From NCBI GenBank assembly GCA_944322865.1, contig CALUQJ010000003.1:1-55663 (forward strand): a stretch of DNA of 55,663 nt, written 5' to 3'. Each line of letters opens with the position of its first letter. The stretch's first letter is position 1. Source of the DNA: Candidatus Gastranaerophilales bacterium. GTDB lineage: Bacteria; Cyanobacteriota; Vampirovibrionia; Gastranaerophilales; Gastranaerophilaceae. A program made the translations under genes and the position numbers. A model generated the notes under the pieces. It was not told the origin of the DNA. It worked only from the letters and a program-made list of their open reading frames with translations, and did not search any database. Below are positions 1 to 55,663 of the stretch, piece after piece.

Positions 1-1
1 G

Positions 2-316
2 CTTTACCGCGAAAACGGACAGCATCTTTTTTCCGGTCGTATTATGGCGATTAAAGGCAATTACAACGAGATAATGAAAGGCGTTACAGAACACGATGAA
101 GAAATGGTACGACTTCTTGATAACGAAGTTGCGTCTTTATTTATTCCCGCTGAAACAAATCAAAATTGCATAATGAAAATCAAACACCTTCCAAATCGTG
201 AATTTTATCTTAATCAACTGGATGCACCGCGCGAATTTGTTTTAAAAGTAGTGGAAACAATCTGTGGCGGTGGTTTTTATCACGAAGAAGGGGCAAGAAA
301 AAGTTTTAATATTTAA
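2..316 (+). CDS. C-terminal part of an unrecognised protein (5' truncated by the window edge)
   Basis: The reading frame is open from base 2, so about 104 residues of the C-terminus are visible and the true start lies upstream. An internal ATG at 44 has no ribosome binding site, so I do not take it as the start. The visible part is hydrophilic, with no membrane segment or signal. Near its end it carries a Cys-Gly-Gly-Gly stretch followed by His, Glu, Glu, Gly and Ala, loosely like the glycine-rich end of DHHA1-type domains; that is only a resemblance. It ends in a TAA and is followed by a promoter-like region. Function not recognised. Confidence 0.6.
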   Translation, partial: LYRENGQHLFSGRIMAIKGNYNEIMKGVTEHDEEMVRLLDNEVASLFIPAETNQNCIMKIKHLPNREFYLNQLDAPREFVLKVVETICGGGFYHEEGARKSFNI

Positions 317-329
317 TTTTTTCAAAGAG

Positions 330-360
330 TTGACTTTATTGAAAAAATAAATAATAATAT
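330..360 (+). promoter_or_regulatory. Putative promoter for the 389-640 gene
   Basis: TTGACT at 330-335 and TAATAT at 355-360 are 19 bp apart, in an A/T-rich gap 29 bp before the start codon. The spacing is at the long end of the sigma-70 range, so this is a moderate call. Confidence 0.4.
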
Positions 361-388
361 AATCATATAGGATGTAGGTATTTAGTAG

Positions 389-640
389 ATGAGATTAGTA
401 GAAAAACTTAAGGAACATGAAAATCAATACATGTTTATTCGTTGGGCAACCGGGGGAGAGTATGGGAAACTTATATATGCCGGCGAAGATTTTGTTGAAT
501 TTAATATAATAGATATAGATACGATGGAATATCGCGAAACCGTACTAATCCAATCTCCGCTTATTTTAGAGGTAGCAATAGGCGGGGCTGATATTGCCAG
601 AATTGTGGCAGAAGTTTCATCTAAGATAACTTTTGAGTAA
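389..640 (+). CDS. Small conserved hypothetical protein, 83 aa
   Basis: This is an acidic, soluble 83-residue protein without signal or membrane segment. Its pattern of short beta strands (Gly-Lys-Leu-Ile-Tyr, then Asp-Phe-Val-Glu-Phe, then Glu-Thr-Val-Leu-Ile) after a first helix is reminiscent of small Sm-like or other beta-barrel folds; that is inference, and no motif fixes a function. It stands alone, with its own promoter-like region and a terminator-like hairpin downstream at 685-735. The purine-rich sequence before the ATG (AGGATG, 17 nt upstream) is a poor ribosome binding site. Confidence 0.6.
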   Translation: MRLVEKLKEHENQYMFIRWATGGEYGKLIYAGEDFVEFNIIDIDTMEYRETVLIQSPLILEVAIGGADIARIVAEVSSKITFE

Positions 641-745
641 TTTACAACGCCCCGTGAACAGTGTTGTATAAAAAGTGAGCTGGGGGTATTTGTAACATCA
701 GTACTGTAAGTATCATGGTTACAGATGCTTTTTTCTCTAGGCGTT
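641..745 (+). ncRNA. Candidate structured RNA or complex 3' UTR
   Basis: Directly after the 389-640 gene, AACGCC (646-651) can pair with GGCGTT (740-745), closing a ~100-nt domain. Inside it, ATTTGTAAC (688-696) pairs with GTTACAGAT (718-726), followed by six T residues, which looks like an intrinsic terminator. It is either the 3' UTR terminator of the upstream gene or a small RNA. It lacks the conserved SRP RNA apical motif. Low confidence. Confidence 0.25.
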
Positions 746-754
746 AATATAGAA

Positions 755-784
755 ATAAAAAAAAGGCAATGTTTTCACACTGCC
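755..784 (-). terminator. Intrinsic terminator of the SPFH-NfeD operon
   Basis: Read on the minus strand, GGCAGTG (784-778) pairs with CATTGCC (771-765) and is followed by a run of eight U. It lies 30 bp after the SPFH stop codon. The stem belongs to the GGCAA/TTGCC hairpin family seen at 8640 and 54897-55090. Confidence 0.8.
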
Positions 785-813
785 TTATACAAATAATAAC
801 CAAATAAGAAGAA

Positions 814-1785
814 TTACTTTTTATCAAACATCTGTTTTATGCCGTCAACTGAGCTCAATATACCGGTTGCCTCGTAAGGCATATAAACAACTTTATTATT
901 TTCACCTGCTGTAATTGCGCTCAAGGTTTCAAGATATTTCATTGCGATCAAATATTTATCCGGCTGACCTTTATCTGCCAATGCATTGATAATTCTAGCA
1001 ATGGCTTCTTTTTCTGCATCTGCTTCAACTACACGTGCCTGTGCAACACCTTCTGCTTTCAGAATAGCAGCCTGTTTTTGACCTTCGGCTTCTCTTATTG
1101 CAGCTTCTTTTTGACCTTCTGCGGTTAAGATTGCGGCTTGTTTTTCACCTTCAGCCTCATAGATCATTGCGCGTTTTTCACGTTCTGCTTTCATTTGTTT
1201 GTCCATGGCTGCCTGAATATCAGCAGGAGGAATTATATCCTGTAATTCAACACGATTAACTTTTACGCCCCATTTATTCGTTGCTTCGTCAAGTATTGCG
1301 CGTAATTCGCCGTTGATTTTATCTCTTGAAACTAATGTTTCCTGCAATTCCAGCTGACCCACAAGGTTTCTTAATGTTGTTTGTGTTAATTTTTCTATTG
1401 CTTCCGGAAGGTTTGCTATTTCATAAACAGCGCTTTTTGCATCAATAATTTGGAAATACAACAGAGCGTTGATTGTAATTGATACATTATCTTTTGTAAT
1501 TACATTCTGACGCGGAAAATCATACACTGTTTCTCTCAAATCAATTTTGGATGTTTCTTTGAGGTATGAATAAGTTTGACCGTCAAGAGTTCTTTGTGTA
1601 ACTTTTTTTGCGATACCGCGCGGAGCGTCAAGTATAGGGAAGATAAAGTTTGGACCCGCTCTGAGTGTTCTTTCATAACGACCTAAGCGCTCAATAATTA
1701 CTTCTTCCTGTTGTTGTACGATAATTATACCTTTGAACACATAAATAAAAAGTAGAATTATCAGAATAAATAGAAATAAACTCAT
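814..1785 (-). CDS. SPFH/Band 7 membrane protein (stomatin-like, QmcA type)
   Basis: The 323-residue protein starts with one membrane anchor (about residues 2-22), then the SPFH/Band 7 domain (IIIVQQQEEVIIERLGRY at its start), then a long charged Ala/Glu/Lys-rich helix with repeats of the type AEGxKxAAI (about residues 205-260), and a short C-terminal tail. This layout is typical of bacterial stomatin/prohibitin relatives that form ring oligomers in membrane microdomains and bind FtsH-type proteases. It is 15 bp downstream of an NfeD-family gene, the classic stomatin-NfeD pairing, so the two are cotranscribed. The ribosome binding site AAGGAG precedes the start. Exact substrate or partner cannot be read from sequence. 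Confidence 0.9.
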   Translation of the reverse strand: MSLFLFILIILLFIYVFKGIIIVQQQEEVIIERLGRYERTLRAGPNFIFPILDAPRGIAKKVTQRTLDGQTYSYLKETSKIDLRETVYDFPRQNVITKDNVSITINALLYFQIIDAKSAVYEIANLPEAIEKLTQTTLRNLVGQLELQETLVSRDKINGELRAILDEATNKWGVKVNRVELQDIIPPADIQAAMDKQMKAEREKRAMIYEAEGEKQAAILTAEGQKEAAIREAEGQKQAAILKAEGVAQARVVEADAEKEAIARIINALADKGQPDKYLIAMKYLETLSAITAGENNKVVYMPYEATGILSSVDGIKQMFDKK

Positions 1786-1800
1786 TTTTTCTCTCCTTTT

Positions 1801-2226
1801 TTATAATTTTTCTACATACATTACTAAACTTTCATTACGTATAATCCGAATTTCAGAGCCTGTGGGAATTTCTTCGTCACCTTCATAACGTGCTTCCCAG
1901 CGTTCATCATAAATCGTTATTGCACCTTTATATTTGTTTATCGGTTCAATTACGCGTGCAATTTTACCGATGTATTTTCCTTCAATTCCGGTTTGATTAT
2001 CCGGTGTACTCTTGTGTTTTAAAACAAGCGGACGGATAAGCAGAATTGATAAAAGCGAGAATACAACAAAAGCAAAGATTAGCGTAACAACATCAGTTAT
2101 CACAAGAGATAACAGTGCCGTTAAAAATCCTGCAACTGCAAAGTTCAAAAAGAAAACCATAGGAACAAGTATTTCCAATATAAGAAATACAACTCCGGTA
2201 ATTGCAAAAAGTTCCCATAATAACAT
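1801..2226 (-). CDS. NfeD family membrane protein
   Basis: This is a 141-residue short NfeD protein. Two or three hydrophobic segments occupy roughly residues 1-70, including a Leu/Val/Ile-rich hairpin. A C-terminal OB-fold-type domain follows (Gly-Lys-Ile-Ala-Arg-Val-Ile-Glu-Pro to Ile-Tyr-Asp-Glu-Arg-Trp-Glu-Ala). Short NfeD proteins lack the N-terminal ClpP-like protease and work with SPFH proteins in the membrane. It is the first gene of the operon, with AAGGAG 6 nt before the ATG and a strong promoter just upstream. Confidence 0.88.
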   Translation of the reverse strand: MLLWELFAITGVVFLILEILVPMVFFLNFAVAGFLTALLSLVITDVVTLIFAFVVFSLLSILLIRPLVLKHKSTPDNQTGIEGKYIGKIARVIEPINKYKGAITIYDERWEARYEGDEEIPTGSEIRIIRNESLVMYVEKL

Positions 2227-2250
2227 ATATTTCTCCTTGTTATGATTTTT

Positions 2251-2279
2251 ATATTAACATATAAATCCGATATCGTCAA
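2251..2279 (-). promoter_or_regulatory. Sigma-70-type promoter of the nfeD-SPFH operon
   Basis: On the minus strand, TTGACG (2279-2274) and TAATAT (2256-2251) are separated by exactly 17 bp. The expected start gives a leader of about 18 nt containing AAGGAG before the NfeD ATG. Confidence 0.7.
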
Positions 2280-2310
2280 CCGAATAGAATTTTATTTTGC
2301 ATAGTAAAAT

Positions 2311-2339
2311 ATTACATCCGGTTGTATTTGTTGTAAGAT
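2311..2339 (+). promoter_or_regulatory. Putative promoter of rqcH giving a near-leaderless mRNA
   Basis: ATTACA (2311-2316), a 17-bp spacer and TAAGAT (2334-2339) lie only 6 nt before the rqcH ATG. No Shine-Dalgarno sequence is visible. The expected transcription start coincides with the start codon. Confidence 0.45.
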
Positions 2340-2345
2340 TTAAAT

Positions 2346-3947
2346 ATGATAACATTTGACAGTCTGACACTAAAAGCATTCATAGAAGAGAACAAGGAAT
2401 TTTTAACCGGCGCCCGTATACAACGTATCCAGCAGCCGACAAGAAGGGATTTTGTTCTGGCAATCAGAGGGTTTGACAAAGACGGCAAATCCGTAATTAA
2501 AAAGCTCTATATAAACATTAACCCTCAATATCATCATGTCTGCTTTATGAGCAAAGAGAACGAATCCAAAAGGCTTATTGAAATTCCGCAAAAGCCGCCG
2601 ATGTTCTGTATGCTTTTGAGAAAATATCTTGAAAACGCAAAAATATGCAAGGTTAATCAACCTCCCTACGAAAGAATTTTAGAATTGTATGTAGAAACAT
2701 TTAACGAACTGGCGGAAAAAATACACCTCTGCCTTGCGGTTGAATTGATGGGTAAACATTCCAATGTAGTGCTTTATAATGACGATACAAATGTAATTAT
2801 CGGGTGTGCTCATAATGTAGGGGCTGAAAAAAGTCGTGAGCGGGAAATGGCAGGCACCTTACCTTATGTCTACCCGCCTAAACAAAATAAAATTGATATT
2901 TTGAATTACAATGGAGAAATTGATTACAGCCGGCTAAACAGTGATTTTTACTGGTTTTCAAAATCGTTTGCCACCCAGGCTGCCGGCATGGGGCTTGATA
3001 AACTGCGTAATTATGTTCAATTAAAAGGACTTTCGCCTGCAATATCAAAAGATTACAGCCAATATACTTTATTCCGGGAATTACTGCCGGATTCAATACC
3101 GCAAAATTCCGTAAATGAAATGCTGGACAATTATTACGCATATTTTATAGAAAAAGATAAATGCCGGACGCTGAAAACGCATTTAACAACTGTAGTGAAT
3201 CAGAGATTAAAAAAATGCCGTGCCTCTCTTACAAAAATGCAAACTCAATTAAAAAAAGAAAAAGAGGCTGACAGATACAGACTTTATGGTGATCTGATAC
3301 TTGCCAATATTTATAATCTTAAAGATTTCAGTACACAGGCTGAAGTTTTTGATTATGAAAACAATAAAAATATAACGATTACTCTTGATGAAACCAAAAC
3401 ACTGAAAGATAATGCGAATAATTTTTATAAACTGTATACAAAATCGAAAACCTCACGTGAAAAACTTACGGAATTGTCAGACGCGTTGCATACAGAAATA
3501 AATTATCTTGAGCAGGTATTGTATTCAATAAATATATCAGCCGGCATGCCGGACTTGCAGGAAATTAAATCCGAAATTTTACCGGATAATGAGGCAAAAA
3601 CTAAAAAAACTCCTGTAAATCTTCCGTTGGAATTAGAGGTTGAAGGATTCAAAGTCTGGGTAGGACGCAACAACCGCCAAAATGATTATATTGTATCAAA
3701 ACTTTCCCGTGAGGAAGATTACTGGTTTCATATAAAAGATTGTGCAGGCTCACATGTGCTTTTGCGGTGCGAACAGCCATCTGACAGGTTGATTTTTGAA
3801 TGTGCAAAACTTGCAAAAGAATATTCATCCGCAAAACTAACCTCTAAAGCAGGTGTGATTTATACAAAAAGAAAGTATCTGAAAAAGCCGCCTAAAGCTA
3901 ATTTAGGCTATGTTACTTATAAATGTGAAAAAGAGATTGTCGTATAA
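2346..3947 (+). CDS. rqcH: RqcH, Rqc2/NEMF-family ribosome quality control protein
   Basis: At 533 residues it has the full bacterial NFACT architecture: NFACT-N at about 1-200, a helix-hairpin-helix and long coiled coil at about 200-400, and NFACT-R at the C-terminus (WVGRNNRQNDYI, then WFHIKDCAGSHV). RqcH binds obstructed 50S subunits with peptidyl-tRNA and recruits tRNA-Ala to add C-terminal alanine tails, marking nascent chains for degradation. The tRNA-binding Asp-Arg pair of Bacillus RqcH aligns here with Glu109-Arg110 (PPYERIL). The PPMFCMLLRKYLE block is strongly conserved. Older annotations call this family fibronectin-binding protein. Its stop overlaps the next gene by one base (TAATG). 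Confidence 0.93.
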   Translation: MITFDSLTLKAFIEENKEFLTGARIQRIQQPTRRDFVLAIRGFDKDGKSVIKKLYININPQYHHVCFMSKENESKRLIEIPQKPPMFCMLLRKYLENAKICKVNQPPYERILELYVETFNELAEKIHLCLAVELMGKHSNVVLYNDDTNVIIGCAHNVGAEKSREREMAGTLPYVYPPKQNKIDILNYNGEIDYSRLNSDFYWFSKSFATQAAGMGLDKLRNYVQLKGLSPAISKDYSQYTLFRELLPDSIPQNSVNEMLDNYYAYFIEKDKCRTLKTHLTTVVNQRLKKCRASLTKMQTQLKKEKEADRYRLYGDLILANIYNLKDFSTQAEVFDYENNKNITITLDETKTLKDNANNFYKLYTKSKTSREKLTELSDALHTEINYLEQVLYSINISAGMPDLQEIKSEILPDNEAKTKKTPVNLPLELEVEGFKVWVGRNNRQNDYIVSKLSREEDYWFHIKDCAGSHVLLRCEQPSDRLIFECAKLAKEYSSAKLTSKAGVIYTKRKYLKKPPKANLGYVTYKCEKEIVV

Positions 3948-5167
3948 TGCGCTTAAGATTTGACGAAATTCAAAAACAAATTGATACTGTTGCTATGGGT
4001 AAAAAAAATGTCATAGCGCTGGTAGATTGCGATTCGTTTTTTGTTTCCTGTGAACAAAAGGTTAATCCTGAATTAAAAGGGAAACCGGTTTGCGTGCTAT
4101 CCAATCGTGACGGGTGTGTTATTTCAAGATCACGGGAAGCAAAAAAAATGGGGATCAGAATGGGGTTGCCGTACTTTATGGCAAAAAAAGATTTTCCAAA
4201 AGCAATATATCTTTCCGGCAGGCATGATTTGTACGGCGATATATCAAAAGAAGTTATGGCGGTTTTGAAGGAATTTAGTCCGAAAGTAGAGGTGTATTCT
4301 ATAGATGAGGCTTTTGTTGAATTAACGGGGCTTGAACGATTATATAAAAAGAATTACACAGAAATAGGACAATTCTTGCGTGAAGAGGTGATGAAACGCG
4401 TTGATATACCTGTTTCTATCGGAATAAGTTCCTCCAAAACTCTTGCCAAACTTGCCTCCGATAAGGCAAAATCAATGTCCGGCGGCGTTTATCATATCCA
4501 TAAACACGAAATTATTGATGTTTTAGAAAAAACTGATATCGGAGAAATTTGGGGGATAGGAAAAAATCTGACACTTATGTTTCACAAAAACGGTATCTTA
4601 AACGCATATGAACTCGCGTCCCAAACCGACAGCTGGCTTAACCAAAAAATCGGGATACACGGACTCGAAATGAAACATGAGCTTCTGGGAGAAATGGTGT
4701 CGCCTGTTGATACAGCAGTAAAACTCCCTAAATCCATACAAAAAACAAGTATGCTTTCAAAATTCAGTTCAGATCTGAATTTTTTGAAAAACTCTCTTAA
4801 TTACCACATTCACCGCTCTTGTGCAAAACTCAGAAAAATTGACGCTAAATGTACAGGGATTACCCTGATGCTAAAGACCAAAGATTTCAAATCATATTAT
4901 GAAAAAAGAGTTCTGGCTAAACCTACTGATTATGAATTTGAAATATCCAGAGTAATCTTTGAATTACTGGATAAACTTTACAACCCTAATGTTCTCTACC
5001 GCAGCACCGGGGTAATATTAGACGGAATTACGCATAACAGCGAAGCACAATTGTTTTTATTCAACGATGCTGATGATGACAAAAAAGCAAGACTTACAAA
5101 ATGTTTCGACCGTCTGGAAAGTCGTTTTGGGAAAGACGTAATTCGTACAGGCTTTACACCTGATTAA
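3947..5167 (+). CDS. Y-family DNA polymerase, UmuC-like
   Basis: The 406-residue protein carries the Y-family signatures: VDCDSFFVSCE (Asp27, Asp29), CVISRSREAKKMGIRMG, and the catalytic SIDEAFVEL (Asp120, Glu121), followed by a helix-hairpin-helix thumb and a little-finger domain. The Asp-Gly-Cys-Val-Ile-Ser-Arg-Ser block is closer to UmuC than to DinB. It would perform error-prone translesion synthesis. No umuD or LexA-type partner gene is in the window, and I see no obvious LexA box, because it is translated from the rqcH transcript with a TAATG overlap. Residues 1-20 precede the usual family start, so a start at 3995 (Met17) is possible, but that ATG has no ribosome binding site. Confidence 0.9.
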   Translation: MRLRFDEIQKQIDTVAMGKKNVIALVDCDSFFVSCEQKVNPELKGKPVCVLSNRDGCVISRSREAKKMGIRMGLPYFMAKKDFPKAIYLSGRHDLYGDISKEVMAVLKEFSPKVEVYSIDEAFVELTGLERLYKKNYTEIGQFLREEVMKRVDIPVSIGISSSKTLAKLASDKAKSMSGGVYHIHKHEIIDVLEKTDIGEIWGIGKNLTLMFHKNGILNAYELASQTDSWLNQKIGIHGLEMKHELLGEMVSPVDTAVKLPKSIQKTSMLSKFSSDLNFLKNSLNYHIHRSCAKLRKIDAKCTGITLMLKTKDFKSYYEKRVLAKPTDYEFEISRVIFELLDKLYNPNVLYRSTGVILDGITHNSEAQLFLFNDADDDKKARLTKCFDRLESRFGKDVIRTGFTPD

Positions 5168-5285
5168 TATAAAAAATCACTTATGGACTTAATATTTCTT
5201 CATATACTTGATATTACAGACAATAAGACCCGACAAAATCACTTTATATATATAGGTTAGTTATTTTTTAATCTGGAGAAATGTT

Positions 5286-5633
5286 ATGGCAGTAGATGAC
5301 ATGTTTGTTCCTGCGATATATCAGGATATAGGCACAATGTCAACCGGTTATTATCCAATGGGCGGTATGGGCATGTATCCAATGTATCCGTCATTATTAG
5401 GCGGGGTAAAAATGAAACCTCAGAATATGGAAGATAAATATGAAGCCATAGCACAAAAGGATAAAGAAACAAAAAATACAGCAAAATCAGTTGCAAAAGC
5501 ACTTTTCTGGATGGCAGTAGGCGGATTTATTCCGGGCGGGATAAAATATATTAAAAAATCAGGCGGTCTGACTTCTGCTCTGTCAAAAGGTTTTAGTGCT
5601 GCCGGCAGCTGGATTAAAAACATTTTTAAATAA
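5286..5633 (+). CDS. Hypothetical protein, 115 aa, Met/Gly/Tyr-rich N-terminus with hydrophobic segment
   Basis: Not recognised. Residues about 15-45 are rich in Met, Gly, Pro and Tyr (YYPMGGMGMYPMYPS). A charged linker follows, then a hydrophobic stretch (ALFWMAVGGFIPGG, about residues 74-87) and a Lys-rich amphipathic tail ending in WIKNIFK. This could be a small membrane-associated protein. GGAG lies 7 nt before the ATG. It stands alone between the polymerase and the 951-aa gene, probably as its own transcript. Confidence 0.65.
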   Translation: MAVDDMFVPAIYQDIGTMSTGYYPMGGMGMYPMYPSLLGGVKMKPQNMEDKYEAIAQKDKETKNTAKSVAKALFWMAVGGFIPGGIKYIKKSGGLTSALSKGFSAAGSWIKNIFK

Positions 5634-5773
5634 TAGGTATTAAAGAACAGTCATCCCGGAATATTTGTATAAACCAGTTGTATTACAAATTATCACAATT
5701 TCTTCTCTGAATAGCAAACAATATTTTTTTTGCTTATTATATGACTACATTAGTATTTTTTTCAGAGGAAGAT

Positions 5774-8629
5774 ATGCGTATTCAATCTATAAACTTTCTA
5801 GGCATTAATCAAACTAACCGGCAAAATCAATTTAAAAATCAAAAATATTCAACAAGCTCTGTTCCGCAGGAAAAATTACCATATACATACAACAATTACA
5901 ATATAAACTTTGGGGCACGTATTAACAGAACCCCGGAAGATTTTTATGCTCAAAAATTTAATATTGACAACATGCCGATCACGGTTAAAGAATATTTATT
6001 TGAAGATTTTGAACAAAGACAGCACATGCCGCCCGCACAGTTACAACGTCAGGCTTTTGAGTATTTAAAACTTGCCGATAACGTTCAGGACATAAAAGAC
6101 ATGTATCCGGATGAACCTCTATTTGCACATTTAAAAGAACTAAAAGATACAAAACCCAATACCGGTATTTTATTACTCTTAAAATGGGATGCGCAAACTT
6201 CCAAAACCCCTGTTTTTAAAGATAAAAATAACAAAGATTTAACAACTTATCTTTTGAAAAAAGTTTATCTTGAAGGAAAAACAATAGAAGAAATTAACAA
6301 TGATTTTGACAATGATGCAACTGATGCTATAAAACACGAACTTGGTGTAAAGGATAAAAAATACTTTTCTCATACCAATATTTATACACTTGGAATAAGA
6401 TACCCTAAATTACCTTACTATAACTCATTTCTTGCAACAAGAAACGATAAAGAATATATCCCGCCGGTTAGAAAATCAGTCACTCCTGTGTCAGAGGAAA
6501 CAAAAGAAAAACTTTCTGCCGCTATGACCAAATGGTGGGCAGGCTTAGATGAAATTGAACGCAGCGAGCAGATACAAAAAATGCTCAACGGCAAAGAATT
6601 GTCTAATTCTATATTCTCAAAATATCAAGGACAAATTATGACTATTGCCGCAGCTCAAATGGGGTTTAGCGAAAAATTGTCCGATATTTTTGCTGAAAAG
6701 TATGCTGATAAAGATTTTATCATAGATTTTCCGCTGTTTTCCGAGCAGCAAAGAGAAATTATGCTTGTATTTTGGAACAAAGATCCTGAATTTAGAACAA
6801 AATATTCACAAGCTCTGCAAGATACTATTGCAGAATTTGAAACAGCATATTACAACGAGGACAAAACTCAACTTGAAATCCTGATGAATAAAGCACTGGA
6901 TTTAAAAGCAAAAGTCTTGAATAAAGCCCGCGAAAAACAGAATACCAGACGCGAGATGCAAAAACTTGCACAAAATTCTGCTCCTCCTGTAAATAATCCA
7001 ACTCAGGAACAACAAATTGATATTAATTCAAAAAATACTGTAAATAAGTTGTTTAAAAAATTTGAGCAGGATGCAATGAAGATATTTCCTGATAGTTTTA
7101 AGATGACATTTATTGATTTTCTAATGCGGAATACTGATCAGCAGACCAAAAAAGAAATAGTTGCATTATCCCTGCCTGAACCGCAAAAGCTTTTGAATAT
7201 TGACGAAAAAGGATTAAAAGAAATACAAAATAAATTGCTTGACAGGCGGGAAGAACTAAACGATGCTTTTAACCGCAGCCATATTTTGATTGCTAAAACA
7301 AGCGATTTTCTCATAAATAAACTTTTGTTTGAGCTGACCGGTGACCCTAAAGTCTTTAAGTTTGAACGTGGAGATGCAACAAATTATATATCTACGCACA
7401 ATCTGAAACAAGAAGTTTTAAAACATCATGACAGATTGAATGCAGAGATGAAAAAATTAGCAGCAACCGCTCCGGCTAAAGAGTTGGATGTTTTTTGCAA
7501 AACAGATTTTAATAAAGCTTTGATGACGCATCTGCAAGAAGGATTTGAGATTTATCCGGAATACAGTTTCGAATTACAAAATATGTGTTATGCTCTTAAC
7601 TTAGACAACCAAAAGCCTGATAACTACAAAGAATTTCTGAAAAATTATAACGCAGCAATAAAATTCTATAATAATCCTAACGTAGCTCAACCAGCTAAAA
7701 AGGTAATAATGGAACATATGATTCTTGATTATATCAACTGGCTGGCAAAGAAAGAAAAAAACACTCCGGTTAGCTATATGGCAGGAAATTCTTTCTCTAA
7801 TGCAAACAAAATAAACGATTTGGATAAAAATTATAATATAGATATCACATCCCTGCATTCACTCAGATATGCTTTTAAGCAGTACATGCATAAAAACGAA
7901 ACAAAATACTGGACAAGTGAAGCTGAAAATAAATTTTTAGATTCACTTGAAACACGTGAGTATTTAAATCAGGAAGCTTTATCAATGTTTTTTGCTGTAC
8001 ATCTTAATAGATTTAAGGCAGCGCTTTCAAATCTCAGCATGCGCGATAAAAAAATCGCTTTAGAAATAACCAAAACATTAAACAATATGATCCATAATGA
8101 TTTTGAAGCAGCGCAACCACAGATAGCAAATGCAAACAATGCGGCTCTGAACCATACATTATATGAAATTACCGGGCGGGCGGAAACACTTGCGGCTAGT
8201 CCTGTTGATACTGCAAGATTTATAAAAAATCATTATCTTGAAAAAAAGGTCTTGAGCCACAAAGATACAATAGAGAAAAAATATGAACATTATTTGCCTG
8301 TACTTTCTCAAAATGAGATACACGATTTTTATGATACAGAGTTTTATCCTATGGTGATAGATATTTTAGAAGGCGGGACAGAATATGTAAGTATAGACAA
8401 TCAGGAAAACTTCAAACTTGCACAACAAAAGGTTGTTAATTCTCTCAATTCCCGAGATCAGTATATAACAGATAAACTAACGAAATATCTTACAGACAAA
8501 AGTGCATTTATAAGAATTATTCAAGATGATAACATACCTGAGGACGATAAATACGAATTGTTAGAAAAAATGGTAGTTGATTTTGAACGTGATGTTGCAA
8601 AATCAACAGAACCTGCATTAAAATTTTAG
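5774..8629 (+). CDS. Large lineage-specific hypothetical protein, 951 aa
   Basis: Not recognised. I chose the ATG at 5774 because AGAGGA lies 4-5 nt upstream; an in-frame ATG at 5741 has none. The N-terminal ~50 residues are Asn/Gln-rich and contain INFLG and NINFGARI, a pattern shared with other hypothetical proteins in this window. The rest is soluble, Lys/Asp/Glu-rich and mostly helical, with no signal peptide or membrane segment. A segment around residues 235-290 (EETKEKLSAAMTKWWAGLDE, then a SxKYQGQ-like block) resembles helix-turn-helix or NUMOD-like repeats only faintly. A perfect terminator follows 11 bp after the stop. Probably a cytosolic or exported multidomain helical protein. Confidence 0.75.
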   Translation: MRIQSINFLGINQTNRQNQFKNQKYSTSSVPQEKLPYTYNNYNINFGARINRTPEDFYAQKFNIDNMPITVKEYLFEDFEQRQHMPPAQLQRQAFEYLKLADNVQDIKDMYPDEPLFAHLKELKDTKPNTGILLLLKWDAQTSKTPVFKDKNNKDLTTYLLKKVYLEGKTIEEINNDFDNDATDAIKHELGVKDKKYFSHTNIYTLGIRYPKLPYYNSFLATRNDKEYIPPVRKSVTPVSEETKEKLSAAMTKWWAGLDEIERSEQIQKMLNGKELSNSIFSKYQGQIMTIAAAQMGFSEKLSDIFAEKYADKDFIIDFPLFSEQQREIMLVFWNKDPEFRTKYSQALQDTIAEFETAYYNEDKTQLEILMNKALDLKAKVLNKAREKQNTRREMQKLAQNSAPPVNNPTQEQQIDINSKNTVNKLFKKFEQDAMKIFPDSFKMTFIDFLMRNTDQQTKKEIVALSLPEPQKLLNIDEKGLKEIQNKLLDRREELNDAFNRSHILIAKTSDFLINKLLFELTGDPKVFKFERGDATNYISTHNLKQEVLKHHDRLNAEMKKLAATAPAKELDVFCKTDFNKALMTHLQEGFEIYPEYSFELQNMCYALNLDNQKPDNYKEFLKNYNAAIKFYNNPNVAQPAKKVIMEHMILDYINWLAKKEKNTPVSYMAGNSFSNANKINDLDKNYNIDITSLHSLRYAFKQYMHKNETKYWTSEAENKFLDSLETREYLNQEALSMFFAVHLNRFKAALSNLSMRDKKIALEITKTLNNMIHNDFEAAQPQIANANNAALNHTLYEITGRAETLAASPVDTARFIKNHYLEKKVLSHKDTIEKKYEHYLPVLSQNEIHDFYDTEFYPMVIDILEGGTEYVSIDNQENFKLAQQKVVNSLNSRDQYITDKLTKYLTDKSAFIRIIQDDNIPEDDKYELLEKMVVDFERDVAKSTEPALKF

Positions 8630-8639
8630 TGTAAAAACA

Positions 8640-8675
8640 GGCAATGCCAATATTACGCATTGCCTTATTTTTGTG
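8640..8675 (+). terminator. Intrinsic terminator
   Basis: GGCAATGC (8640-8647) pairs perfectly with GCATTGCC (8657-8664) and is followed by TTATTTTTG. It lies 11 bp after the 951-aa gene. The same stem and tail recur at 54897-55090. Confidence 0.85.
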
Positions 8676-8699
8676 TAACCTCTACACCGGTAACAATAG

Positions 8700-8717
8700 T
8701 GCTCAGCGAACTGAGCA
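8700..8717 (-). terminator. Hairpin after ompH
   Basis: TGCTCAG (8700-8706) and CTGAGCA (8711-8717) form a 7-bp stem 9 bp beyond the ompH stop. On the minus strand the following sequence (CTATTGTTA) is only moderately T-rich, so termination is plausible but not certain. Confidence 0.45.
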
Positions 8718-8725
8718 TTATTAAT

Positions 8726-9196
8726 CTATTTGCTTGCTTTTACAGCTTTAGAAACCGCATCAGTGATATCTGTTCCGCCATAAAGTACAGCACCTTTTGC
8801 AAGAACTATATCAAAATTTCTTGCTTTAGCTTCGGTATTTATAACAGAGGAGATTTTTGAATCTATTGCAGACAATTTTGAGGTGTAATCTTTTTCGATT
8901 TTTGCACGTCTGTCCTTCAATTCTTTATTATATTTTTCTTCAAGTGACTGTTTTTTCTTAGGGTCAGTTTGAGCTATTACATCTTTTCTGGCTTTTTCGA
9001 TAAAATTGACAACTTCTTGTGCTTTGGTTTGCTGTTCTTTTTTTAGCGCTTGAACCTGAGGTGATGAATTAACAACCTTTTGCACGTCAACTACTGCTAT
9101 TCTTGACGGCATATCTGACATTGCATAATTATTTACCCCGAAACCTATAACAAATGCAGCCAATCCTACTGTTAAAAATTTTAACTTGTTGTTCAT
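8726..9196 (-). CDS. OmpH/Skp family periplasmic chaperone
   Basis: The 156-residue protein has a signal peptide (MNNKLKFLTVGLAAFVIGFG...), then IAVVDVQKVVNSSPQV, the hallmark start of the Skp/OmpH fold, and a long Lys/Glu/Gln-rich coiled coil (about residues 55-125), ending in a short beta region (FDIVLAKGAVLYGG). Skp trimers hold unfolded outer-membrane proteins in the periplasm. The start at 9196 is preferred because AAGGAG lies 6 nt upstream; an ATG 21 bp earlier lacks this. It is divergent from the Omp85-type gene at 9460, which fits a shared role in outer-membrane biogenesis. Confidence 0.87.
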   Translation of the reverse strand: MNNKLKFLTVGLAAFVIGFGVNNYAMSDMPSRIAVVDVQKVVNSSPQVQALKKEQQTKAQEVVNFIEKARKDVIAQTDPKKKQSLEEKYNKELKDRRAKIEKDYTSKLSAIDSKISSVINTEAKARNFDIVLAKGAVLYGGTDITDAVSKAVKASK

Positions 9197-9223
9197 ATTT
9201 TTCTCCTTATTTACCACAAGATT

Positions 9224-9252
9224 ACAATACTTAAATAAAATAAAAAAATCAA
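9224..9252 (-). promoter_or_regulatory. Putative promoter of ompH
   Basis: On the minus strand, TTGATT (9252-9247), a 17-bp spacer and TATTGT (9229-9224) lie 27 bp before the ompH start. The -35 box is good and the -10 box is weaker. Confidence 0.5.
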
Positions 9253-9285
9253 CTACCTTGAATGATTGAATTTTTTGTAAAATAC

Positions 9286-9314
9286 TTTACATCCACACTA
9301 AAATCGGCTATATT
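9286..9314 (+). promoter_or_regulatory. Promoter of the TpsB-like gene
   Basis: TTTACA (9286-9291), a 17-bp spacer and TATATT (9309-9314) give a good sigma-70 match. They imply an A/T-rich 5' UTR of about 140 nt before the ATG at 9460. Confidence 0.6.
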
Positions 9315-9459
9315 ATTATTATAAAAATATTTAGACTATATAAATTTGTATAAATATTTATTACAATTTAGTAACAATAATGCATTTTTCGTTATCATTT
9401 AACGTTAATGTAGTAAAATGATAGCAGATGAGATGATTTAATTTAATAAAGGTGATTAA

Positions 9460-11397
9460 ATGAAAAAGATTGGCAAAAACCTTATAAAAGCCGTATTATG
9501 TATGTCAGTTTGCTGTGTAATTAGCGCACCGGCATTTTCTGTAGATTTGCCTGCCGGCATTAACGCCAATGAAATTATGCAGGAAGGCGGCATGAACTAC
9601 AGGCATGATATGGATATAGAACGTTTTCAGAACAGAGAACGTTACATCCGTGATGATTATACCAATAGGCAACATGTACAGGAAAATCCTGAACCTATAC
9701 AAAATAAAGAGCAATATCAGGCTCCGCAGGATGTAATTAAGGCTACTGTTGATGAACTTGATACAAAAGGAGTTTATATCAATTCTGTTCAACTGGCGCC
9801 ATCTGAAATTTTGACAAAAGAAGAAACTGATCCGATTATCCAGAAGTTAGTCGGACGTAATGTATTTATCAGCGATATTCAAGCTGTTATTGATGAAATT
9901 AACACTTTATATGCAAATAAAGGTTATGTAACGGCAAAGGCATTTTTGCCAGAACAAACTGTTACTGACGGTAATATTTATATTGATATTATTGAAAGCC
10001 GTATCGGTAACATTTCGGTTGAAGAAAACCGTTGGACACGCACAAAATATATTACAGACAGATTGCCGCAAAAAGAAGGCGAATTGTTTGATATCGTTGA
10101 TCTTGAACAAGATGTTCTTGATTTCAACAGATACAATGAAGGTGTTAAATTATCCGCAAACTTAAAAGCCGGCGAAAAACCTGGAACAACTGATATAGAA
10201 ATTAAAGCAGATGAAAAATTCCCGTTCCACCTGGTCGGTGTAATGGATAACCAGGGACGTTATTCAACCGGTAATTTAAGAGGCGGTGCTATGTTATATG
10301 CAGACAGCTTGTTCGGCTTACGTGACAAGATGTCTATCGGTACTTATTTAAGCGGTGGTGTAACAAGCCCGTTCTTTGATTACAATATCCCTGTTAACAA
10401 ATATGACGGTCGTGTAGGGTTCTTATTCTCAAGCGGTTTTGCAAAAGTTAAATGGGGTCCGTTTGCTGATGAACTCGGTTTGAAAAGTAAATCTTATCAA
10501 TACAGTTTGTACTATACACAGCCGATTGTAAGAAAACCTGGATTTGAATTAAAAGGTTATGTTGCAGCTAACTACAAACGTGCGCGTGTAACAATATTTG
10601 ACGATGCTGAAAAACTAGGTGTTGATAACGTTACCAGTGTTGAAGCTGCATTGAACTTACGTAAAGATACCAAATACGGTATTTGGTATGCAAGTCAGGG
10701 CGCTTATTACGCTATCCCGATTTTAAATTCAGATACTGATAATCACTACTTTAAATATAGTGGGGCTGTTGTCAGATTGCACGATTTCTCACACGGTTTC
10801 ATCGGTCAGTTGAGAAGTAACTATCAAATTATTCCGGGCAGTCAGGATGTACCTTACTTAGATCAACTTCAGGCAGGTGGTCTTGCAACCGTCAGAGGTT
10901 ATTCAGAAGGTATGATGATCGGTAAAAACGGTTACTTTGTAAGTGGTGAATTGATGTTCCCGTTATTACCAAGAGAAATCACAAGCCCGCGTTCCGGACA
11001 GAAAATACCGTTTATCGGAAAATATGTCAAAGGTGCGATATTTGCTGACCATGCCGGTATCTTCCCTGCTGCTCAAACAGATTACGGCAGCCGTAACAGT
11101 TACTTTATGGCGTCAGTTGGTATGGGGCTTAGAGTCCAATTACCGGGCGACTTAAGTGCCAGATTATACTGGGGCTACCCGATACTTAACGACCTCTATT
11201 ATAACGGCGACATAGATAACAAGTATGGACGTTTCCACTTTGAATTAACTATGGCTCCTGACTTTGACGCTCTCTTGAGAAGCAGACACGGAGCGCCGCA
11301 GGCTGTAGAAAAACATGTTGAAGCCGAATACATAAACAATTACAATGACGTTCGTCACTACGATTACTACCTTGACGGTGGCGGCGGTAACTTATAG
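9460..11397 (+). CDS. Two-partner secretion outer-membrane transporter (TpsB/ShlB/FhaC family)
   Basis: The 645-residue protein begins with a signal peptide (cleavage near APAFS, about residue 27). A linker rich in Gln and Asn follows, then a POTRA domain of the ShlB type (residues ~107-180; SDIQAVIDEINTLYANKGYVTAKAF), a second POTRA-like region (~180-245), and an Omp85 beta barrel with the conserved VRGY motif at residues 478-481 (lid loop 6). TpsB proteins export large beta-helical TpsA substrates. No TpsA gene is in the window, so the substrate is elsewhere or this is an orphan. AAAGGTGAT precedes the ATG. It marks a true outer membrane. General Omp85 assembly (BamA) is less likely because only about two POTRA domains are present. 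Confidence 0.88.
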   Translation: MKKIGKNLIKAVLCMSVCCVISAPAFSVDLPAGINANEIMQEGGMNYRHDMDIERFQNRERYIRDDYTNRQHVQENPEPIQNKEQYQAPQDVIKATVDELDTKGVYINSVQLAPSEILTKEETDPIIQKLVGRNVFISDIQAVIDEINTLYANKGYVTAKAFLPEQTVTDGNIYIDIIESRIGNISVEENRWTRTKYITDRLPQKEGELFDIVDLEQDVLDFNRYNEGVKLSANLKAGEKPGTTDIEIKADEKFPFHLVGVMDNQGRYSTGNLRGGAMLYADSLFGLRDKMSIGTYLSGGVTSPFFDYNIPVNKYDGRVGFLFSSGFAKVKWGPFADELGLKSKSYQYSLYYTQPIVRKPGFELKGYVAANYKRARVTIFDDAEKLGVDNVTSVEAALNLRKDTKYGIWYASQGAYYAIPILNSDTDNHYFKYSGAVVRLHDFSHGFIGQLRSNYQIIPGSQDVPYLDQLQAGGLATVRGYSEGMMIGKNGYFVSGELMFPLLPREITSPRSGQKIPFIGKYVKGAIFADHAGIFPAAQTDYGSRNSYFMASVGMGLRVQLPGDLSARLYWGYPILNDLYYNGDIDNKYGRFHFELTMAPDFDALLRSRHGAPQAVEKHVEAEYINNYNDVRHYDYYLDGGGGNL

Positions 11398-11412
11398 AAA
11401 ATGACTTTATGA

Positions 11413-11448
11413 TATGCGATAACTTTTTTAAGTTATCGCATATTTATA
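11413..11448 (+). terminator. Intrinsic terminator of the TpsB-like gene
   Basis: A perfect 13-bp stem (arms 11413-11425 and 11430-11442) with a TTTT loop lies 16 bp after the stop. The following TTTATAAG is short, but the stem is strong in both orientations. Confidence 0.75.
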
Positions 11449-11485
11449 AGCACTGGCATGTGCATTAGAAAGAGAGGCAATATAA

Positions 11486-12169
11486 ATGGCAAAAGGGATA
11501 TTTGTGACAGCAACCGGCACAGATGTCGGAAAAACATATGTATCAGCACTTCTGGTAAAAAAAATGTGTGATTGGGGATATAATTGCGGATATTATAAGC
11601 CGGCTTTAAGCGGAGCTGAATTTATAAACGGAAAGCTTATCCCCGGAGATTGTGATTATGTAGTTAAAACAGCAGGTCTTAACGTCCAGCCTGAAAAATG
11701 CATTTCTTATATGTTTAAACCGGCTGTTTCCCCGCATCTGGCAGCACAAATAGAACATAATCCGATTAAACTTGACAAAATCACATCTGATTTTACGGCA
11801 ATAAAAAAACAGTATGATTATATTGTCGTAGAAGGTGCAGGAGGTATTGTCTGTCCTTTTAATATTGAAGAGGGCATCCTATTGCCGGATGTCATAAAAA
11901 CGCTTGATTTAGATATTGTCATTGTTGCCTCAGCAGAACTAGGCACGATTAATTCAATCGTTCTGACTGTTGAATATGCGAAACAGCATGGCATTGCGGT
12001 TAAGGGTATTATATTAAACGGCTATAACCCTGATGATGTTATGCAGGTTGATAATAAAAAGTGCGCAGAACTACTGACAGGGATACATGTTCTGGCAACT
12101 GTCGGAAAAAAACAGAAAGATTTAGAGATTGAAAGAGGTATTTTAGAAGGGATTTTCAAGGAGATTTAG
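11486..12169 (+). CDS. bioD: Dethiobiotin synthetase
   Basis: The 227-residue protein shows the P-loop GTDVGKT (residues 11-17), the Lys in YYKPALSG that binds substrate, and EGAGGIVCPF, all diagnostic of BioD. It closes the ureido ring of 7,8-diaminononanoate with CO2 and ATP to give dethiobiotin in the cytosol. It is followed after 3 bp by bioA, which makes its substrate, so the two form an operon with the steps in reverse gene order. bioB, bioF and the early pimelate genes are not in the window. The ribosome binding site GAGAGG lies upstream. No BirA operator was recognised. Confidence 0.95.
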   Translation: MAKGIFVTATGTDVGKTYVSALLVKKMCDWGYNCGYYKPALSGAEFINGKLIPGDCDYVVKTAGLNVQPEKCISYMFKPAVSPHLAAQIEHNPIKLDKITSDFTAIKKQYDYIVVEGAGGIVCPFNIEEGILLPDVIKTLDLDIVIVASAELGTINSIVLTVEYAKQHGIAVKGIILNGYNPDDVMQVDNKKCAELLTGIHVLATVGKKQKDLEIERGILEGIFKEI

Positions 12170-12172
12170 GTT

Positions 12173-13516
12173 ATGGAAAACTGGGCAGAAAAGGATTTGA
12201 AATACATCTGGCATCCGTGTTCACAAATGAAGGATTACGAAGAATTGCCGCCGATTGTTATAGAACGCGGCGACGGAATAAAATTATACGATATTAACGG
12301 CAAAGCATATTATGATGTTGTAAGTTCATGGTGGTGTAATCTTTTAGGGCATTGTAATCCGAGGATTAATGCCGCTGTAAAAAAACAGCTAGATACACTG
12401 GAACACGTTATTTTTGCGAATTTTTCACACAAACCCGCGATTACTTTGTGCGAAAAATTATCTAAAGTTTTGCCGCAGGGGTTATGTAAATTTAATTTTA
12501 CCGACAACGGGTCATCTGCTATAGAGGCGGCAATGAAAGTAAGTTTTCAATACCATGCCCAGACCGGCAACCCTCAAAAAAAGAGGTTTATGGCACTATC
12601 TGATGCCTACCACGGTGAAACAATCGGTGCATTGTCAGTCGGCGGAGTTGATTTATATTCAGAAATTTATAAACCTATTTTGCTTGATATTGCAAGGATA
12701 GAAGGTCCTGATTGCTACAGATGTCCGTATGGCAAAGATAGAGAGCACTGTCAGTGCGAGTGTATCTCAAAAGCTGAGCAGGCATTTGCACTATACGGTA
12801 AAGAAACCTGTGCGCTCCTGGTTGAGCCGTTATTGCAAGGTTCGGCAGGCATGAGGGTTTATCCGCCTTTATATTTAAAAAAATTGCGTGAACTTTGTGA
12901 TGAGTACAACGTGCACTTAATCGCGGATGAAATTGCTACCGGCTACGGCAGAACAGGAAAGATGTTTGCATTTGACCATGCCGGAGTTTCTCCCGATATC
13001 ATGTGCCTTTCCAAAGGTTTAACCGGCGGATATATGCCTATGGCAATGTTTATTACAACCCAAAAGATTTATGATGCATTTTATGCTGACTACAATGAAG
13101 GCAAAGCTTTTATGCACAGTCATACCTATAGCGGCAACCCGCTTGCCTGCTCTGCGGCAATTGAAGTGCTTAATATTCTCGAAGATGAACATATTATTGA
13201 AAAAGCAAATGAAAATGCTAAATATTTCAATAAAATTATCAAAGAAAAATTTCTGCCGCATAAAAATGTCGGCGAAGTGCGTTCAATAGGTTTAATTAAC
13301 GCAATAGAACTTGTAAAAGATAAAAATACAAAAGAGCCTTTTGATTCAAAACTTCGAACAGGGTATCAAATCTATAAAAAAGCATTGCAAAACGGTGTAT
13401 TACTGCGCCCGCTGGGTGATGTAATATACTTCAATCCGCCATTAATTATCAAGCCTGAGGATATGGATTATGTAACCGATATTGCCCTAAAATGCCTCAA
13501 TGAGATTCTCGGGTAA
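12173..13516 (+). CDS. bioA: Adenosylmethionine-8-amino-7-oxononanoate aminotransferase
   Basis: This is a 447-residue class III PLP aminotransferase. Signatures are WHPCSQMKDYE at the N-terminus, VVSSWWCNLLGHCNP, the pyridoxal Lys in CLSKGLTGGYMPM, and GDVIYFNPPLII near the end. The short Cys-rich insert (CYRCPYGKDREHCQCEC) occurs in many BioA proteins and may bind metal or disulfides; it is not unusual. It converts 7-keto-8-aminopelargonate to 7,8-diaminopelargonate using SAM as amino donor, and it is cotranscribed with bioD. GGAG with ATTTAGGTT precedes the ATG. Confidence 0.95.
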   Translation: MENWAEKDLKYIWHPCSQMKDYEELPPIVIERGDGIKLYDINGKAYYDVVSSWWCNLLGHCNPRINAAVKKQLDTLEHVIFANFSHKPAITLCEKLSKVLPQGLCKFNFTDNGSSAIEAAMKVSFQYHAQTGNPQKKRFMALSDAYHGETIGALSVGGVDLYSEIYKPILLDIARIEGPDCYRCPYGKDREHCQCECISKAEQAFALYGKETCALLVEPLLQGSAGMRVYPPLYLKKLRELCDEYNVHLIADEIATGYGRTGKMFAFDHAGVSPDIMCLSKGLTGGYMPMAMFITTQKIYDAFYADYNEGKAFMHSHTYSGNPLACSAAIEVLNILEDEHIIEKANENAKYFNKIIKEKFLPHKNVGEVRSIGLINAIELVKDKNTKEPFDSKLRTGYQIYKKALQNGVLLRPLGDVIYFNPPLIIKPEDMDYVTDIALKCLNEILG

Positions 13517-13662
13517 AATCAGCGCACACCAACTTATACGTTTTTTAATTAACGTAATTACTACACTTTTTATAGCCCATAATCTTCTTCTTGGTAAAAA
13601 ATTTCAGGAAAGCAAATTCTTCTGCAACAAATTGCGATGCTTTACGTCTGTAATTTTAAGGA

Positions 13663-13758
13663 TTATCCTTCTGTTGTAAGTTCTTCCCAGATACTAGGAA
13701 CAACGATTAAAGCAGTGTAAACGATGAATCCGAACAAGATTAAATTGATAGCTTCCAT
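13663..13758 (-). CDS. Small membrane protein, 31 aa
   Basis: AGGAG lies 9 nt before an ATG that opens a 31-codon frame. The product starts MEAINLILFGF and continues with IVYTALIVVPSIWEE, then ends ELTTEG: a single hydrophobic helix with a short acidic tail. Codon use is like neighbouring genes. The strong ribosome binding site and clean transmembrane profile support a real gene. I do not recognise the family; its size recalls small subunits of membrane complexes. It lies alone on the minus strand between bioA and a zinc-ribbon gene. Confidence 0.55.
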   Translation of the reverse strand: MEAINLILFGFIVYTALIVVPSIWEELTTEG

Positions 13759-13871
13759 GATAAACTTCTCCTAAATGTTTACATTTATATTATTCCCTGA
13801 AAGTAATATTTTGTAACATATTTGAATACTGATTTTAAAAATTCATGGTACAATTTTAGAAAGAGGGATTT

Positions 13872-14183
13872 ATGAAAAAGAAAATAAAACAATTATTTAA
13901 TAATCTATGTTGTTCAGTCTGTCATCAGGGGTTTGACGAAGATTCGATAGAAATTAAACGCGATGAGGCAGGGCTGCTTGTTGTGCATTTAACCTGCCAG
14001 CATTGCGGCAAATCATTCGGAGTTGCGTTTTTAGGACTGACTGATATAACCCTTAAAAATCCGGATGATATGGCTCTAAACGTAGTCGAGGGACCTGACG
14101 CTATTAACTATGACGACGTAATTGATGCGCATAGATTTATTCAAAATCTGGATTCAGATTGGCAAAAATACTTGCCAAAATAA
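13872..14183 (+). CDS. Small zinc-ribbon-like protein, 103 aa
   Basis: Two Cys-x-x-Cys knuckles (CSVC at about 14-17 and CQHC at about 43-46) separated by about 25 residues form a probable treble-clef or rubredoxin-like zinc ribbon in the first half. The C-terminal half is acidic (VVEGPDAINYDDVIDAHRF). There is no signal peptide. I cannot assign a function; it could bind nucleic acid or protein. GAGG is 5 nt before the ATG, and a strong terminator follows. Confidence 0.7.
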   Translation: MKKKIKQLFNNLCCSVCHQGFDEDSIEIKRDEAGLLVVHLTCQHCGKSFGVAFLGLTDITLKNPDDMALNVVEGPDAINYDDVIDAHRFIQNLDSDWQKYLPK

Positions 14184-14211
14184 AAATTTTACCTCCTTAT
14201 TAAGTTATATT

Positions 14212-14250
14212 AAATTGCACATGTAAAAATGTGCAATTTTTCTTTTTTTT
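14212..14250 (+). terminator. Intrinsic terminator after the zinc-ribbon gene
   Basis: A perfect 11-bp stem (14212-14222 with 14229-14239) is followed by TTCTTTTTTTT. It lies before, not inside, the M16 gene, which supports the later M16 start. Confidence 0.9.
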
Positions 14251-14278
14251 AAGTTTTTATCGTATTATAGGTAGTATC

Positions 14279-17107
14279 ATGCAGCAAATTAGTACGAATT
14301 ATTTAGACCGAATAAAATTAAACTTGCAGAGTCAAAAAACTGCCGAAAATCCTGCTGTTAATCCGTCAGTCAGGCAAATTGACACTCTTTCTAATGTTAC
14401 CCCTGATTTTAATGTCAGTGTTCCTGTTGGTTATCAAAAAATAAAAGATATCAAATTTCCTTATGATACTACAGCATCTTTGTATAAACTCTCTAACGGT
14501 CAAAATGTAATTATAATTCCGAAAGAAGGCACAACCGTTGTAAAAAGTTATGTAAAAACAGGATCAATGAATGAACCTGACAATTTACGCGGCATAAGCC
14601 ATTTTATTGAGCACAACCTCTTCAACGGCTCAAAAGGATTGGATGCAGATGAATTTTTTACACGTGTTAATGAGATGGGCGCTTCAAGCAATGCGGCTAC
14701 AGGATATGCTGAAACAAATTATTATATAAATTCAAATCTTTTGCGTAAAGGAGATCTGGAAGAAAAAATTAAACTTCAGGCATCAATGCTCCAATCTCCG
14801 TATTTTCTCACTGATAAACTTGAAAAAGAAAAAGGTATTGTTAATTCCGAAATTAACATGATACTTTCCAATCCCGACAATATCGGTTTCAACCGCGCAA
14901 TAAAAAATTTATATAATATTCAATCCACATCAGTAGACTTGATAGGCGGGACAACTGATAACATAACTAATTTGACCCGCGAAGATGTTGTTGATTATTT
15001 TAACCGTAACTACTATCCTGCGAACACAACAACCGTTATAACAGGAGAAGTCGATCCTGACGAAACAATTAAACTTGTTGCAAAATACTTCAACTCAACC
15101 AAAACACCACCGGCAAGCCGCAACTATGAAAAATTGCAGCCTGTTCAAAGCGCGGTAAGAGAAGATATAATTTCCGATAAAGCGCACTCAACAGGTATTT
15201 ATGCGGCATTCAACGGTCCGGCTGATAATGATGCAAAAGGACAGGTTTTATTGAAAGCGCTGTCTGTACTTCTTACCGGCTCTAAAAACGCCAGAATTTC
15301 AAAAGAATTAAGAGATTACAATGCTGATGTATATATGGATGTCGAAACAGTAAGTACAAAACCCTCAGACGGACTTGCTATAGTTTTTAACAGCGAAACA
15401 ACAGAAGAAAATTCCCCAAAAGTTCTGAGAATTATCGCGAACAAAATTGATGAACTTAAACATAAACAGCCAACACCTGACGAAATGAGCTTTATCAAGA
15501 AAACTTTAAAAAGAAACTTTGCAAGTAATTTTGAATGCTCGGCTAATTTGAATACAATAATTGGAGAAGCAACTCTTGACGGTATCTTAAATTCAATAAA
15601 CGATTACGAAAAAATGGTTGATAGTCTGACTCCTCAAGATATTTCAAATGCAGCTGCAAAATTTCTTGATACCACAAAAGCCTCTATCGTACTTGTTCAT
15701 CCTGATACTATAGATGAAGCTACATTGAGAAAAAATCACGTTGCAGCGCAAAAAATAACATTCACCGGCAATTCTGATAATATCCTCAAAAAAACAGCTG
15801 TTAATATGGATAATGTCAAATCCTATAAAACATCTAATAATTTTCAGATCATCACAAACAATTCAAAAACAAATAACTGTGATTTATCCATAGCTTTTGA
15901 AAATCTTTATTCTGCAAACGTGAACCCTGCAACCCCTATAATACTGCATAAAATGCTGAATGCAGGTTCTGCCTCCCGTCATGAATTTGATTACCTTGCA
16001 GACTTGAATAAAGATGCTATATCTGTAAAATTCAGAGCGGATGAATCCGGTTTAGGGGCAAATGCATATTTTGCGGCAGAAGATTTGCCAAAAACTCTTG
16101 ATGCAATTAATGAGGTTTTGCTAAATCCCAGAATAACCGAAGCTACACTTGATATGGCTAAAAAACAAATACTGGAAGCTATTGAACTTGCTGACAAAAC
16201 CCCTATGGAAAAATTAAACAAAGAATTATTCCCTAATGACAACTATGGCGCAACCGATGAAGATATAAAAGAAGGACTTAAAAAAGTAACCCTCGCTGAT
16301 GTGCGCGGTCTGTATGAATACATTATGAAAAACCCGAGCGGCTCAATTGTTATATCTGCACCTTTTAAACAAAATCCTGAACTTTTAAATACTTTAGCAA
16401 AGCATCTTCCGGCAGGCAATAAACAGTTTGCAGATATAAATCCGGCAATTCTCGATACTTATACACCTGTTGCGCAAACAAAAGTACTGACAGATACACA
16501 TAACAAAAATCAAGCCGATATAGTTGAAGCATTTAAATTTAAAAACAACGGTAACTTAAAAGATGATGTTACTGTAACGCTTTTAAATATTATTCTGGGC
16601 GGTAATTCCTCCTCCAGACTGTTTCAGGATTTGCGTGAAACCGAAAAACTTGCTTATTCTGTTCGCTCAACTGTAAACTATCACGACAACACAGGCATTA
16701 TGAAACTTCGTATCGGTACAACTACAGAAAACAAACAAACCGGCGAAATAAGCTACGATAACGTTCAAAAATCTATTGACGGATTCAATAGACATATTCA
16801 AAAAATTAAAACAGAAAAAGTTTCAGAAAAAGAACTTGAAAATGCAAAACTTTATCTGAAAAATCTCATATTGTCTGATAATGAAGACGGTTTTGGAAAA
16901 ATGATAAGTCTTGATATCGGACTTCACAATTACTACGGACCTTCGAGAGAAAACCAGTTTATAGATATGATTGATAATATAACTGTCGATGATATTTATA
17001 ATATGGCAAATCATATTTTTAATTCAAAACCGGTATATTCAATCAATGCAACCCCGAATACACTTGCTGCAAACAAAGAGTATTTTAAGAAATTAGAAAC
17101 TGTGTAA
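14279..17107 (+). CDS. M16 family zinc metalloprotease (two M16 units fused)
   Basis: The 942-residue protein contains the inverted zinc motif HFIEH (His108, Glu111, His112) and the distal ligand Glu191 (GIVNSEIN), so the first half is catalytic. The second half (about 510-940) is the inactive M16 partner, with the Gly-Gly-Asn-Ser-Ser-Ser-Arg-Leu block (about residue 775) and the Arg/Tyr region (EKLAYSVRS) that binds substrate C-terminally. Single-chain M16 enzymes of ~900 residues form a closed clamshell that degrades peptides. No signal peptide is visible; the first 60 residues are Asn/Gln-rich. The start at 14279 is chosen because a frame opening at 14231 would run through the terminator poly-T. 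Confidence 0.9.
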   Translation: MQQISTNYLDRIKLNLQSQKTAENPAVNPSVRQIDTLSNVTPDFNVSVPVGYQKIKDIKFPYDTTASLYKLSNGQNVIIIPKEGTTVVKSYVKTGSMNEPDNLRGISHFIEHNLFNGSKGLDADEFFTRVNEMGASSNAATGYAETNYYINSNLLRKGDLEEKIKLQASMLQSPYFLTDKLEKEKGIVNSEINMILSNPDNIGFNRAIKNLYNIQSTSVDLIGGTTDNITNLTREDVVDYFNRNYYPANTTTVITGEVDPDETIKLVAKYFNSTKTPPASRNYEKLQPVQSAVREDIISDKAHSTGIYAAFNGPADNDAKGQVLLKALSVLLTGSKNARISKELRDYNADVYMDVETVSTKPSDGLAIVFNSETTEENSPKVLRIIANKIDELKHKQPTPDEMSFIKKTLKRNFASNFECSANLNTIIGEATLDGILNSINDYEKMVDSLTPQDISNAAAKFLDTTKASIVLVHPDTIDEATLRKNHVAAQKITFTGNSDNILKKTAVNMDNVKSYKTSNNFQIITNNSKTNNCDLSIAFENLYSANVNPATPIILHKMLNAGSASRHEFDYLADLNKDAISVKFRADESGLGANAYFAAEDLPKTLDAINEVLLNPRITEATLDMAKKQILEAIELADKTPMEKLNKELFPNDNYGATDEDIKEGLKKVTLADVRGLYEYIMKNPSGSIVISAPFKQNPELLNTLAKHLPAGNKQFADINPAILDTYTPVAQTKVLTDTHNKNQADIVEAFKFKNNGNLKDDVTVTLLNIILGGNSSSRLFQDLRETEKLAYSVRSTVNYHDNTGIMKLRIGTTTENKQTGEISYDNVQKSIDGFNRHIQKIKTEKVSEKELENAKLYLKNLILSDNEDGFGKMISLDIGLHNYYGPSRENQFIDMIDNITVDDIYNMANHIFNSKPVYSINATPNTLAANKEYFKKLETV

Positions 17108-17132
17108 ATGCTGATATACATAGGATTTCCGG

Positions 17133-17252
17133 CTTGTATTTTACAAAAATGCACATCTATTTTTACATTTTTGCACACTTGTATTTTACAAAAACGCACG
17201 TACATATTTTACATTTTCGCAGCCGCCTACTTTACAAAATTGCAAAATGCTG
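17133..17252. repeat. Iteron-like direct repeats, five copies at 22-23 bp
   Basis: TTTTACA (last copy CTTTACA) occurs at 17139, 17161, 17184, 17207 and 17230, each followed 4 nt later by GCA (TGCA or CGCA). Spacing is 22, 23, 23 and 23 bp, about two helical turns. The array is also two 45-bp units (17133-17177, 17178-17222). It fills the gap between convergent genes. Confidence 0.7.
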
Positions 17253-17256
17253 AATC

Positions 17257-18537
17257 TCAATTAAACAGAATACCAACAATAGCTGCTGACATGTAGCAGG
17301 TCAGAGTGCCGCAAATCAGTGCACGCAAACCCAAACGCGCAAGGTTTTTTCTCTGGTTAGGCGCTAATTCTCCGATACCGCCAAGTTGTATTGCGATAGA
17401 CCCGAAATTACCAAAACTGCAAAGAGCAAAGCACGCTATTAAATAACTTTTGGCGGATAATTGCTGCGGTAAATTAGCAAGATCTACATAAGCCACCATT
17501 TCGTTTAGCACTAACTTTGTTCCCATTAAGCTTCCGACAGTTGTGGCTTCCTCGATCGGCACTCCCATAAAATACGCAAATACCGCAAAGATTTTACCTA
17601 AAATCATTTTTAATGAAAGCTGTGTCAGGTCAAATCCAGGAATATTGAAATGCAGATATTTAACCACTAAAATTCCGAAATTTGCAAGCACCCAATCCAC
17701 CATAGCCACAAGTGCAACAAGTGCAAGAATCATTGCCACGACATTAATCGCAACCTTCATCCCCTCAGATGCTCCTGCTGATATTGCATCAAAAAGATTT
17801 ATGTATGGTCGGCGTCTTTTACTGTAATTTATATGAATATTTTCACTTGTTTCAGGTGTATGAGTTTCCGGATAAACTATCTTTGAAATAACAAGCGCCC
17901 CCGGTGCAGCCATAATTGAAGCGGCAAGCAAGTACTGTGCCGGTATGCCTAAACCTATATATATAGGCATTGTAGCTCCGGAAATACACGCCATACTTCC
18001 TGCCATTGACGCCAATAATTCTGATCTGGTTAATTTTGCCAAATAAGGTCTTATCATTATCTGGGCAGCAATTTGTCCTACAAACGCACTGGCTACATTT
18101 GACAAAGCCTCAGCCCCGCTGACTGACATAAGTTTATTCATTGCTTTTCCAAAAAGCGGAACTATACGCTGCATTATTCCGTAATAGTAGAGTATATTCA
18201 CAAGTATCATCATAAATATAAGTGATGATATTAATTGAAGGGCAAAGACATTGGCTCCGCCTGAAAATACTGCGTCTAACTTTGTATTATCAATCAAAGG
18301 TCCAAATACAAAATATCCCCCTTCTTTTGCAAAATCAAGAATTTTTTGGATAAACAGACCGATATTAAAAAATATCGCGCGACCTAATGGCACCTTGAAA
18401 ACAAAAACAGCCAGCAATACCTGTAATAAAAATCCCATGCCGACCGTTTTGTAATTTATTGCTTTTCTGTTATTGGACATCAAATATGCAATGCCAAATA
18501 TCAATATAATTCCGAGTAATCCGAATAGTCTTTCCAT
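17257..18537 (-). CDS. Concentrative nucleoside transporter (CNT/NupC family)
   Basis: This is a 426-residue integral membrane protein with 8-10 hydrophobic segments. The N-terminal three helices precede a re-entrant region. The core carries SGAEALSNVASAFVGQ and PYLAKLTRSELLASMAGSMA, hallmark CNT motifs, and a C-terminal GTKLVLNEMVAYVDL and CFALCSFGNFGSIAIQ. CNTs import nucleosides with Na+ or H+ across the inner membrane. Which nucleosides cannot be told. The ATG at 18537 with AGG 6 nt upstream is preferred over an in-frame TTG two codons earlier. It is monocistronic. Confidence 0.92.
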   Translation of the reverse strand: MERLFGLLGIILIFGIAYLMSNNRKAINYKTVGMGFLLQVLLAVFVFKVPLGRAIFFNIGLFIQKILDFAKEGGYFVFGPLIDNTKLDAVFSGGANVFALQLISSLIFMMILVNILYYYGIMQRIVPLFGKAMNKLMSVSGAEALSNVASAFVGQIAAQIMIRPYLAKLTRSELLASMAGSMACISGATMPIYIGLGIPAQYLLAASIMAAPGALVISKIVYPETHTPETSENIHINYSKRRRPYINLFDAISAGASEGMKVAINVVAMILALVALVAMVDWVLANFGILVVKYLHFNIPGFDLTQLSLKMILGKIFAVFAYFMGVPIEEATTVGSLMGTKLVLNEMVAYVDLANLPQQLSAKSYLIACFALCSFGNFGSIAIQLGGIGELAPNQRKNLARLGLRALICGTLTCYMSAAIVGILFN

Positions 18538-18576
18538 CTTCAACCTTAAAAAAATCTTTTTACAAGTTAATTATAC

Positions 18577-18608
18577 AAAAAAAAGGAGTTATCAAACTCC
18601 TTTTTTTG
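18577..18608 (-). terminator. Bidirectional-looking terminator after the glycogen-synthase-like gene
   Basis: A 14-bp A/T-flanked stem (AAGGAGTT with AACTCCTT at its core; arms 18577-18590 and 18595-18608) has eight T on either strand. It ends the minus-strand gene at 18648 and separates it from the transporter gene. Confidence 0.85.
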
Positions 18609-18647
18609 TTAAATGTGATAAAAGTTAACTTTCCGTGCAAATCATCT

Positions 18648-21548
18648 TTATGCGGCTGTTGCAACTTCCGGTAAGGATTCTCTGTCAAATCCGAGTTTAT
18701 CAGTATATTCAAAAATAGATCCCTGTTTACCCGGCTGATTCCAGCTAAAGTCAACTTGCAGGTCATTAGCCACCATTTGTTTGTATTTGTCATGGTCATA
18801 GAAGTACATTTTGAGAGCTTCCACCATTTTGTCATACACTGCATCTGTACTTGGATATTTAGCAAGGAAACCTGTTTCCCCGTCTTTTATTGTATCGTGG
18901 AAACCGCCTACATCAGTTGCGATTACCGGAGTACCTTTTGCAAAACATTCACCTTGAATTAATCCGCAAGGTTCATAATCTGAAGGTCCTGTGAAGAATG
19001 TACAAGCTGACATAATTGCAGGGTTTGGAAGGTTATTTTTCAGAGCGATAGTTCTGCTAATACGTTCTTTGTTATATCCTTTACCCATATCTTTCAAATC
19101 ATTCAGATATTGTAGTTGTTTTGAATCTTCAACCGGACCGCCGGCAATGATTATTGGCATTGGCTTGCCAGGGAAAAGATTATCCCAGTTGTCAAAGAGT
19201 CTTGTTACAGCTTCTGAAAAATATTTCAAGCCTTTTTGTCCGGACATTCTGTGAGCCCACCCGATAACAGGAGCATTGGCAAAATCTTCTTCTGATATAT
19301 TAGGATTGCCGGCATCCGGATTAACTACTTCGATATTAGCCGGATAATTCCTGTCAATTATAAGCGGTTTGATAAATGCGTTATAGACTCTGCGTTTGTT
19401 GTACATACGTTTTTCCATAACTTCATCAATCGGAGTATCTTTATCGTATTCCTGCAAATTCAATTTTTCGTTTACATCGCGGAATTTTACAAAGTTACGA
19501 TCATTGGTAGCTTTCATATCAACTTTGTTTTTATCCAAACCGTTAAGGATACCGCCTATTGTACCTGTATGTTGTCTACGCTGCAAAAGTGACCATAATA
19601 TACGGGATTGAGCCGGATCATCAATACATTCTTTTGCATGGTTAGGAGATACTATTTCAAACCAATCAGCAAGAGCTGCTCCGTGGAATAAACTGTTAAA
19701 CTGTTTATCACCTGTTCTGCGTTTCATAAGAATTGTATTGCATATATCTTCATTTTGCAGCCCGCTGTGACCGTGTTCAGCCAGAGCTTTTGCATAATGA
19801 TCATATAACGTGTTGATAACGTTTTCTGTTGTCTGGTTTTTAGCTGTCAAAGAACCGCTGCCGGAGTTTGTATTACCCTGCTCACCGAGGTTGTGTCCGA
19901 TCATCAAAAGCGGCATGTCTTTCAGAGCATACATTACATCTTTGGAAAGCTCATTGTAGGCGTATTCCATAGGTGCGCGATATCTGAACAAACCTGCAAC
20001 AGAACCGGCATGCCAGTCATTAAGAACAAATGAATTAGGTGCTTTTATTTCATCAAAGGCAGCTTTGTCGGCTATCTTTATGTTTTCAACGCCGGTTAAA
20101 TCACTGCCAAGAGCCTCTGCCACTTTGTATTTTGCGAGGGTATAAACTGATTTGGTAAATAATGCGAATTTTTCAGTTTCTTCTGCAAACGGAGTGGAAT
20201 CATAAATTCCATCGCGGAAGTAGTCAGCATTTTTTACAAATACCAGAGTTTTAGTTTTGTCAGCACCGCGAATAGGTTTTTGTGTACTGTAATATTCAAC
20301 TCTTTCCATTAACTGTTTGCCGTTGCGATATGTCGGTATTGTGACTTCCGCGAGTTTTTTCAAATCGTATTTTTCTTTATCATAAATATATTGATAATGA
20401 GTTTCATCTTTTTCTGTTTCAGGGTTATATTGTCTAACAGCTTTAAATTCACTCAAACCTTTTTTGAGATACATAGGGATAAATGTTGGTGAATCCATGC
20501 CGAGTTTAACAAAGTTGTCTTGCAAATCAGAAGGCACAACTCCTAATCCGCCTTTTTTGATAGGGTCGTATTCAGATGTCATGCCCCATAGAGAGTTTAA
20601 TTGCGGATATTTTTCTTTGAAATTTTTGATATCTTTGATTGTATCATCAGCACTTCTGTCAAGACGCATTACAGCAGCATTATTTACGATAGCAAACGCT
20701 TCTTGTGATTTATTAATATCAATTTTCTTATCCCAATCACGAACAGACAAAAGTCTTAAATCGTAAAACGGTTCGAGGAAGAGATTCATAATCTGTTTAT
20801 CGCGAGCGCCAGCGGCATCAACAGCATCACGGGAATTTTCAACAGCTACGTTTATTCTGCTGTCATAAGCTTCGGCAATTCTTTTAGCGTCCTCAGCCAT
20901 GCTGTAAACTGCATTAGCTTTGTTAATAGCCTCAGTAGGTTTTTCTAAAATAGCAGTCGCGGTATCCTGAGCTTTTTTAATCTCATCGTCAGTAAAGCCT
21001 TGCTCTTTGATTTCTTTTTTGTTGTCTTTTAAAAATTCTGTAATACCTACGCCTGTACCAATACCCAGTAAAGCGGTTGTGAGTATTGATTGCTTAGATA
21101 CAGGAACATTTGTCGGTGCGTTTGATCCTTTTACAACTTCTTCAACAGCAGCTTTAATTTGATCTTCCAAATCCAGATTTTTAATTTTTTTAGATAGGGT
21201 ATCAAGAGAGTCTTTAATTTCATTTAGAACTTTACCATTAGCGTTTTTGCCTTTTTTGTAGACGAGCGGCAACCCTATAACAGATGTTGCCAAGGCTACA
21301 GTACCTGTGAGGACACCGCCGTATTTTAGAGTAAAATCTTTAAAGGTATTTGATTTTTGCGTATCAGCTTTCAGTTCAGAGTTAACAAATTCATCTTTAG
21401 TGGGTTGATTTTGTAATACAGGTTTTTCCTGCGGCTGAACAGTTGAGATCGGAGGTTGAGCCGGAATGAATTGCGGCTGCTGGTAGTTAATTTTTGTCTG
21501 GCTAAAAGATGACAACAAATTTGTCTTTGGTTGAATTTCAATACTCAT
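18648..21548 (-). CDS. Glycogen/starch synthase-like GT5 glycosyltransferase with long N-terminal extension
   Basis: The 966-residue protein has a catalytic part from about residue 320. KKGGLG at 331-336 corresponds to the ADP-glucose-binding Lys-x-Gly-Gly-Leu of GlgA, VLNDWHAG matches the N-domain helix, and the C-domain carries GWAHRMSGQKGL and PSDYEPCGLIQGECFAKGTP. GlgA proteins normally place the Lys-Gly-Gly motif near residue 15, so ~300 residues are extra. The extension is Gln/Pro-rich (1-65), then a hydrophobic segment (~78-98), helical linkers, a second hydrophobic segment (~155-173) and coiled-coil-like Ala/Lys/Asp helices. Predicted role: alpha-1,4-glucan elongation, perhaps membrane-tethered. 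No other glg gene is adjacent; a secreted GH13 protein lies at 38.2 kb. The ribosome binding site AAAGGTG lies before the ATG. Confidence 0.85.
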   Translation of the reverse strand: MSIEIQPKTNLLSSFSQTKINYQQPQFIPAQPPISTVQPQEKPVLQNQPTKDEFVNSELKADTQKSNTFKDFTLKYGGVLTGTVALATSVIGLPLVYKKGKNANGKVLNEIKDSLDTLSKKIKNLDLEDQIKAAVEEVVKGSNAPTNVPVSKQSILTTALLGIGTGVGITEFLKDNKKEIKEQGFTDDEIKKAQDTATAILEKPTEAINKANAVYSMAEDAKRIAEAYDSRINVAVENSRDAVDAAGARDKQIMNLFLEPFYDLRLLSVRDWDKKIDINKSQEAFAIVNNAAVMRLDRSADDTIKDIKNFKEKYPQLNSLWGMTSEYDPIKKGGLGVVPSDLQDNFVKLGMDSPTFIPMYLKKGLSEFKAVRQYNPETEKDETHYQYIYDKEKYDLKKLAEVTIPTYRNGKQLMERVEYYSTQKPIRGADKTKTLVFVKNADYFRDGIYDSTPFAEETEKFALFTKSVYTLAKYKVAEALGSDLTGVENIKIADKAAFDEIKAPNSFVLNDWHAGSVAGLFRYRAPMEYAYNELSKDVMYALKDMPLLMIGHNLGEQGNTNSGSGSLTAKNQTTENVINTLYDHYAKALAEHGHSGLQNEDICNTILMKRRTGDKQFNSLFHGAALADWFEIVSPNHAKECIDDPAQSRILWSLLQRRQHTGTIGGILNGLDKNKVDMKATNDRNFVKFRDVNEKLNLQEYDKDTPIDEVMEKRMYNKRRVYNAFIKPLIIDRNYPANIEVVNPDAGNPNISEEDFANAPVIGWAHRMSGQKGLKYFSEAVTRLFDNWDNLFPGKPMPIIIAGGPVEDSKQLQYLNDLKDMGKGYNKERISRTIALKNNLPNPAIMSACTFFTGPSDYEPCGLIQGECFAKGTPVIATDVGGFHDTIKDGETGFLAKYPSTDAVYDKMVEALKMYFYDHDKYKQMVANDLQVDFSWNQPGKQGSIFEYTDKLGFDRESLPEVATAA

Positions 21549-21781
21549 ACAAACACCTTTTTACTTACTAATATTCTAACTATCTATAAAGCTAAAATCG
21601 GTGAATTTTATTTTTTGCTAGCGACAAAATAAAATGTGAAAAGTTGTTACAAATCTTCACCCGAGATTAGTTTTGAGACCACTAATTAAGTTAGCACTAA
21701 AGAATACTAAAGTCAAATAAAAAATATTATCCGGTCGGGTAATATTTAAAAAAAAATATAAAAAATTCTTTAAAAAAGTTA
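21549..21781. other. Intergenic region with one hairpin
   Basis: The A/T-rich gap between the glycogen-synthase-like gene and tRNA-Lys holds one clear inverted repeat (AAATATTA 21722-21729 with TAATATTT 21740-21747, plus an inner CC/GG), with A or T runs on both sides, so it could terminate transcription in either direction. I see no gene here. Confidence 0.5.
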
Positions 21782-21810
21782 TTGACAAGAAAAAATGTTC
21801 TTGCTATATT
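21782..21810 (+). promoter_or_regulatory. Strong promoter of tRNA-Lys(UUU)
   Basis: A consensus TTGACA (21782-21787), a 17-bp spacer and TATATT (21805-21810) lie 30 bp before the mature tRNA 5' end. This is the best promoter match in the window. Confidence 0.85.
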
Positions 21811-21840
21811 AAAATTACTGACGAAATGAATAGCAAATAA

Positions 21841-21913
21841 GCGCTTGTAGCTCAGCAGGTAGAGCACTCCCCTTTTAAGGGATAGGTCGCGCGTTCGAAT
21901 CGCGCCAAGCGCA
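21841..21913 (+). tRNA. tRNA-Lys (anticodon UUU)
   Basis: The 73-nt cloverleaf folds completely. The acceptor stem is GCGCTTG with CAAGCGC, the D arm GCTC/GAGC and the T arm GCGCG/CGCGC with TTCGAAT loop. The anticodon loop CTTTTAA gives UUU. The first anticodon-stem pair is a C-T mismatch. The discriminator is A and CCA is not encoded. Confidence 0.96.
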
Positions 21914-22090
21914 TATTTTTTTGCCTTTGTGTTGGCAATTGCTCACAAAATGCTCACTGTTTTTTCAAGAATATTATTTTTGCCCCTATCATCCTAAAGT
22001 CTTACGGTTTCTCAATCGCATTTTCAGCAGGTGGCACCCCCTTTTATTCAAAGTTTTTTTATAGTATAATTTTAAAAAAAGGAGGTTTTT

Positions 22091-22591
22091 ATGGCTAAAG
22101 AGTGTAGTTTTGATATTGTATCAGAATTTGACCGTCAAGAACTTGTCAACGCAATTGATCAGGTTAAAAGAGATGTTGCATCTCGTTTTGATTTAAAAGA
22201 TTCAAATTCGTCAGTTGAACTTGAGGCTGACAAAGCAATAACAGTTACTACTGCTGATGAAATGAAATTAAAAAATATCTATGATATACTTCAATCTAAA
22301 CTTGTAAAACGCAATATAAGCATTAAAGTTCTTGATCCACAGCCTATTGAAAATGCCCTTGGCGGTAACGTAAGACAGGTTTATAAATTAAAAAAAGGAC
22401 TTACTCAGGAGCTTGCAAAAAAAATTGTCGCTGATATTAAAGACTTGAAAAAGAAAGTGCAAGCCTCAATTCAAGGTGATCAGGTTCGTGTATCAGGCAA
22501 AGACAAAGATGAATTGCAAAGTATAATCCAGGCTCTCAGAAAAAATGAAGACAAATACGATTATCCGCTGCAATTCACAAACTACAGATAA
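22091..22591 (+). CDS. yajQ: YajQ family nucleotide-binding protein (UPF0234)
   Basis: The 166-residue protein matches the family along its whole length: ECSFDIVSEFDRQELVNAIDQ at the start, RFDLKDS, a GGNVRQVYKLKKGL centre, then IKDLKKKVQASIQGDQVRVSGKDKDELQ and the C-terminal PLQFTNYR. YajQ folds as two ferredoxin-like domains; some members bind cyclic di-GMP or nucleic acids, and the role in this lineage is unknown. A canonical GGAGG lies 6 nt upstream. A TATAAT box at 22065-22070 suggests a promoter 20 bp before the start. It is monocistronic, with a GC-rich terminator. Confidence 0.95.
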   Translation: MAKECSFDIVSEFDRQELVNAIDQVKRDVASRFDLKDSNSSVELEADKAITVTTADEMKLKNIYDILQSKLVKRNISIKVLDPQPIENALGGNVRQVYKLKKGLTQELAKKIVADIKDLKKKVQASIQGDQVRVSGKDKDELQSIIQALRKNEDKYDYPLQFTNYR

Positions 22592-22613
22592 CGACATTAT
22601 ATAGGAGCTATGG

Positions 22614-22650
22614 AGCGGGCACAGACTTTTGGTCTGTGCCCGCTTGTAAA
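22614..22650 (+). terminator. GC-rich terminator hairpin after yajQ
   Basis: A perfect 12-bp stem (22615-22626 with 22632-22643), almost all G/C, with loop TTTTG. It is far more GC-rich than its surroundings and is followed only by TTGTAAAAA, so termination efficiency is uncertain. Confidence 0.7.
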
Positions 22651-22847
22651 AATATGCCCCCTTTCCCATAAAGCATATTCTTACGTTATTAATTTAATAT
22701 ACTAAAAAATCTATTATTCTTAAAGTTGTTAATTATATAGCATAATGTTTTAGTTTAATTGTCAACCGGTATATAATCTGTTGATTTATGTTAATTGTGC
22801 AAGTTTAGTTAAATAATTATATTAATAGTTATTACAAGGACTGTGCA

Positions 22848-23162
22848 ATGTCTGATTTTAAAAAATTACTCGGAAAACGTATTAAAGAAATTAGAAAATC
22901 AAAAAATTTAACCCAGGAAAAGCTTGTTGAACTTATTAATATAGAAGTTCCAAGTATGAGTTATATTGAAACAGGAAAGTTTGCCCCATCAGTTGAAACA
23001 CTGCAAAAATTATCAGAAGTTTTGCAGGTTAAACCGTGGGAATTTTATTATTTTGAAACTCTCACGCAGGAAGAAATGATTAATGAACTTATTACTACAC
23101 TAAAACATAATAAACAATTGACTGAAACTGTTTATTATTTCTACAAATCACTGCCTCAATAG
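22848..23162 (+). CDS. XRE (Cro/CI) family helix-turn-helix regulator, 104 aa
   Basis: An N-terminal HTH_3 domain (residues ~8-65) has the typical LGKRIKEIRKSKNLTQEKL start, a recognition-helix region PSMSYIETGKFAPS, and KLSEVLQVKPWEFY. About 35 helical residues follow, perhaps for dimerisation. It is a DNA-binding transcription factor of unknown target. It could regulate itself or the convergent panD-queA genes, but the sequence does not show operator sites. Its stop codon directly abuts that of panD. Upstream is a 200-bp A/T-rich gap. Confidence 0.88.
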   Translation: MSDFKKLLGKRIKEIRKSKNLTQEKLVELINIEVPSMSYIETGKFAPSVETLQKLSEVLQVKPWEFYYFETLTQEEMINELITTLKHNKQLTETVYYFYKSLPQ

Positions 23163-23516
23163 TTATTGCGTAACAATTTTATTATTATCATCAACAATGA
23201 CAATAGTCGGGTTGTGATTTTTAGCTTCTTCAGGAGTCAGGCTTGCATAAGTCACAATAATAACCTTATCACCAGGCTGAACCTTTCTTGCGGCAGCTCC
23301 ATTCAGACAAATTTCACCAGAGCCTGCTTTTCCTTTGATGATATAAGTTTGAAATCTTTCGCCGTTATTAACATCAAGAATTTCAACCTTTTGCCATTCC
23401 TGCATTTTTGCGGCACGGAGTAAATCTTCATCTATTGTGATAGAGCCTACATAATTCAGATTTGCATCTGTTACAGTTGCTCTGTGTATTTTTGAACTTA
23501 AAAATTCAGTGTACAT
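23163..23516 (-). CDS. panD: Aspartate 1-decarboxylase
   Basis: The 117-residue protein has the family signature. [10 protein letters not shown] includes the catalytic Lys9 and is followed by YVGSITID, where the chain self-cleaves between Gly24 and Ser25, and Ser25 becomes the pyruvoyl cofactor. [18 protein letters not shown] follows. It makes beta-alanine from aspartate for pantothenate and CoA. The start at 23516, with AGAGG upstream, gives the exact family length; an open frame extending further upstream runs into queA. It is downstream of queA by 64 bp on the same strand. CoA synthesis also appears at coaBC (27.1 kb), but panB and panC are not here. Confidence 0.95.
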
Positions 23517-23580
23517 AATATAAACCTCTTTTAAATGATATAACAAACAAGAATAAAATAAAAATACTATTTGTTTTTTA

Positions 23581-24627
23581 TTAACAGATATACATACAGT
23601 CACCATAGCTAAAGAAACGGTATTTGTTTTTTATAGCATCTTCATACGCCTTAAATATCAAGTCTTTTCCTGCAAGTGCACTTACAAGCATTAAAAGTGT
23701 AGATTTTGGCAAATGAAAATTGGTAATCAGATTATCAATAACTTTAAATTCATAAGGCGGATAGATGAATAATCGGGATTCATCATGGCATGCTTTTATT
23801 TCGCCGTATTTTTGATAAGCTGTTTCAAGAGTTCTGACGGTTGTTGTGCCAACAGCAATAATCTTTTTTCCGGCAGCTTTTGCTTTATTGATTATATCGG
23901 CGGTTTCTTGTGAAATTTCAAATGTTTCAGAGTGCATTTTATGCTCAAGTATATTTTCGCACTTTACAGGACGGAAAGTGCCAAGCCCAACATTTAAAGT
24001 TACATAAGCAATTTCAACGCCTTTATTTTTTAGTTTTTTAAGTATTTCCTGAGTAAAATGCAGACCGGCTGTAGGGGCTGCAACAGAACCTTCATCTTTT
24101 GCGTAAACAGTCTGATAACGTTCAAAATCCAATTTTTTTATTTCATCAGATTGCATTTTACGTTCAATGTATGGCGGAAGCGGAATATTGCCGTTACGGT
24201 GAAGGACATCCAGAACATTGCCTTCATATATCAGTTCAACAATCCAGCCGCCATCCTCTTCGGTTTTTGCAAGAGTTCTGGCTGATAATTCATCACTTAT
24301 TTTTACGACAGTGCCTGATTTAACGCGTTTTGACGGCTTAATAAGAGTTTCCCATTTTTTACCGTCCAGTTGTTTTAACAAAAAAATCTCTATTTTTGCA
24401 CCGGTTTCTTCTTTTTGACCATATAATCTTGCCGGCATGACTTTTGTGTTATTCAGAACGAGCAGACAGCTTGCATCTATGATATCAACAATGTCGTAAA
24501 AATGTTTGTGTGAAATTGTTTGAGAATGCCTGTCAAGTACAAGCATTCTTGAATTTTCGCGTTTATCCGCCGGCATTTGTGCTATTAGTTCTTCGGGTAA
24601 ATTGTAGTCAAATTCTGATAGTAACAT
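23581..24627 (-). CDS. queA: S-adenosylmethionine:tRNA ribosyltransferase-isomerase
   Basis: The 348-residue protein has [29 protein letters not shown] at its start and the family blocks [53 protein letters not shown] and [17 protein letters not shown]. QueA transfers and isomerises the ribosyl group of SAM onto 7-aminomethyl-7-deazaguanine at position 34 of tRNA, a late step of queuosine synthesis. The start at 24627 is chosen because GAGG lies 5-6 nt upstream. It follows a yidC terminator and leads into panD. Confidence 0.96.
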
Positions 24628-24643
24628 ATTTTCCTCATGCAAA

Positions 24644-24671
24644 ATTTTACCCTCTGGGTTGAGGGTAAAAT
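24644..24671 (-). terminator. Terminator between yidC and queA
   Basis: A perfect 11-bp stem ATTTTACCCTC/GAGGGTAAAAT (24644-24654, 24661-24671) with a 6-nt loop starts 5 bp beyond the yidC stop. It ends just before the queA ribosome binding site, so it may attenuate rather than fully block read-through. Confidence 0.75.
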
Positions 24672-24675
24672 CTTT

Positions 24676-25761
24676 TTATTCTTTGTTTTCTATTTTTCTT
24701 GCGCCTTTCAAATCGTCATCTGCAACAACTGCTTTTTTATTTGCATCTTCAAGATCCATTTGTTTGTTGACTATAACAGTCTGCAAAATCTGGATTAAAT
24801 TACTTGTTATAAGATATAGGAAAACGCCTGCCGGAATCGGGATTATGATGAAGGTACCGATAATCATAATCGGCATGAAGGTTCCCATAGATTTTTGTAT
24901 TGCCTGCTGTGTCGGATCCTGAGAAGAATTATTCTGGGTTGACATCATAATTTTTTGAGAAAGATACATTGTCAATCCAAATAATGCAATCAGCACGAGA
25001 ATATCCCAGTGGAAAGAGCGCTGAACAGCGATTGACGGAACAGAGGCAATGAGCAATCCTTCTTTGCGTTCAAAATTAACCTTTTCGGTTTCTTTTGTGT
25101 TCAAATCTGTAATACTCATTTCAGCAGTTGCAATGTTATCAAGCTGGCTGAATTTCAGATCCAGATGATCAAGACTCATTTTAAATTCGATATTTTCACC
25201 CGGAACAAGTTGACCTTGAATTTCGAGTGCTTTATTTGGTTTGTCAATTTTTACATTGTCCAAAACATCGTTATTTTTTAGAACGACTTTAGCGGTTTTA
25301 CCGAGAATAAAGTTGTCATATTGAGATGCGCCCATAACGCCGTCGTTTGAAATACCTGCTGTTGCACGGAGAGTTGTATCAAGTCTGTTTACAAACAAAA
25401 ATGATGTATCGCCCGCCATTTGGATAAATTGCGGACTCATTAAAGCAGAATATAACAGAATGAATATAGGCATCTGAATTAATAATGGCAAACATCCGCC
25501 CATAGGGTTAAACTTGTGTTCTTTATAGAACTCCATCATTTTCTGCTGCATTTTTTGCGGGTCGTTTTTGTATCGGTCTTGAATAGCTTTCATTTTAGGC
25601 TGGAGAGTCTGCATAGTTTTCATAGAACGCTGTTGTGACACATTGAGCGGCCAGAGGGCAATTCTTACAATTATTGTTAAAACAATTATTGCAATGCCGT
25701 AATTTCCGACAAAATGTGCTAAACCTTTTAGTAATTCAATGGTTAAAGTAGTAAAATCCAA
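24676..25761 (-). CDS. yidC: Membrane protein insertase YidC/Oxa1 family
   Basis: The 361-residue protein has five probable membrane helices: one near the N-terminus (about 18-40), a cytosolic helical hairpin rich in Lys/Gln/Met (KTMQTLQPKMKAIQDRYKND), the CLPLLIQMPIFILLYSAL helix, then a ~110-residue extracytoplasmic insert (about 125-250), and three helices to the C-terminus (FHWDILVLIALFGL, the IMIIGTFIIIPIP region, and GVFLYLITSNLIQILQ). YidC inserts and folds inner-membrane proteins alone or with SecYEG. The start codon is TTG with AGGGAAA upstream; no in-frame ATG is available. It is not in the common rpmH-rnpA-yidC neighbourhood. The C-terminal tail is charged. Confidence 0.93.
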   Translation of the reverse strand: MDFTTLTIELLKGLAHFVGNYGIAIIVLTIIVRIALWPLNVSQQRSMKTMQTLQPKMKAIQDRYKNDPQKMQQKMMEFYKEHKFNPMGGCLPLLIQMPIFILLYSALMSPQFIQMAGDTSFLFVNRLDTTLRATAGISNDGVMGASQYDNFILGKTAKVVLKNNDVLDNVKIDKPNKALEIQGQLVPGENIEFKMSLDHLDLKFSQLDNIATAEMSITDLNTKETEKVNFERKEGLLIASVPSIAVQRSFHWDILVLIALFGLTMYLSQKIMMSTQNNSSQDPTQQAIQKSMGTFMPIMIIGTFIIIPIPAGVFLYLITSNLIQILQTVIVNKQMDLEDANKKAVVADDDLKGARKIENKE

Positions 25762-25810
25762 TTTCCCTAATCCTCATTTACAATTCATGCTAGTATCATC
25801 AATAAATTAA

Positions 25811-25839
25811 ATCATAACACAAGCAAACTTTATAAGCAA
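25811..25839 (-). promoter_or_regulatory. Promoter of yidC
   Basis: On the minus strand, TTGCTT (25839-25834), a 17-bp spacer and TATGAT (25816-25811) lie about 50 bp before the TTG start of yidC. Confidence 0.6.
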
Positions 25840-25866
25840 GTTGAATAGTCATAATCCTTATTAAAA

Positions 25867-26057
25867 CTCAAAACGACTTTCGGAATGCCGTTGGGTTGAG
25901 GTAAAAGAAATTAATACAAAGATAATTCAAACCGCTGATATTCCTAGAAAAATTTAAATAACTTTTGATTTATTTGCAGGTCGATTGGCTGCAAACCAGA
26001 GTTTTCACTTATAGTCATTTATTGCATTAAAAAGACTCACCTGTGGTGAGTCTTTTT
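25867..26057 (+). ncRNA. Candidate small RNA with three hairpins
   Basis: On the plus strand a hairpin CTCAA-AACG (25867-25875) with CGTT-GGG-TTGAG (25889-25900) is followed by TTTGCAG (25973-25979) with CTGCAAA (25989-25995), and by a strong terminator (26029-26057). There is no ORF or ribosome binding site. The same terminator may simply serve tRNA-Gly on the other strand, so this remains a candidate. I cannot assign it to a known RNA family. Confidence 0.25.
26029..26057 (-). terminator. Terminator after tRNA-Gly (works in both directions)
   Basis: A perfect 13-bp stem (AAAAAGACTCACC at 26029-26041 with its complement at 26045-26057) with loop TGT. T runs follow on both strands. Confidence 0.9.
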
Positions 26058-26061
26058 AATT

Positions 26062-26133
26062 AGCGGGAGACGAGGCTCGAACTCGCGACATCCTCCTTGG
26101 CAAGGAGGCATTCTACCACTGAATTACCCCCGC
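26062..26133 (-). tRNA. tRNA-Gly (anticodon GCC)
   Basis: The 72-nt cloverleaf on the minus strand has acceptor GCGGGGG with CTCCCGC, anticodon stem CCTCC/GGAGG around loop TTGCCAA (GCC), and T arm GCGAG/CTCGT with loop TTCGAGC. Discriminator T. CCA is not encoded. Confidence 0.95.
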
Positions 26134-26152
26134 TTATTTCAGGTACTTTTTT

Positions 26153-26180
26153 ATAATACATGCTAAAAAATAAAATGCAA
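26153..26180 (-). promoter_or_regulatory. Promoter of tRNA-Gly
   Basis: On the minus strand, TTGCAT (26180-26175), 16 bp and TATTAT (26158-26153) lie 20 bp before the tRNA. Confidence 0.55.
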
Positions 26181-26330
26181 TACCTTTTTATCAATTTATT
26201 AACCACTTTTATTTTAGTGGCATTGCAATGTACAAGTTAATGGGATTTTTAGATAAAGTTGTGTATTGATTTGAGCAATATATTCCGCCGGTCTGAAAAC
26301 GAAATATACGCATAAGATCCTTCCGCCAAT

Positions 26331-26351
26331 AAAAAAAGCCCTCTCGGGCTT
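26331..26351 (-). terminator. Terminator after tRNA-Gln
   Basis: AAGCCC/GGGCTT (26336-26341 with 26346-26351) and loop TCTC, with five further T on the minus strand. Confidence 0.8.
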
Positions 26352-26357
26352 AAAGTT

Positions 26358-26429
26358 CTGGGGCGGAAGGATTCGAACCTCCGGATGCCTGAACCAAAAT
26401 CAGGTGCCTTACCACTTGGCGACGCCCCA
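26358..26429 (-). tRNA. tRNA-Gln (anticodon UUG)
   Basis: The 72-nt minus-strand cloverleaf has acceptor TGGGGCG with CGCCCCA, anticodon stem CCTGA/TCAGG around loop TTTTGGT (UUG) and T arm GGAGG/CCTTC with TTCGAAT. The U1-A72 pair and discriminator G are typical of tRNA-Gln. CCA is not encoded. Confidence 0.95.
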
Positions 26430-26446
26430 TTAAAGGCTACTACTTT

Positions 26447-26474
26447 ATTCTACTTACTAAAATTCTGTTGTCAA
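26447..26474 (-). promoter_or_regulatory. Promoter of tRNA-Gln
   Basis: On the minus strand, consensus TTGACA (26474-26469), a 16-bp spacer and TAGAAT (26452-26447) sit between the NIF3 stop codon and the tRNA. Confidence 0.65.
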
Positions 26475-26483
26475 TATTTATTT

Positions 26484-27161
26484 TTAGTATATAAAAGGGC
26501 TTTGTTCTTGTGCGTATATTATTTGAACACCGCGCAACAAAGAAGCCAATACCCGCAGAACTAATATCTCACTTTCAAAATGTCCGATATCAAAAACTAC
26601 AATGTCACTATCAAGTGCGGTATGGAATTTCAAATCCCCGGTTACAAGTGCCTCCGCGCCGCCTTCTTTTGCTGTATTTATAAATTCAGATCCGCTTCCT
26701 GCACAAAAAGCAATCCTATTTAACATTTTTCTGTCAAAATTATTGACATAACGCATATTAGGTGAAATCTGTCTTAACTTTTTTATAAAATCTTCCACTG
26801 ATATTTCACAATCCACATACCGCAAAAAATCATCTTCTCCGCTTACGATAAGCCCGAGTGATCTTATTAATGTGTCTGTTGTGCCGCCTTTTGTACGATC
26901 CAAATTTGTGTGTGCGCTATAAATATTCATATCACCCCATTCAAGCGGTACGTAAAAAAGCGGGTGATGTGAAACTATCAGGTCACATCCGGATTTTCGC
27001 GCCTGATTAACAACATCCTCTGTAACTGTCAAGCAAAGCATAGCTTTATGAATTTCATTTCGTCCTTTGACATCTACACCCCAGCCTGAACAATCCCAAT
27101 CTTCGGCAAGTTCTGACGGTGCAAATTCTTCTATCTTCCGAGAAATTTCATATTTATCCAT
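26484..27161 (-). CDS. NIF3-family dinuclear metal protein
   Basis: The 225-residue protein carries the NIF3 signatures: EFAPSELAEDWDCSGWGVD at the N-terminus, SHHPLFY (metal ligands), SAHTNLDRTKGGTTDTL, ALVTGDLKFHTALD and the C-terminal GHFESE with a ligand His and Glu. These bind two metals in a hexameric toroid; a GTP cyclohydrolase-like or housekeeping role has been proposed for relatives but is not settled. The start at 27161 follows GAGGAAA and overlaps the coaBC stop by 8 bp, so it is translationally coupled as the third gene of gmk-coaBC-NIF3. Confidence 0.88.
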   Translation of the reverse strand: MDKYEISRKIEEFAPSELAEDWDCSGWGVDVKGRNEIHKAMLCLTVTEDVVNQARKSGCDLIVSHHPLFYVPLEWGDMNIYSAHTNLDRTKGGTTDTLIRSLGLIVSGEDDFLRYVDCEISVEDFIKKLRQISPNMRYVNNFDRKMLNRIAFCAGSGSEFINTAKEGGAEALVTGDLKFHTALDSDIVVFDIGHFESEILVLRVLASLLRGVQIIYAQEQSPFIY

Positions 27162-28329
27162 AAATTTCCTCAAAAATTCGCCGCGCAATGGTGTATTTAT
27201 CTGCCCTCTCAAGTTTTTTCACACCACCGTCACGGGTAAGAATTGTAACTTCATTATAATCACTTGAAAATCCTATGTCTTTGCGGGAAATATCATTCGC
27301 AATTAGGTAATCGCAGCCCTTTTTAATAATTTTTTCTTTTGCGTTTTCAATTAAGTTTTCACTTTCAGCGCAGAATCCCACAACTGTCTGGTGTGTTTTT
27401 GTTTCGCATAAATGTTTTAAAATATCCGGATTTTTAATTAGCGTGAGAGAATATTCATTTTCATCTGTTTTTTTAATTTTTTGCACGGCATGCTGTTTTA
27501 CTCTGTAATCAGCAACTGCTGCCGCCATAATTACGCAATCTGAATTAGAAAATTCATCTTCTACAGCTTTTTGCATCTCTTGCGCTGATTTAACTTTCTT
27601 TACAGGGTAAGGTTTTTCTGCCGGAACAGTTGTGATTAAAACCACATCTGCCCCGAGGCGGTAAGCGGTATCTGCCAGCGCAATCCCCATTTTGCCGGAT
27701 GAATAATTTGAAATATATCTTACAGGATCTATTTCTTCGATCGTGCCGCCTGCTGTAATTACTACTTTTTTACCTGCAAGAGTTTTTTTCTCAGTTAAAA
27801 TATCTTTTGCCGCGTCGAATATTGTGTCAAGTGAACATAGCCGTCCCCTGCCTTCATAACCGCATGCCAGAAATCCCGTTTCTGGTTCGAGGATCGTGTA
27901 ACCGGCATTAAGAAGTTTTTGTAAATTTCCCTGAACAATTCTGTTATTCCACATATTGCAGTTCATCGCAGGGGCAATTATGACAGGTTTTGAAAACGCG
28001 CAAAATATTGAGGTTAAAAGGTTATCGCAAATCCCATTTGCCATTTTAGATATTGTGTTTGCTGTTGCAGGCGCAATAATCATAATATCTGCTTCGTCTG
28101 CATAAGATATATGTTCAGGCTTAAAATCAGGTATTTCAAATTCTTCAACGCCTACTTCATTTTGACTCAGGTTTTGCAGAGTTAATTTAGTTACAAAATG
28201 CAAGGCGTTCGGAGTACAAACCACTCTTACATTTGCGTTTGCCCGTTTAAACATGCGGATAAGTTCGCAGATTTTATATGCGGCAATTCCGCCTGTAATA
28301 CCTATTAGAACTGTTTTGCCGCTCAGCAT
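27154..28329 (-). CDS. coaBC: Bifunctional phosphopantothenoylcysteine decarboxylase/phosphopantothenate-cysteine ligase
   Basis: The 391-residue protein has two domains. CoaC (about 1-175) starts LIGITGGIAAYKICELIR and has the decarboxylase motif PAMNCNMW with the catalytic Asn, plus the substrate-clamp Cys region GFLACGYEGRGRL. CoaB (about 185-391) starts KKVVITAGGTIEEIDPVRYISNYSSGKMG and contains KKTDE and KNPDIL for CTP. It ligates cysteine to 4'-phosphopantothenate and decarboxylates the product using FMN, giving 4'-phosphopantetheine for CoA. It overlaps gmk by 7 bp (ATGCTGA) and NIF3 by 8 bp. rpoZ, often found between gmk and coaBC in other bacteria, is absent. Confidence 0.96.
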   Translation of the reverse strand: MLSGKTVLIGITGGIAAYKICELIRMFKRANANVRVVCTPNALHFVTKLTLQNLSQNEVGVEEFEIPDFKPEHISYADEADIMIIAPATANTISKMANGICDNLLTSIFCAFSKPVIIAPAMNCNMWNNRIVQGNLQKLLNAGYTILEPETGFLACGYEGRGRLCSLDTIFDAAKDILTEKKTLAGKKVVITAGGTIEEIDPVRYISNYSSGKMGIALADTAYRLGADVVLITTVPAEKPYPVKKVKSAQEMQKAVEDEFSNSDCVIMAAAVADYRVKQHAVQKIKKTDENEYSLTLIKNPDILKHLCETKTHQTVVGFCAESENLIENAKEKIIKKGCDYLIANDISRKDIGFSSDYNEVTILTRDGGVKKLERADKYTIARRIFEEIYG

Positions 28330-28886
28330 TTTGGCATTTCTCCTCTTATTACTTCTTCAAGAGTTTGTATTGCTGTTTCTAAATCATCGTTGATAATTCT
28401 GTAATCAAAGTTTTCCGCGGCTTTTAATTCTTTTTTTACTTCATCAAGTCTTTTTTGAATAGTTGCTTCGTCTTCTGTATGGCGCCCGCGCAGCCTGTTT
28501 TCAAGGGTTTCATAAGACGGAGGGCAAATAAAAATCAACACTGCTTCAGGCATCTGTTTTTTTACCTGCATTGCTCCTTTGGTTTCAATCTCAAGTATAA
28601 TGTCTTTCCCTTCTTCAAGACATTGTTTTATGTATTTCTTTTTTGTACCGTAAAAATTTCCCGCAAATTCAGCCCATTCAAGAAATTTTTCTTTTTTTAT
28701 ACAATCCTGAAATTCTTCTTTAGATATAAAAAAATAGTTTACTCCGTCAATTTCTCCGGGACGCGGAGAGCGTGTTGTGCAGGAGATAGAAAGCATAAAT
28801 TCGGGATTCCTTTCTAAAAATCCTTTTAAAACGGTGCCTTTTCCGACACCTGATGATCCTGATATTACAAATAATTTTTTGTTCAT
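28323..28886 (-). CDS. gmk: Guanylate kinase
   Basis: The 187-residue protein has the P-loop GSSGVGKG (10-17), SCTTRSPRPGEIDGVNYFF (GMP-binding), GNFYGTKKKYI, ILEIETKGAMQVK and the lid RLRGRHTEDEATIQKRL. It phosphorylates GMP to GDP with ATP. The first gene of an overlapping operon with coaBC and NIF3. No Shine-Dalgarno is present; a consensus TATAAT lies 6 nt before the ATG, implying a leaderless message. The start codon is embedded in a palindrome shared with the divergent kinase gene. Confidence 0.96.
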   Translation of the reverse strand: MNKKLFVISGSSGVGKGTVLKGFLERNPEFMLSISCTTRSPRPGEIDGVNYFFISKEEFQDCIKKEKFLEWAEFAGNFYGTKKKYIKQCLEEGKDIILEIETKGAMQVKKQMPEAVLIFICPPSYETLENRLRGRHTEDEATIQKRLDEVKKELKAAENFDYRIINDDLETAIQTLEEVIRGEMPKC

Positions 28887-28911
28887 AGTATAATTATATT
28901 ATACTATGAAC
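28881..28911. promoter_or_regulatory. 31-bp palindromic bidirectional promoter spanning both start codons
   Basis: Two perfect 13-bp arms (28881-28893 and 28899-28911) flank a 5-bp centre. Each arm contains an ATGAAC start: gmk leftward and the histidine kinase rightward. TATAAT (minus, 28898-28893) lies 6 nt before the gmk ATG and TATATT (plus, 28895-28900) lies 5 nt before the kinase ATG. A TTGATT 19 bp upstream could be the gmk -35. The symmetry could also be a regulator site. Confidence 0.6.
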
Positions 28912-30063
28912 ATGGTAAATCAAAATAGAATACATCAATTTTTGCGAAAACTTAATACTATAACTAATTATAAAGAACTCTCAAAAGAGGTAACGACCGT
29001 ATTAGTAAATATGTGTCAGGCTGATGTCTGCTGGATTTGCCTGATAAATTTTGAAACCGGAAAGGTTGATTATAAACGGTTTTATTATACGGAAGCGGCT
29101 TTGAATGATATTGAACTGCACACGGAAGCAGAGAAAATTTATACAATAGCCGCGGATTTTTTAACGAATAATTACGATACCGATGAAGTGCTTGAATATT
29201 TCGAAGCTGTTTCCAAAGCAGATAAAATTCTTGAACCGATTATTTATAGAGACAATCTGCTTGGATTTTTGGGGTTGATAGGGAGTAATAACTCATTTAA
29301 TGAGTCTTACCGCGATTTGGTCGGAATTCTGCTTGAGAATATAAATTCCAGACTTGAGATTATTTCACTTAATGACGAGAGTGAAAAGACTTTGAAAGAG
29401 CGAGTGGAATTTCTTGCAAGTATATCGCATGAATTTAAAACCCCACTCAATTCAATTATAGGCTTTTCTGAAGTTTTGAAAGAAAAATGTCATGAAAAAG
29501 GGAATTTAAAATATATTGACAACATTTCCAAAAGTTCCAAATTTTTGTTGAGTTTGATACAAGATGTGTTAGATCTGGCACGTTCTCAGGCAAATCCGAT
29601 GGAATTAAAATATGAATATTTTCGTCCAAAAGAAGTTATAAAAGATATAATCTGGGGATTTGACGAAGTTCGCAAGGAAAAGAATATAGAATTTAGTTAT
29701 ACGCTTTCTGATATCATAATTTATGCGGATTTAAAACGATTTAAGCAGCTTATTTATAATCTTATTTCAAATGCACTAAAGTTCAATAAAATTAACGGAA
29801 AAATTACAATAGTAACTTATTTGAATGAAAAGCGTGAATTTGTATTTGAAATAAAAGACACCGGCGATGGGATAAGTAAAAAAGACTGCTCTAAGATTTT
29901 TAACTTTTTTACACAGGTAAATAGAAATCAGTTGAAACGCCAGCAGGGTTCAGGTGTCGGGCTGGCATTGTGCAAAACTATTGCCCAGGCGCATGGCGGG
30001 GATTTAAATTTTAAATCCCGTTTGAGTTACGGAAGTACTTTCTGGTTTTCTATTCCGCAATAG
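28906..30063 (+). CDS. Soluble sensor histidine kinase
   Basis: The 385-residue protein has an N-terminal GAF-like sensor region (about 15-155), then HisKA with the phospho-acceptor His175 in SISHEFKTPLNSIIGFSEVL, and a HATPase_c domain with N box LIYNLISNALKFN, G1 DTGDGIS and G2 GSGVGLAL. No membrane segment is present, so it senses an internal signal. No response regulator is adjacent, so it is an orphan. The closest domain layout is that of GAF-HisKA hybrid-type kinases without a receiver. It has no Shine-Dalgarno and starts 5 nt after a TATATT box; a second ATG two codons later is possible. It is convergent with the transporter gene, 2 bp apart. Confidence 0.9.
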   Translation: MNMVNQNRIHQFLRKLNTITNYKELSKEVTTVLVNMCQADVCWICLINFETGKVDYKRFYYTEAALNDIELHTEAEKIYTIAADFLTNNYDTDEVLEYFEAVSKADKILEPIIYRDNLLGFLGLIGSNNSFNESYRDLVGILLENINSRLEIISLNDESEKTLKERVEFLASISHEFKTPLNSIIGFSEVLKEKCHEKGNLKYIDNISKSSKFLLSLIQDVLDLARSQANPMELKYEYFRPKEVIKDIIWGFDEVRKEKNIEFSYTLSDIIIYADLKRFKQLIYNLISNALKFNKINGKITIVTYLNEKREFVFEIKDTGDGISKKDCSKIFNFFTQVNRNQLKRQQGSGVGLALCKTIAQAHGGDLNFKSRLSYGSTFWFSIPQ

Positions 30064-30065
30064 TT

Positions 30066-31457
30066 TCAGGCATGTTCTTTGAGTTTTTTATTCTCATTTA
30101 AAAATAATATTGTGCATATAACAATACAAATAAGTGCTGATAAAATCCAGAACGCAATTGCGCCGTTCCAGCCGAATTTGTCAATCATAAACCCTGTTCC
30201 TGTTGCGGATAAAACAGCCCCGACATACCCGAAAGTTCCTGTAAAACCGGTTGCGGCAGAGGCAACTTTTTTAGAACTGGATTCTACAGCGCACAAGCCG
30301 CCGATCATCATTTGCGGTCCGTATGTAAATGCCCCCAGCAATCCGATAAGTATAAAATCAATACTGCTGATAGTATTAAATTTTAACAATAAAAGGCAAA
30401 TGGCAACACCTGCTAGATATATAAGGTTTACAGGGGCTCTGCGACCTTTAAATATTTTATCAGAAATTATACCTGCACAAATTGTTCCGAATATCCCGAC
30501 AAGAGGCAGCGAACTTAATTTCATAGCAGCAAGCTCCAGACTGTTGTGTTTCGCTTCACTCAAGTATTTTATCATCCAGTCTTCTGCTCCAAACCTGATT
30601 ATGTAAACAAAAATGTATGCAATTGCCAGAAGCCATATTGTTTTGTTGAACAAAATATTCTCTTTGAAAATTTCAATATAAGTTTTGTTATCCTCATTGC
30701 TTGCGGATTTTTTTGCAGCCGGCTCATTGTTGTAGGTTTCAATATCAGGCAATCCTAGTGACTGCGGTCTGTCACGCAATCTGTCAAACAACCATATCGC
30801 AACCAGAATAGCAAGTATTCCCGGGACAAAGAATGCCATTTTCCAACCCCAGCGTGCAACCAGAAATCCTGATACAATAACGCTTAAAAAAGTCCCTACC
30901 TGATGCGAACAAGACCACAATGACCATTTGGTTCCGCGTTCAGAATTTGAATACCAGTAGGTCAAGCTTTTAGCAACAGCCGGAAATCCAGCTGATTGAA
31001 ACCAGCCGCTTGCTCCCCAGAAAAATACAAACAGCCACAAAAGGATTGTTGTAGCAGGCAGACCGAAAAATGAAACATGTCCCGGAGTTATAAATACAGC
31101 AGACAATCCGAAACATAAATTAGATATAGCGGTTAAAATTAATGCTGTTGGCAAAAATTTTCTTACATCCGCGCGATCTGCAATAACTCCATTTACAAAT
31201 TTACCTATACCATAGGTAAGATAAAGTGAACTTCCCAACAAGCCAAGCTGGGTATTTGAATAACCGTATTCAGCGCTCAATCCCGGTAATGCAACGGCAA
31301 TATTCTTTTTGCAAAGATAAAATACCGTATACCCGATAAAGCATGCGTAAAAAATTCTTAATCTCCAGTGCGCATAAGATTTTTTAATTTCTTCTGAGTC
31401 TTGACTAACCTCTTTCACAGGAGGTTCTTTAAAAAATTGTAATAATTTATCCAACAT
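30066..31457 (-). CDS. MFS organophosphate:phosphate antiporter (GlpT/UhpT/UhpC family)
   Basis: The 463-residue protein has about 12 hydrophobic segments in two halves, separated by a central charged loop (about 235-265). Family blocks: YLCKKNIAVALPGL, YGIGKFVNGVIADRADVRKFLP, GWFQSAGFPAVAKSLTYWYS, SERGTKWSLWSCSHQVGT and RFGAEDWMIKYLSEAKH. OPA family members exchange glycerol-3-phosphate or hexose phosphates for phosphate; UhpC is a sensor. The sequence does not say which substrate is used. It starts 2 bp after the DnaQ-like gene, so the two are cotranscribed, with AGGA before the ATG. The pairing with an exonuclease gene is probably only positional. Confidence 0.87.
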   Translation of the reverse strand: MLDKLLQFFKEPPVKEVSQDSEEIKKSYAHWRLRIFYACFIGYTVFYLCKKNIAVALPGLSAEYGYSNTQLGLLGSSLYLTYGIGKFVNGVIADRADVRKFLPTALILTAISNLCFGLSAVFITPGHVSFFGLPATTILLWLFVFFWGASGWFQSAGFPAVAKSLTYWYSNSERGTKWSLWSCSHQVGTFLSVIVSGFLVARWGWKMAFFVPGILAILVAIWLFDRLRDRPQSLGLPDIETYNNEPAAKKSASNEDNKTYIEIFKENILFNKTIWLLAIAYIFVYIIRFGAEDWMIKYLSEAKHNSLELAAMKLSSLPLVGIFGTICAGIISDKIFKGRRAPVNLIYLAGVAICLLLLKFNTISSIDFILIGLLGAFTYGPQMMIGGLCAVESSSKKVASAATGFTGTFGYVGAVLSATGTGFMIDKFGWNGAIAFWILSALICIVICTILFLNENKKLKEHA

Positions 31458-31459
31458 AA

Positions 31460-32377
31460 TTATTTTCCTGCTTTTATAACCTGAACATTTCTTGTTTCAG
31501 TTAATTCGTGTCTTGCCTCTTTTATTAATTCTTTTTTGTCTTCATCAAGTCTGCCGCCGCATACAAGCCGGTCTATAAAACCTGTATTTACTTTGACGGC
31601 TTTTTCTAAAGCCCCGACTTCTTCAAGAACATCCTTTATCTGGTTTAAATCATATCCGAAGGACTGTTTTGAATTATAAACAAGAGTTTCTCCTGTTTGT
31701 GAGGTTATAGGAGTGCCGCCTTGTTCAAAATAGAGTTTGAATACAGATTTTAAGTCTTGAAGTTCAGATTGCATTGTTGTAACTGCCTGTTGAATACGTA
31801 AAAAACGTTCAAACAGATATTCAACATTATCAAGCTGCTTGACTTCCCAGTCGTATTTTTGGAAATAGAGTTTTTTAAGAGCCGGATAAGCAAGAGCAAG
31901 CCCCATAGTATCAGCCATTGCACGATGGTGATTTGTTAATTCGACATTAAAACGCTTGGTTAATGCTTCCAACCCGTGAGATTCTAAATCCGGATATATT
32001 TCTCTGAACATTTGCTGGGTATCTATTCTCGGATTGGTTAATTCTTTTCCAAAAACTCGCAGTGATGCTTCGTTTAAAAATGCATAATCAAAAATAGCAT
32101 TGTGCGCAACAATCGGATAATCACCTATAAATTCCATTATTTTAGGCAGAGCCTCTTCTTCTGACGGGGCATCTTCAACCATTTCCGGCGTAATTCCATG
32201 TATGGCAATACTGGATTTTCTTATATGCTGGTGAGGATTTATAAGTGTTTGAAATTCCTCTTTGATTTTTCCGTTTTCAAGTCTTACTGCCGCAAATTCA
32301 ACAATTCTTTCTTTTGTATAATCCAAACCTGTGGTCTCGGTATCGAGAACAATTTCTATTATTTTTTTTCTTGCCAT
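31460..32377 (-). CDS. DEDDh 3'-5' exonuclease, DnaQ/PolC-epsilon-like
   Basis: The 305-residue protein has exonuclease motif I LDTETTG (Asp12, Glu14), motif II NAIFDYAFL and motif III NHHRAMADT, all DEDDh residues present (about 1-185). The remaining ~120 residues are helical and have no clear domain (no BRCT or GIY-YIG). The domain matches DnaQ-type proofreading subunits and PolC exonuclease; a repair or RNA-turnover exonuclease is also possible, since size and tail differ from the canonical 240-aa epsilon. The start has AGGA upstream. Divergent from trxA. Confidence 0.85.
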   Translation of the reverse strand: MARKKIIEIVLDTETTGLDYTKERIVEFAAVRLENGKIKEEFQTLINPHQHIRKSSIAIHGITPEMVEDAPSEEEALPKIMEFIGDYPIVAHNAIFDYAFLNEASLRVFGKELTNPRIDTQQMFREIYPDLESHGLEALTKRFNVELTNHHRAMADTMGLALAYPALKKLYFQKYDWEVKQLDNVEYLFERFLRIQQAVTTMQSELQDLKSVFKLYFEQGGTPITSQTGETLVYNSKQSFGYDLNQIKDVLEEVGALEKAVKVNTGFIDRLVCGGRLDEDKKELIKEARHELTETRNVQVIKAGK

Positions 32378-32467
32378 TTTTTTATCCTGCTAAATCCTAT
32401 AAAGATAATAGCACAAAAATTTTTTCTGTGTTAGAATAACTCTTGTAAAGTAATTAAAGGAGTATTT

Positions 32468-32791
32468 ATGTCAAACGCAATAGATATTAATGACGCAAAT
32501 TTTGAAACCGAAGTTCTAAATTCACAAGTGCCTGTAGTAGTTGATTTTTGGGCACCTTGGTGCGGACCTTGCAGAAAATTGAGTCCTATTTTGGATGAAG
32601 TGGCATCTGAATTTTCTGACAGAGTAAAATTCGTTAAAGTTAATACTGATGAAAACCTTAAAACAGCAAAAGATTATTCCATAAGCGGATTACCTAGTTT
32701 GCTTGTTTTTAAGGACGGAAAAGCTATAGAAAGATTAGTTGGATTGATGCCGAAATCAACTATAGTTTCTAATATTGAAAAACATTTATAA
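32468..32791 (+). CDS. trxA: Thioredoxin
   Basis: The 107-residue protein is a canonical thioredoxin: VVDFWAPWCGPCRKLSPIL with the redox pair Cys32 and Cys35, FVKVNTDEN and the cis-proline loop SGLPSLLVFKDG. It reduces cytosolic disulfides with thioredoxin reductase (not in the window). AAAGGAG lies before the ATG; a TAGAAT box sits about 30 bp upstream. A GC-rich hairpin follows at 32818-32843. Confidence 0.97.
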   Translation: MSNAIDINDANFETEVLNSQVPVVVDFWAPWCGPCRKLSPILDEVASEFSDRVKFVKVNTDENLKTAKDYSISGLPSLLVFKDGKAIERLVGLMPKSTIVSNIEKHL

Positions 32792-32817
32792 ATTTCATAG
32801 TTGTTCTCTTTTTTAAT

Positions 32818-32844
32818 GCGGCGCGATTGTGTAAATCCGCCGCC
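32818..32844 (+). terminator. Hairpin after trxA
   Basis: GCGGCG (32818-32823) pairs with CGCCGC (32838-32843), 14-nt loop, followed by CTTCTATTG. Weakly T-rich, so a moderate terminator. Confidence 0.5.
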
Positions 32845-32969
32845 TTCTATTGTAAATTTTTGTAACGATTTTCGTTAATAAAACAGTTAATCTTTAAAGA
32901 AAAAGTGCTATTTTTCCGATAAAAACAATAAGCATAGTTATATATTATGCGGTTCGGAAAGGGAAACAA

Positions 32970-35900
32970 ATGGGCACATCAGTTGAAAATATTTTCAATC
33001 AATTGAAAGGCAACTCAAGATATGCAGGTTTGAGTGAAGATCAACTGTATGATATTGCTAATGAAATAAGCATTGGTGCTATGTATATGCGCATAGGCTC
33101 AATTTATTCCCGTCAGATAGATATCTTAGACCCTTTCTACGGTGAAAATGCGATATGGGCAAATTTCACTTATGATGAAATTATCGGAATGGAAGAAGAA
33201 GGTGTAGTTATACCTGAAGAAGTACTTGCCTGGGCTCATTCAATGCAAGATGCAGATCCTACAAGCTATGAAACAACAAATGTATCAGAAGATCAGGATG
33301 CTTCAGGTATTGAGCAGGATATTAACAATACAAATTCTTCAAATGTAATTGACCTTAAAAAAGGTACCCAAGCTTTAGTAAATAAGAATGAAGACAACCA
33401 AAATGTCATAGCAAATCAGGTTAATGAAGTTACAGCTATGAGTAAAGATCTTGAAAATAAACTATCTCAAGCAGAAGCTGTTCAACAAGACTCTCTTTCA
33501 AAAATACAAGGTCTTGTTGATGAATATCAAGCATTAGAAAGTAAACTTAAAAAAAATATCCCTTTATCAGAAACCGAACAACAAAGATTCAATGAATTAA
33601 GCTCTCTGCTTAATAATGAAACAAAACAGTATCAAAAAGAGATGAGCAACATTGATGTAGATTTTGAAGATATTGCAGCTACATTGAATGACATTGATCA
33701 ATCATCAAAACAATCAGAAGCAATATCTCAAGCAACCGATTCTATGGTTGAACAATTAGTAGAACGTGAAGCTGAACATAGATTTACAAATGTATCAACT
33801 GCCCCGGATGTTTATAACGGTATTGTTAGTCTTATCATGAACGGTGCGCAGGCTAAAACATTGACTCACATCGCTCAGAATGTAGGTATTATAACAGAGC
33901 GTGACATTAAAGATATTCAGTCTGATTTGAACGAGATAGCTGCAATGACTGATTTGACCAGAAATATTACATCCTATAATCAGGCACCGGAAGAATCTCA
34001 GCCGGAAGCTTCTCCTGCTCAGACAAGAAGTATAGAAAATCAAGCCACAGAAGGAGTAGAAAATGAAGTCCAAGATGCAGAAGGCACTGCACAAGTTGCA
34101 GCAAAAACAACACCACAAACAACAACAGCATCTCAACCTGCTGCGCAAGCTCCGGAAGCACCAACTTCTGCTGCCGCTACAGGTAATACAGGTGTAACCG
34201 AAACTAATAATGTTGATGAAACATCTGCTGATACAAATGTTGAATCAAATACTTTAGCTACTGATAACAGCGAAGAAGCAGGTAATGACCTTAAAGCTCA
34301 AACTCAGGAACAGATTCAAAAATGTAATGTAAGATCAGCAGAAATCAACAGAGCTGTTAACGATTTAGATACAATTAAACAGTCTGTAGAAGCTATCATA
34401 AGCGAATCTAAATTCAAAAGAAAAGTTCAGGAAATTAAAGTTAACAAATCACTCAAAGAATACGAAGAACTTTGCAACAAGCTGAAAGACGGAGAAGAAT
34501 TAACTTCCGGCGAAAAACAATCCTACAAAAAATTAAGTGCTGAGTTAGACAAAGATAACGGCAACTATGTAAACGGATTAAATGAAAATATTAATACCCT
34601 GAACGGTTATACAAGCAGTCTTAACTATGCAATGGGCATTGTAAATGAGAGTGCCGATATTGCAAATGCAACAATTGAAATAGGTAAACAGCTTGCAATA
34701 TCTGAACTCGGTGACAGAAGCTATTTAAAGAAAACTTTCTTCTATGCATTACTTAATGATGAAAGACAAAAAGACTTATTATACGGCAAAAAAGGTGAAT
34801 CCCTTGGTCGTGACGCTATTGACCGCGGTGATGTATTAAATCTTGAAGCAAGCAATGCAAATTCTGTATTAACAAAACAAATTCCGTTATCAAACGCAGC
34901 AAAAGAACGCGCAGCAGAAATTACACAAACCAAAAACGAATTTAGCGCAAAAGTTAGTGAAATAACAGAAGGTTTGCCTGAATCTGTTGCTCCGAAATCT
35001 ACACAATATGTACAGAAAACAGGTAACAATCCAGCTGTAGCAGATAATGTTACTATAGTAGATAACAATGAAACTCTTAATGAAGAAGGCGGACTTCAAT
35101 TAAGATCAATGCAGCGTGCAGCAGCTAATCCTCCTGCTCAATCATCTGCTGAAACATCAGCAGCAAGTTCTTCATCTTCTGATGACAGTGGTGAAGAAAT
35201 ATCTGCTGAAAACGGTAAAGATGCAGCAGCAAGCGCTGAAAAACAAGGTGAAGAAGTTAAACAAGACACCAAATCAACCGAAGAAGATGCAAAAGAAATG
35301 GAAAATGTTGACAAAGAAGCTCAACAGTCCGATAAACAACTTCAAAAAGACTCCAAAAAAATTGGTAAAGATATTAAGAAAAACCAAAAAGAATTAGACC
35401 AGAACGAAAAACAAGTACAAGAAATACAACAAAAAATAGAAGAAGAAGCAACAGCAATTGAAACATTACAGACAGAAGTAGATGGTTTGATTGCATCAGA
35501 AGAAATGGCAGCAGGTCCTGCTATGGCTGCTGCCGCTCCAGTTCCGGCTACTGCGGCTGCTCCGGCTGCTCCAATGACAGCAGCAAATCCTCAGGCTGCT
35601 AATGGCGCTCAAGCTCAGAATGCTCCTCAAGCATCACATGCCGGTTTCAGCGTAATGGATAATGTAATGAATGGCGGCGCTGCTGCTTCCGGTACTTCTA
35701 GCGACACTCAAACAAAAATTGACGGTTTGAACGAACAAATCATGGCAAGAACCGGCGTTATTAATATTTATTCAAGCAAATTATCTTTCACACAGGAAAA
35801 ATCTGACAGAATAGTTAAGACAATGAATATTAATACAAAAAATTATAACAAAGCTGTACAAAAAGAACAGGAAGCAAAAGAAGAAGATCAATCTACAAGC

Positions 35901-38204
35901 GAAAAAGTTCTTGAAGTCGCAACCAAAATAGAAAGTGTTTCTTCAAAAGTTGCAATGGCAGGATTTATTGTTGGTACAACCGGTGATGTTTTGATGAAAG
36001 TAATTTTACCGCCTTGGATACCTGTAATTGGGGCAGTAATGTCACCTATCGGTCATGCTGTAGAAGCTGTCGGCAACTATGGTGTACTCGCTGCAAACGT
36101 TACTAAAATGGCAACATATGCTGCTCAAGGTAATTTGATGGGCGCATTAATGAGTGCCGGTATGGCTGTTATGGCAGGTGCATCAGCATTAGGCGCAACT
36201 GCTCAGGCTGCTAAAGGTTTCCAACAGATGGGTAAAAATATTGCAGCAGCGCAAGCAAGAGCAGCTGTTATGAAAGCTGCACAAGAAACTGCTAAGCAAG
36301 CTGTTACAAAAACCGGTATGGAAGGTTTGAAACAAACCGGTCAGAAAATGGCAGCTGAATCTATGGTTAAAGGTATGAAAACAGCTTCTAAACAAGCTAT
36401 CAAACAAACCCTTAAGGCTGCCGGGAAAAAGGCAACAATGTACGCAATGTCTTCAATGGCTCAATCTCAAAACCAACAGCCGGAAGAACAAAAATCAGAA
36501 TTGAATATTGTTCTTTCAGACAGAGCAAAAGAAATAATAGCAGCTGGCGAAAGACGCCGTGCAAATATTCGTGCAGCATTAGAAGCAAGAAATGAAGAAG
36601 AATCACTTACTGATGACGGTACAACAACTGTTATCGAAGAAGGTGAAGAAGGATCTGGAAATGCAGCAGGTCGTGTAAGAACAGGTGAAGGCGCTGCAAC
36701 TTCAGGTAACAATAGAAAATCTTCTTCTACAGCTACAACTACAACAAGAACAACTGCTTCAACAGCTAAAACTACAGGAACATCCTCTACAACTAAATCA
36801 AGCACTACAGCTACCGGTTCTTCTTCTAAAGATGCTGACAGCACTAAAGAAGTAGATGCAAACAACGGTAAAGCTGAAGCAAGTCAAGTTGATAAAGATG
36901 CAGATGGTGTTGAAGCTGATACTGCAACAACAGAGAAAAATACTGATGAAATGGAAAATGTTGATAAAGAAGCTCAAAAATCTGATAAACAGTTCCAGAA
37001 AGATTCAAAAACCTTAAGCAAAAGTATTAAGAAAGACGAAAAAGAATTACAAAAGAACGAAAAAGAAGTTCAGGAAACCCAGCAGAAAATTGAAGAAGAA
37101 ATAGCAGCAGTAGATGCTCTTCAATTAGAAGTTGATACTTTGACAGCTGACCAAGAATCATCAGCAGCAACCGGCGCTGCTGCTCCTGTAAATCCAGTAC
37201 AACCGCAACACGCAGGTTTTAGTATAATGGAAAATGTAGCAGGCGGAGCAGCTGCATCAACAACAGCAGCAACTACAGGTAATGCATCTTCTAACCAAAC
37301 TGAAATCGATTCTTTGAACGAACAAATTGGCGAAAAAACTAATGTAATTAAAATTTATTCAGACCGTTTGATTACAACTCAGAAAAGTTCTGACACAATA
37401 ATTAAAAGAATGAACAATACCACTAAGGTATACAACAAAACAGTCGAAAAAGAACAAGCAGAAAAAGAAGAAGACCAATCAAGAAGTGAAAAAGTTCTTG
37501 AAGTTGCAACAAAAGTAGAAAGCATATCCTCAGCAGTTGCAATGGCTGGTTTTATCGTTGGTACAACCGGTGATGTATTGATGAAAGTAATTTTACCGCC
37601 TTGGATTCCGGCAGTTGGTGCTGTAATGTCACCTATAGGACATGCCGCTGAAGCTATTGGTAACTATGGTGTTGCAGCTGCCGGTCTTACAAAAGCAGCA
37701 ACATATGCAGCTCAAGGTAACTTAATGGGAGCTTTAATGAGTGCAGGTATGGCTGTTATGGCAGGAACTTCTGCTGTAAACGCTACAGGACAGGCTGTTA
37801 AAGGTTTCCAACAGATGGGCAAAAATATTGCAGCATCTCAGGCAAGAGCAGCAGCTTATCAGAGTGCAAAAGAAGCAGCTAAAACAGCTATCACTTCTAC
37901 AGGCGAAGAAGGCATGAAACAACTTGCTCAAAAAACAGCTGGCGAAACAACTGCTAAAGCAATGAAAACAGGCGCTAAATCAGCAATCAAAGGTACCTTG
38001 AACGCTGCTAAAAAACAGGCTCTTGCGTATGCTACATCTTTTGCTATGCAAGGTCAAATGAACAATCAACAAGACTCTCAGCAGCAACAGGAACAAGAAC
38101 CTCAATCTGAATATGAAATAATTCTCTCTGATCGTTTCAAAGAAATTCAACGTAAAAATAAAAAACGTAAAGAATACACAGCAACAAGATATGGAGTAGC
38201 ATAA
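32970..38204 (+). CDS. Giant repeat-containing coiled-coil protein with two hydrophobic modules, 1744 aa, function unknown
   Basis: Not recognised. The chain is built from two repeat types. Type A (about 130-260 and 445-570) is a coiled coil with a YxxLxxKLK...LSxxExxxxxxLS core. Type B covers about 750-1220 and 1300-1740, period 529 residues: an MENVDKEAQxSDKQ coiled coil, a Gly/Ala/Pro linker ending HAGFS, a second coiled coil, a hydrophobic stretch (about 994-1080 and 1523-1610) opening VAMAGFIVGTTGDVLMKVILPP, and a Lys/Ala-rich basic tail ending in ILSDR. Linkers are Thr/Ser/Ala-rich. There is no signal peptide; residues 1-110 are acidic with a possible helical domain. The hydrophobic hairpin between coiled coils recalls secretion-system translocators or tape-measure proteins, but this is weak. 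A 178-bp leader and AAGGGA precede the ATG. Confidence 0.85.
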   Translation: MGTSVENIFNQLKGNSRYAGLSEDQLYDIANEISIGAMYMRIGSIYSRQIDILDPFYGENAIWANFTYDEIIGMEEEGVVIPEEVLAWAHSMQDADPTSYETTNVSEDQDASGIEQDINNTNSSNVIDLKKGTQALVNKNEDNQNVIANQVNEVTAMSKDLENKLSQAEAVQQDSLSKIQGLVDEYQALESKLKKNIPLSETEQQRFNELSSLLNNETKQYQKEMSNIDVDFEDIAATLNDIDQSSKQSEAISQATDSMVEQLVEREAEHRFTNVSTAPDVYNGIVSLIMNGAQAKTLTHIAQNVGIITERDIKDIQSDLNEIAAMTDLTRNITSYNQAPEESQPEASPAQTRSIENQATEGVENEVQDAEGTAQVAAKTTPQTTTASQPAAQAPEAPTSAAATGNTGVTETNNVDETSADTNVESNTLATDNSEEAGNDLKAQTQEQIQKCNVRSAEINRAVNDLDTIKQSVEAIISESKFKRKVQEIKVNKSLKEYEELCNKLKDGEELTSGEKQSYKKLSAELDKDNGNYVNGLNENINTLNGYTSSLNYAMGIVNESADIANATIEIGKQLAISELGDRSYLKKTFFYALLNDERQKDLLYGKKGESLGRDAIDRGDVLNLEASNANSVLTKQIPLSNAAKERAAEITQTKNEFSAKVSEITEGLPESVAPKSTQYVQKTGNNPAVADNVTIVDNNETLNEEGGLQLRSMQRAAANPPAQSSAETSAASSSSSDDSGEEISAENGKDAAASAEKQGEEVKQDTKSTEEDAKEMENVDKEAQQSDKQLQKDSKKIGKDIKKNQKELDQNEKQVQEIQQKIEEEATAIETLQTEVDGLIASEEMAAGPAMAAAAPVPATAAAPAAPMTAANPQAANGAQAQNAPQASHAGFSVMDNVMNGGAAASGTSSDTQTKIDGLNEQIMARTGVINIYSSKLSFTQEKSDRIVKTMNINTKNYNKAVQKEQEAKEEDQSTSEKVLEVATKIESVSSKVAMAGFIVGTTGDVLMKVILPPWIPVIGAVMSPIGHAVEAVGNYGVLAANVTKMATYAAQGNLMGALMSAGMAVMAGASALGATAQAAKGFQQMGKNIAAAQARAAVMKAAQETAKQAVTKTGMEGLKQTGQKMAAESMVKGMKTASKQAIKQTLKAAGKKATMYAMSSMAQSQNQQPEEQKSELNIVLSDRAKEIIAAGERRRANIRAALEARNEEESLTDDGTTTVIEEGEEGSGNAAGRVRTGEGAATSGNNRKSSSTATTTTRTTASTAKTTGTSSTTKSSTTATGSSSKDADSTKEVDANNGKAEASQVDKDADGVEADTATTEKNTDEMENVDKEAQKSDKQFQKDSKTLSKSIKKDEKELQKNEKEVQETQQKIEEEIAAVDALQLEVDTLTADQESSAATGAAAPVNPVQPQHAGFSIMENVAGGAAASTTAATTGNASSNQTEIDSLNEQIGEKTNVIKIYSDRLITTQKSSDTIIKRMNNTTKVYNKTVEKEQAEKEEDQSRSEKVLEVATKVESISSAVAMAGFIVGTTGDVLMKVILPPWIPAVGAVMSPIGHAAEAIGNYGVAAAGLTKAATYAAQGNLMGALMSAGMAVMAGTSAVNATGQAVKGFQQMGKNIAASQARAAAYQSAKEAAKTAITSTGEEGMKQLAQKTAGETTAKAMKTGAKSAIKGTLNAAKKQALAYATSFAMQGQMNNQQDSQQQQEQEPQSEYEIILSDRFKEIQRKNKKRKEYTATRYGVA
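35211..38180 (+). repeat. Intragenic tandem duplication of ~1.3-1.4 kb (module B)
   Basis: Two copies, roughly 35211-36630 and 36862-38180, offset by about 1587 nt. The hydrophobic modules and the ATYAAQGNLMGALMSAGMAV segments are nearly identical, while linkers differ in length and sequence. The high amino-acid identity in the membrane-like core points to selection or gene conversion. Confidence 0.85.
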
Positions 38205-38243
38205 AAAACGGATGGCAACATAAAATATACCACCCGTTTTTTT
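38203..38243. terminator. Shared terminator between convergent genes
   Basis: AAAAAACGG-A-TGG (38203-38215) pairs with CCA-C-CCGTTTTTTT (38230-38243) with one A/C mismatch. T runs exist on both strands, so it can stop transcription from either the giant gene or the GH13 gene. Confidence 0.8.
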
Positions 38244-38244
38244 A

Positions 38245-39789
38245 TTATTCGATAACTAAATCTTCAAATTGCAAAACATAAATCGCGCCCGGACAAAAAT
38301 TCGTTGATATTTTCCCTCTTTTAAATATAGGTTGTTCGCCGGTACATTTTATACACTTGAATTTCGTATTTTTATTGATTTTAGGTAGTTTTATATCAGC
38401 CAGCACTGAATTGTCAAAATCCAAATTTCCAAAAACTACAACTGCGGAATTGTTGTAATTTATAGCATAGGCAAAAATACTATCCTTATTGGTTTTTAGC
38501 TGAATAAAGTTTCCGTTGGACAATAAATCCGCAATGCTGTTTCTAAATTCATTCGCGCGTATAAATTCTTTCAACAATTCTTTATTGTTACCGCCGGGTT
38601 TACGAGAAAAGTTAAAAATGTCAATTTTCCCGCGGTGAGCAAAGTAATAATCATCATCTGTAAATGAATAATCAGATTTTTGATTAGCCCAGTCATAAAT
38701 ATAATTATCTCCGGTTGGAAATCCATCGGGATAATAGGCATTAACCGGCATTGTGCTGTTCAGCCAGAGTATCATTTCACTGTAAGGCATGCCGTTTACA
38801 AGTATTGGTGAAAGCTCATCGTGTGTTGAAAAACTACCGATAACACTCTTTTTATCAGAAAACTGATTTGCAATTTCTCTGTTAAATAATATATGGTTGA
38901 TAAGCTGGTTTTTGTTATTCCATTCTTTAAGATTGAAAAAACTACCGTAATAACCGTCAAATCCAGCCTCGAGCAATTTATCATAAGGCGTAAATACCAC
39001 GTAACCCGAAACAGGTTCATGCCAGCTGTCAGAACTTTCAGCAAGCCAGAGGAATTGCGGATCTTTTTCTCTTGAATAGGAAATTAAATCTTTCCAAAAA
39101 GCAGCCGGCTTGCAATGCGCAACATCAGCTCTTATGCCGTCAACACCAAGTTCATCAATTGCAAGATCAACAAATTCTTTATAAACCCCAAAAACATCAG
39201 GGTTAACAACGGTTTCGCTGCCTGCATCCAGAAGTCTTACATCGGTCCAGTCAGCAGGTACAACAGGCAGTTGTTCTTTATCTTTTACAAACAGTTCCGG
39301 TCTTTGTAAATATAAATCATACGCCCCGCATGCCGGTAAATCAATAATTACACGTATTCCGCGTTTGTGCGCTTCTTGAACAAAATTTTTAGCCTGTAGG
39401 TTTATGTCCACACAGCTTTTGTCTTTAAGTTGTTCGTTAAGCTTATTAAAAGATGCTGCTGCGTATAAAGAACCTGCTGTGCCTAATGCCTTTGTTCTGC
39501 CGACTTGAGTTACCGGAAGAACATGCAGCATGTTAATTCCTAAGTTTTTTAATTCATCAAGTCTTTCTACCGCATTGACGAAAGTTCCGCTTTCTTCGTT
39601 TAAATCAAAATCAATGATACCGTTGTGATTATTGTCCTTAGCGTTAAAAGTCCGAATGTTTATCTCATAGATAACAGCGTTGTTGTCTGTAAATAATTTT
39701 CTGGAATCGTTTTTGTATTCAGCTGATGCGGCAGTAAATGTAAATGAAAAAATCAGGGCTACTGCTATAAGTTTGTGGAGTATCTGCAT
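38245..39789 (-). CDS. Secreted GH13 (alpha-amylase family) glycoside hydrolase-like protein
   Basis: The 514-residue protein has a signal peptide (MQILHKLIAVALIFSF..., cleaved after ASA, about residue 23). The (beta/alpha)8 barrel carries the catalytic nucleophile Asp222 in GIRADVAH, the acid/base Glu251 in WLAES, and His323-Asp324 in STHDE, so the three catalytic carboxylates are intact. Region I (usually Asp-x-x-x-Asn-His) is DLPACGAYD at about 150-158 and lacks Asn-His. A C-terminal all-beta domain follows. Substrate probably alpha-glucan or a maltosyl compound, outside the cytoplasm. The start at 39789 is chosen over an upstream in-frame ATG because AAAGGAAA precedes it and the signal peptide starts there. 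Convergent with the giant gene. Confidence 0.88.
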   Translation of the reverse strand: MQILHKLIAVALIFSFTFTAASAEYKNDSRKLFTDNNAVIYEINIRTFNAKDNNHNGIIDFDLNEESGTFVNAVERLDELKNLGINMLHVLPVTQVGRTKALGTAGSLYAAASFNKLNEQLKDKSCVDINLQAKNFVQEAHKRGIRVIIDLPACGAYDLYLQRPELFVKDKEQLPVVPADWTDVRLLDAGSETVVNPDVFGVYKEFVDLAIDELGVDGIRADVAHCKPAAFWKDLISYSREKDPQFLWLAESSDSWHEPVSGYVVFTPYDKLLEAGFDGYYGSFFNLKEWNNKNQLINHILFNREIANQFSDKKSVIGSFSTHDELSPILVNGMPYSEMILWLNSTMPVNAYYPDGFPTGDNYIYDWANQKSDYSFTDDDYYFAHRGKIDIFNFSRKPGGNNKELLKEFIRANEFRNSIADLLSNGNFIQLKTNKDSIFAYAINYNNSAVVVFGNLDFDNSVLADIKLPKINKNTKFKCIKCTGEQPIFKRGKISTNFCPGAIYVLQFEDLVIE

Positions 39790-39869
39790 TTTAAAATTTC
39801 CTTTATGTACGTGAGAAAATGATAACAAATATTTACCGGATATGCAAGATGTAAACTTTGCAGTTATGC

Positions 39870-39898
39870 TTGTTTTATTAAATATTAGAAAGTATAAA
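39870..39898 (+). promoter_or_regulatory. Promoter P1 of the infA-ribosomal operon
   Basis: TTGTTT (39870-39875), 17 bp, TATAAA (39893-39898). Its distance to infA gives a ~300-nt leader. Confidence 0.5.
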
Positions 39899-39911
39899 AT
39901 ATTAAGAAAAT

Positions 39912-39940
39912 TTTACAATACACTCTGAAAGTATTATAAA
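39912..39940 (+). promoter_or_regulatory. Promoter P2 of the infA-ribosomal operon
   Basis: TTTACA (39912-39917), 17 bp, TATAAA (39935-39940), each 5 of 6 to consensus. Strongest candidate in the region. Confidence 0.6.
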
Positions 39941-40201
39941 AAGCCGTTATAGAACATGCAAGCGTGCAGTGATTGTGTGGCGTTTTTAAATAAACAATCC
40001 TTATAACAGATTAAAAAATTTTGTTAAAAAGTGTCGAAAACACTTGCATATAAATATTTTGCAAGTAAGATTTAATAGTATGGTAAATAGTAATGTTATA
40101 CCAGCCGAAATGAGGCAAGAGAATTTGCCCTTTTGAATATTGAAAACCAAATAAAAGCGGCGTAAGACGCGACGTAACGCTGTGAATAAAAAGAGGAAAA
40201 T

Positions 40202-40417
40202 ATGTCCAAAGACGTAATAGAAATAGAAGGAACGATTATAGAATCCATGCCGAATGCGATGTTCAGGGTAAAACTTGAAAACGGGCATGAGATACTGGCT
40301 CACATTTCCGGAAAGATCAGAAAGAATTTTATCAGGATTCTGCCGGGAGATAAGGTAAGAGTAGAAATGACCCCTTATGATTTAAGCCGCGGAAGAATTA
40401 CGTTCCGATTGAAGTAG
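40202..40417 (+). CDS. infA: Translation initiation factor IF-1
   Basis: The 71-residue protein shows the S1-like OB fold ([63 protein letters not shown], in sections conserved throughout bacteria). IF-1 binds the A site of the 30S subunit with IF-2 and IF-3. It opens the operon here; secY, adk and map, its usual upstream neighbours, are missing. AGAGGAAA lies 6 nt before the ATG. Confidence 0.97.
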
Positions 40418-40452
40418 TAAAAATAAACATAATAAGATAAAGGAAAAACAAA

Positions 40453-40566
40453 ATGAAAGTAAGATCATCAGTAAAACCTATGTGTGACAAATGCAAATGC
40501 ATTAAAAGAAAAGGCAGAATCGCAGTAATATGTGAGAACCCTAAACACAAACAAAGACAGGGATAA
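40453..40566 (+). CDS. rpmJ: Ribosomal protein bL36
   Basis: The 37-residue product [20 protein letters not shown] and so on carries the zinc-binding Cys-x-x-Cys...Cys...His set (Cys11, Cys14, Cys27, His32), the C+ paralogue form. It is too short to be picked up by longest-ORF filters. It lies 35 bp after infA, with AAAGGAAAA before the ATG, as in the usual infA-rpmJ-rpsM order. Confidence 0.97.
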
Positions 40567-40796
40567 ATTTTTTGCAGGGGTAAGTGAGCGCAAGTGAACG
40601 ATCCCGAATTGACGCAAAGCAGGCGGGCAGAGTTTTAGAAAATAAAATAAAGCAAATGAGTGCATAAGCGTTGAGCAAAGAATTTAATTATAACTGTAAG
40701 CCGGACTTGCGGGCATTAATCAGTGAGTGGAGAGGAAGTATTTAAGCCTCTTACCCAAAAAAATCTAACAACAAGAAACAAAGGAGAAATTAAAAA
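40567..40796. other. 230-bp spacer rpmJ-rpsM
   Basis: Much longer than the usual 10-60 bp. It holds no ORF with a ribosome binding site. It contains a G-rich stretch (AGGCGGGCAG) and the fragment GATCCCGAA that resembles the hairpin repeat of the next spacer. AAAGGAG precedes rpsM. Confidence 0.5.
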
Positions 40797-41162
40797 ATGG
40801 CAAGACTCGCAGGGGTAGATTTACCTCGTAACAAAAGAATGGAAGTAGCATTAACCTATATATACGGTATAGGACCTACAAGAAGTAAAAAAATACTTGC
40901 AGCAACAGGTATTTCACCAGATTTAAGAACAGATGATTTGACAGAAGAAGATATCAAAAACTTACGTAACGAACTGTCAAACTACCATATAGAAGGTGAT
41001 TTAAGACGTGAAGTAACAATGAACATTAAACGCCTTCAAGAAATCGGTTCATACAGAGGCATGCGTCACAAACGCAACCTTCCTTGCAGAGGTCAGAGAA
41101 CAAAGACCAATGCAAGAACTCGCCGCGGAAAGAAAAACGGCGCAGTAGCTAAGAAAAAGTAA
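40797..41162 (+). CDS. rpsM: Ribosomal protein uS13
   Basis: The 121-residue product has the full S13 signature ([25 protein letters not shown] at the start, then [27 protein letters not shown] and a Lys-rich tail). S13 contacts the 50S head and tRNAs. Typical first position in the alpha operon. The spacers on both sides are long and structured. Confidence 0.98.
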
Positions 41163-41193
41163 GATAGCCGTTGGCGAGCGTTAGCAAGCCTTA

Positions 41194-41307
41194 CGGATAT
41201 CTTATCCCGAACTTGTTTCGGGATCCTGCCGGAGGCAAGCAAAGCAGCTGGCGGATATCAAATCCGAACTTGTTTCGGAGCCGGTCGGAGTAAATCAAAG
41301 CGGCTGG
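41194..41307. repeat. Tandem ~57-bp repeat with palindromes in the rpsM-rpsK spacer
   Basis: Two diverged copies, 41194-41251 and 41252-41307, start CGGATATC and end CAGCTGG/CGGCTGG. Each carries an inverted repeat: ATCCCGAA with TTCGGGAT (41204-41211, 41217-41224) and TCCGAA with TTCGGA (41263-41268, 41274-41279). The CCCGAACTTGTTTCGGG palindrome resembles dispersed hairpin repeats seen in many genomes. The 217-bp spacer (41163-41379) is GC-rich compared with the genes. Confidence 0.75.
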
Positions 41308-41379
41308 CGGACACCCGGGGCAACTTGTCAAGGGCGTAAGTAAATAAATAAACTAAATTACAACATAAAGGAAATAAAA

Positions 41380-41766
41380 ATGGCAAGACCACAAAAAACA
41401 AAGAAAAAAGAAAGAAAGAACGTATTGCAAGGTGTAGTACATATTCAATCAACCTTTAACAATACAATCGTCACATCAACCGATACTCAAGGCAATGCTA
41501 TTGCATGGGCAACAGCAGGTGCAAGCGGTTTTAAAGGTGCAAGAAAGGGAACACCTTTTGCAGCACAATCAGCAGCAGAACAGGTTGCTAAAAAATCTAT
41601 TGACCAGGGTATGAAAAAAGTTGAAGTTCATATCAAAGGACCTGGTTCAGGCAGAGAAACAGCAATCAGAGCAATTCAGGCAGCAGGTTTGGAAATCACA
41701 TTGATTAAAGATGTAACTCCAATTCCTCACAATGGTTGCCGTCCGCCTAAAAAACGCCGCGTATAA
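41380..41766 (+). CDS. rpsK: Ribosomal protein uS11
   Basis: 128 residues, with [41 protein letters not shown] and VKGPGSGRE-type motifs (here [14 protein letters not shown]), ending [15 protein letters not shown] as in other bacteria. It lies on the platform of the 30S subunit. AAAGGAAA precedes the ATG. Confidence 0.98.
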
Positions 41767-41925
41767 TAAATTATACGGCAAAAACAATATGCGGCGGTAC
41801 TTTTCAAGCATTCAGTATGTTTTAAGTACCTATGCAACAAAGATATAATGTAACCGCGGGGGCTTGCCCCAAAGCCAAAGGCAAACCGTAGATGCCCCGC
41901 ACAAATGTAAAGGAGAATATTAAAA
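41767..41925. other. 159-bp spacer rpsK-rpsD with hairpins
   Basis: A hairpin GGTACTT/AAGTACC (about 41797-41831) and a GC-rich run GGGGC-TT-GCCCC (about 41864-41875) precede the S4 gene. S4 autoregulates alpha operons in some bacteria by binding such leaders; whether this is one cannot be told. AAAGGAGA precedes the ATG. Confidence 0.4.
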
Positions 41926-42528
41926 ATGGCTAGATACACAGGACCTAATAACAAATTATTCCGCAACAAGAAGGTTAGTGATTTATCAAACAGAAAATTA
42001 ACAACCTCTATGCGTCAAACTGCTTCAGGTCAACACGGCGCAGTCAGAAAAAAACTTTCTGAATACGCACTTCACTTAGCAGAAAAACAAAAAATCAGAT
42101 TTACATACTTAGTAAGTGAAAAACAATTCGCAAAATATTACAACGAAGCCGCTAGAAGAAAAGGGGTAACAGGTACAATCCTTTTACAACTTTTAGAATC
42201 AAGATTGGACAATGTTCTATATAGAGCAGGTCTTGGTGTTACACGTAAACAGTCAAGACAAATCGTAAACCACGGACATGTTCTTGTTAATGACAAGAAA
42301 GTAGATATTCCGTCATATCTTGTAAAAGCAGGCGATGTTATTACAATCAAAGCAAGAAGTTCAGCATTTGTTAAGAGCGTAACCGAATTAATTGATATGG
42401 CTTGTGCTCCTGCATGGATGACTATAGACAAAGAAGCTTTGAAAATAACTTTCGACAGAATACCGGAAAGAGAAGAATTAGATCCGAATTTCAAAGAACA
42501 ACTCGTAATTGAGTACTATTCAAAATAG
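41926..42528 (+). CDS. rpsD: Ribosomal protein uS4
   Basis: 200 residues: YTGPNNKLFRNKKVSDLSNRKLTT at the start, a GQHGAVRKKLSEYALHLAEKQKIRF block, and the S4 RNA-binding domain (about 90-155; RLDNVLYRAGLGVTRKQSRQIVNHGHV). It nucleates 16S rRNA folding. rpsD sits in the alpha operon between rpsK and rpoA as in Firmicutes and Proteobacteria. In many cyanobacteria it is separate, so this arrangement is notable. Confidence 0.97.
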   Translation: MARYTGPNNKLFRNKKVSDLSNRKLTTSMRQTASGQHGAVRKKLSEYALHLAEKQKIRFTYLVSEKQFAKYYNEAARRKGVTGTILLQLLESRLDNVLYRAGLGVTRKQSRQIVNHGHVLVNDKKVDIPSYLVKAGDVITIKARSSAFVKSVTELIDMACAPAWMTIDKEALKITFDRIPEREELDPNFKEQLVIEYYSK

Positions 42529-42629
42529 GGGATTAGGCGGTAAAGACCGTAAATAACCGGTTAAAGCACCGCAAAATCCAAAAGTGGAGAAATCCAAAAT
42601 AGTTTAATCAAACAACCAGGAGAAAAAAC

Positions 42630-43598
42630 ATGGAATTGAAAATTAAATGCGTTAATACGACAACAAGTTCAGATGGTTCACAATATGGTAAATTCGTAGT
42701 AGAGCCGTTGGAAAAAGGATTTGGTACTACAATCGGGAACTCTTTGAGACGTGTATTACTCTCCAGCCTTGAAGGTACAGCAGTAACATCCGTAAGAATA
42801 GAAGGTATTACACACGAATACACTGCTATCCCAGGGGTGTTGGAAGATGTAATTGACGTAATGTTGAATTTAAAAGGTTTGGTTGTAAAAACCGATTCCA
42901 AAGAACCACAACATTTGCGTATAGACGTAGATAAACCGGGCGCTGTTCTTGCAAGTGATATTCAATTGCCGGCAGGTGTAAAAGTTGTTAACCCTGACTG
43001 GTTAATTTGTACAGTTGCAGAAGGCGGCAGCTTCCACGCTGATATTATTGTCGAAACCGGCAAGGGCTATGTTGCACATGATGTACCTAGAGATGCAAAA
43101 GGTATTTCAATAGATGTATTACCTATTGATGCAACATTCATGCCGATTAAACGCGTAAGTTATACAGTAGAAAATACTCGTGTTGGTGATTCTATTGATT
43201 TTGATAAATTAACTTTGGAAATTTGGTCAAACGGTTCAATAGATGTAATTCAGGCATTAAGCCAAGCATCAAATCTGTTGATTGAACACTTTATGCAAAT
43301 TTCAGCAATAGCTGGTCAACCGGCAATTTCGCCTATAGCTGCTATTGAAGAAGAAAAAGAAGATGATTCAAATGTTCCGAGTATGACAATAGAAGAATTG
43401 GAATTGTCCGTTAGAGCATACAACTGCTTGAAACGTGCAAGTATCAATTCAATGGCAGAATTACTGAAAAAATCAGAACACGATCTTTTAAACATCAAAA
43501 ACTTCGGTAAGAAATCATCAGACGAAGTTATTGAAAGACTTCATCATTTTGGTTTAGACCTTGCTCCAAACCCTGAGATTGAAGAAGAAATAGGCTAA
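42630..43598 (+). CDS. rpoA: DNA-directed RNA polymerase alpha subunit
   Basis: 322 residues. The N-terminal domain (1-230) has FVVEPLEKGFGTTIGNSLRRVLLSSLEGTAV and GKGYVAHDVPR-type elements (dimerisation and beta/beta' contacts). The linker is acidic (EEEKEDDS), and the C-terminal domain (about 250-315) has LSVRAYNCLKRASINSMAELLKKSE and KNFGKKSSDEVIERL for UP-element and activator contacts. Its position before rplQ is conserved. AGGAG precedes the ATG. Confidence 0.98.
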   Translation: MELKIKCVNTTTSSDGSQYGKFVVEPLEKGFGTTIGNSLRRVLLSSLEGTAVTSVRIEGITHEYTAIPGVLEDVIDVMLNLKGLVVKTDSKEPQHLRIDVDKPGAVLASDIQLPAGVKVVNPDWLICTVAEGGSFHADIIVETGKGYVAHDVPRDAKGISIDVLPIDATFMPIKRVSYTVENTRVGDSIDFDKLTLEIWSNGSIDVIQALSQASNLLIEHFMQISAIAGQPAISPIAAIEEEKEDDSNVPSMTIEELELSVRAYNCLKRASINSMAELLKKSEHDLLNIKNFGKKSSDEVIERLHHFGLDLAPNPEIEEEIG

Positions 43599-43628
43599 TA
43601 AACAATAAAATAATAAAGGAAAATAAAA

Positions 43629-44057
43629 ATGAGACACATGACAAAAAAACATACGCTGGGAAAAGCGCAAGACCAGAGAAAAGCCTTGCTCCGTTCTTTA
43701 GCGACTGAACTTTTTGTACACGGTGAAATCAAAACAACTATGGCACGTGCAAAAGCATTAAAGCCATATGCAGAAGAGATTATCACCCTTGCAAAAAAAG
43801 GCGGTTTACATAACATCCGTCAGGCTGCAAAATTCATATTTAACAAAGAAACCGGCAGCTACATTGATCTTGCTACAGGTGAAGTTTTTGAAGCTCCTCA
43901 GGAAGACAAAAAACTTGCATCACAAACAGTTTTAAGAAAATTGTTTGTAGTAATCGGTAAAAAATATGAAAACCGTGACGGCGGCTATACAAGAATTTTC
44001 AGATTACCGCCAAGACGCGGCGACGCATCAGAAATGGCATTAATCCAATTGGTATAG
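43629..44057 (+). CDS. rplQ: Ribosomal protein bL17
   Basis: 142 residues with MRHMTKKHTLGKAQDQRKAL at the start, LVHGEIKTT-type block (here LFVHGEIKTTMARAKALKPY), and RIFRLPPRRGDASEMA at the end. It lies near the exit tunnel. It is a little longer than the usual 116-130 residues owing to a central insert (ETGSYIDLATGEVFEAPQE, about 77-95). Followed 6 bp later by truA. Confidence 0.97.
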   Translation: MRHMTKKHTLGKAQDQRKALLRSLATELFVHGEIKTTMARAKALKPYAEEIITLAKKGGLHNIRQAAKFIFNKETGSYIDLATGEVFEAPQEDKKLASQTVLRKLFVVIGKKYENRDGGYTRIFRLPPRRGDASEMALIQLV

Positions 44058-44063
44058 GAAGCC

Positions 44064-44831
44064 ATGCGTTACGCACTTCAAGTTCAGTATATCGGGAAAA
44101 ACTATTCCGGAAGCCAGATACAATTTAGAAACGGCGAAGAAATACCAACTCCGACAATACAGGGCGAACTTGAAAAAGCAATTCGAACATTGATATACGG
44201 AAATTCCGTAATAGATAAAAGACCTGTTAAAACATACTTCTCCGGAAGAACAGATAAAGGAGTGAATGCATACGGGCAGGTAGTTCATTTTGATACAGAG
44301 GAACAATTTGTTGCTTCAAAGTTTCTCTATTCACTGAATGAAATACTGCCGGCAGACATCTCCGTATCAGACTTGAAACAGGTGGATGAAACATTTCACG
44401 CGCAAAAATCAGCAAAATGCCGGCATTACAGGTATGAATTTATAACCCGAAAATCACACAATGCCTTTGACGGCGACCTGCTGAGAGTGAAGTTTGATGT
44501 TGATATTGACCGCATGCAAACTGCATTAAATTATTTGCTGGGTGAACATGATTTCACAAGTTTCAAAAGCTCCGGAACGCTAAACCCGAGCAAAGTATGT
44601 ATCTTAACAGAGGCGAAAGCCAAAAAAGACGGCGATAGAGTGATTATTGATATTAAAGGGAACAGATTCCTTTACAATATGGTAAGAACAATCGTCGGAA
44701 CCCTTTTAGAAATAGAAGGACATAACCTGCCGCCGGAACATATGAAAGAAGTTCTGGAGGCAAAAGACCGCCGTAACGCCGGTCAAACCGTCAGTCCGTA
44801 TAGTCTGACGTTAATAAAAGTAGAATATTAA
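44064..44831 (+). CDS. truA: tRNA pseudouridine synthase A
   Basis: 255 residues with YFSGRTDKGVNAYGQVVHF, where Asp64 is the catalytic nucleophile, then KCRHYRYEFITRKS and GNRFLYNMVRTIVGTLLEI. TruA modifies U38-40 of the anticodon arm in many tRNAs. The order rplQ-truA-rplM-rpsI is a cyanobacterial-type arrangement. GGAAG precedes the ATG, 6 bp after rplQ. Confidence 0.97.
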   Translation: MRYALQVQYIGKNYSGSQIQFRNGEEIPTPTIQGELEKAIRTLIYGNSVIDKRPVKTYFSGRTDKGVNAYGQVVHFDTEEQFVASKFLYSLNEILPADISVSDLKQVDETFHAQKSAKCRHYRYEFITRKSHNAFDGDLLRVKFDVDIDRMQTALNYLLGEHDFTSFKSSGTLNPSKVCILTEAKAKKDGDRVIIDIKGNRFLYNMVRTIVGTLLEIEGHNLPPEHMKEVLEAKDRRNAGQTVSPYSLTLIKVEY

Positions 44832-44856
44832 AAAATAAAATAAATGGAGATAACGC

Positions 44857-45300
44857 ATGAAAACATATTCAGCAAAACCTCTTGAAGTAGAAAGAAAATG
44901 GTATTTAATTGATGCCGACGGCGAAATCCTCGGTAGATTGGCTACCAGAATTGCTAATATTTTAAGAGGCAAAAACAAACCTGAATATACACCGAACGTT
45001 GACACAGGTGATTTCGTAATCGTAATCAATGCAGAAAAAGTTCGTGTATCAGGCAACAAAGAAACTGATAAAATCTATTATCACCACACAGGATATCCTG
45101 GTGGATTGAAAGCAGCAAGCGTAAAGGAATTACGTGAAAAAGATGCAAGATTACTAATCGAAAAAGCTGTAAAAGGCATGTTGCAACACAATACTTTAGG
45201 CGATCAACAGTTTACTAAACTTAAAGTATATACAGGGTCTGAACATCCGCACGCAGCACAAAAACCGATTGTTCTTGAAAAAGAAGGAGGTAATAACTAA
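44857..45300 (+). CDS. rplM: Ribosomal protein uL13
   Basis: 147 residues with [27 protein letters not shown], the central [12 protein letters not shown] and [10 protein letters not shown] (family: GMLPKNxLG, with Gln-His replacing Pro-Lys here) and [13 protein letters not shown]. One of the early-assembling 50S proteins. GGAG precedes the ATG. Its stop overlaps the rpsI start (TAATG), with AAGGAGG inside the end of rplM as rpsI ribosome binding site. Confidence 0.97.
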
Positions 45301-45692
45301 TGACTAAAGAAGTTATGGCAACAGGACGCAGAAAAACCTCTATCGCGGTTGTAAAATTAGTTAAAGGTCAAGGCAGAATATTTGTTAACGGTAAAAAGTT
45401 AAGAGATTATATCGGCAATAGACCGGCAATTGAAATGTTGGTTTACAGACCTTTGGTATTAACTGACAATCAGGAAAAATACGATGTAAGAGTAAAAGCA
45501 GTTGGCGGCGGTATCGTTGCACAATGCGGAGCTATCAGACATGGTATTTCAAGAGCATTGGTTCAGGTAAACGAAGAATACAAAAACGTTTTACGTTTAG
45601 AAGGCTTGTTAACCCGTGACCCACGAGTTAAAGAACGTAAAAAATACGGTCGTAAACGTGCAAGAAAACGTTTCCAATTCTCAAAACGTTAA
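45300..45692 (+). CDS. rpsI: Ribosomal protein uS9
   Basis: 130 residues: ATGRRKTSIAVVKLVKGQGRIFVNGKKLRDYI, GGGIVAQCGAIRHGISRALVQ, LTRDPRVKERKKYGRKRARKRFQFSKR with the invariant C-terminal Ser-Lys-Arg that reaches the P-site tRNA. It is last in the operon and is followed by a GC-rich terminator. Translationally coupled to rplM by a one-base overlap. Confidence 0.98.
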   Translation: MTKEVMATGRRKTSIAVVKLVKGQGRIFVNGKKLRDYIGNRPAIEMLVYRPLVLTDNQEKYDVRVKAVGGGIVAQCGAIRHGISRALVQVNEEYKNVLRLEGLLTRDPRVKERKKYGRKRARKRFQFSKR

Positions 45693-45714
45693 TATGTGTA
45701 TTATTTTATATATC

Positions 45715-45750
45715 AACCCGCCGACTTATCAAACCCGGCGGGTTTTGTAT
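45715..45750 (+). terminator. Terminator of the ribosomal operon
   Basis: AACCCGCCG (45715-45723) pairs with CGGCGGGTT (45736-45744), followed by TTGT. The strong G/C stem lies 23 bp after rpsI. Confidence 0.88.
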
Positions 45751-45775
45751 ATTTGACTTTTGTTCTGTCAGTACA

Positions 45776-45803
45776 TAAAAAAAAGCCGTCTTGAAGAACG
45801 GCT
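45776..45803 (-). terminator. Minus-strand terminator
   Basis: AGCCGT/ACGGCT with a central 8-nt loop and eight T on the minus strand. It would stop transcription reading leftward from prs or from within the element. Confidence 0.7.
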
Positions 45804-45898
45804 ACCAGACTTGGGGAGGATTATGAAAAAATCAAAGTTTTTCATAACTTATATTTCCTCTGTCGTCTGAACATTTTCAAACTTTACTCTCCATATAA

Positions 45899-45932
45899 AA
45901 ATCTCCTCCATTTGGAGGAGATTTCTTTTTCT
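45899..45932. terminator. Terminator between prs and the structured element
   Basis: AAATCTCCTCC/GGAGGAGATTT, 11 bp with loop ATTT. Followed by CTTTTTCTT on the plus strand and by TTTTATATGG on the minus strand. It lies 19 bp from the prs stop. Confidence 0.85.
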
Positions 45933-45942
45933 TACTGTCCAA

Positions 45943-46953
45943 CTATACTTGAATATCTTTTTCAAATCCGAATAAAGAACTTACGGATTCATCATCATGT
46001 ATCCTGGAAATAGCCTGCCCCAGCAACGGTGCAACAGAAAGCTGTTTAATATTAGACGGCATTTTTTCCATATCCAACGGAATTGTATTTGTTACAATAC
46101 ATTCCTTAATCGGAGCATTGCCGAGTCTTTCTACAGCCGGTCCTGAGAATACAGGGTGTACAGCACAGACATAAACATCTTTTGCCCCTTCTTTGATAAG
46201 AAGTTTTGAGGCTTCGCAAATTGTTCCAGCTGTGTCTATAAGGTCATCAAAAAGTATACATACTTTGTTTTTGACATCCCCGATTACATGACTTGCAATG
46301 GCTTCATTGTGCTTGTCACGGCGTTTGTCAATAATTGCAAGTGTTGTGCCTATTTCTTTTGCCAGATGTCTTGTTCTCTGGACTCCGCCAGTGTCAGGAC
46401 TTACTGCCACCATATCATCAGGGTCGATACCGAGTTTTTTAATGTAGTTAACAATAATCGGCATTGCAAAAATATGATCAACCAGTATATTAAAGAATCC
46501 TTGTATTTGACCAGTATGTAAATCCATTGCAAGAACCCTGTCTGTTCCGGCTGTTGTTAATAAATCTGCAACAAGCTTTGCTGTTATTGCTTCACGACCG
46601 GAAGTTTTTCTGTCTTGTCTTGCATAACCATAATACGGAATTACAGCTGTTATTGTTTTTGCGCTTGCGCGTTTGAAGGCGTCAATAATAATTAGTAATT
46701 CCATTAAGTTTTCGTTTACAGGGTTGCATAGCGGCTGGATAATAAAGACATCATCCCCGCGGACGCTTTCTTTTACCTGAACGTAAATTTCGCCGTCTGC
46801 AAAATTTTTAACAACCATCGGACCGATTGTTGTACCCAGATAATCTGCGATTTCCTGAGCTAATTTAGGGTTAGAACGTCCGGCAAAAAGTTTTATATCA
46901 TGTGTCGGATTAATTGTGCGTTCCAACTGTTCTAAAGGCATTTCCAAAACCAT
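45943..46953 (-). CDS. prs: Ribose-phosphate pyrophosphokinase
   Basis: 336 residues with FAGRSNPKLAQEIADYLG, ESVRGDDVFIIQPLCNPVNENLMELL, VIPYYGYARQDRK (ATP/ribose-5-P), AMDLHTGQIQGFF, VSPDTGGVQRT and the PRPP loop DDLIDTAGT. It makes PRPP for purines, pyrimidines, His, Trp and NAD. The start at 46953 is chosen because AAAGGAAA lies 6-7 nt upstream; an upstream in-frame ATG lacks it. It stands alone with its own promoter. Confidence 0.97.
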   Translation of the reverse strand: MVLEMPLEQLERTINPTHDIKLFAGRSNPKLAQEIADYLGTTIGPMVVKNFADGEIYVQVKESVRGDDVFIIQPLCNPVNENLMELLIIIDAFKRASAKTITAVIPYYGYARQDRKTSGREAITAKLVADLLTTAGTDRVLAMDLHTGQIQGFFNILVDHIFAMPIIVNYIKKLGIDPDDMVAVSPDTGGVQRTRHLAKEIGTTLAIIDKRRDKHNEAIASHVIGDVKNKVCILFDDLIDTAGTICEASKLLIKEGAKDVYVCAVHPVFSGPAVERLGNAPIKECIVTNTIPLDMEKMPSNIKQLSVAPLLGQAISRIHDDESVSSLFGFEKDIQV

Positions 46954-46985
46954 TTTGTATTTCCTTTTCTTAACTTGCATGTGAT

Positions 46986-47014
46986 ATTATAAAACCCGAA
47001 GGGCTTAACCTCAA
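46986..47014 (-). promoter_or_regulatory. Promoter of prs
   Basis: On the minus strand, TTGAGG (47014-47009), 17 bp and consensus TATAAT (46991-46986). The spacer contains a small AAGCCC/GGGTT hairpin. Confidence 0.75.
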
Positions 47015-47105
47015 GTTTTTTTTAAGTAATATTACATTTTACTATAATATTTCTTAAAAACGCTAAAAATATTTTTTGCCTGATAAAGTGTATTTTCTTA
47101 ATAAA

Positions 47106-47134
47106 TTGAAAAATATCAAAATTTTTGATAGAAT
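47106..47134 (+). promoter_or_regulatory. Leaderless-type promoter of the DUF4127 gene
   Basis: TTGAAA (47106-47111), exactly 17 bp and TAGAAT (47129-47134) end 7 nt before the ATG at 47142. No Shine-Dalgarno exists. The -10 neighbourhood also forms the palindrome TATCAAAA/TTTTGATA. Confidence 0.65.
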
Positions 47135-47141
47135 TGTAGTT

Positions 47142-48497
47142 ATGAAAATCGGATTTATACCAATAGATAACCGCCCGGTGTGTTATAGTTTGCCTGAAAT
47201 GATCGCGCATATAGATTCAGAGCTTGATTTTTTCATCCCTGAACGTAAGTGGTTAGGGGATTTGACAAAGTATGCGGATACTGAAAAACTTTTTGACTGG
47301 CTTAAAAACCTTCCTGAATTAGATGCGCTTATAATCCCGCTTGATACAGTTGCTTATGGCGGACTTATTTCATCAAGAAGATGCCCGGACCGTTTTGAAG
47401 ATGTAAAAAAACGGGTTGAAACACTAAAAGAAATTTTACAGTCTAACGGCGCAAAGATTTATGCTTTTTCCAGTATAATGCGCATATCTAATAACAACAT
47501 TAACGAAGAAGAAAAAGAATACTGGTCAAAATACGGTAAGAAGATTTTTGATTATTCCTATCTGACACATAAACTTGGCTGTGAAAGCTGTATTACAAAC
47601 CTTATTCCCGATGAAATTCTGGATGACTATCTGAATGGGCGCAAGCGTAATTTTGAAATAAATAAACTTTATCTTGAATACCAAAAGCAAAATGTATTTG
47701 AAGTTCTTGTTTTTTCAAAAGACGATTGCGCAGAATACGGGTTTAATGTTCAGGAGGCAAAGGCTCTTGAGTCGCTCGGCGGATTTGTCAAAACCGGCGC
47801 TGATGAAATTCCGTTAACTCTTCTGGCGCGTGCTGTAAGTGATTTTAATCTGAATAAGATAAAAGTTGCTCCGGTTTTTCTTGAACCTGAGCATAAGGAT
47901 TTGATATCAAATTATGAAGATGTTTCAATAGAAAAATCTGTAAAAGGGCAGCTGGAACTTGCCGGGTGCAGGGTTACCGGTAAGAATGAAGCGGATATTC
48001 TGTTGTATGTGAACAATTTCATAGAACAACAGGGTGAAATTGTTATGAAAATTGCGACAAAACCTTTTGAGGGTGAGTGGCGGCTACCTGAAAAACCTTA
48101 TATGATAGCAGATGTCAGGTATGCAAACGGGGCTGATAATGCTTTTGTGAGTAAACTTTTTGAAACTGGTTTAGGCGATAATTTTTACGGCTATTCAGCC
48201 TGGAATACTTCGGCAAATACACTCGGCAGTCTGATTTGCGCGGCAACGGTTAAGTATTTTGCTAAAAAATACAATGCGGATGCTTTTAAGCTGTTAGAGG
48301 AAGTGAGATTTCTTGATGACTGGGCTTATCAGGCAAATGTGCGACAGCAGCTTGAAAAACCTGATACTGAAGAACTGAAAAAAAAGATGAAGCCGTTTGA
48401 AAAAATTGTCGAGCATCAGCTTGATATAAATATTAATGCAGGTTATAAATTCCCCTGGAACAGACTTTTTGAGGTTGAAATAAATGAGTTTAATTGA
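47142..48497 (+). CDS. DUF4127 family protein
   Basis: 451 residues. It begins MKIGFIPIDNRPVCYSLPEM, the DUF4127 hallmark, with IPLDTVAYGGLISSRR, and near the C-terminus GYSAWNTSANTLGSLI. It has no signal or membrane segment, and shows alternating beta/alpha segments of a Rossmann-like fold. The family has no proven biochemical role. An upstream in-frame TTG at 47076 was rejected since it has no ribosome binding site and lies before the promoter. It overlaps mntP by 14 bp, so translation is coupled. Confidence 0.85.
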   Translation: MKIGFIPIDNRPVCYSLPEMIAHIDSELDFFIPERKWLGDLTKYADTEKLFDWLKNLPELDALIIPLDTVAYGGLISSRRCPDRFEDVKKRVETLKEILQSNGAKIYAFSSIMRISNNNINEEEKEYWSKYGKKIFDYSYLTHKLGCESCITNLIPDEILDDYLNGRKRNFEINKLYLEYQKQNVFEVLVFSKDDCAEYGFNVQEAKALESLGGFVKTGADEIPLTLLARAVSDFNLNKIKVAPVFLEPEHKDLISNYEDVSIEKSVKGQLELAGCRVTGKNEADILLYVNNFIEQQGEIVMKIATKPFEGEWRLPEKPYMIADVRYANGADNAFVSKLFETGLGDNFYGYSAWNTSANTLGSLICAATVKYFAKKYNADAFKLLEEVRFLDDWAYQANVRQQLEKPDTEELKKKMKPFEKIVEHQLDININAGYKFPWNRLFEVEINEFN

Positions 48498-49023
48498 AAT
48501 AGTTTTACTTGCAATAGCATTGGGAATTGATTGCTGCATTGTTTCTTTTTCGCAAGGCTTGATTTTTAAATCACAGAGGGTTAAAAATTCATTATTTTTA
48601 GCTTTAACCATGGGAATTTTTCAGGGATTGATGCCCTGTATCGGATATACCGGCGCCGATGTAATCCATAAATATGTTGCTCCATTTAGCAATTTTATAG
48701 TATTTGCAATATTTATGATACTCGGAATTAAATTTATAGCAGAGGCGTTTCAGACTAAAGATGATGAAATATGTTGTATAGGACTCAAATGTTTAATGGG
48801 AATGGGTATTGCAACTAGCATTGATGCACTCGTTGCAGGTGGAAGCTTGAATTTTAGCCATACTCCGCTTATTGAGCCTGCCATGATAATCGGTTTTGCT
48901 TCATTTATTATGTCACTTGCCGGGTTTTGGAGCGGAAATTTAATAAAAAATTTCCCGTCACGATACTTAGAAATTACCGGTGGTATAATCTTGATATTAC
49001 TTGCAGTTAAGGCGCTTATCTGA
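48484..49023 (+). CDS. mntP: MntP-family manganese exporter
   Basis: 179 residues and six hydrophobic segments. The two MntP repeats carry ALGIDCCIVSFSQG (Asp16) and GIATSIDALVAGG (Asp114), the paired acidic residues that line the ion path. Related YtaF proteins of sporulators share the fold. It would export Mn2+ from the cytosol. It lacks the yybP-ykoY riboswitch, since it is translated from inside the DUF4127 gene; the operon promoter is therefore at 47106. A Cys pair near 97-98 (EICCIGL) is unusual for the family. Confidence 0.85.
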   Translation: MSLIEIVLLAIALGIDCCIVSFSQGLIFKSQRVKNSLFLALTMGIFQGLMPCIGYTGADVIHKYVAPFSNFIVFAIFMILGIKFIAEAFQTKDDEICCIGLKCLMGMGIATSIDALVAGGSLNFSHTPLIEPAMIIGFASFIMSLAGFWSGNLIKNFPSRYLEITGGIILILLAVKALI

Positions 49024-49083
49024 ATTTTCCTTTACAGTATTTTTGTTTATACTAAAATATTTCTAGAAAGGATTAAGAATGTT

Positions 49084-49386
49084 ATGAAAACTCAAAGCAT
49101 CACCCCGAATTTTACCGGTAAATTTTTTATACATAATGAGGGTAACAACAAAAATGTTCCTTATCTTTATAATAAAGTTGTAACGCTTGTAAAGGACAAT
49201 CATGTTACCGCTAATTTTCATAAAGATAAAATCGAAATAGCGCCGCACGATACTGCTGCTAAAAATATCAGAAAAGGTTTGAAAAAATTAGGGATTGAAT
49301 ACTCAGAAGAAGGCAAACAACCTAAACAAAATAAGTTATTAGAATATGCGCATAACTTAATTGCACAATTAATCCCGCAAGATTAA
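49084..49386 (+). CDS. Hypothetical protein, 100 aa, N-terminal NFTG motif
   Basis: Not recognised. Basic, soluble protein starting MKTQSITPNFTGKFF, with the Phe-Thr/Gly-x-Lys-Phe pattern shared with other window hypotheticals, followed by predicted beta strands (VVTLVKDNHVTANFHKDKIEI) and helices. AAAGGA lies 12 nt before the ATG. A two-codon ORF (ATG TTA TGA, 49080-49088) overlaps its start and may modulate initiation. Confidence 0.65.
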   Translation: MKTQSITPNFTGKFFIHNEGNNKNVPYLYNKVVTLVKDNHVTANFHKDKIEIAPHDTAAKNIRKGLKKLGIEYSEEGKQPKQNKLLEYAHNLIAQLIPQD

Positions 49387-49389
49387 TTT

Positions 49390-49860
49390 TTATAAGCCGT
49401 ATTTTCGTTTAATATTAACAAGTATAATCATATCCTGATAATATTGCGGACAATAACTGTATGGTATCATTAATTTTGCGGTGGTTTTCAACTCTTTTGA
49501 TGCAGACGGGCGGTCATATAGATCTTTTACGTATGTATCAACAACCATTACAACGGAATTTGTAGCTGCGTCAAGTGCACTGCAAATATCTTCCGGCTGA
49601 CTTTCTTTTGCATCAGGGGTATTTTCCGCAAGCATAACACGGCAATCCATATTGCGCTTTTTCATGAATTTAAATTTACTAAAAGGATTTATATTTTTTG
49701 TAATTAATTTTGCAATAAGTTCATCATTCTGGCAAATATTGGTTATTTCCAGTTTTTGGCGCGAGATAATATAATTTTTTATCCCGAAAAATCCGTAGAT
49801 AATCACAAGAACACCTAAGGCAATTGTAAGCGACTTCCAGTATTTTTTTAATATATCCAT
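49390..49860 (-). CDS. Single-pass membrane protein of unknown function, 156 aa
   Basis: An N-terminal signal-anchor (KSLTIALGVLVIIYGFFGI, about 10-28) is followed by a ~125-residue extracytoplasmic domain with five cysteines (four closely spaced by pairs about 40-90 residues apart), which suggests disulfides. It is convergent with the 49084 gene (3 bp gap) and in the same direction as the YqeG gene, 54 bp downstream. I do not recognise it. Confidence 0.65.
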   Translation of the reverse strand: MDILKKYWKSLTIALGVLVIIYGFFGIKNYIISRQKLEITNICQNDELIAKLITKNINPFSKFKFMKKRNMDCRVMLAENTPDAKESQPEDICSALDAATNSVVMVVDTYVKDLYDRPSASKELKTTAKLMIPYSYCPQYYQDMIILVNIKRKYGL

Positions 49861-49914
49861 ATAATTCCTAAATTAAACCTAACATTTCTATTATAACGTA
49901 TTTTAAAAAATTTT

Positions 49915-50400
49915 TCAACCCCAATTTCGGATACAGCAGCGTTCAAGCTTACGTACAAAACGAGTCGGCATATTTTCTGTTTTGGCTGTTATTGAATCCA
50001 CTAATATAGTTTTGCAGCCGAGTTTTTTACCGCACCAGATGTCAGTCAGAGGTCTATCTCCTACCAAAACAGCTGTTTCTGCCGTAATACCGTGTTCTTT
50101 CATAAATTGTGCGGCTTTCACGGAAGATGGTTTATTGGCATCAAAAAGTATAGGAAAATCTGATATTGCCTGTACTTTCTTTATGTATTCAGGATTTTTA
50201 TTATTTGATATTACCCCGATAAAAAAGTTTTGTGAAACTTTATCAAGCCAGTCCAATGTTTTAAGAGTATAGGCACCGGATTTTGACGCCATTAAAGTAC
50301 TGTCTAAATCAAACAGCATAGCCTTTATCCCGACTTTTTGTAATTCTTCTAAATCTATTGCGTATATGTTTTCTACATTGTAATCAGGTTTAAGAAACAT
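49915..50400 (-). CDS. YqeG family HAD phosphatase (subfamily IIIA)
   Basis: 161 residues with HAD motif I FDLDSTL (Asp31, Asp33), motif II ISNN and motif III KP then GDRPLTDI. HAD IIIA YqeG members act on phosphorylated small molecules; in some bacteria they are linked to phosphatidylglycerol phosphate or ribosome biology, but the substrate here is not shown. Overlaps the U32 gene by 11 bp, so it is cotranscribed. GGAG lies 9 nt before the ATG. Confidence 0.87.
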   Translation of the reverse strand: MFLKPDYNVENIYAIDLEELQKVGIKAMLFDLDSTLMASKSGAYTLKTLDWLDKVSQNFFIGVISNNKNPEYIKKVQAISDFPILFDANKPSSVKAAQFMKEHGITAETAVLVGDRPLTDIWCGKKLGCKTILVDSITAKTENMPTRFVRKLERCCIRNWG

Positions 50401-51634
50401 GCTGTTTTACTCCTATTGTGCGGGCGAGAGCATACTTGTAATCTTGCGGATTTTGTGAAAATTTCATATAAATATCATCGTTAGTATTTGCAACTTCAAC
50501 TTCCTCACCCTGTTCATTTTTAATCGAAATGACTTTAGTTTTAAATTGCTCATGCGGGGTTATAATTTCTATTTCATCATTTAGCAGCATTTTGTTTTTA
50601 ATTTTAACAAGATAGTAATCGTCATCTGTTTTGAAACGTTTAAATTCACACAAAAAATCTGCTCCTGCAAGTCCTTTTGAAATATCGTAACTGTAACTTT
50701 CGCCATTATTATCGCCTAATGCAAACCCTTGAGTATACCCGCGGTTCCCGACTTTTTGAAGTTCAACAAAGTATTTGTGCAAATCATCTGTTTTACCGGA
50801 TAATATTTCGTCAATTGCACCGCGGTAAGCTTTTGCCGTAGCTGACACATAATACAGACTCTTTGTCCTGCCCTCAATTTTTAAAGAATCAACTCCGGCT
50901 TCTATCAATTGCGGCAAATATTCAACAAGACATAAATCTTTAGGGCTCAAAATATGTGACCCGCGTTCATCCTGATTAATCTCATAATATTCATTAGGGC
51001 GTGTACTTTCAACAAGCTTATAACTCCACCGGCATGGCTGTGAACAGTTGCCGTGATTAGCTTTGCGCTCTCCTTTGGAAAAATAATCGCTCAAAAGGCA
51101 TCTTCCCGAGAAAGAAACACATTGTGCTCCGTGAACAAAGCATTCAAGTTCAATATCCGGCACCTGCCGGCGAATTTCCGCAATATCTTTTATCGGAAGT
51201 TCACGTGCAAGAATGACGCGGCTCGCCCCTAAATCACGCCAGAATTTTACGCTCTCATAATTCAAAGTATTGGTCTGAGTGCTGACATGTACAGGTGTTT
51301 GCGGCATATATCTTCTTACGAGATTAAAAATTCCGAAATCGCTTAATATAACAGCGTCCGGCGCCGCTTCTTTAAATTTATCAATACAACTTTCCAAAAG
51401 TTTTATATCGTTATTAAATGCAAAAATATTCAGTGTCAAATACGCTTTTGCGCCGAGTGAATGTGCAAGTTCTATAGCCTGTTTTAAATTATCCGGTGTT
51501 ATAAGTTCACCTTTTCGCATAGCGCGCAGGCTGAAATCCACAACTCCCAAATATACTGCATTTGCACCATATTTTATCGCATATTCAAGTTTTTCCATAT
51601 TACCCGCAGGTAACAACAATTCTACTTCTCGCAT
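50390..51634 (-). CDS. U32 family protein, TrhP/RlhA-like
   Basis: 414 residues with the U32 signature ELECFVHGAQCVSFSGRCLLSDYF and KANHGNCSQPCRW, four of the conserved cysteines that bind an iron-sulfur cluster in RlhA/TrhP-type enzymes, and SLKIEGRTKSLYYVSATA. Members hydroxylate tRNA U34 (ho5U) or 23S rRNA C2501 from prephenate-derived precursors; the older name peptidase U32 is historical. It is closer to TrhP (YrrO/YegQ type) but the exact substrate is not determined. Its promoter ends 6 nt before the start (leaderless). Confidence 0.86.
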   Translation of the reverse strand: MREVELLLPAGNMEKLEYAIKYGANAVYLGVVDFSLRAMRKGELITPDNLKQAIELAHSLGAKAYLTLNIFAFNNDIKLLESCIDKFKEAAPDAVILSDFGIFNLVRRYMPQTPVHVSTQTNTLNYESVKFWRDLGASRVILARELPIKDIAEIRRQVPDIELECFVHGAQCVSFSGRCLLSDYFSKGERKANHGNCSQPCRWSYKLVESTRPNEYYEINQDERGSHILSPKDLCLVEYLPQLIEAGVDSLKIEGRTKSLYYVSATAKAYRGAIDEILSGKTDDLHKYFVELQKVGNRGYTQGFALGDNNGESYSYDISKGLAGADFLCEFKRFKTDDDYYLVKIKNKMLLNDEIEIITPHEQFKTKVISIKNEQGEEVEVANTNDDIYMKFSQNPQDYKYALARTIGVKQHVS

Positions 51635-51640
51635 AATTGT

Positions 51641-51669
51641 ATAATACCTGAAAGGTTATAAATAATCAA
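51641..51669 (-). promoter_or_regulatory. Leaderless-type promoter of the U32-YqeG operon
   Basis: On the minus strand, TTGATT (51669-51664), 17 bp and TATTAT (51646-51641), 6 nt before the ATG. Confidence 0.6.
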
Positions 51670-51742
51670 CCGAATAGGTGATGTCTGTTTTTGATAAATG
51701 TGGACAATATAATTATCGTAAGATTTTATGGAGATCTAAAGT

Positions 51743-51877
51743 ATGCAAACTATTGAAAACGCAGCTATTACTATTAAAGAAATTTGGGAGTACCAACATC
51801 CGTTGATGCATATGTGGTTTGGAATTAGTGCTCTGGCGTTATGTTTCATGTTTGCTTTAATATATTTTATTGTTTAA
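51743..51877 (+). CDS. Small membrane protein, 44 aa
   Basis: ATG at 51743, with GGAG 9-10 nt upstream, opens 44 codons. MQTIENAAITIKEIWEYQHP is amphipathic, then a single hydrophobic helix from about residue 21 (LMHMWFGISALALCFMF...) to the C-terminal Val44. The clean profile and ribosome binding site support a gene. Function unknown; possibly a subunit of a membrane complex. Between the U32 promoter and the acetyltransferase-like gene. Confidence 0.5.
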   Translation: MQTIENAAITIKEIWEYQHPLMHMWFGISALALCFMFALIYFIV

Positions 51878-51930
51878 TATAGCAAATTTTTTTACCACCG
51901 GTTTTTATTATTCATCAGAAAGGTTCCCAG

Positions 51931-52479
51931 ATGAATAATATTAGTTTTCTTGCAAATTATATAAAACCGGTATACGTACAAAAACGAGATGAAAACGATA
52001 ATTTACGTCCTTATAAAACCGCTATGGTTGAAATTGACAAAACTTCACACAAAGACCGTATACTTTTAGATACACTTTCTCACAACTGGGGAGTATATAA
52101 TTATATTTCTGACATTTATTATGAGATGGAAGATTCGTTATTATCAGGCAGAATATTTGATAACAAGCATATTTTCGCAATAACTTCCCAGATGAGTAAC
52201 TGGGACAACATGCGTCCTGATGACGTTCTGGCGGTTGCGCAGTTTGCGGAAAAAAATGATATGAACGAGCTTGAATATATTCAGGTTAACCCCGAACACG
52301 GATATGTTAATTTCAATTCCTCATTCAAAAATATTGGCTCAGCTATGTTGAAGTTTCTTAAAGAAACTTTTCCTGAAAAGCATATAAAAGTCTTTCCTGC
52401 TCCTAATGCAGTTGAATTTTACAGGAAAAACGATTTCAAACCATATCCGGAAGAAAAAAGAGCATTCTGGGATGCTTAA
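51931..52479 (+). CDS. GNAT-like protein, 182 aa (putative)
   Basis: N-terminus MNNISFLANYIKPVYVQKRD belongs to the shared Asn-Ile-Ser-Phe class. The second half has GNAT features: a beta strand (LEYIQVNPEH), a helix (GSAMLKFLKETFP) and the terminal KVFPAPNAVEFYRKNDFKPY (strand, helix and Phe-Tyr-Arg-Lys-x-x-Phe). The Arg/Gln-x-x-Gly-x-Gly/Ala CoA loop is not well conserved, so activity is uncertain. AAAGG precedes the ATG. The stop overlaps that of the convergent gene. Confidence 0.65.
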   Translation: MNNISFLANYIKPVYVQKRDENDNLRPYKTAMVEIDKTSHKDRILLDTLSHNWGVYNYISDIYYEMEDSLLSGRIFDNKHIFAITSQMSNWDNMRPDDVLAVAQFAEKNDMNELEYIQVNPEHGYVNFNSSFKNIGSAMLKFLKETFPEKHIKVFPAPNAVEFYRKNDFKPYPEEKRAFWDA

Positions 52480-53474
52480 ACATTTATGCGCTCATTTTCC
52501 AGATGTTGATTTGCCCCGATAACCTGTGAATACAAATCCACTCCTACAAAACAGTTTGACGAAACTATACTGTCTTTTATTTTGACATTGTCGCCGACCT
52601 TTACATTATCAAGAATAATAGAATTTTCAAGCACAACATTCTCCCCGAAACTGCAATTACATCCGATAGTACAATTCCCGAGAATTTTTGCATTAACCTT
52701 AGGCGTGGCAGTAATATACCGTCCGTTATCAGCCTCATTTATTTTTGAATGACTAAAATGACATAATCCGTTAAACAAATCCTGTGTGGATTGTTTATAC
52801 TGCTGCAATGTTCCTATATCACTCCAATATCCTTCTATCTCAAAAGTATTAATCTGATTTATTGAAAGCAGCACCGGAAAAACATTTTTGGCAAAGTCAT
52901 AAAATGTGTTTTGCGGAATAAATTCAAATATTCTGTAATTAAAAATATAAATTCCGGTATTGATAAAATTGCTTTTAGCCTCTTCAATTGACGGTTTTTC
53001 CTGAAACTCTGTTATAAATCCTGTTTCATCAGTCACAACAACTCCAAAATTTGGAATATCTTCCATAGGAACTTTCTTAATACCGATTGTCGCAATAGCA
53101 CCAGATTCTCTGTGAACTTTAATACCTTTTTCTAAATCTGCATTAGAAAGCCCGTCAGCAGACAGCACTATAAAATCTTCTTTTTTATCAAAGAAAAACT
53201 GACATTTTTTCAAGCCCCCGGCTGTCCCTGATAAATGTTCTTCTCTGATATAATTAAAATCAACTCCATACGGGTTGTTAGAATATCTTTTAATAATCTT
53301 TTCCGCAAGATAATAAGTATTGGCAATGACTTCCTTGACGCCGATTTGAGAAAGGTTTTCCAGAAGTATGTCCATAACCGGTCGGTTCGCAACAGGTACA
53401 AGAGGTTTAGGTATACTCTGTGTTACAGGATCTAATCTTGACCCGACACCTGCTGCCATTATCATTGCTTTCAT
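52476..53474 (-). CDS. Sugar nucleotidyltransferase with left-handed beta helix
   Basis: 332 residues with the NTP-transferase P-loop AAGVGSRLDPVTQSIPKPLVPV (residues 7-28), Asp at LSADG (metal), TGIYIFNY and a hexapeptide left-handed beta-helix tail (about 265-320, NAKILGNCTIG, FGENVVLENSII, VGDNVKIKDSIV). It resembles mannose-1-phosphate guanylyltransferase and glucose-1-phosphate thymidylyl/adenylyltransferases; which NTP/sugar cannot be told. It may supply sugars for surface glycans or glycogen (ADP-glucose), though it is far from the other glycan genes. AAGGAA precedes the ATG. Confidence 0.86.
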   Translation of the reverse strand: MKAMIMAAGVGSRLDPVTQSIPKPLVPVANRPVMDILLENLSQIGVKEVIANTYYLAEKIIKRYSNNPYGVDFNYIREEHLSGTAGGLKKCQFFFDKKEDFIVLSADGLSNADLEKGIKVHRESGAIATIGIKKVPMEDIPNFGVVVTDETGFITEFQEKPSIEEAKSNFINTGIYIFNYRIFEFIPQNTFYDFAKNVFPVLLSINQINTFEIEGYWSDIGTLQQYKQSTQDLFNGLCHFSHSKINEADNGRYITATPKVNAKILGNCTIGCNCSFGENVVLENSIILDNVKVGDNVKIKDSIVSSNCFVGVDLYSQVIGANQHLENERINV

Positions 53475-53615
53475 CAGATTTTCCTTCTTTTGTAACTACT
53501 ACTATTCTGACATAAAAAAATATATCTTGCAAATTGCTTGAGGATTTTTTACTTGATTTTTCTTTTTTAGATGATAAGCTAGTTATTGTAAATAATATAA
53601 ATATTAAATTCTTTT

Positions 53616-53688
53616 GGGCGTGTGGCGCAGCTGGTAGCGCAGCGGACTCTTAATCCGTAGGTCGTGGGTTCGAACCCCACCGCGCCCA
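53616..53688 (+). tRNA. tRNA-Lys (anticodon CUU)
   Basis: The 73-nt cloverleaf: acceptor GGGCGTG with CGCGCCC (one G-U), D arm GCGC/GCGC, anticodon stem GCGGA/TCCGT around loop CTCTTAA (CUU), T arm GTGGG/CCCAC with loop TTCGAAC. Discriminator A; CCA not encoded. Second Lys tRNA of the window. Confidence 0.95.
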
Positions 53689-53986
53689 ATCTTTTTAAAG
53701 GTTTTCATCCTCTTTTTGAAATTTTTCGTGTAAAGTTGAGGCAGCCCCACTCCAAAACATCAGGCTGCTATTTAATTATTGTAGGATTAGTAAATCCGAC
53801 CTGCAAAACTAACAAAACGTTCTGATTTATTAAGTTTTGTAAATATAAAATTTTTACAATATTCTTGCGTTTTTATGACTTTTGCTAATTTTATCGCTTG
53901 CCATTGTGTCTTTGATAGCAACTTTCTATTTTATGTTTTTTATAAAACAATAAATTGCTTTGTATTAATAAAATTAGGAGTTAATA
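53689..53986. other. Intergenic region after tRNA-Lys(CUU)
   Basis: The only structure seen is a hairpin GCAGCC/GGCTGC (53741-53746, 53763-53768) followed by TATTTAATT, a weak terminator candidate for the tRNA. The rest is A/T-rich leader for the next gene, with AGGAG 6 nt before the ATG. No gene here. Confidence 0.5.
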
Positions 53987-54514
53987 ATGCTTAATCCAGT
54001 TCACCAAAATTTTACTAAAGAACCTGCTCTGCAAAGAAGAAAGAATATTTCTTTTGGTACCAAAATTGACCCTAGCTTAAAAAATTTTGTTAATAGATTA
54101 ATACATTATGGAGATCTTAACCATGATGTAGTAGATTTATTATCAGAAATCGCAAAAGATGGTCAATCAGGGAATTTATTTATTAGAAATGGCAAAATAG
54201 CATTAAAAGTGCAAGACATTCCTATTCCTATGGATGAGTATCTCAATGCTTCTGACCCTGCGGTCAAAAAGGCTATAAAAAATATAGAAGATTTTCAAGA
54301 TATAGATATAGTTGATAGTCATTCTTCTAAAGGTATAAATTTATATAAAATGGTAGAAAAGCCGTCAATAATGAATACAGATGGGCGATATAGTTTTGAT
54401 CGGTATGAATTTTATTACGCATTAAATCCAAAACGTATAAAAAATATACAAGAAAGGGCTAAAAAATTAGTTGATGAATATATAGTTGCTTCTATTACAG
54501 CCCTTTTCAACTAA
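53987..54514 (+). CDS. Hypothetical protein, 175 aa, with NISFGTKI motif
   Basis: Not recognised. Soluble and mixed alpha/beta. Starts MLNPVHQNFTKEPALQRRKN, then ISFGTKIDPSLKNF, carrying both the Asn-Phe-Thr and Ile-Ser-Phe-Gly-x-Lys patterns of the shared N-terminal class. The middle has beta strands (LFIRNGKIALKVQDIPIPMDEY). AGGAG precedes the ATG. It is the last gene before the repeat region. Confidence 0.7.
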   Translation: MLNPVHQNFTKEPALQRRKNISFGTKIDPSLKNFVNRLIHYGDLNHDVVDLLSEIAKDGQSGNLFIRNGKIALKVQDIPIPMDEYLNASDPAVKKAIKNIEDFQDIDIVDSHSSKGINLYKMVEKPSIMNTDGRYSFDRYEFYYALNPKRIKNIQERAKKLVDEYIVASITALFN

Positions 54515-54613
54515 ACGGATAAAGTTAAAATGTTGGTCAGGTATGCTCAACATTAAAATATGACACTAATCGGACTCCAGCATTCGGGTGGGGGTGGACA
54601 GGTCCACTTTTAC

Positions 54614-54887
54614 ACATTGGAACGATATTGATGTTATCGCCTTTTGCACAAACTTAGAATGCAGTACAGACTTAAAAGCCGGCTAATAACGGTCATTGTT
54701 GCGCCGTCATTCCGCAACAGCACACGAAGTGTGCTCTTATACATTGGAACGATATTGGAGTTGTCGCCTTTTGCTCAAACTTAAAATGCAGTACAGACTT
54801 AAAAGTCGGCTAATAACGGTCACCGTTGCGCCGTCATCCCGCAACAGCACACGAAGTGTGCTCTTATACATTGGAACGATATTGGTA
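54614..54887. repeat. 127-bp tandem direct repeat (two copies and a partial third)
   Basis: Copies at 54614-54740 and 54741-54867 with a partial from 54868; each starts ACATTGGAACGATATTG and has a hairpin AGCACAC-GAA-GTGTGCT near the end. The copies differ at only a few positions (GATGTT/GAGTTG, GCACA/GCTCA, GCCGG/GTCGG, TCATTG/TCACCG, ATTCC/ATCCC). Confidence 0.9.
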
Positions 54888-54893
54888 TGTTTT

Positions 54894-55096
54894 AAAGGGC
54901 AACATGGAAAATCCCACATTGCCTTATTTTTGAAATGAACTTAACGTCTTAGCGTCTTAACGTCTTTTGAACAAGGCAACGCTAAAATCTTGCATTGCCT
55001 TATTTTTGTAAAGAACTTATTCCCTTATTTCCCTATTCCCTTATTCCCTTAAAAAAGGGCAACATGGAAAATTCCACATTGCCTATTTTTTGTAAA
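54894..55096. repeat. Three tandem terminator-like units, 76-84 bp period
   Basis: GGCAACATGG...CCACATTGCC, GGCAACGC...GCATTGCC and GGCAACATGG...CCACATTGCC again, each ending TTATTTTTG or TATTTTTTG and followed by a variable linker starting GAACTTA. The GCCT of the stems lie at 54921, 54997 and 55081. Confidence 0.85.
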
Positions 55097-55134
55097 GAAC
55101 TTATTCCCTTATTTCCTTATTCCCCTATTCCCTT

Positions 55135-55163
55135 CCAATAAGAGGACAGTGTCCTCTTATTGG
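55135..55163. repeat. 29-bp perfect palindrome across the stop codon of the edge gene
   Basis: Arms 55135-55148 and 55150-55163 (14 bp each, one central base). It spans the last codon and stop of the edge gene. No poly-T follows on the minus strand (AAGGGAATA), so an ordinary terminator is unlikely. The position matches the hairpin/cruciform that follows the variable region of DGR target genes. Confidence 0.75.
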
Positions 55164-55663
55164 TCCAGGCAAACCGCGAGTAAGTCGCTGTGGGTGCGGA
55201 ATTTGTGGGTCCAGCCCGTGTCGGTAGGGTAGAAGCCGCGGCGGTACGCGAAGTACTGGCTGTACTCCTGCCCGGACCAAACGTAGAAGTAGGAATAAGG
55301 TGATTGAGCTAAGAAGAGCGAAGCTCGATCAGCATCCCAGTTCGCAAAGGTTATAGTAGTTCCACCCTTAATTTCATCGGCATCAGGATATATGTATGCC
55401 GCTAATTGTTCTAGCTGAGCTTGAGTTGGCATGTTTTGGACTCCGCCGCAGGCTCTTACTGCTCCTGCCCAATAATCTGAGTTATAGTCGCATGCTGTTA
55501 TTCCTAATTTGCCTTCTGATACTGCTTGGTTACATTCTTCTAATGTCATAGGGCTATAGCCGCCGTTTTGTGGTCCTAATATCTGTGTTATACACATTGT
55601 ATCTTTTAATTCTGGTATCATGCAACCTGTTACGCCTGCTAATTGTTCTACGTTTATCTTACC
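55157..55663 (-). CDS. C-terminal part of a candidate DGR target protein (C-type-lectin-like end); 5' truncated by the window edge
   Basis: The minus-strand frame is open to the last base, so ~168 residues are visible and the start is outside. Conserved Trp/Cys/Gly spacing (TFANWDADRA, then YVWSGQEYSQYF, and AVCLDQ at the end) is like the C-type-lectin fold tails of FGE/FISUMP-like proteins used as DGR targets. Up to about 55300 the codons are A/T-rich like the genome; the last 44 codons switch to C-ending: 28 of 44 end in C and 38 of 44 in G or C. Residues at these NNC codons are Tyr, Phe, Ser, Arg, Gly, Thr, Asp, His, as expected if template AAC codons were mutated at A. Likely surface or secreted ligand binder. 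Pilin-like N-terminus cannot be checked. Confidence 0.6.
   Translation of the reverse strand, partial: GKINVEQLAGVTGCMIPELKDTMCITQILGPQNGGYSPMTLEECNQAVSEGKLGITACDYNSDYWAGAVRACGGVQNMPTQAQLEQLAAYIYPDADEIKGGTTITFANWDADRASLFLAQSPYSYFYVWSGQEYSQYFAYRRGFYPTDTGWTHKFRTHSDLLAVCLDQ
55164..55290 (-). other. Candidate DGR variable region (VR)
   Basis: The segment combines three marks of a DGR VR: it is at the 3' end of a gene with a C-type-lectin-like tail; it is dominated by NNC codons with free first and second positions in an otherwise NNA/NNT genome; and a perfect palindrome follows immediately. The template repeat, the reverse transcriptase and the accessory gene are not in the window, so identification is incomplete. 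Confidence 0.5.

What the first reader, a model, noticed from the sequence alone, without database searches (positions are those of the whole stretch)
55157..55300. Candidate diversity-generating retroelement variable region at the right edge
The last ~130 bp of the truncated edge gene differ sharply from the rest: 28 of 44 codons end in C and 38 of 44 in G/C, in a genome that prefers A/T endings. NNC codons with varied first and second bases are what adenine mutagenesis of template AAC codons makes. The C-terminal Trp-Ser-Gly...Cys-Leu tail fits a C-type-lectin fold, and a perfect palindrome follows the stop. No RT or template repeat is in the window.
Basis: partly seen in the sequence, partly recalled or inferred. 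Interest (0 to 1): 0.88.

Follow-up and report, generated by a model that had tools for sequence, protein, structure and literature searches.

The report
One mutation cassette, 23 pilin-like genes
The edge gene is one of about 23 scattered genes for pilus-like surface proteins whose tips are deliberately scrambled by a single "mutation cassette" (a diversity-generating retroelement) elsewhere in the genome of this gut bacterium, an unusually large set of targets for such a cassette.

Summary
The finding holds. Window 55167-55288 (minus strand) is a variable region (VR) of a diversity-generating retroelement (DGR). Against this TR the window VR differs at 20 of 41 adenines and 1 of 81 other bases. 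The same TR fits 23 loci in this 1.8 Mb genome, all with different flanks; 17 differ from it at no more than 2 non-adenine bases. All 14 exact genome matches to the palindrome pattern lie just downstream of a VR, and stems covary, as expected for the DGR target hairpin/cruciform. Targets are type IV pilin-like proteins ending in a predicted C-type-lectin domain. A second genus has two cassettes with TR-matched VR sets of at least 20 and 9. Four of five other species in the genus keep large arrays of such genes but no DGR reverse transcriptase. Mechanistically this is an ordinary DGR. Unusual are the number of dispersed targets per cassette, above those in the papers I could read, and the pilin-like target class. 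Activity is inferred from sequence, not measured.

The parts
55157..55663 (-). DGR target gene, 3' part (168 codons, 5' end cut by the contig end): C-terminal half of a type IV pilin-like protein
   Evidence: ORF; 54% identical to residues 207-362 of the one complete paralogue C54 (L022); N_methyl prepilin motif in 38 of 39 full-length homologues
55167..55288 (-). Variable region (VR), 122 bp
   Evidence: Aligned without gaps to TR G000:C23:1572-1693: 20/41 A sites and 1/81 non-A sites differ
55167..55180 (-). Unchanging 3' end of the VR, sense CTCGCGGTTTGCCT, identical in TR: IMH-like initiation site (assigned by position and identity)
   Evidence: Alignment of TR and 23 VRs
55135..55163 (.). 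Inverted repeat, 13-bp arms and 3-base loop, overlapping the stop codon: DGR target hairpin/cruciform
   Evidence: Pattern TAAGAGGN{3,9}CCTCTTA occurs 14 times in the genome, all just downstream of VRs; stem covariation; no palindrome found next to TR
55157..55636 (-). Predicted C-type-lectin-like domain that carries the VR
   Evidence: AlphaFold2 mean pLDDT 90.6; PDB matches 8oks Z 8.2, intimin 7.6, EMS16 7.1, BDCA2 6.5

Best explanation
The region is a VR of a cellular DGR. One cassette on another contig (bAvd, TR, RT) copies the TR RNA into cDNA with random bases opposite adenines; the cDNA replaces the 3' end of target genes that share the IMH-like sequence CTCGCGGTTTGCCT and a hairpin/cruciform just downstream. 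Here about 23 dispersed genes carry such a VR. They encode type IV pilin-like proteins with a C-terminal C-type-lectin-like domain, so the likely result is a repertoire of pilus or pseudopilus subunits with different binding faces on the cell surface. Shown by sequence: cassette, TR, VRs, adenine restriction, hairpins, prepilin motif, prepilin peptidase and PilC/GspF-type gene in the genome, predicted lectin fold. Inferred: current activity, mutagenic retrohoming as in phage BPP-1, assembly into a filament, ligand binding.
For: TR and cassette. Adenine restriction: window 20/41 against 1/81, and over 19 ungapped VRs 372/779 A against 66/1539 non-A (p about 2e-137; 42 of those 66 come from L026, which has an indel); gapped alignment of all 23 VRs: A 0.461, C 0.034, G 0.028, T 0.027. 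Recent activity: window and L030 are 98% identical in the gene body just upstream but 34% at A sites and 99% at non-A VR sites. 23 separate loci: no pair of downstream flanks is similar. Hairpin specificity and covariation. Second genus, same pattern: G065 TR1 with 20 VRs (A 0.435, others 0.05-0.08) and TR2 with 9 VRs (A 0.454, others 0.03-0.05). Pilin-like; T4P machinery.
Against: No read-level or strain-level data, so activity is not shown. Only one full-length target is assembled in this genome; most targets are cut at contig ends, and fewer 5' halves than 3' halves were found, so some could be partial genes. At least three copies (C8, C45, C27 right end) carry many non-A changes and look decayed.
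Confidence: 0.95

Rival explanations
1. Retired array: the VRs were made by the DGR in the past and now only drift and recombine; the RT is inactive or being lost.
For: G001, G002, G004 and G005 (96-99% complete) keep many pilin-like paralogues (59-102 matches each), with VR-type tails in those examined (G001, G004), but give no DGR-RT match and no bAvd match. In G001 and G004 the non-A sites have diverged (C sites 0.28 and 0.23 mismatched against 0.034 here). VR tails are shared across gene backgrounds: L228/L251 97.5% identical in VR but 60% upstream; L018 here and L246 in G004 96.7% and 71%.
Against: In this genome 17 of 23 VRs have at most 2 non-A differences from TR, A sites differ widely even between nearly identical gene bodies, and RT, bAvd and TR are intact frames or repeats.
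Confidence: 0.1
2. Strain mixing in the metagenome assembly inflates the count: several 'targets' are alleles of the same gene from co-occurring strains.
For: The genome is a 103-contig assembly and most VRs sit at contig ends.
Against: The sequences 400-2400 bases downstream of the 23 copies show no similarity to each other; contamination is given as 0.13%; in the better assembled G001 and G004 the paralogues are complete genes at separate places.
Confidence: 0.03
3. Not DGR-made: antigenic variation by recombination between silent and expressed pilin genes, with GC-ending codons from foreign origin.
For: Pilin-like paralogues with near-identical bodies and variable tails resemble pilin antigenic variation; VR exchange between paralogues is seen.
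Against: Recombination does not confine differences to template adenines; a dedicated TR, RT and bAvd exist; the C-ending codons follow from 14 AAC codons in TR.
Confidence: 0.01
4. The palindrome is only a transcription terminator.
For: It follows the reading frame.
Against: It overlaps the stop codon and is not followed by a T run; it covaries, and its 14 exact matches in the genome are all at VRs.
Confidence: 0.05

Closest known systems
Bordetella phage BPP-1 DGR (PMC3240598, PMC12875486)
   Same: avd-TR-RT order, A-restricted changes, IMH at the VR 3' end, inverted repeat just downstream of VR that overlaps or adjoins the stop codon
   Different: Phage tail-protein target there; here a cellular pilin-like family with about 23 targets. 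Hairpin stem is 12-13 bp with 3-5 base loops, not 7-10 bp GC-rich with a GRNA 4-base loop
Treponema denticola DGR (PMC4891356)
   Same: One RT and TR serving several dispersed target genes; strains that kept targets after losing RT and TR
   Different: Two to seven targets per strain, many of them lipoproteins; here about 23 pilin-like targets
Thiohalocapsa PB-PSB1 (PMC10907252)
   Same: Many C-type-lectin targets in one genome, some apparently diversified in trans
   Different: Fourteen targets over nine DGR loci, mostly conflict-system proteins; here one cassette for about 23 targets
Cyanobacterial DGRs with remote paralogues (PMC7517822)
   Same: Dispersed C-type-lectin paralogues with VR/TR homology
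   Different: Targets are kinase or caspase fusions; photosynthetic cyanobacteria

Membership tests
Diversity-generating retroelement | TR-VR pair with mismatches confined to TR adenines | tested here: met
   Window VR 20/41 A, 1/81 non-A; 23 VRs A 0.461 against about 0.03 elsewhere
Diversity-generating retroelement | RT of the DGR type near the TR, with (I/V/L)GxxxSQ motif | tested here: met
   L011:1746-2891, RVT_1 47 bits; IGNLTSQ and YVDD read in the translation; motif as in PMC3521204. No phylogeny of DGR RTs was built
Diversity-generating retroelement | Avd accessory gene (most DGRs) | tested here: met
   L011:1005-1376, PF22296 bAvd 62 bits, cut-off 40; NF033474 64.2 bits, under its cut-off of 80
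Diversity-generating retroelement | VR at the 3' end of an ORF, in a C-type-lectin or Ig-like fold | tested here: met
   VR ends 10 bases before the stop codon; predicted C-type-lectin-like fold; prediction, not solved
Diversity-generating retroelement | IMH and downstream hairpin/cruciform at VR, absent at TR | tested here: met
   loop and stem differ from the phage consensus
Diversity-generating retroelement | RT-dependent retrohoming in vivo | not testable with these tools
   Needs experiment or reads
Type IV pilin superfamily (pilins and pseudopilins) | Class III signal peptide / N-terminal methylation motif | tested here: met
   PF07963 in 38 of 39 full-length homologues, including the complete paralogue in this genome; profile matches PDB pilins. 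The window gene itself is cut before this part
Type IV pilin superfamily (pilins and pseudopilins) | Assembled into a filament by the T4P/T2SS machinery | not testable with these tools
   Peptidase_A24 and T2SSF genes are present; assembly unknown

The most novel reading that the evidence does not exclude
The lineage runs a two-layer surface repertoire: a DGR writes new lectin tips into a large dispersed pilin-like family, and recombination then moves finished tips between genes and between species, so that species which lost the RT still use and shuffle the inherited repertoire.
Probability: 0.3. Interest if true: 0.78.

Novelty: new variant of a known kind. Interest (0 to 1): 0.62.

Why it matters
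One RT and one TR appear to serve about 23 unlinked genes in a 1.8 Mb genome, and in a second genus two cassettes split at least 29 genes by TR identity. That gives natural replicates for asking what makes a site a DGR target: 23 VR 3' ends and hairpins, in two spacing classes, with mismatched-stem variants. It also puts targeted hypermutation on pilin-like proteins of uncultured gut Gastranaerophilales, for which I found no report in the library searched, and offers sister species with and without the RT to see how such arrays evolve after loss.

Tried and rejected
DNA searches of relatives score a limited number of candidates (14 for the VR-rich genomes), so VR numbers in G001 and G004 come from fetched genes and are lower bounds. 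Pfam and NCBIfam gave no real match for the truncated window protein; the lectin fold comes from structure prediction only. VIA-align Z of 7 to 8 is middling by the tool's own note; it is taken seriously because nearly all rows with Z of 5 or more share one fold. Solved DGR proteins such as TvpA and Mtd did not appear among the rows, which excludes nothing. No paper in the library names both diversity-generating retroelement and type IV pilin, or Gastranaerophilales and retroelement; subscription papers and preprints are missing. A survey that reports DGRs with dozens to hundreds of VR copies per TR (PMC6642488) gives as its example an atypical case with few A changes inside one giant adhesin gene, so I do not count it as comparable. 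A terminator reading of the palindrome, recombination-only antigenic variation, and strain mixing were considered and set aside (see rivals). A PF00078 hit in G004 (C10:9074-9607) did not match the DGR RT protein search and is taken as another RT type, untested.

Full report
Observation. The right edge of the window holds a minus-strand reading frame, 55663 down to 55157, cut by the contig end. Its last 44 sense codons have 28 ending in C and 38 in G or C, against 24 of 124 ending in C in the rest of the gene (p = 2.4e-7). The palindrome at 55135-55163 overlaps the stop codon.

Template and cassette. Searching the window's own genome (G000, 1.80 Mb, 103 contigs, 99.6% complete) with 55100-55320 gave about two dozen near-copies. 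One, at C23:1572-1697, is not part of a pilin-like gene: it is the template repeat. It lies between a 123-aa bAvd protein and a 381-aa reverse transcriptase with the IGNLTSQ and YVDD motifs. The genes after the RT include HAD-type, NUDIX-type and acetyltransferase-like proteins (my reading of the translations), so I take the cassette as chromosomal, not prophage. The TR holds 14 AAC codons, and NNC codons can never be stops.

Adenine restriction. Over 122 ungapped bases the window VR differs from TR at 20 of 41 adenines and 1 of 81 other bases (p = 1e-10). Over all 23 VRs the mismatch rates are A 0.461, C 0.034, G 0.028, T 0.027. Seventeen VRs have two or fewer non-A differences. Four others (L022 on C54, L026 at the right end of C27, L029 on C45, L032 on C8) have more; L027 and L031 carry 9-base in-frame insertions. 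The window gene and its paralogue L030 are 98% identical in the gene body upstream but share only 34% of A sites in the VR, while non-A VR sites are 99% identical. That contrast argues for recent diversification. The 23 copies are separate loci: no two downstream flanks are alike.

Hairpin. The palindrome pattern TAAGAGGN{3,9}CCTCTTA occurs 14 times in the genome, each time just downstream of a VR, and its backwards control never. Of the other nine VRs, seven carry the same element with small changes, L011vr has a different palindrome and L029 a broken one. None was found next to TR. In one class it overlaps the stop codon; in the other a spacer of about 35 bases (TAATTTTCCAATTCCTGATTCGCGCGATTTTTCC) comes first. 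Across paralogues of three species the stem covaries: 26 cells with changes on both sides against 0-4 when slid, 94% of cells paired (sequences were chosen by me as palindrome-like, which favours pairing). This matches the BPP-1 target hairpin, whose stem structure matters more than its sequence (PMC3240598), but stem length and loops differ from the phage consensus.

Target proteins. The one complete target assembled in G000 (C54, L022, 362 aa) and 37 of 38 homologues from two sister species carry the N_methyl prepilin motif. Its model matches type IV pilins over the first half (PilA5 Z 5.1) and lectin-like domains over the second (8oks Z 8.5, intimin 8.0). The window's own part gives a confident model (mean pLDDT 90.6), whose PDB matches with Z of 5 or more are nearly all intimin or C-type lectins. 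The genome has a prepilin peptidase and a PilC/GspF-type protein. Most targets here are cut by contig ends; in G001 and G004 homologues are complete genes.

Relatives. An RT 76% identical, in G065 (another genus of the same family), lies on a contig of the same length as CALUUN010000019.1, titled Candidatus Gastranaerophilales. I therefore place the organism in Gastranaerophilales (inference). G065 has two cassettes; TR1 fits 20 fetched targets and TR2 nine, each with the A bias, so TR identity partitions targets. In the window's genus only G003 has a DGR RT; G001, G002, G004 and G005 show neither DGR RT nor bAvd, yet have 59-102 matches to the pilin-like protein. In G001 and G004 the VR-type tails keep an A excess but non-A sites have drifted. 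Some VRs are shared across gene backgrounds or species, which suggests recombination; cross-contamination of assemblies cannot be excluded for G001/G004 pairs that also share flanks.

How it works. Shown: cassette, TR, VRs, A restriction, hairpins, prepilin motif. Predicted: lectin fold. Inferred from BPP-1: error-prone cDNA at template adenines, homing through IMH and hairpin into many genes in trans. Inferred: pilus or pseudopilus subunits with varied binding faces. Activity is not shown, because no reads or strains were available.

Known and new. All testable defining features of a DGR are met, so it is a DGR. Multi-target DGRs are known: two to seven in Treponema denticola with one TR and RT (PMC4891356), fourteen over nine loci in Thiohalocapsa PB-PSB1 (PMC10907252), up to four in an early survey (PMC3521204). 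RT loss with leftover targets is also known in T. denticola. About 23 dispersed targets for one cassette, and type IV pilin-like targets, I did not find reported in the open library; subscription papers could hold them.

Noticed in passing
L035:1369-4500 (G000:C24, about 21868-25000): A second RT, fused to a nitrilase-like domain, matches the defence-associated RT UG5-nitrilase model (714 bits); a candidate anti-phage DRT, unrelated to the DGR.
   Followed up: partly
window 54537-55135: Non-coding repeats beside the VR: a unit with ACATTGGAACGATATTGG and GCGCCGTCA..CGCAACAGCACACGAAGTGTGCTC repeated in tandem, and a CTTATTCCCTTATTCCC family dispersed over many contigs, several near contig ends.
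   Followed up: no
G014 and G074 (same family, other genus): 147 and 107 matches to the pilin-like N-terminal half, with DGR RTs in both genomes; their C-terminal halves differ and were not tested as VRs.
   Followed up: no
L228 and L251 (G004); L018 (G000) and L246 (G004): Nearly identical VRs sit in different gene backgrounds, within one genome and between species.
   Followed up: partly
L027 (G000:C55) and L031 (G000:C74): In-frame 9-base insertions inside the AAC-rich part of the VR that the TR lacks, perhaps template slippage.
   Followed up: no
G000 contig ends: About 20 VR-bearing 3' halves end contigs, but fewer 5' halves of the gene were found; short contigs may have been dropped or upstream repeats may break the assembly.
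   Followed up: no
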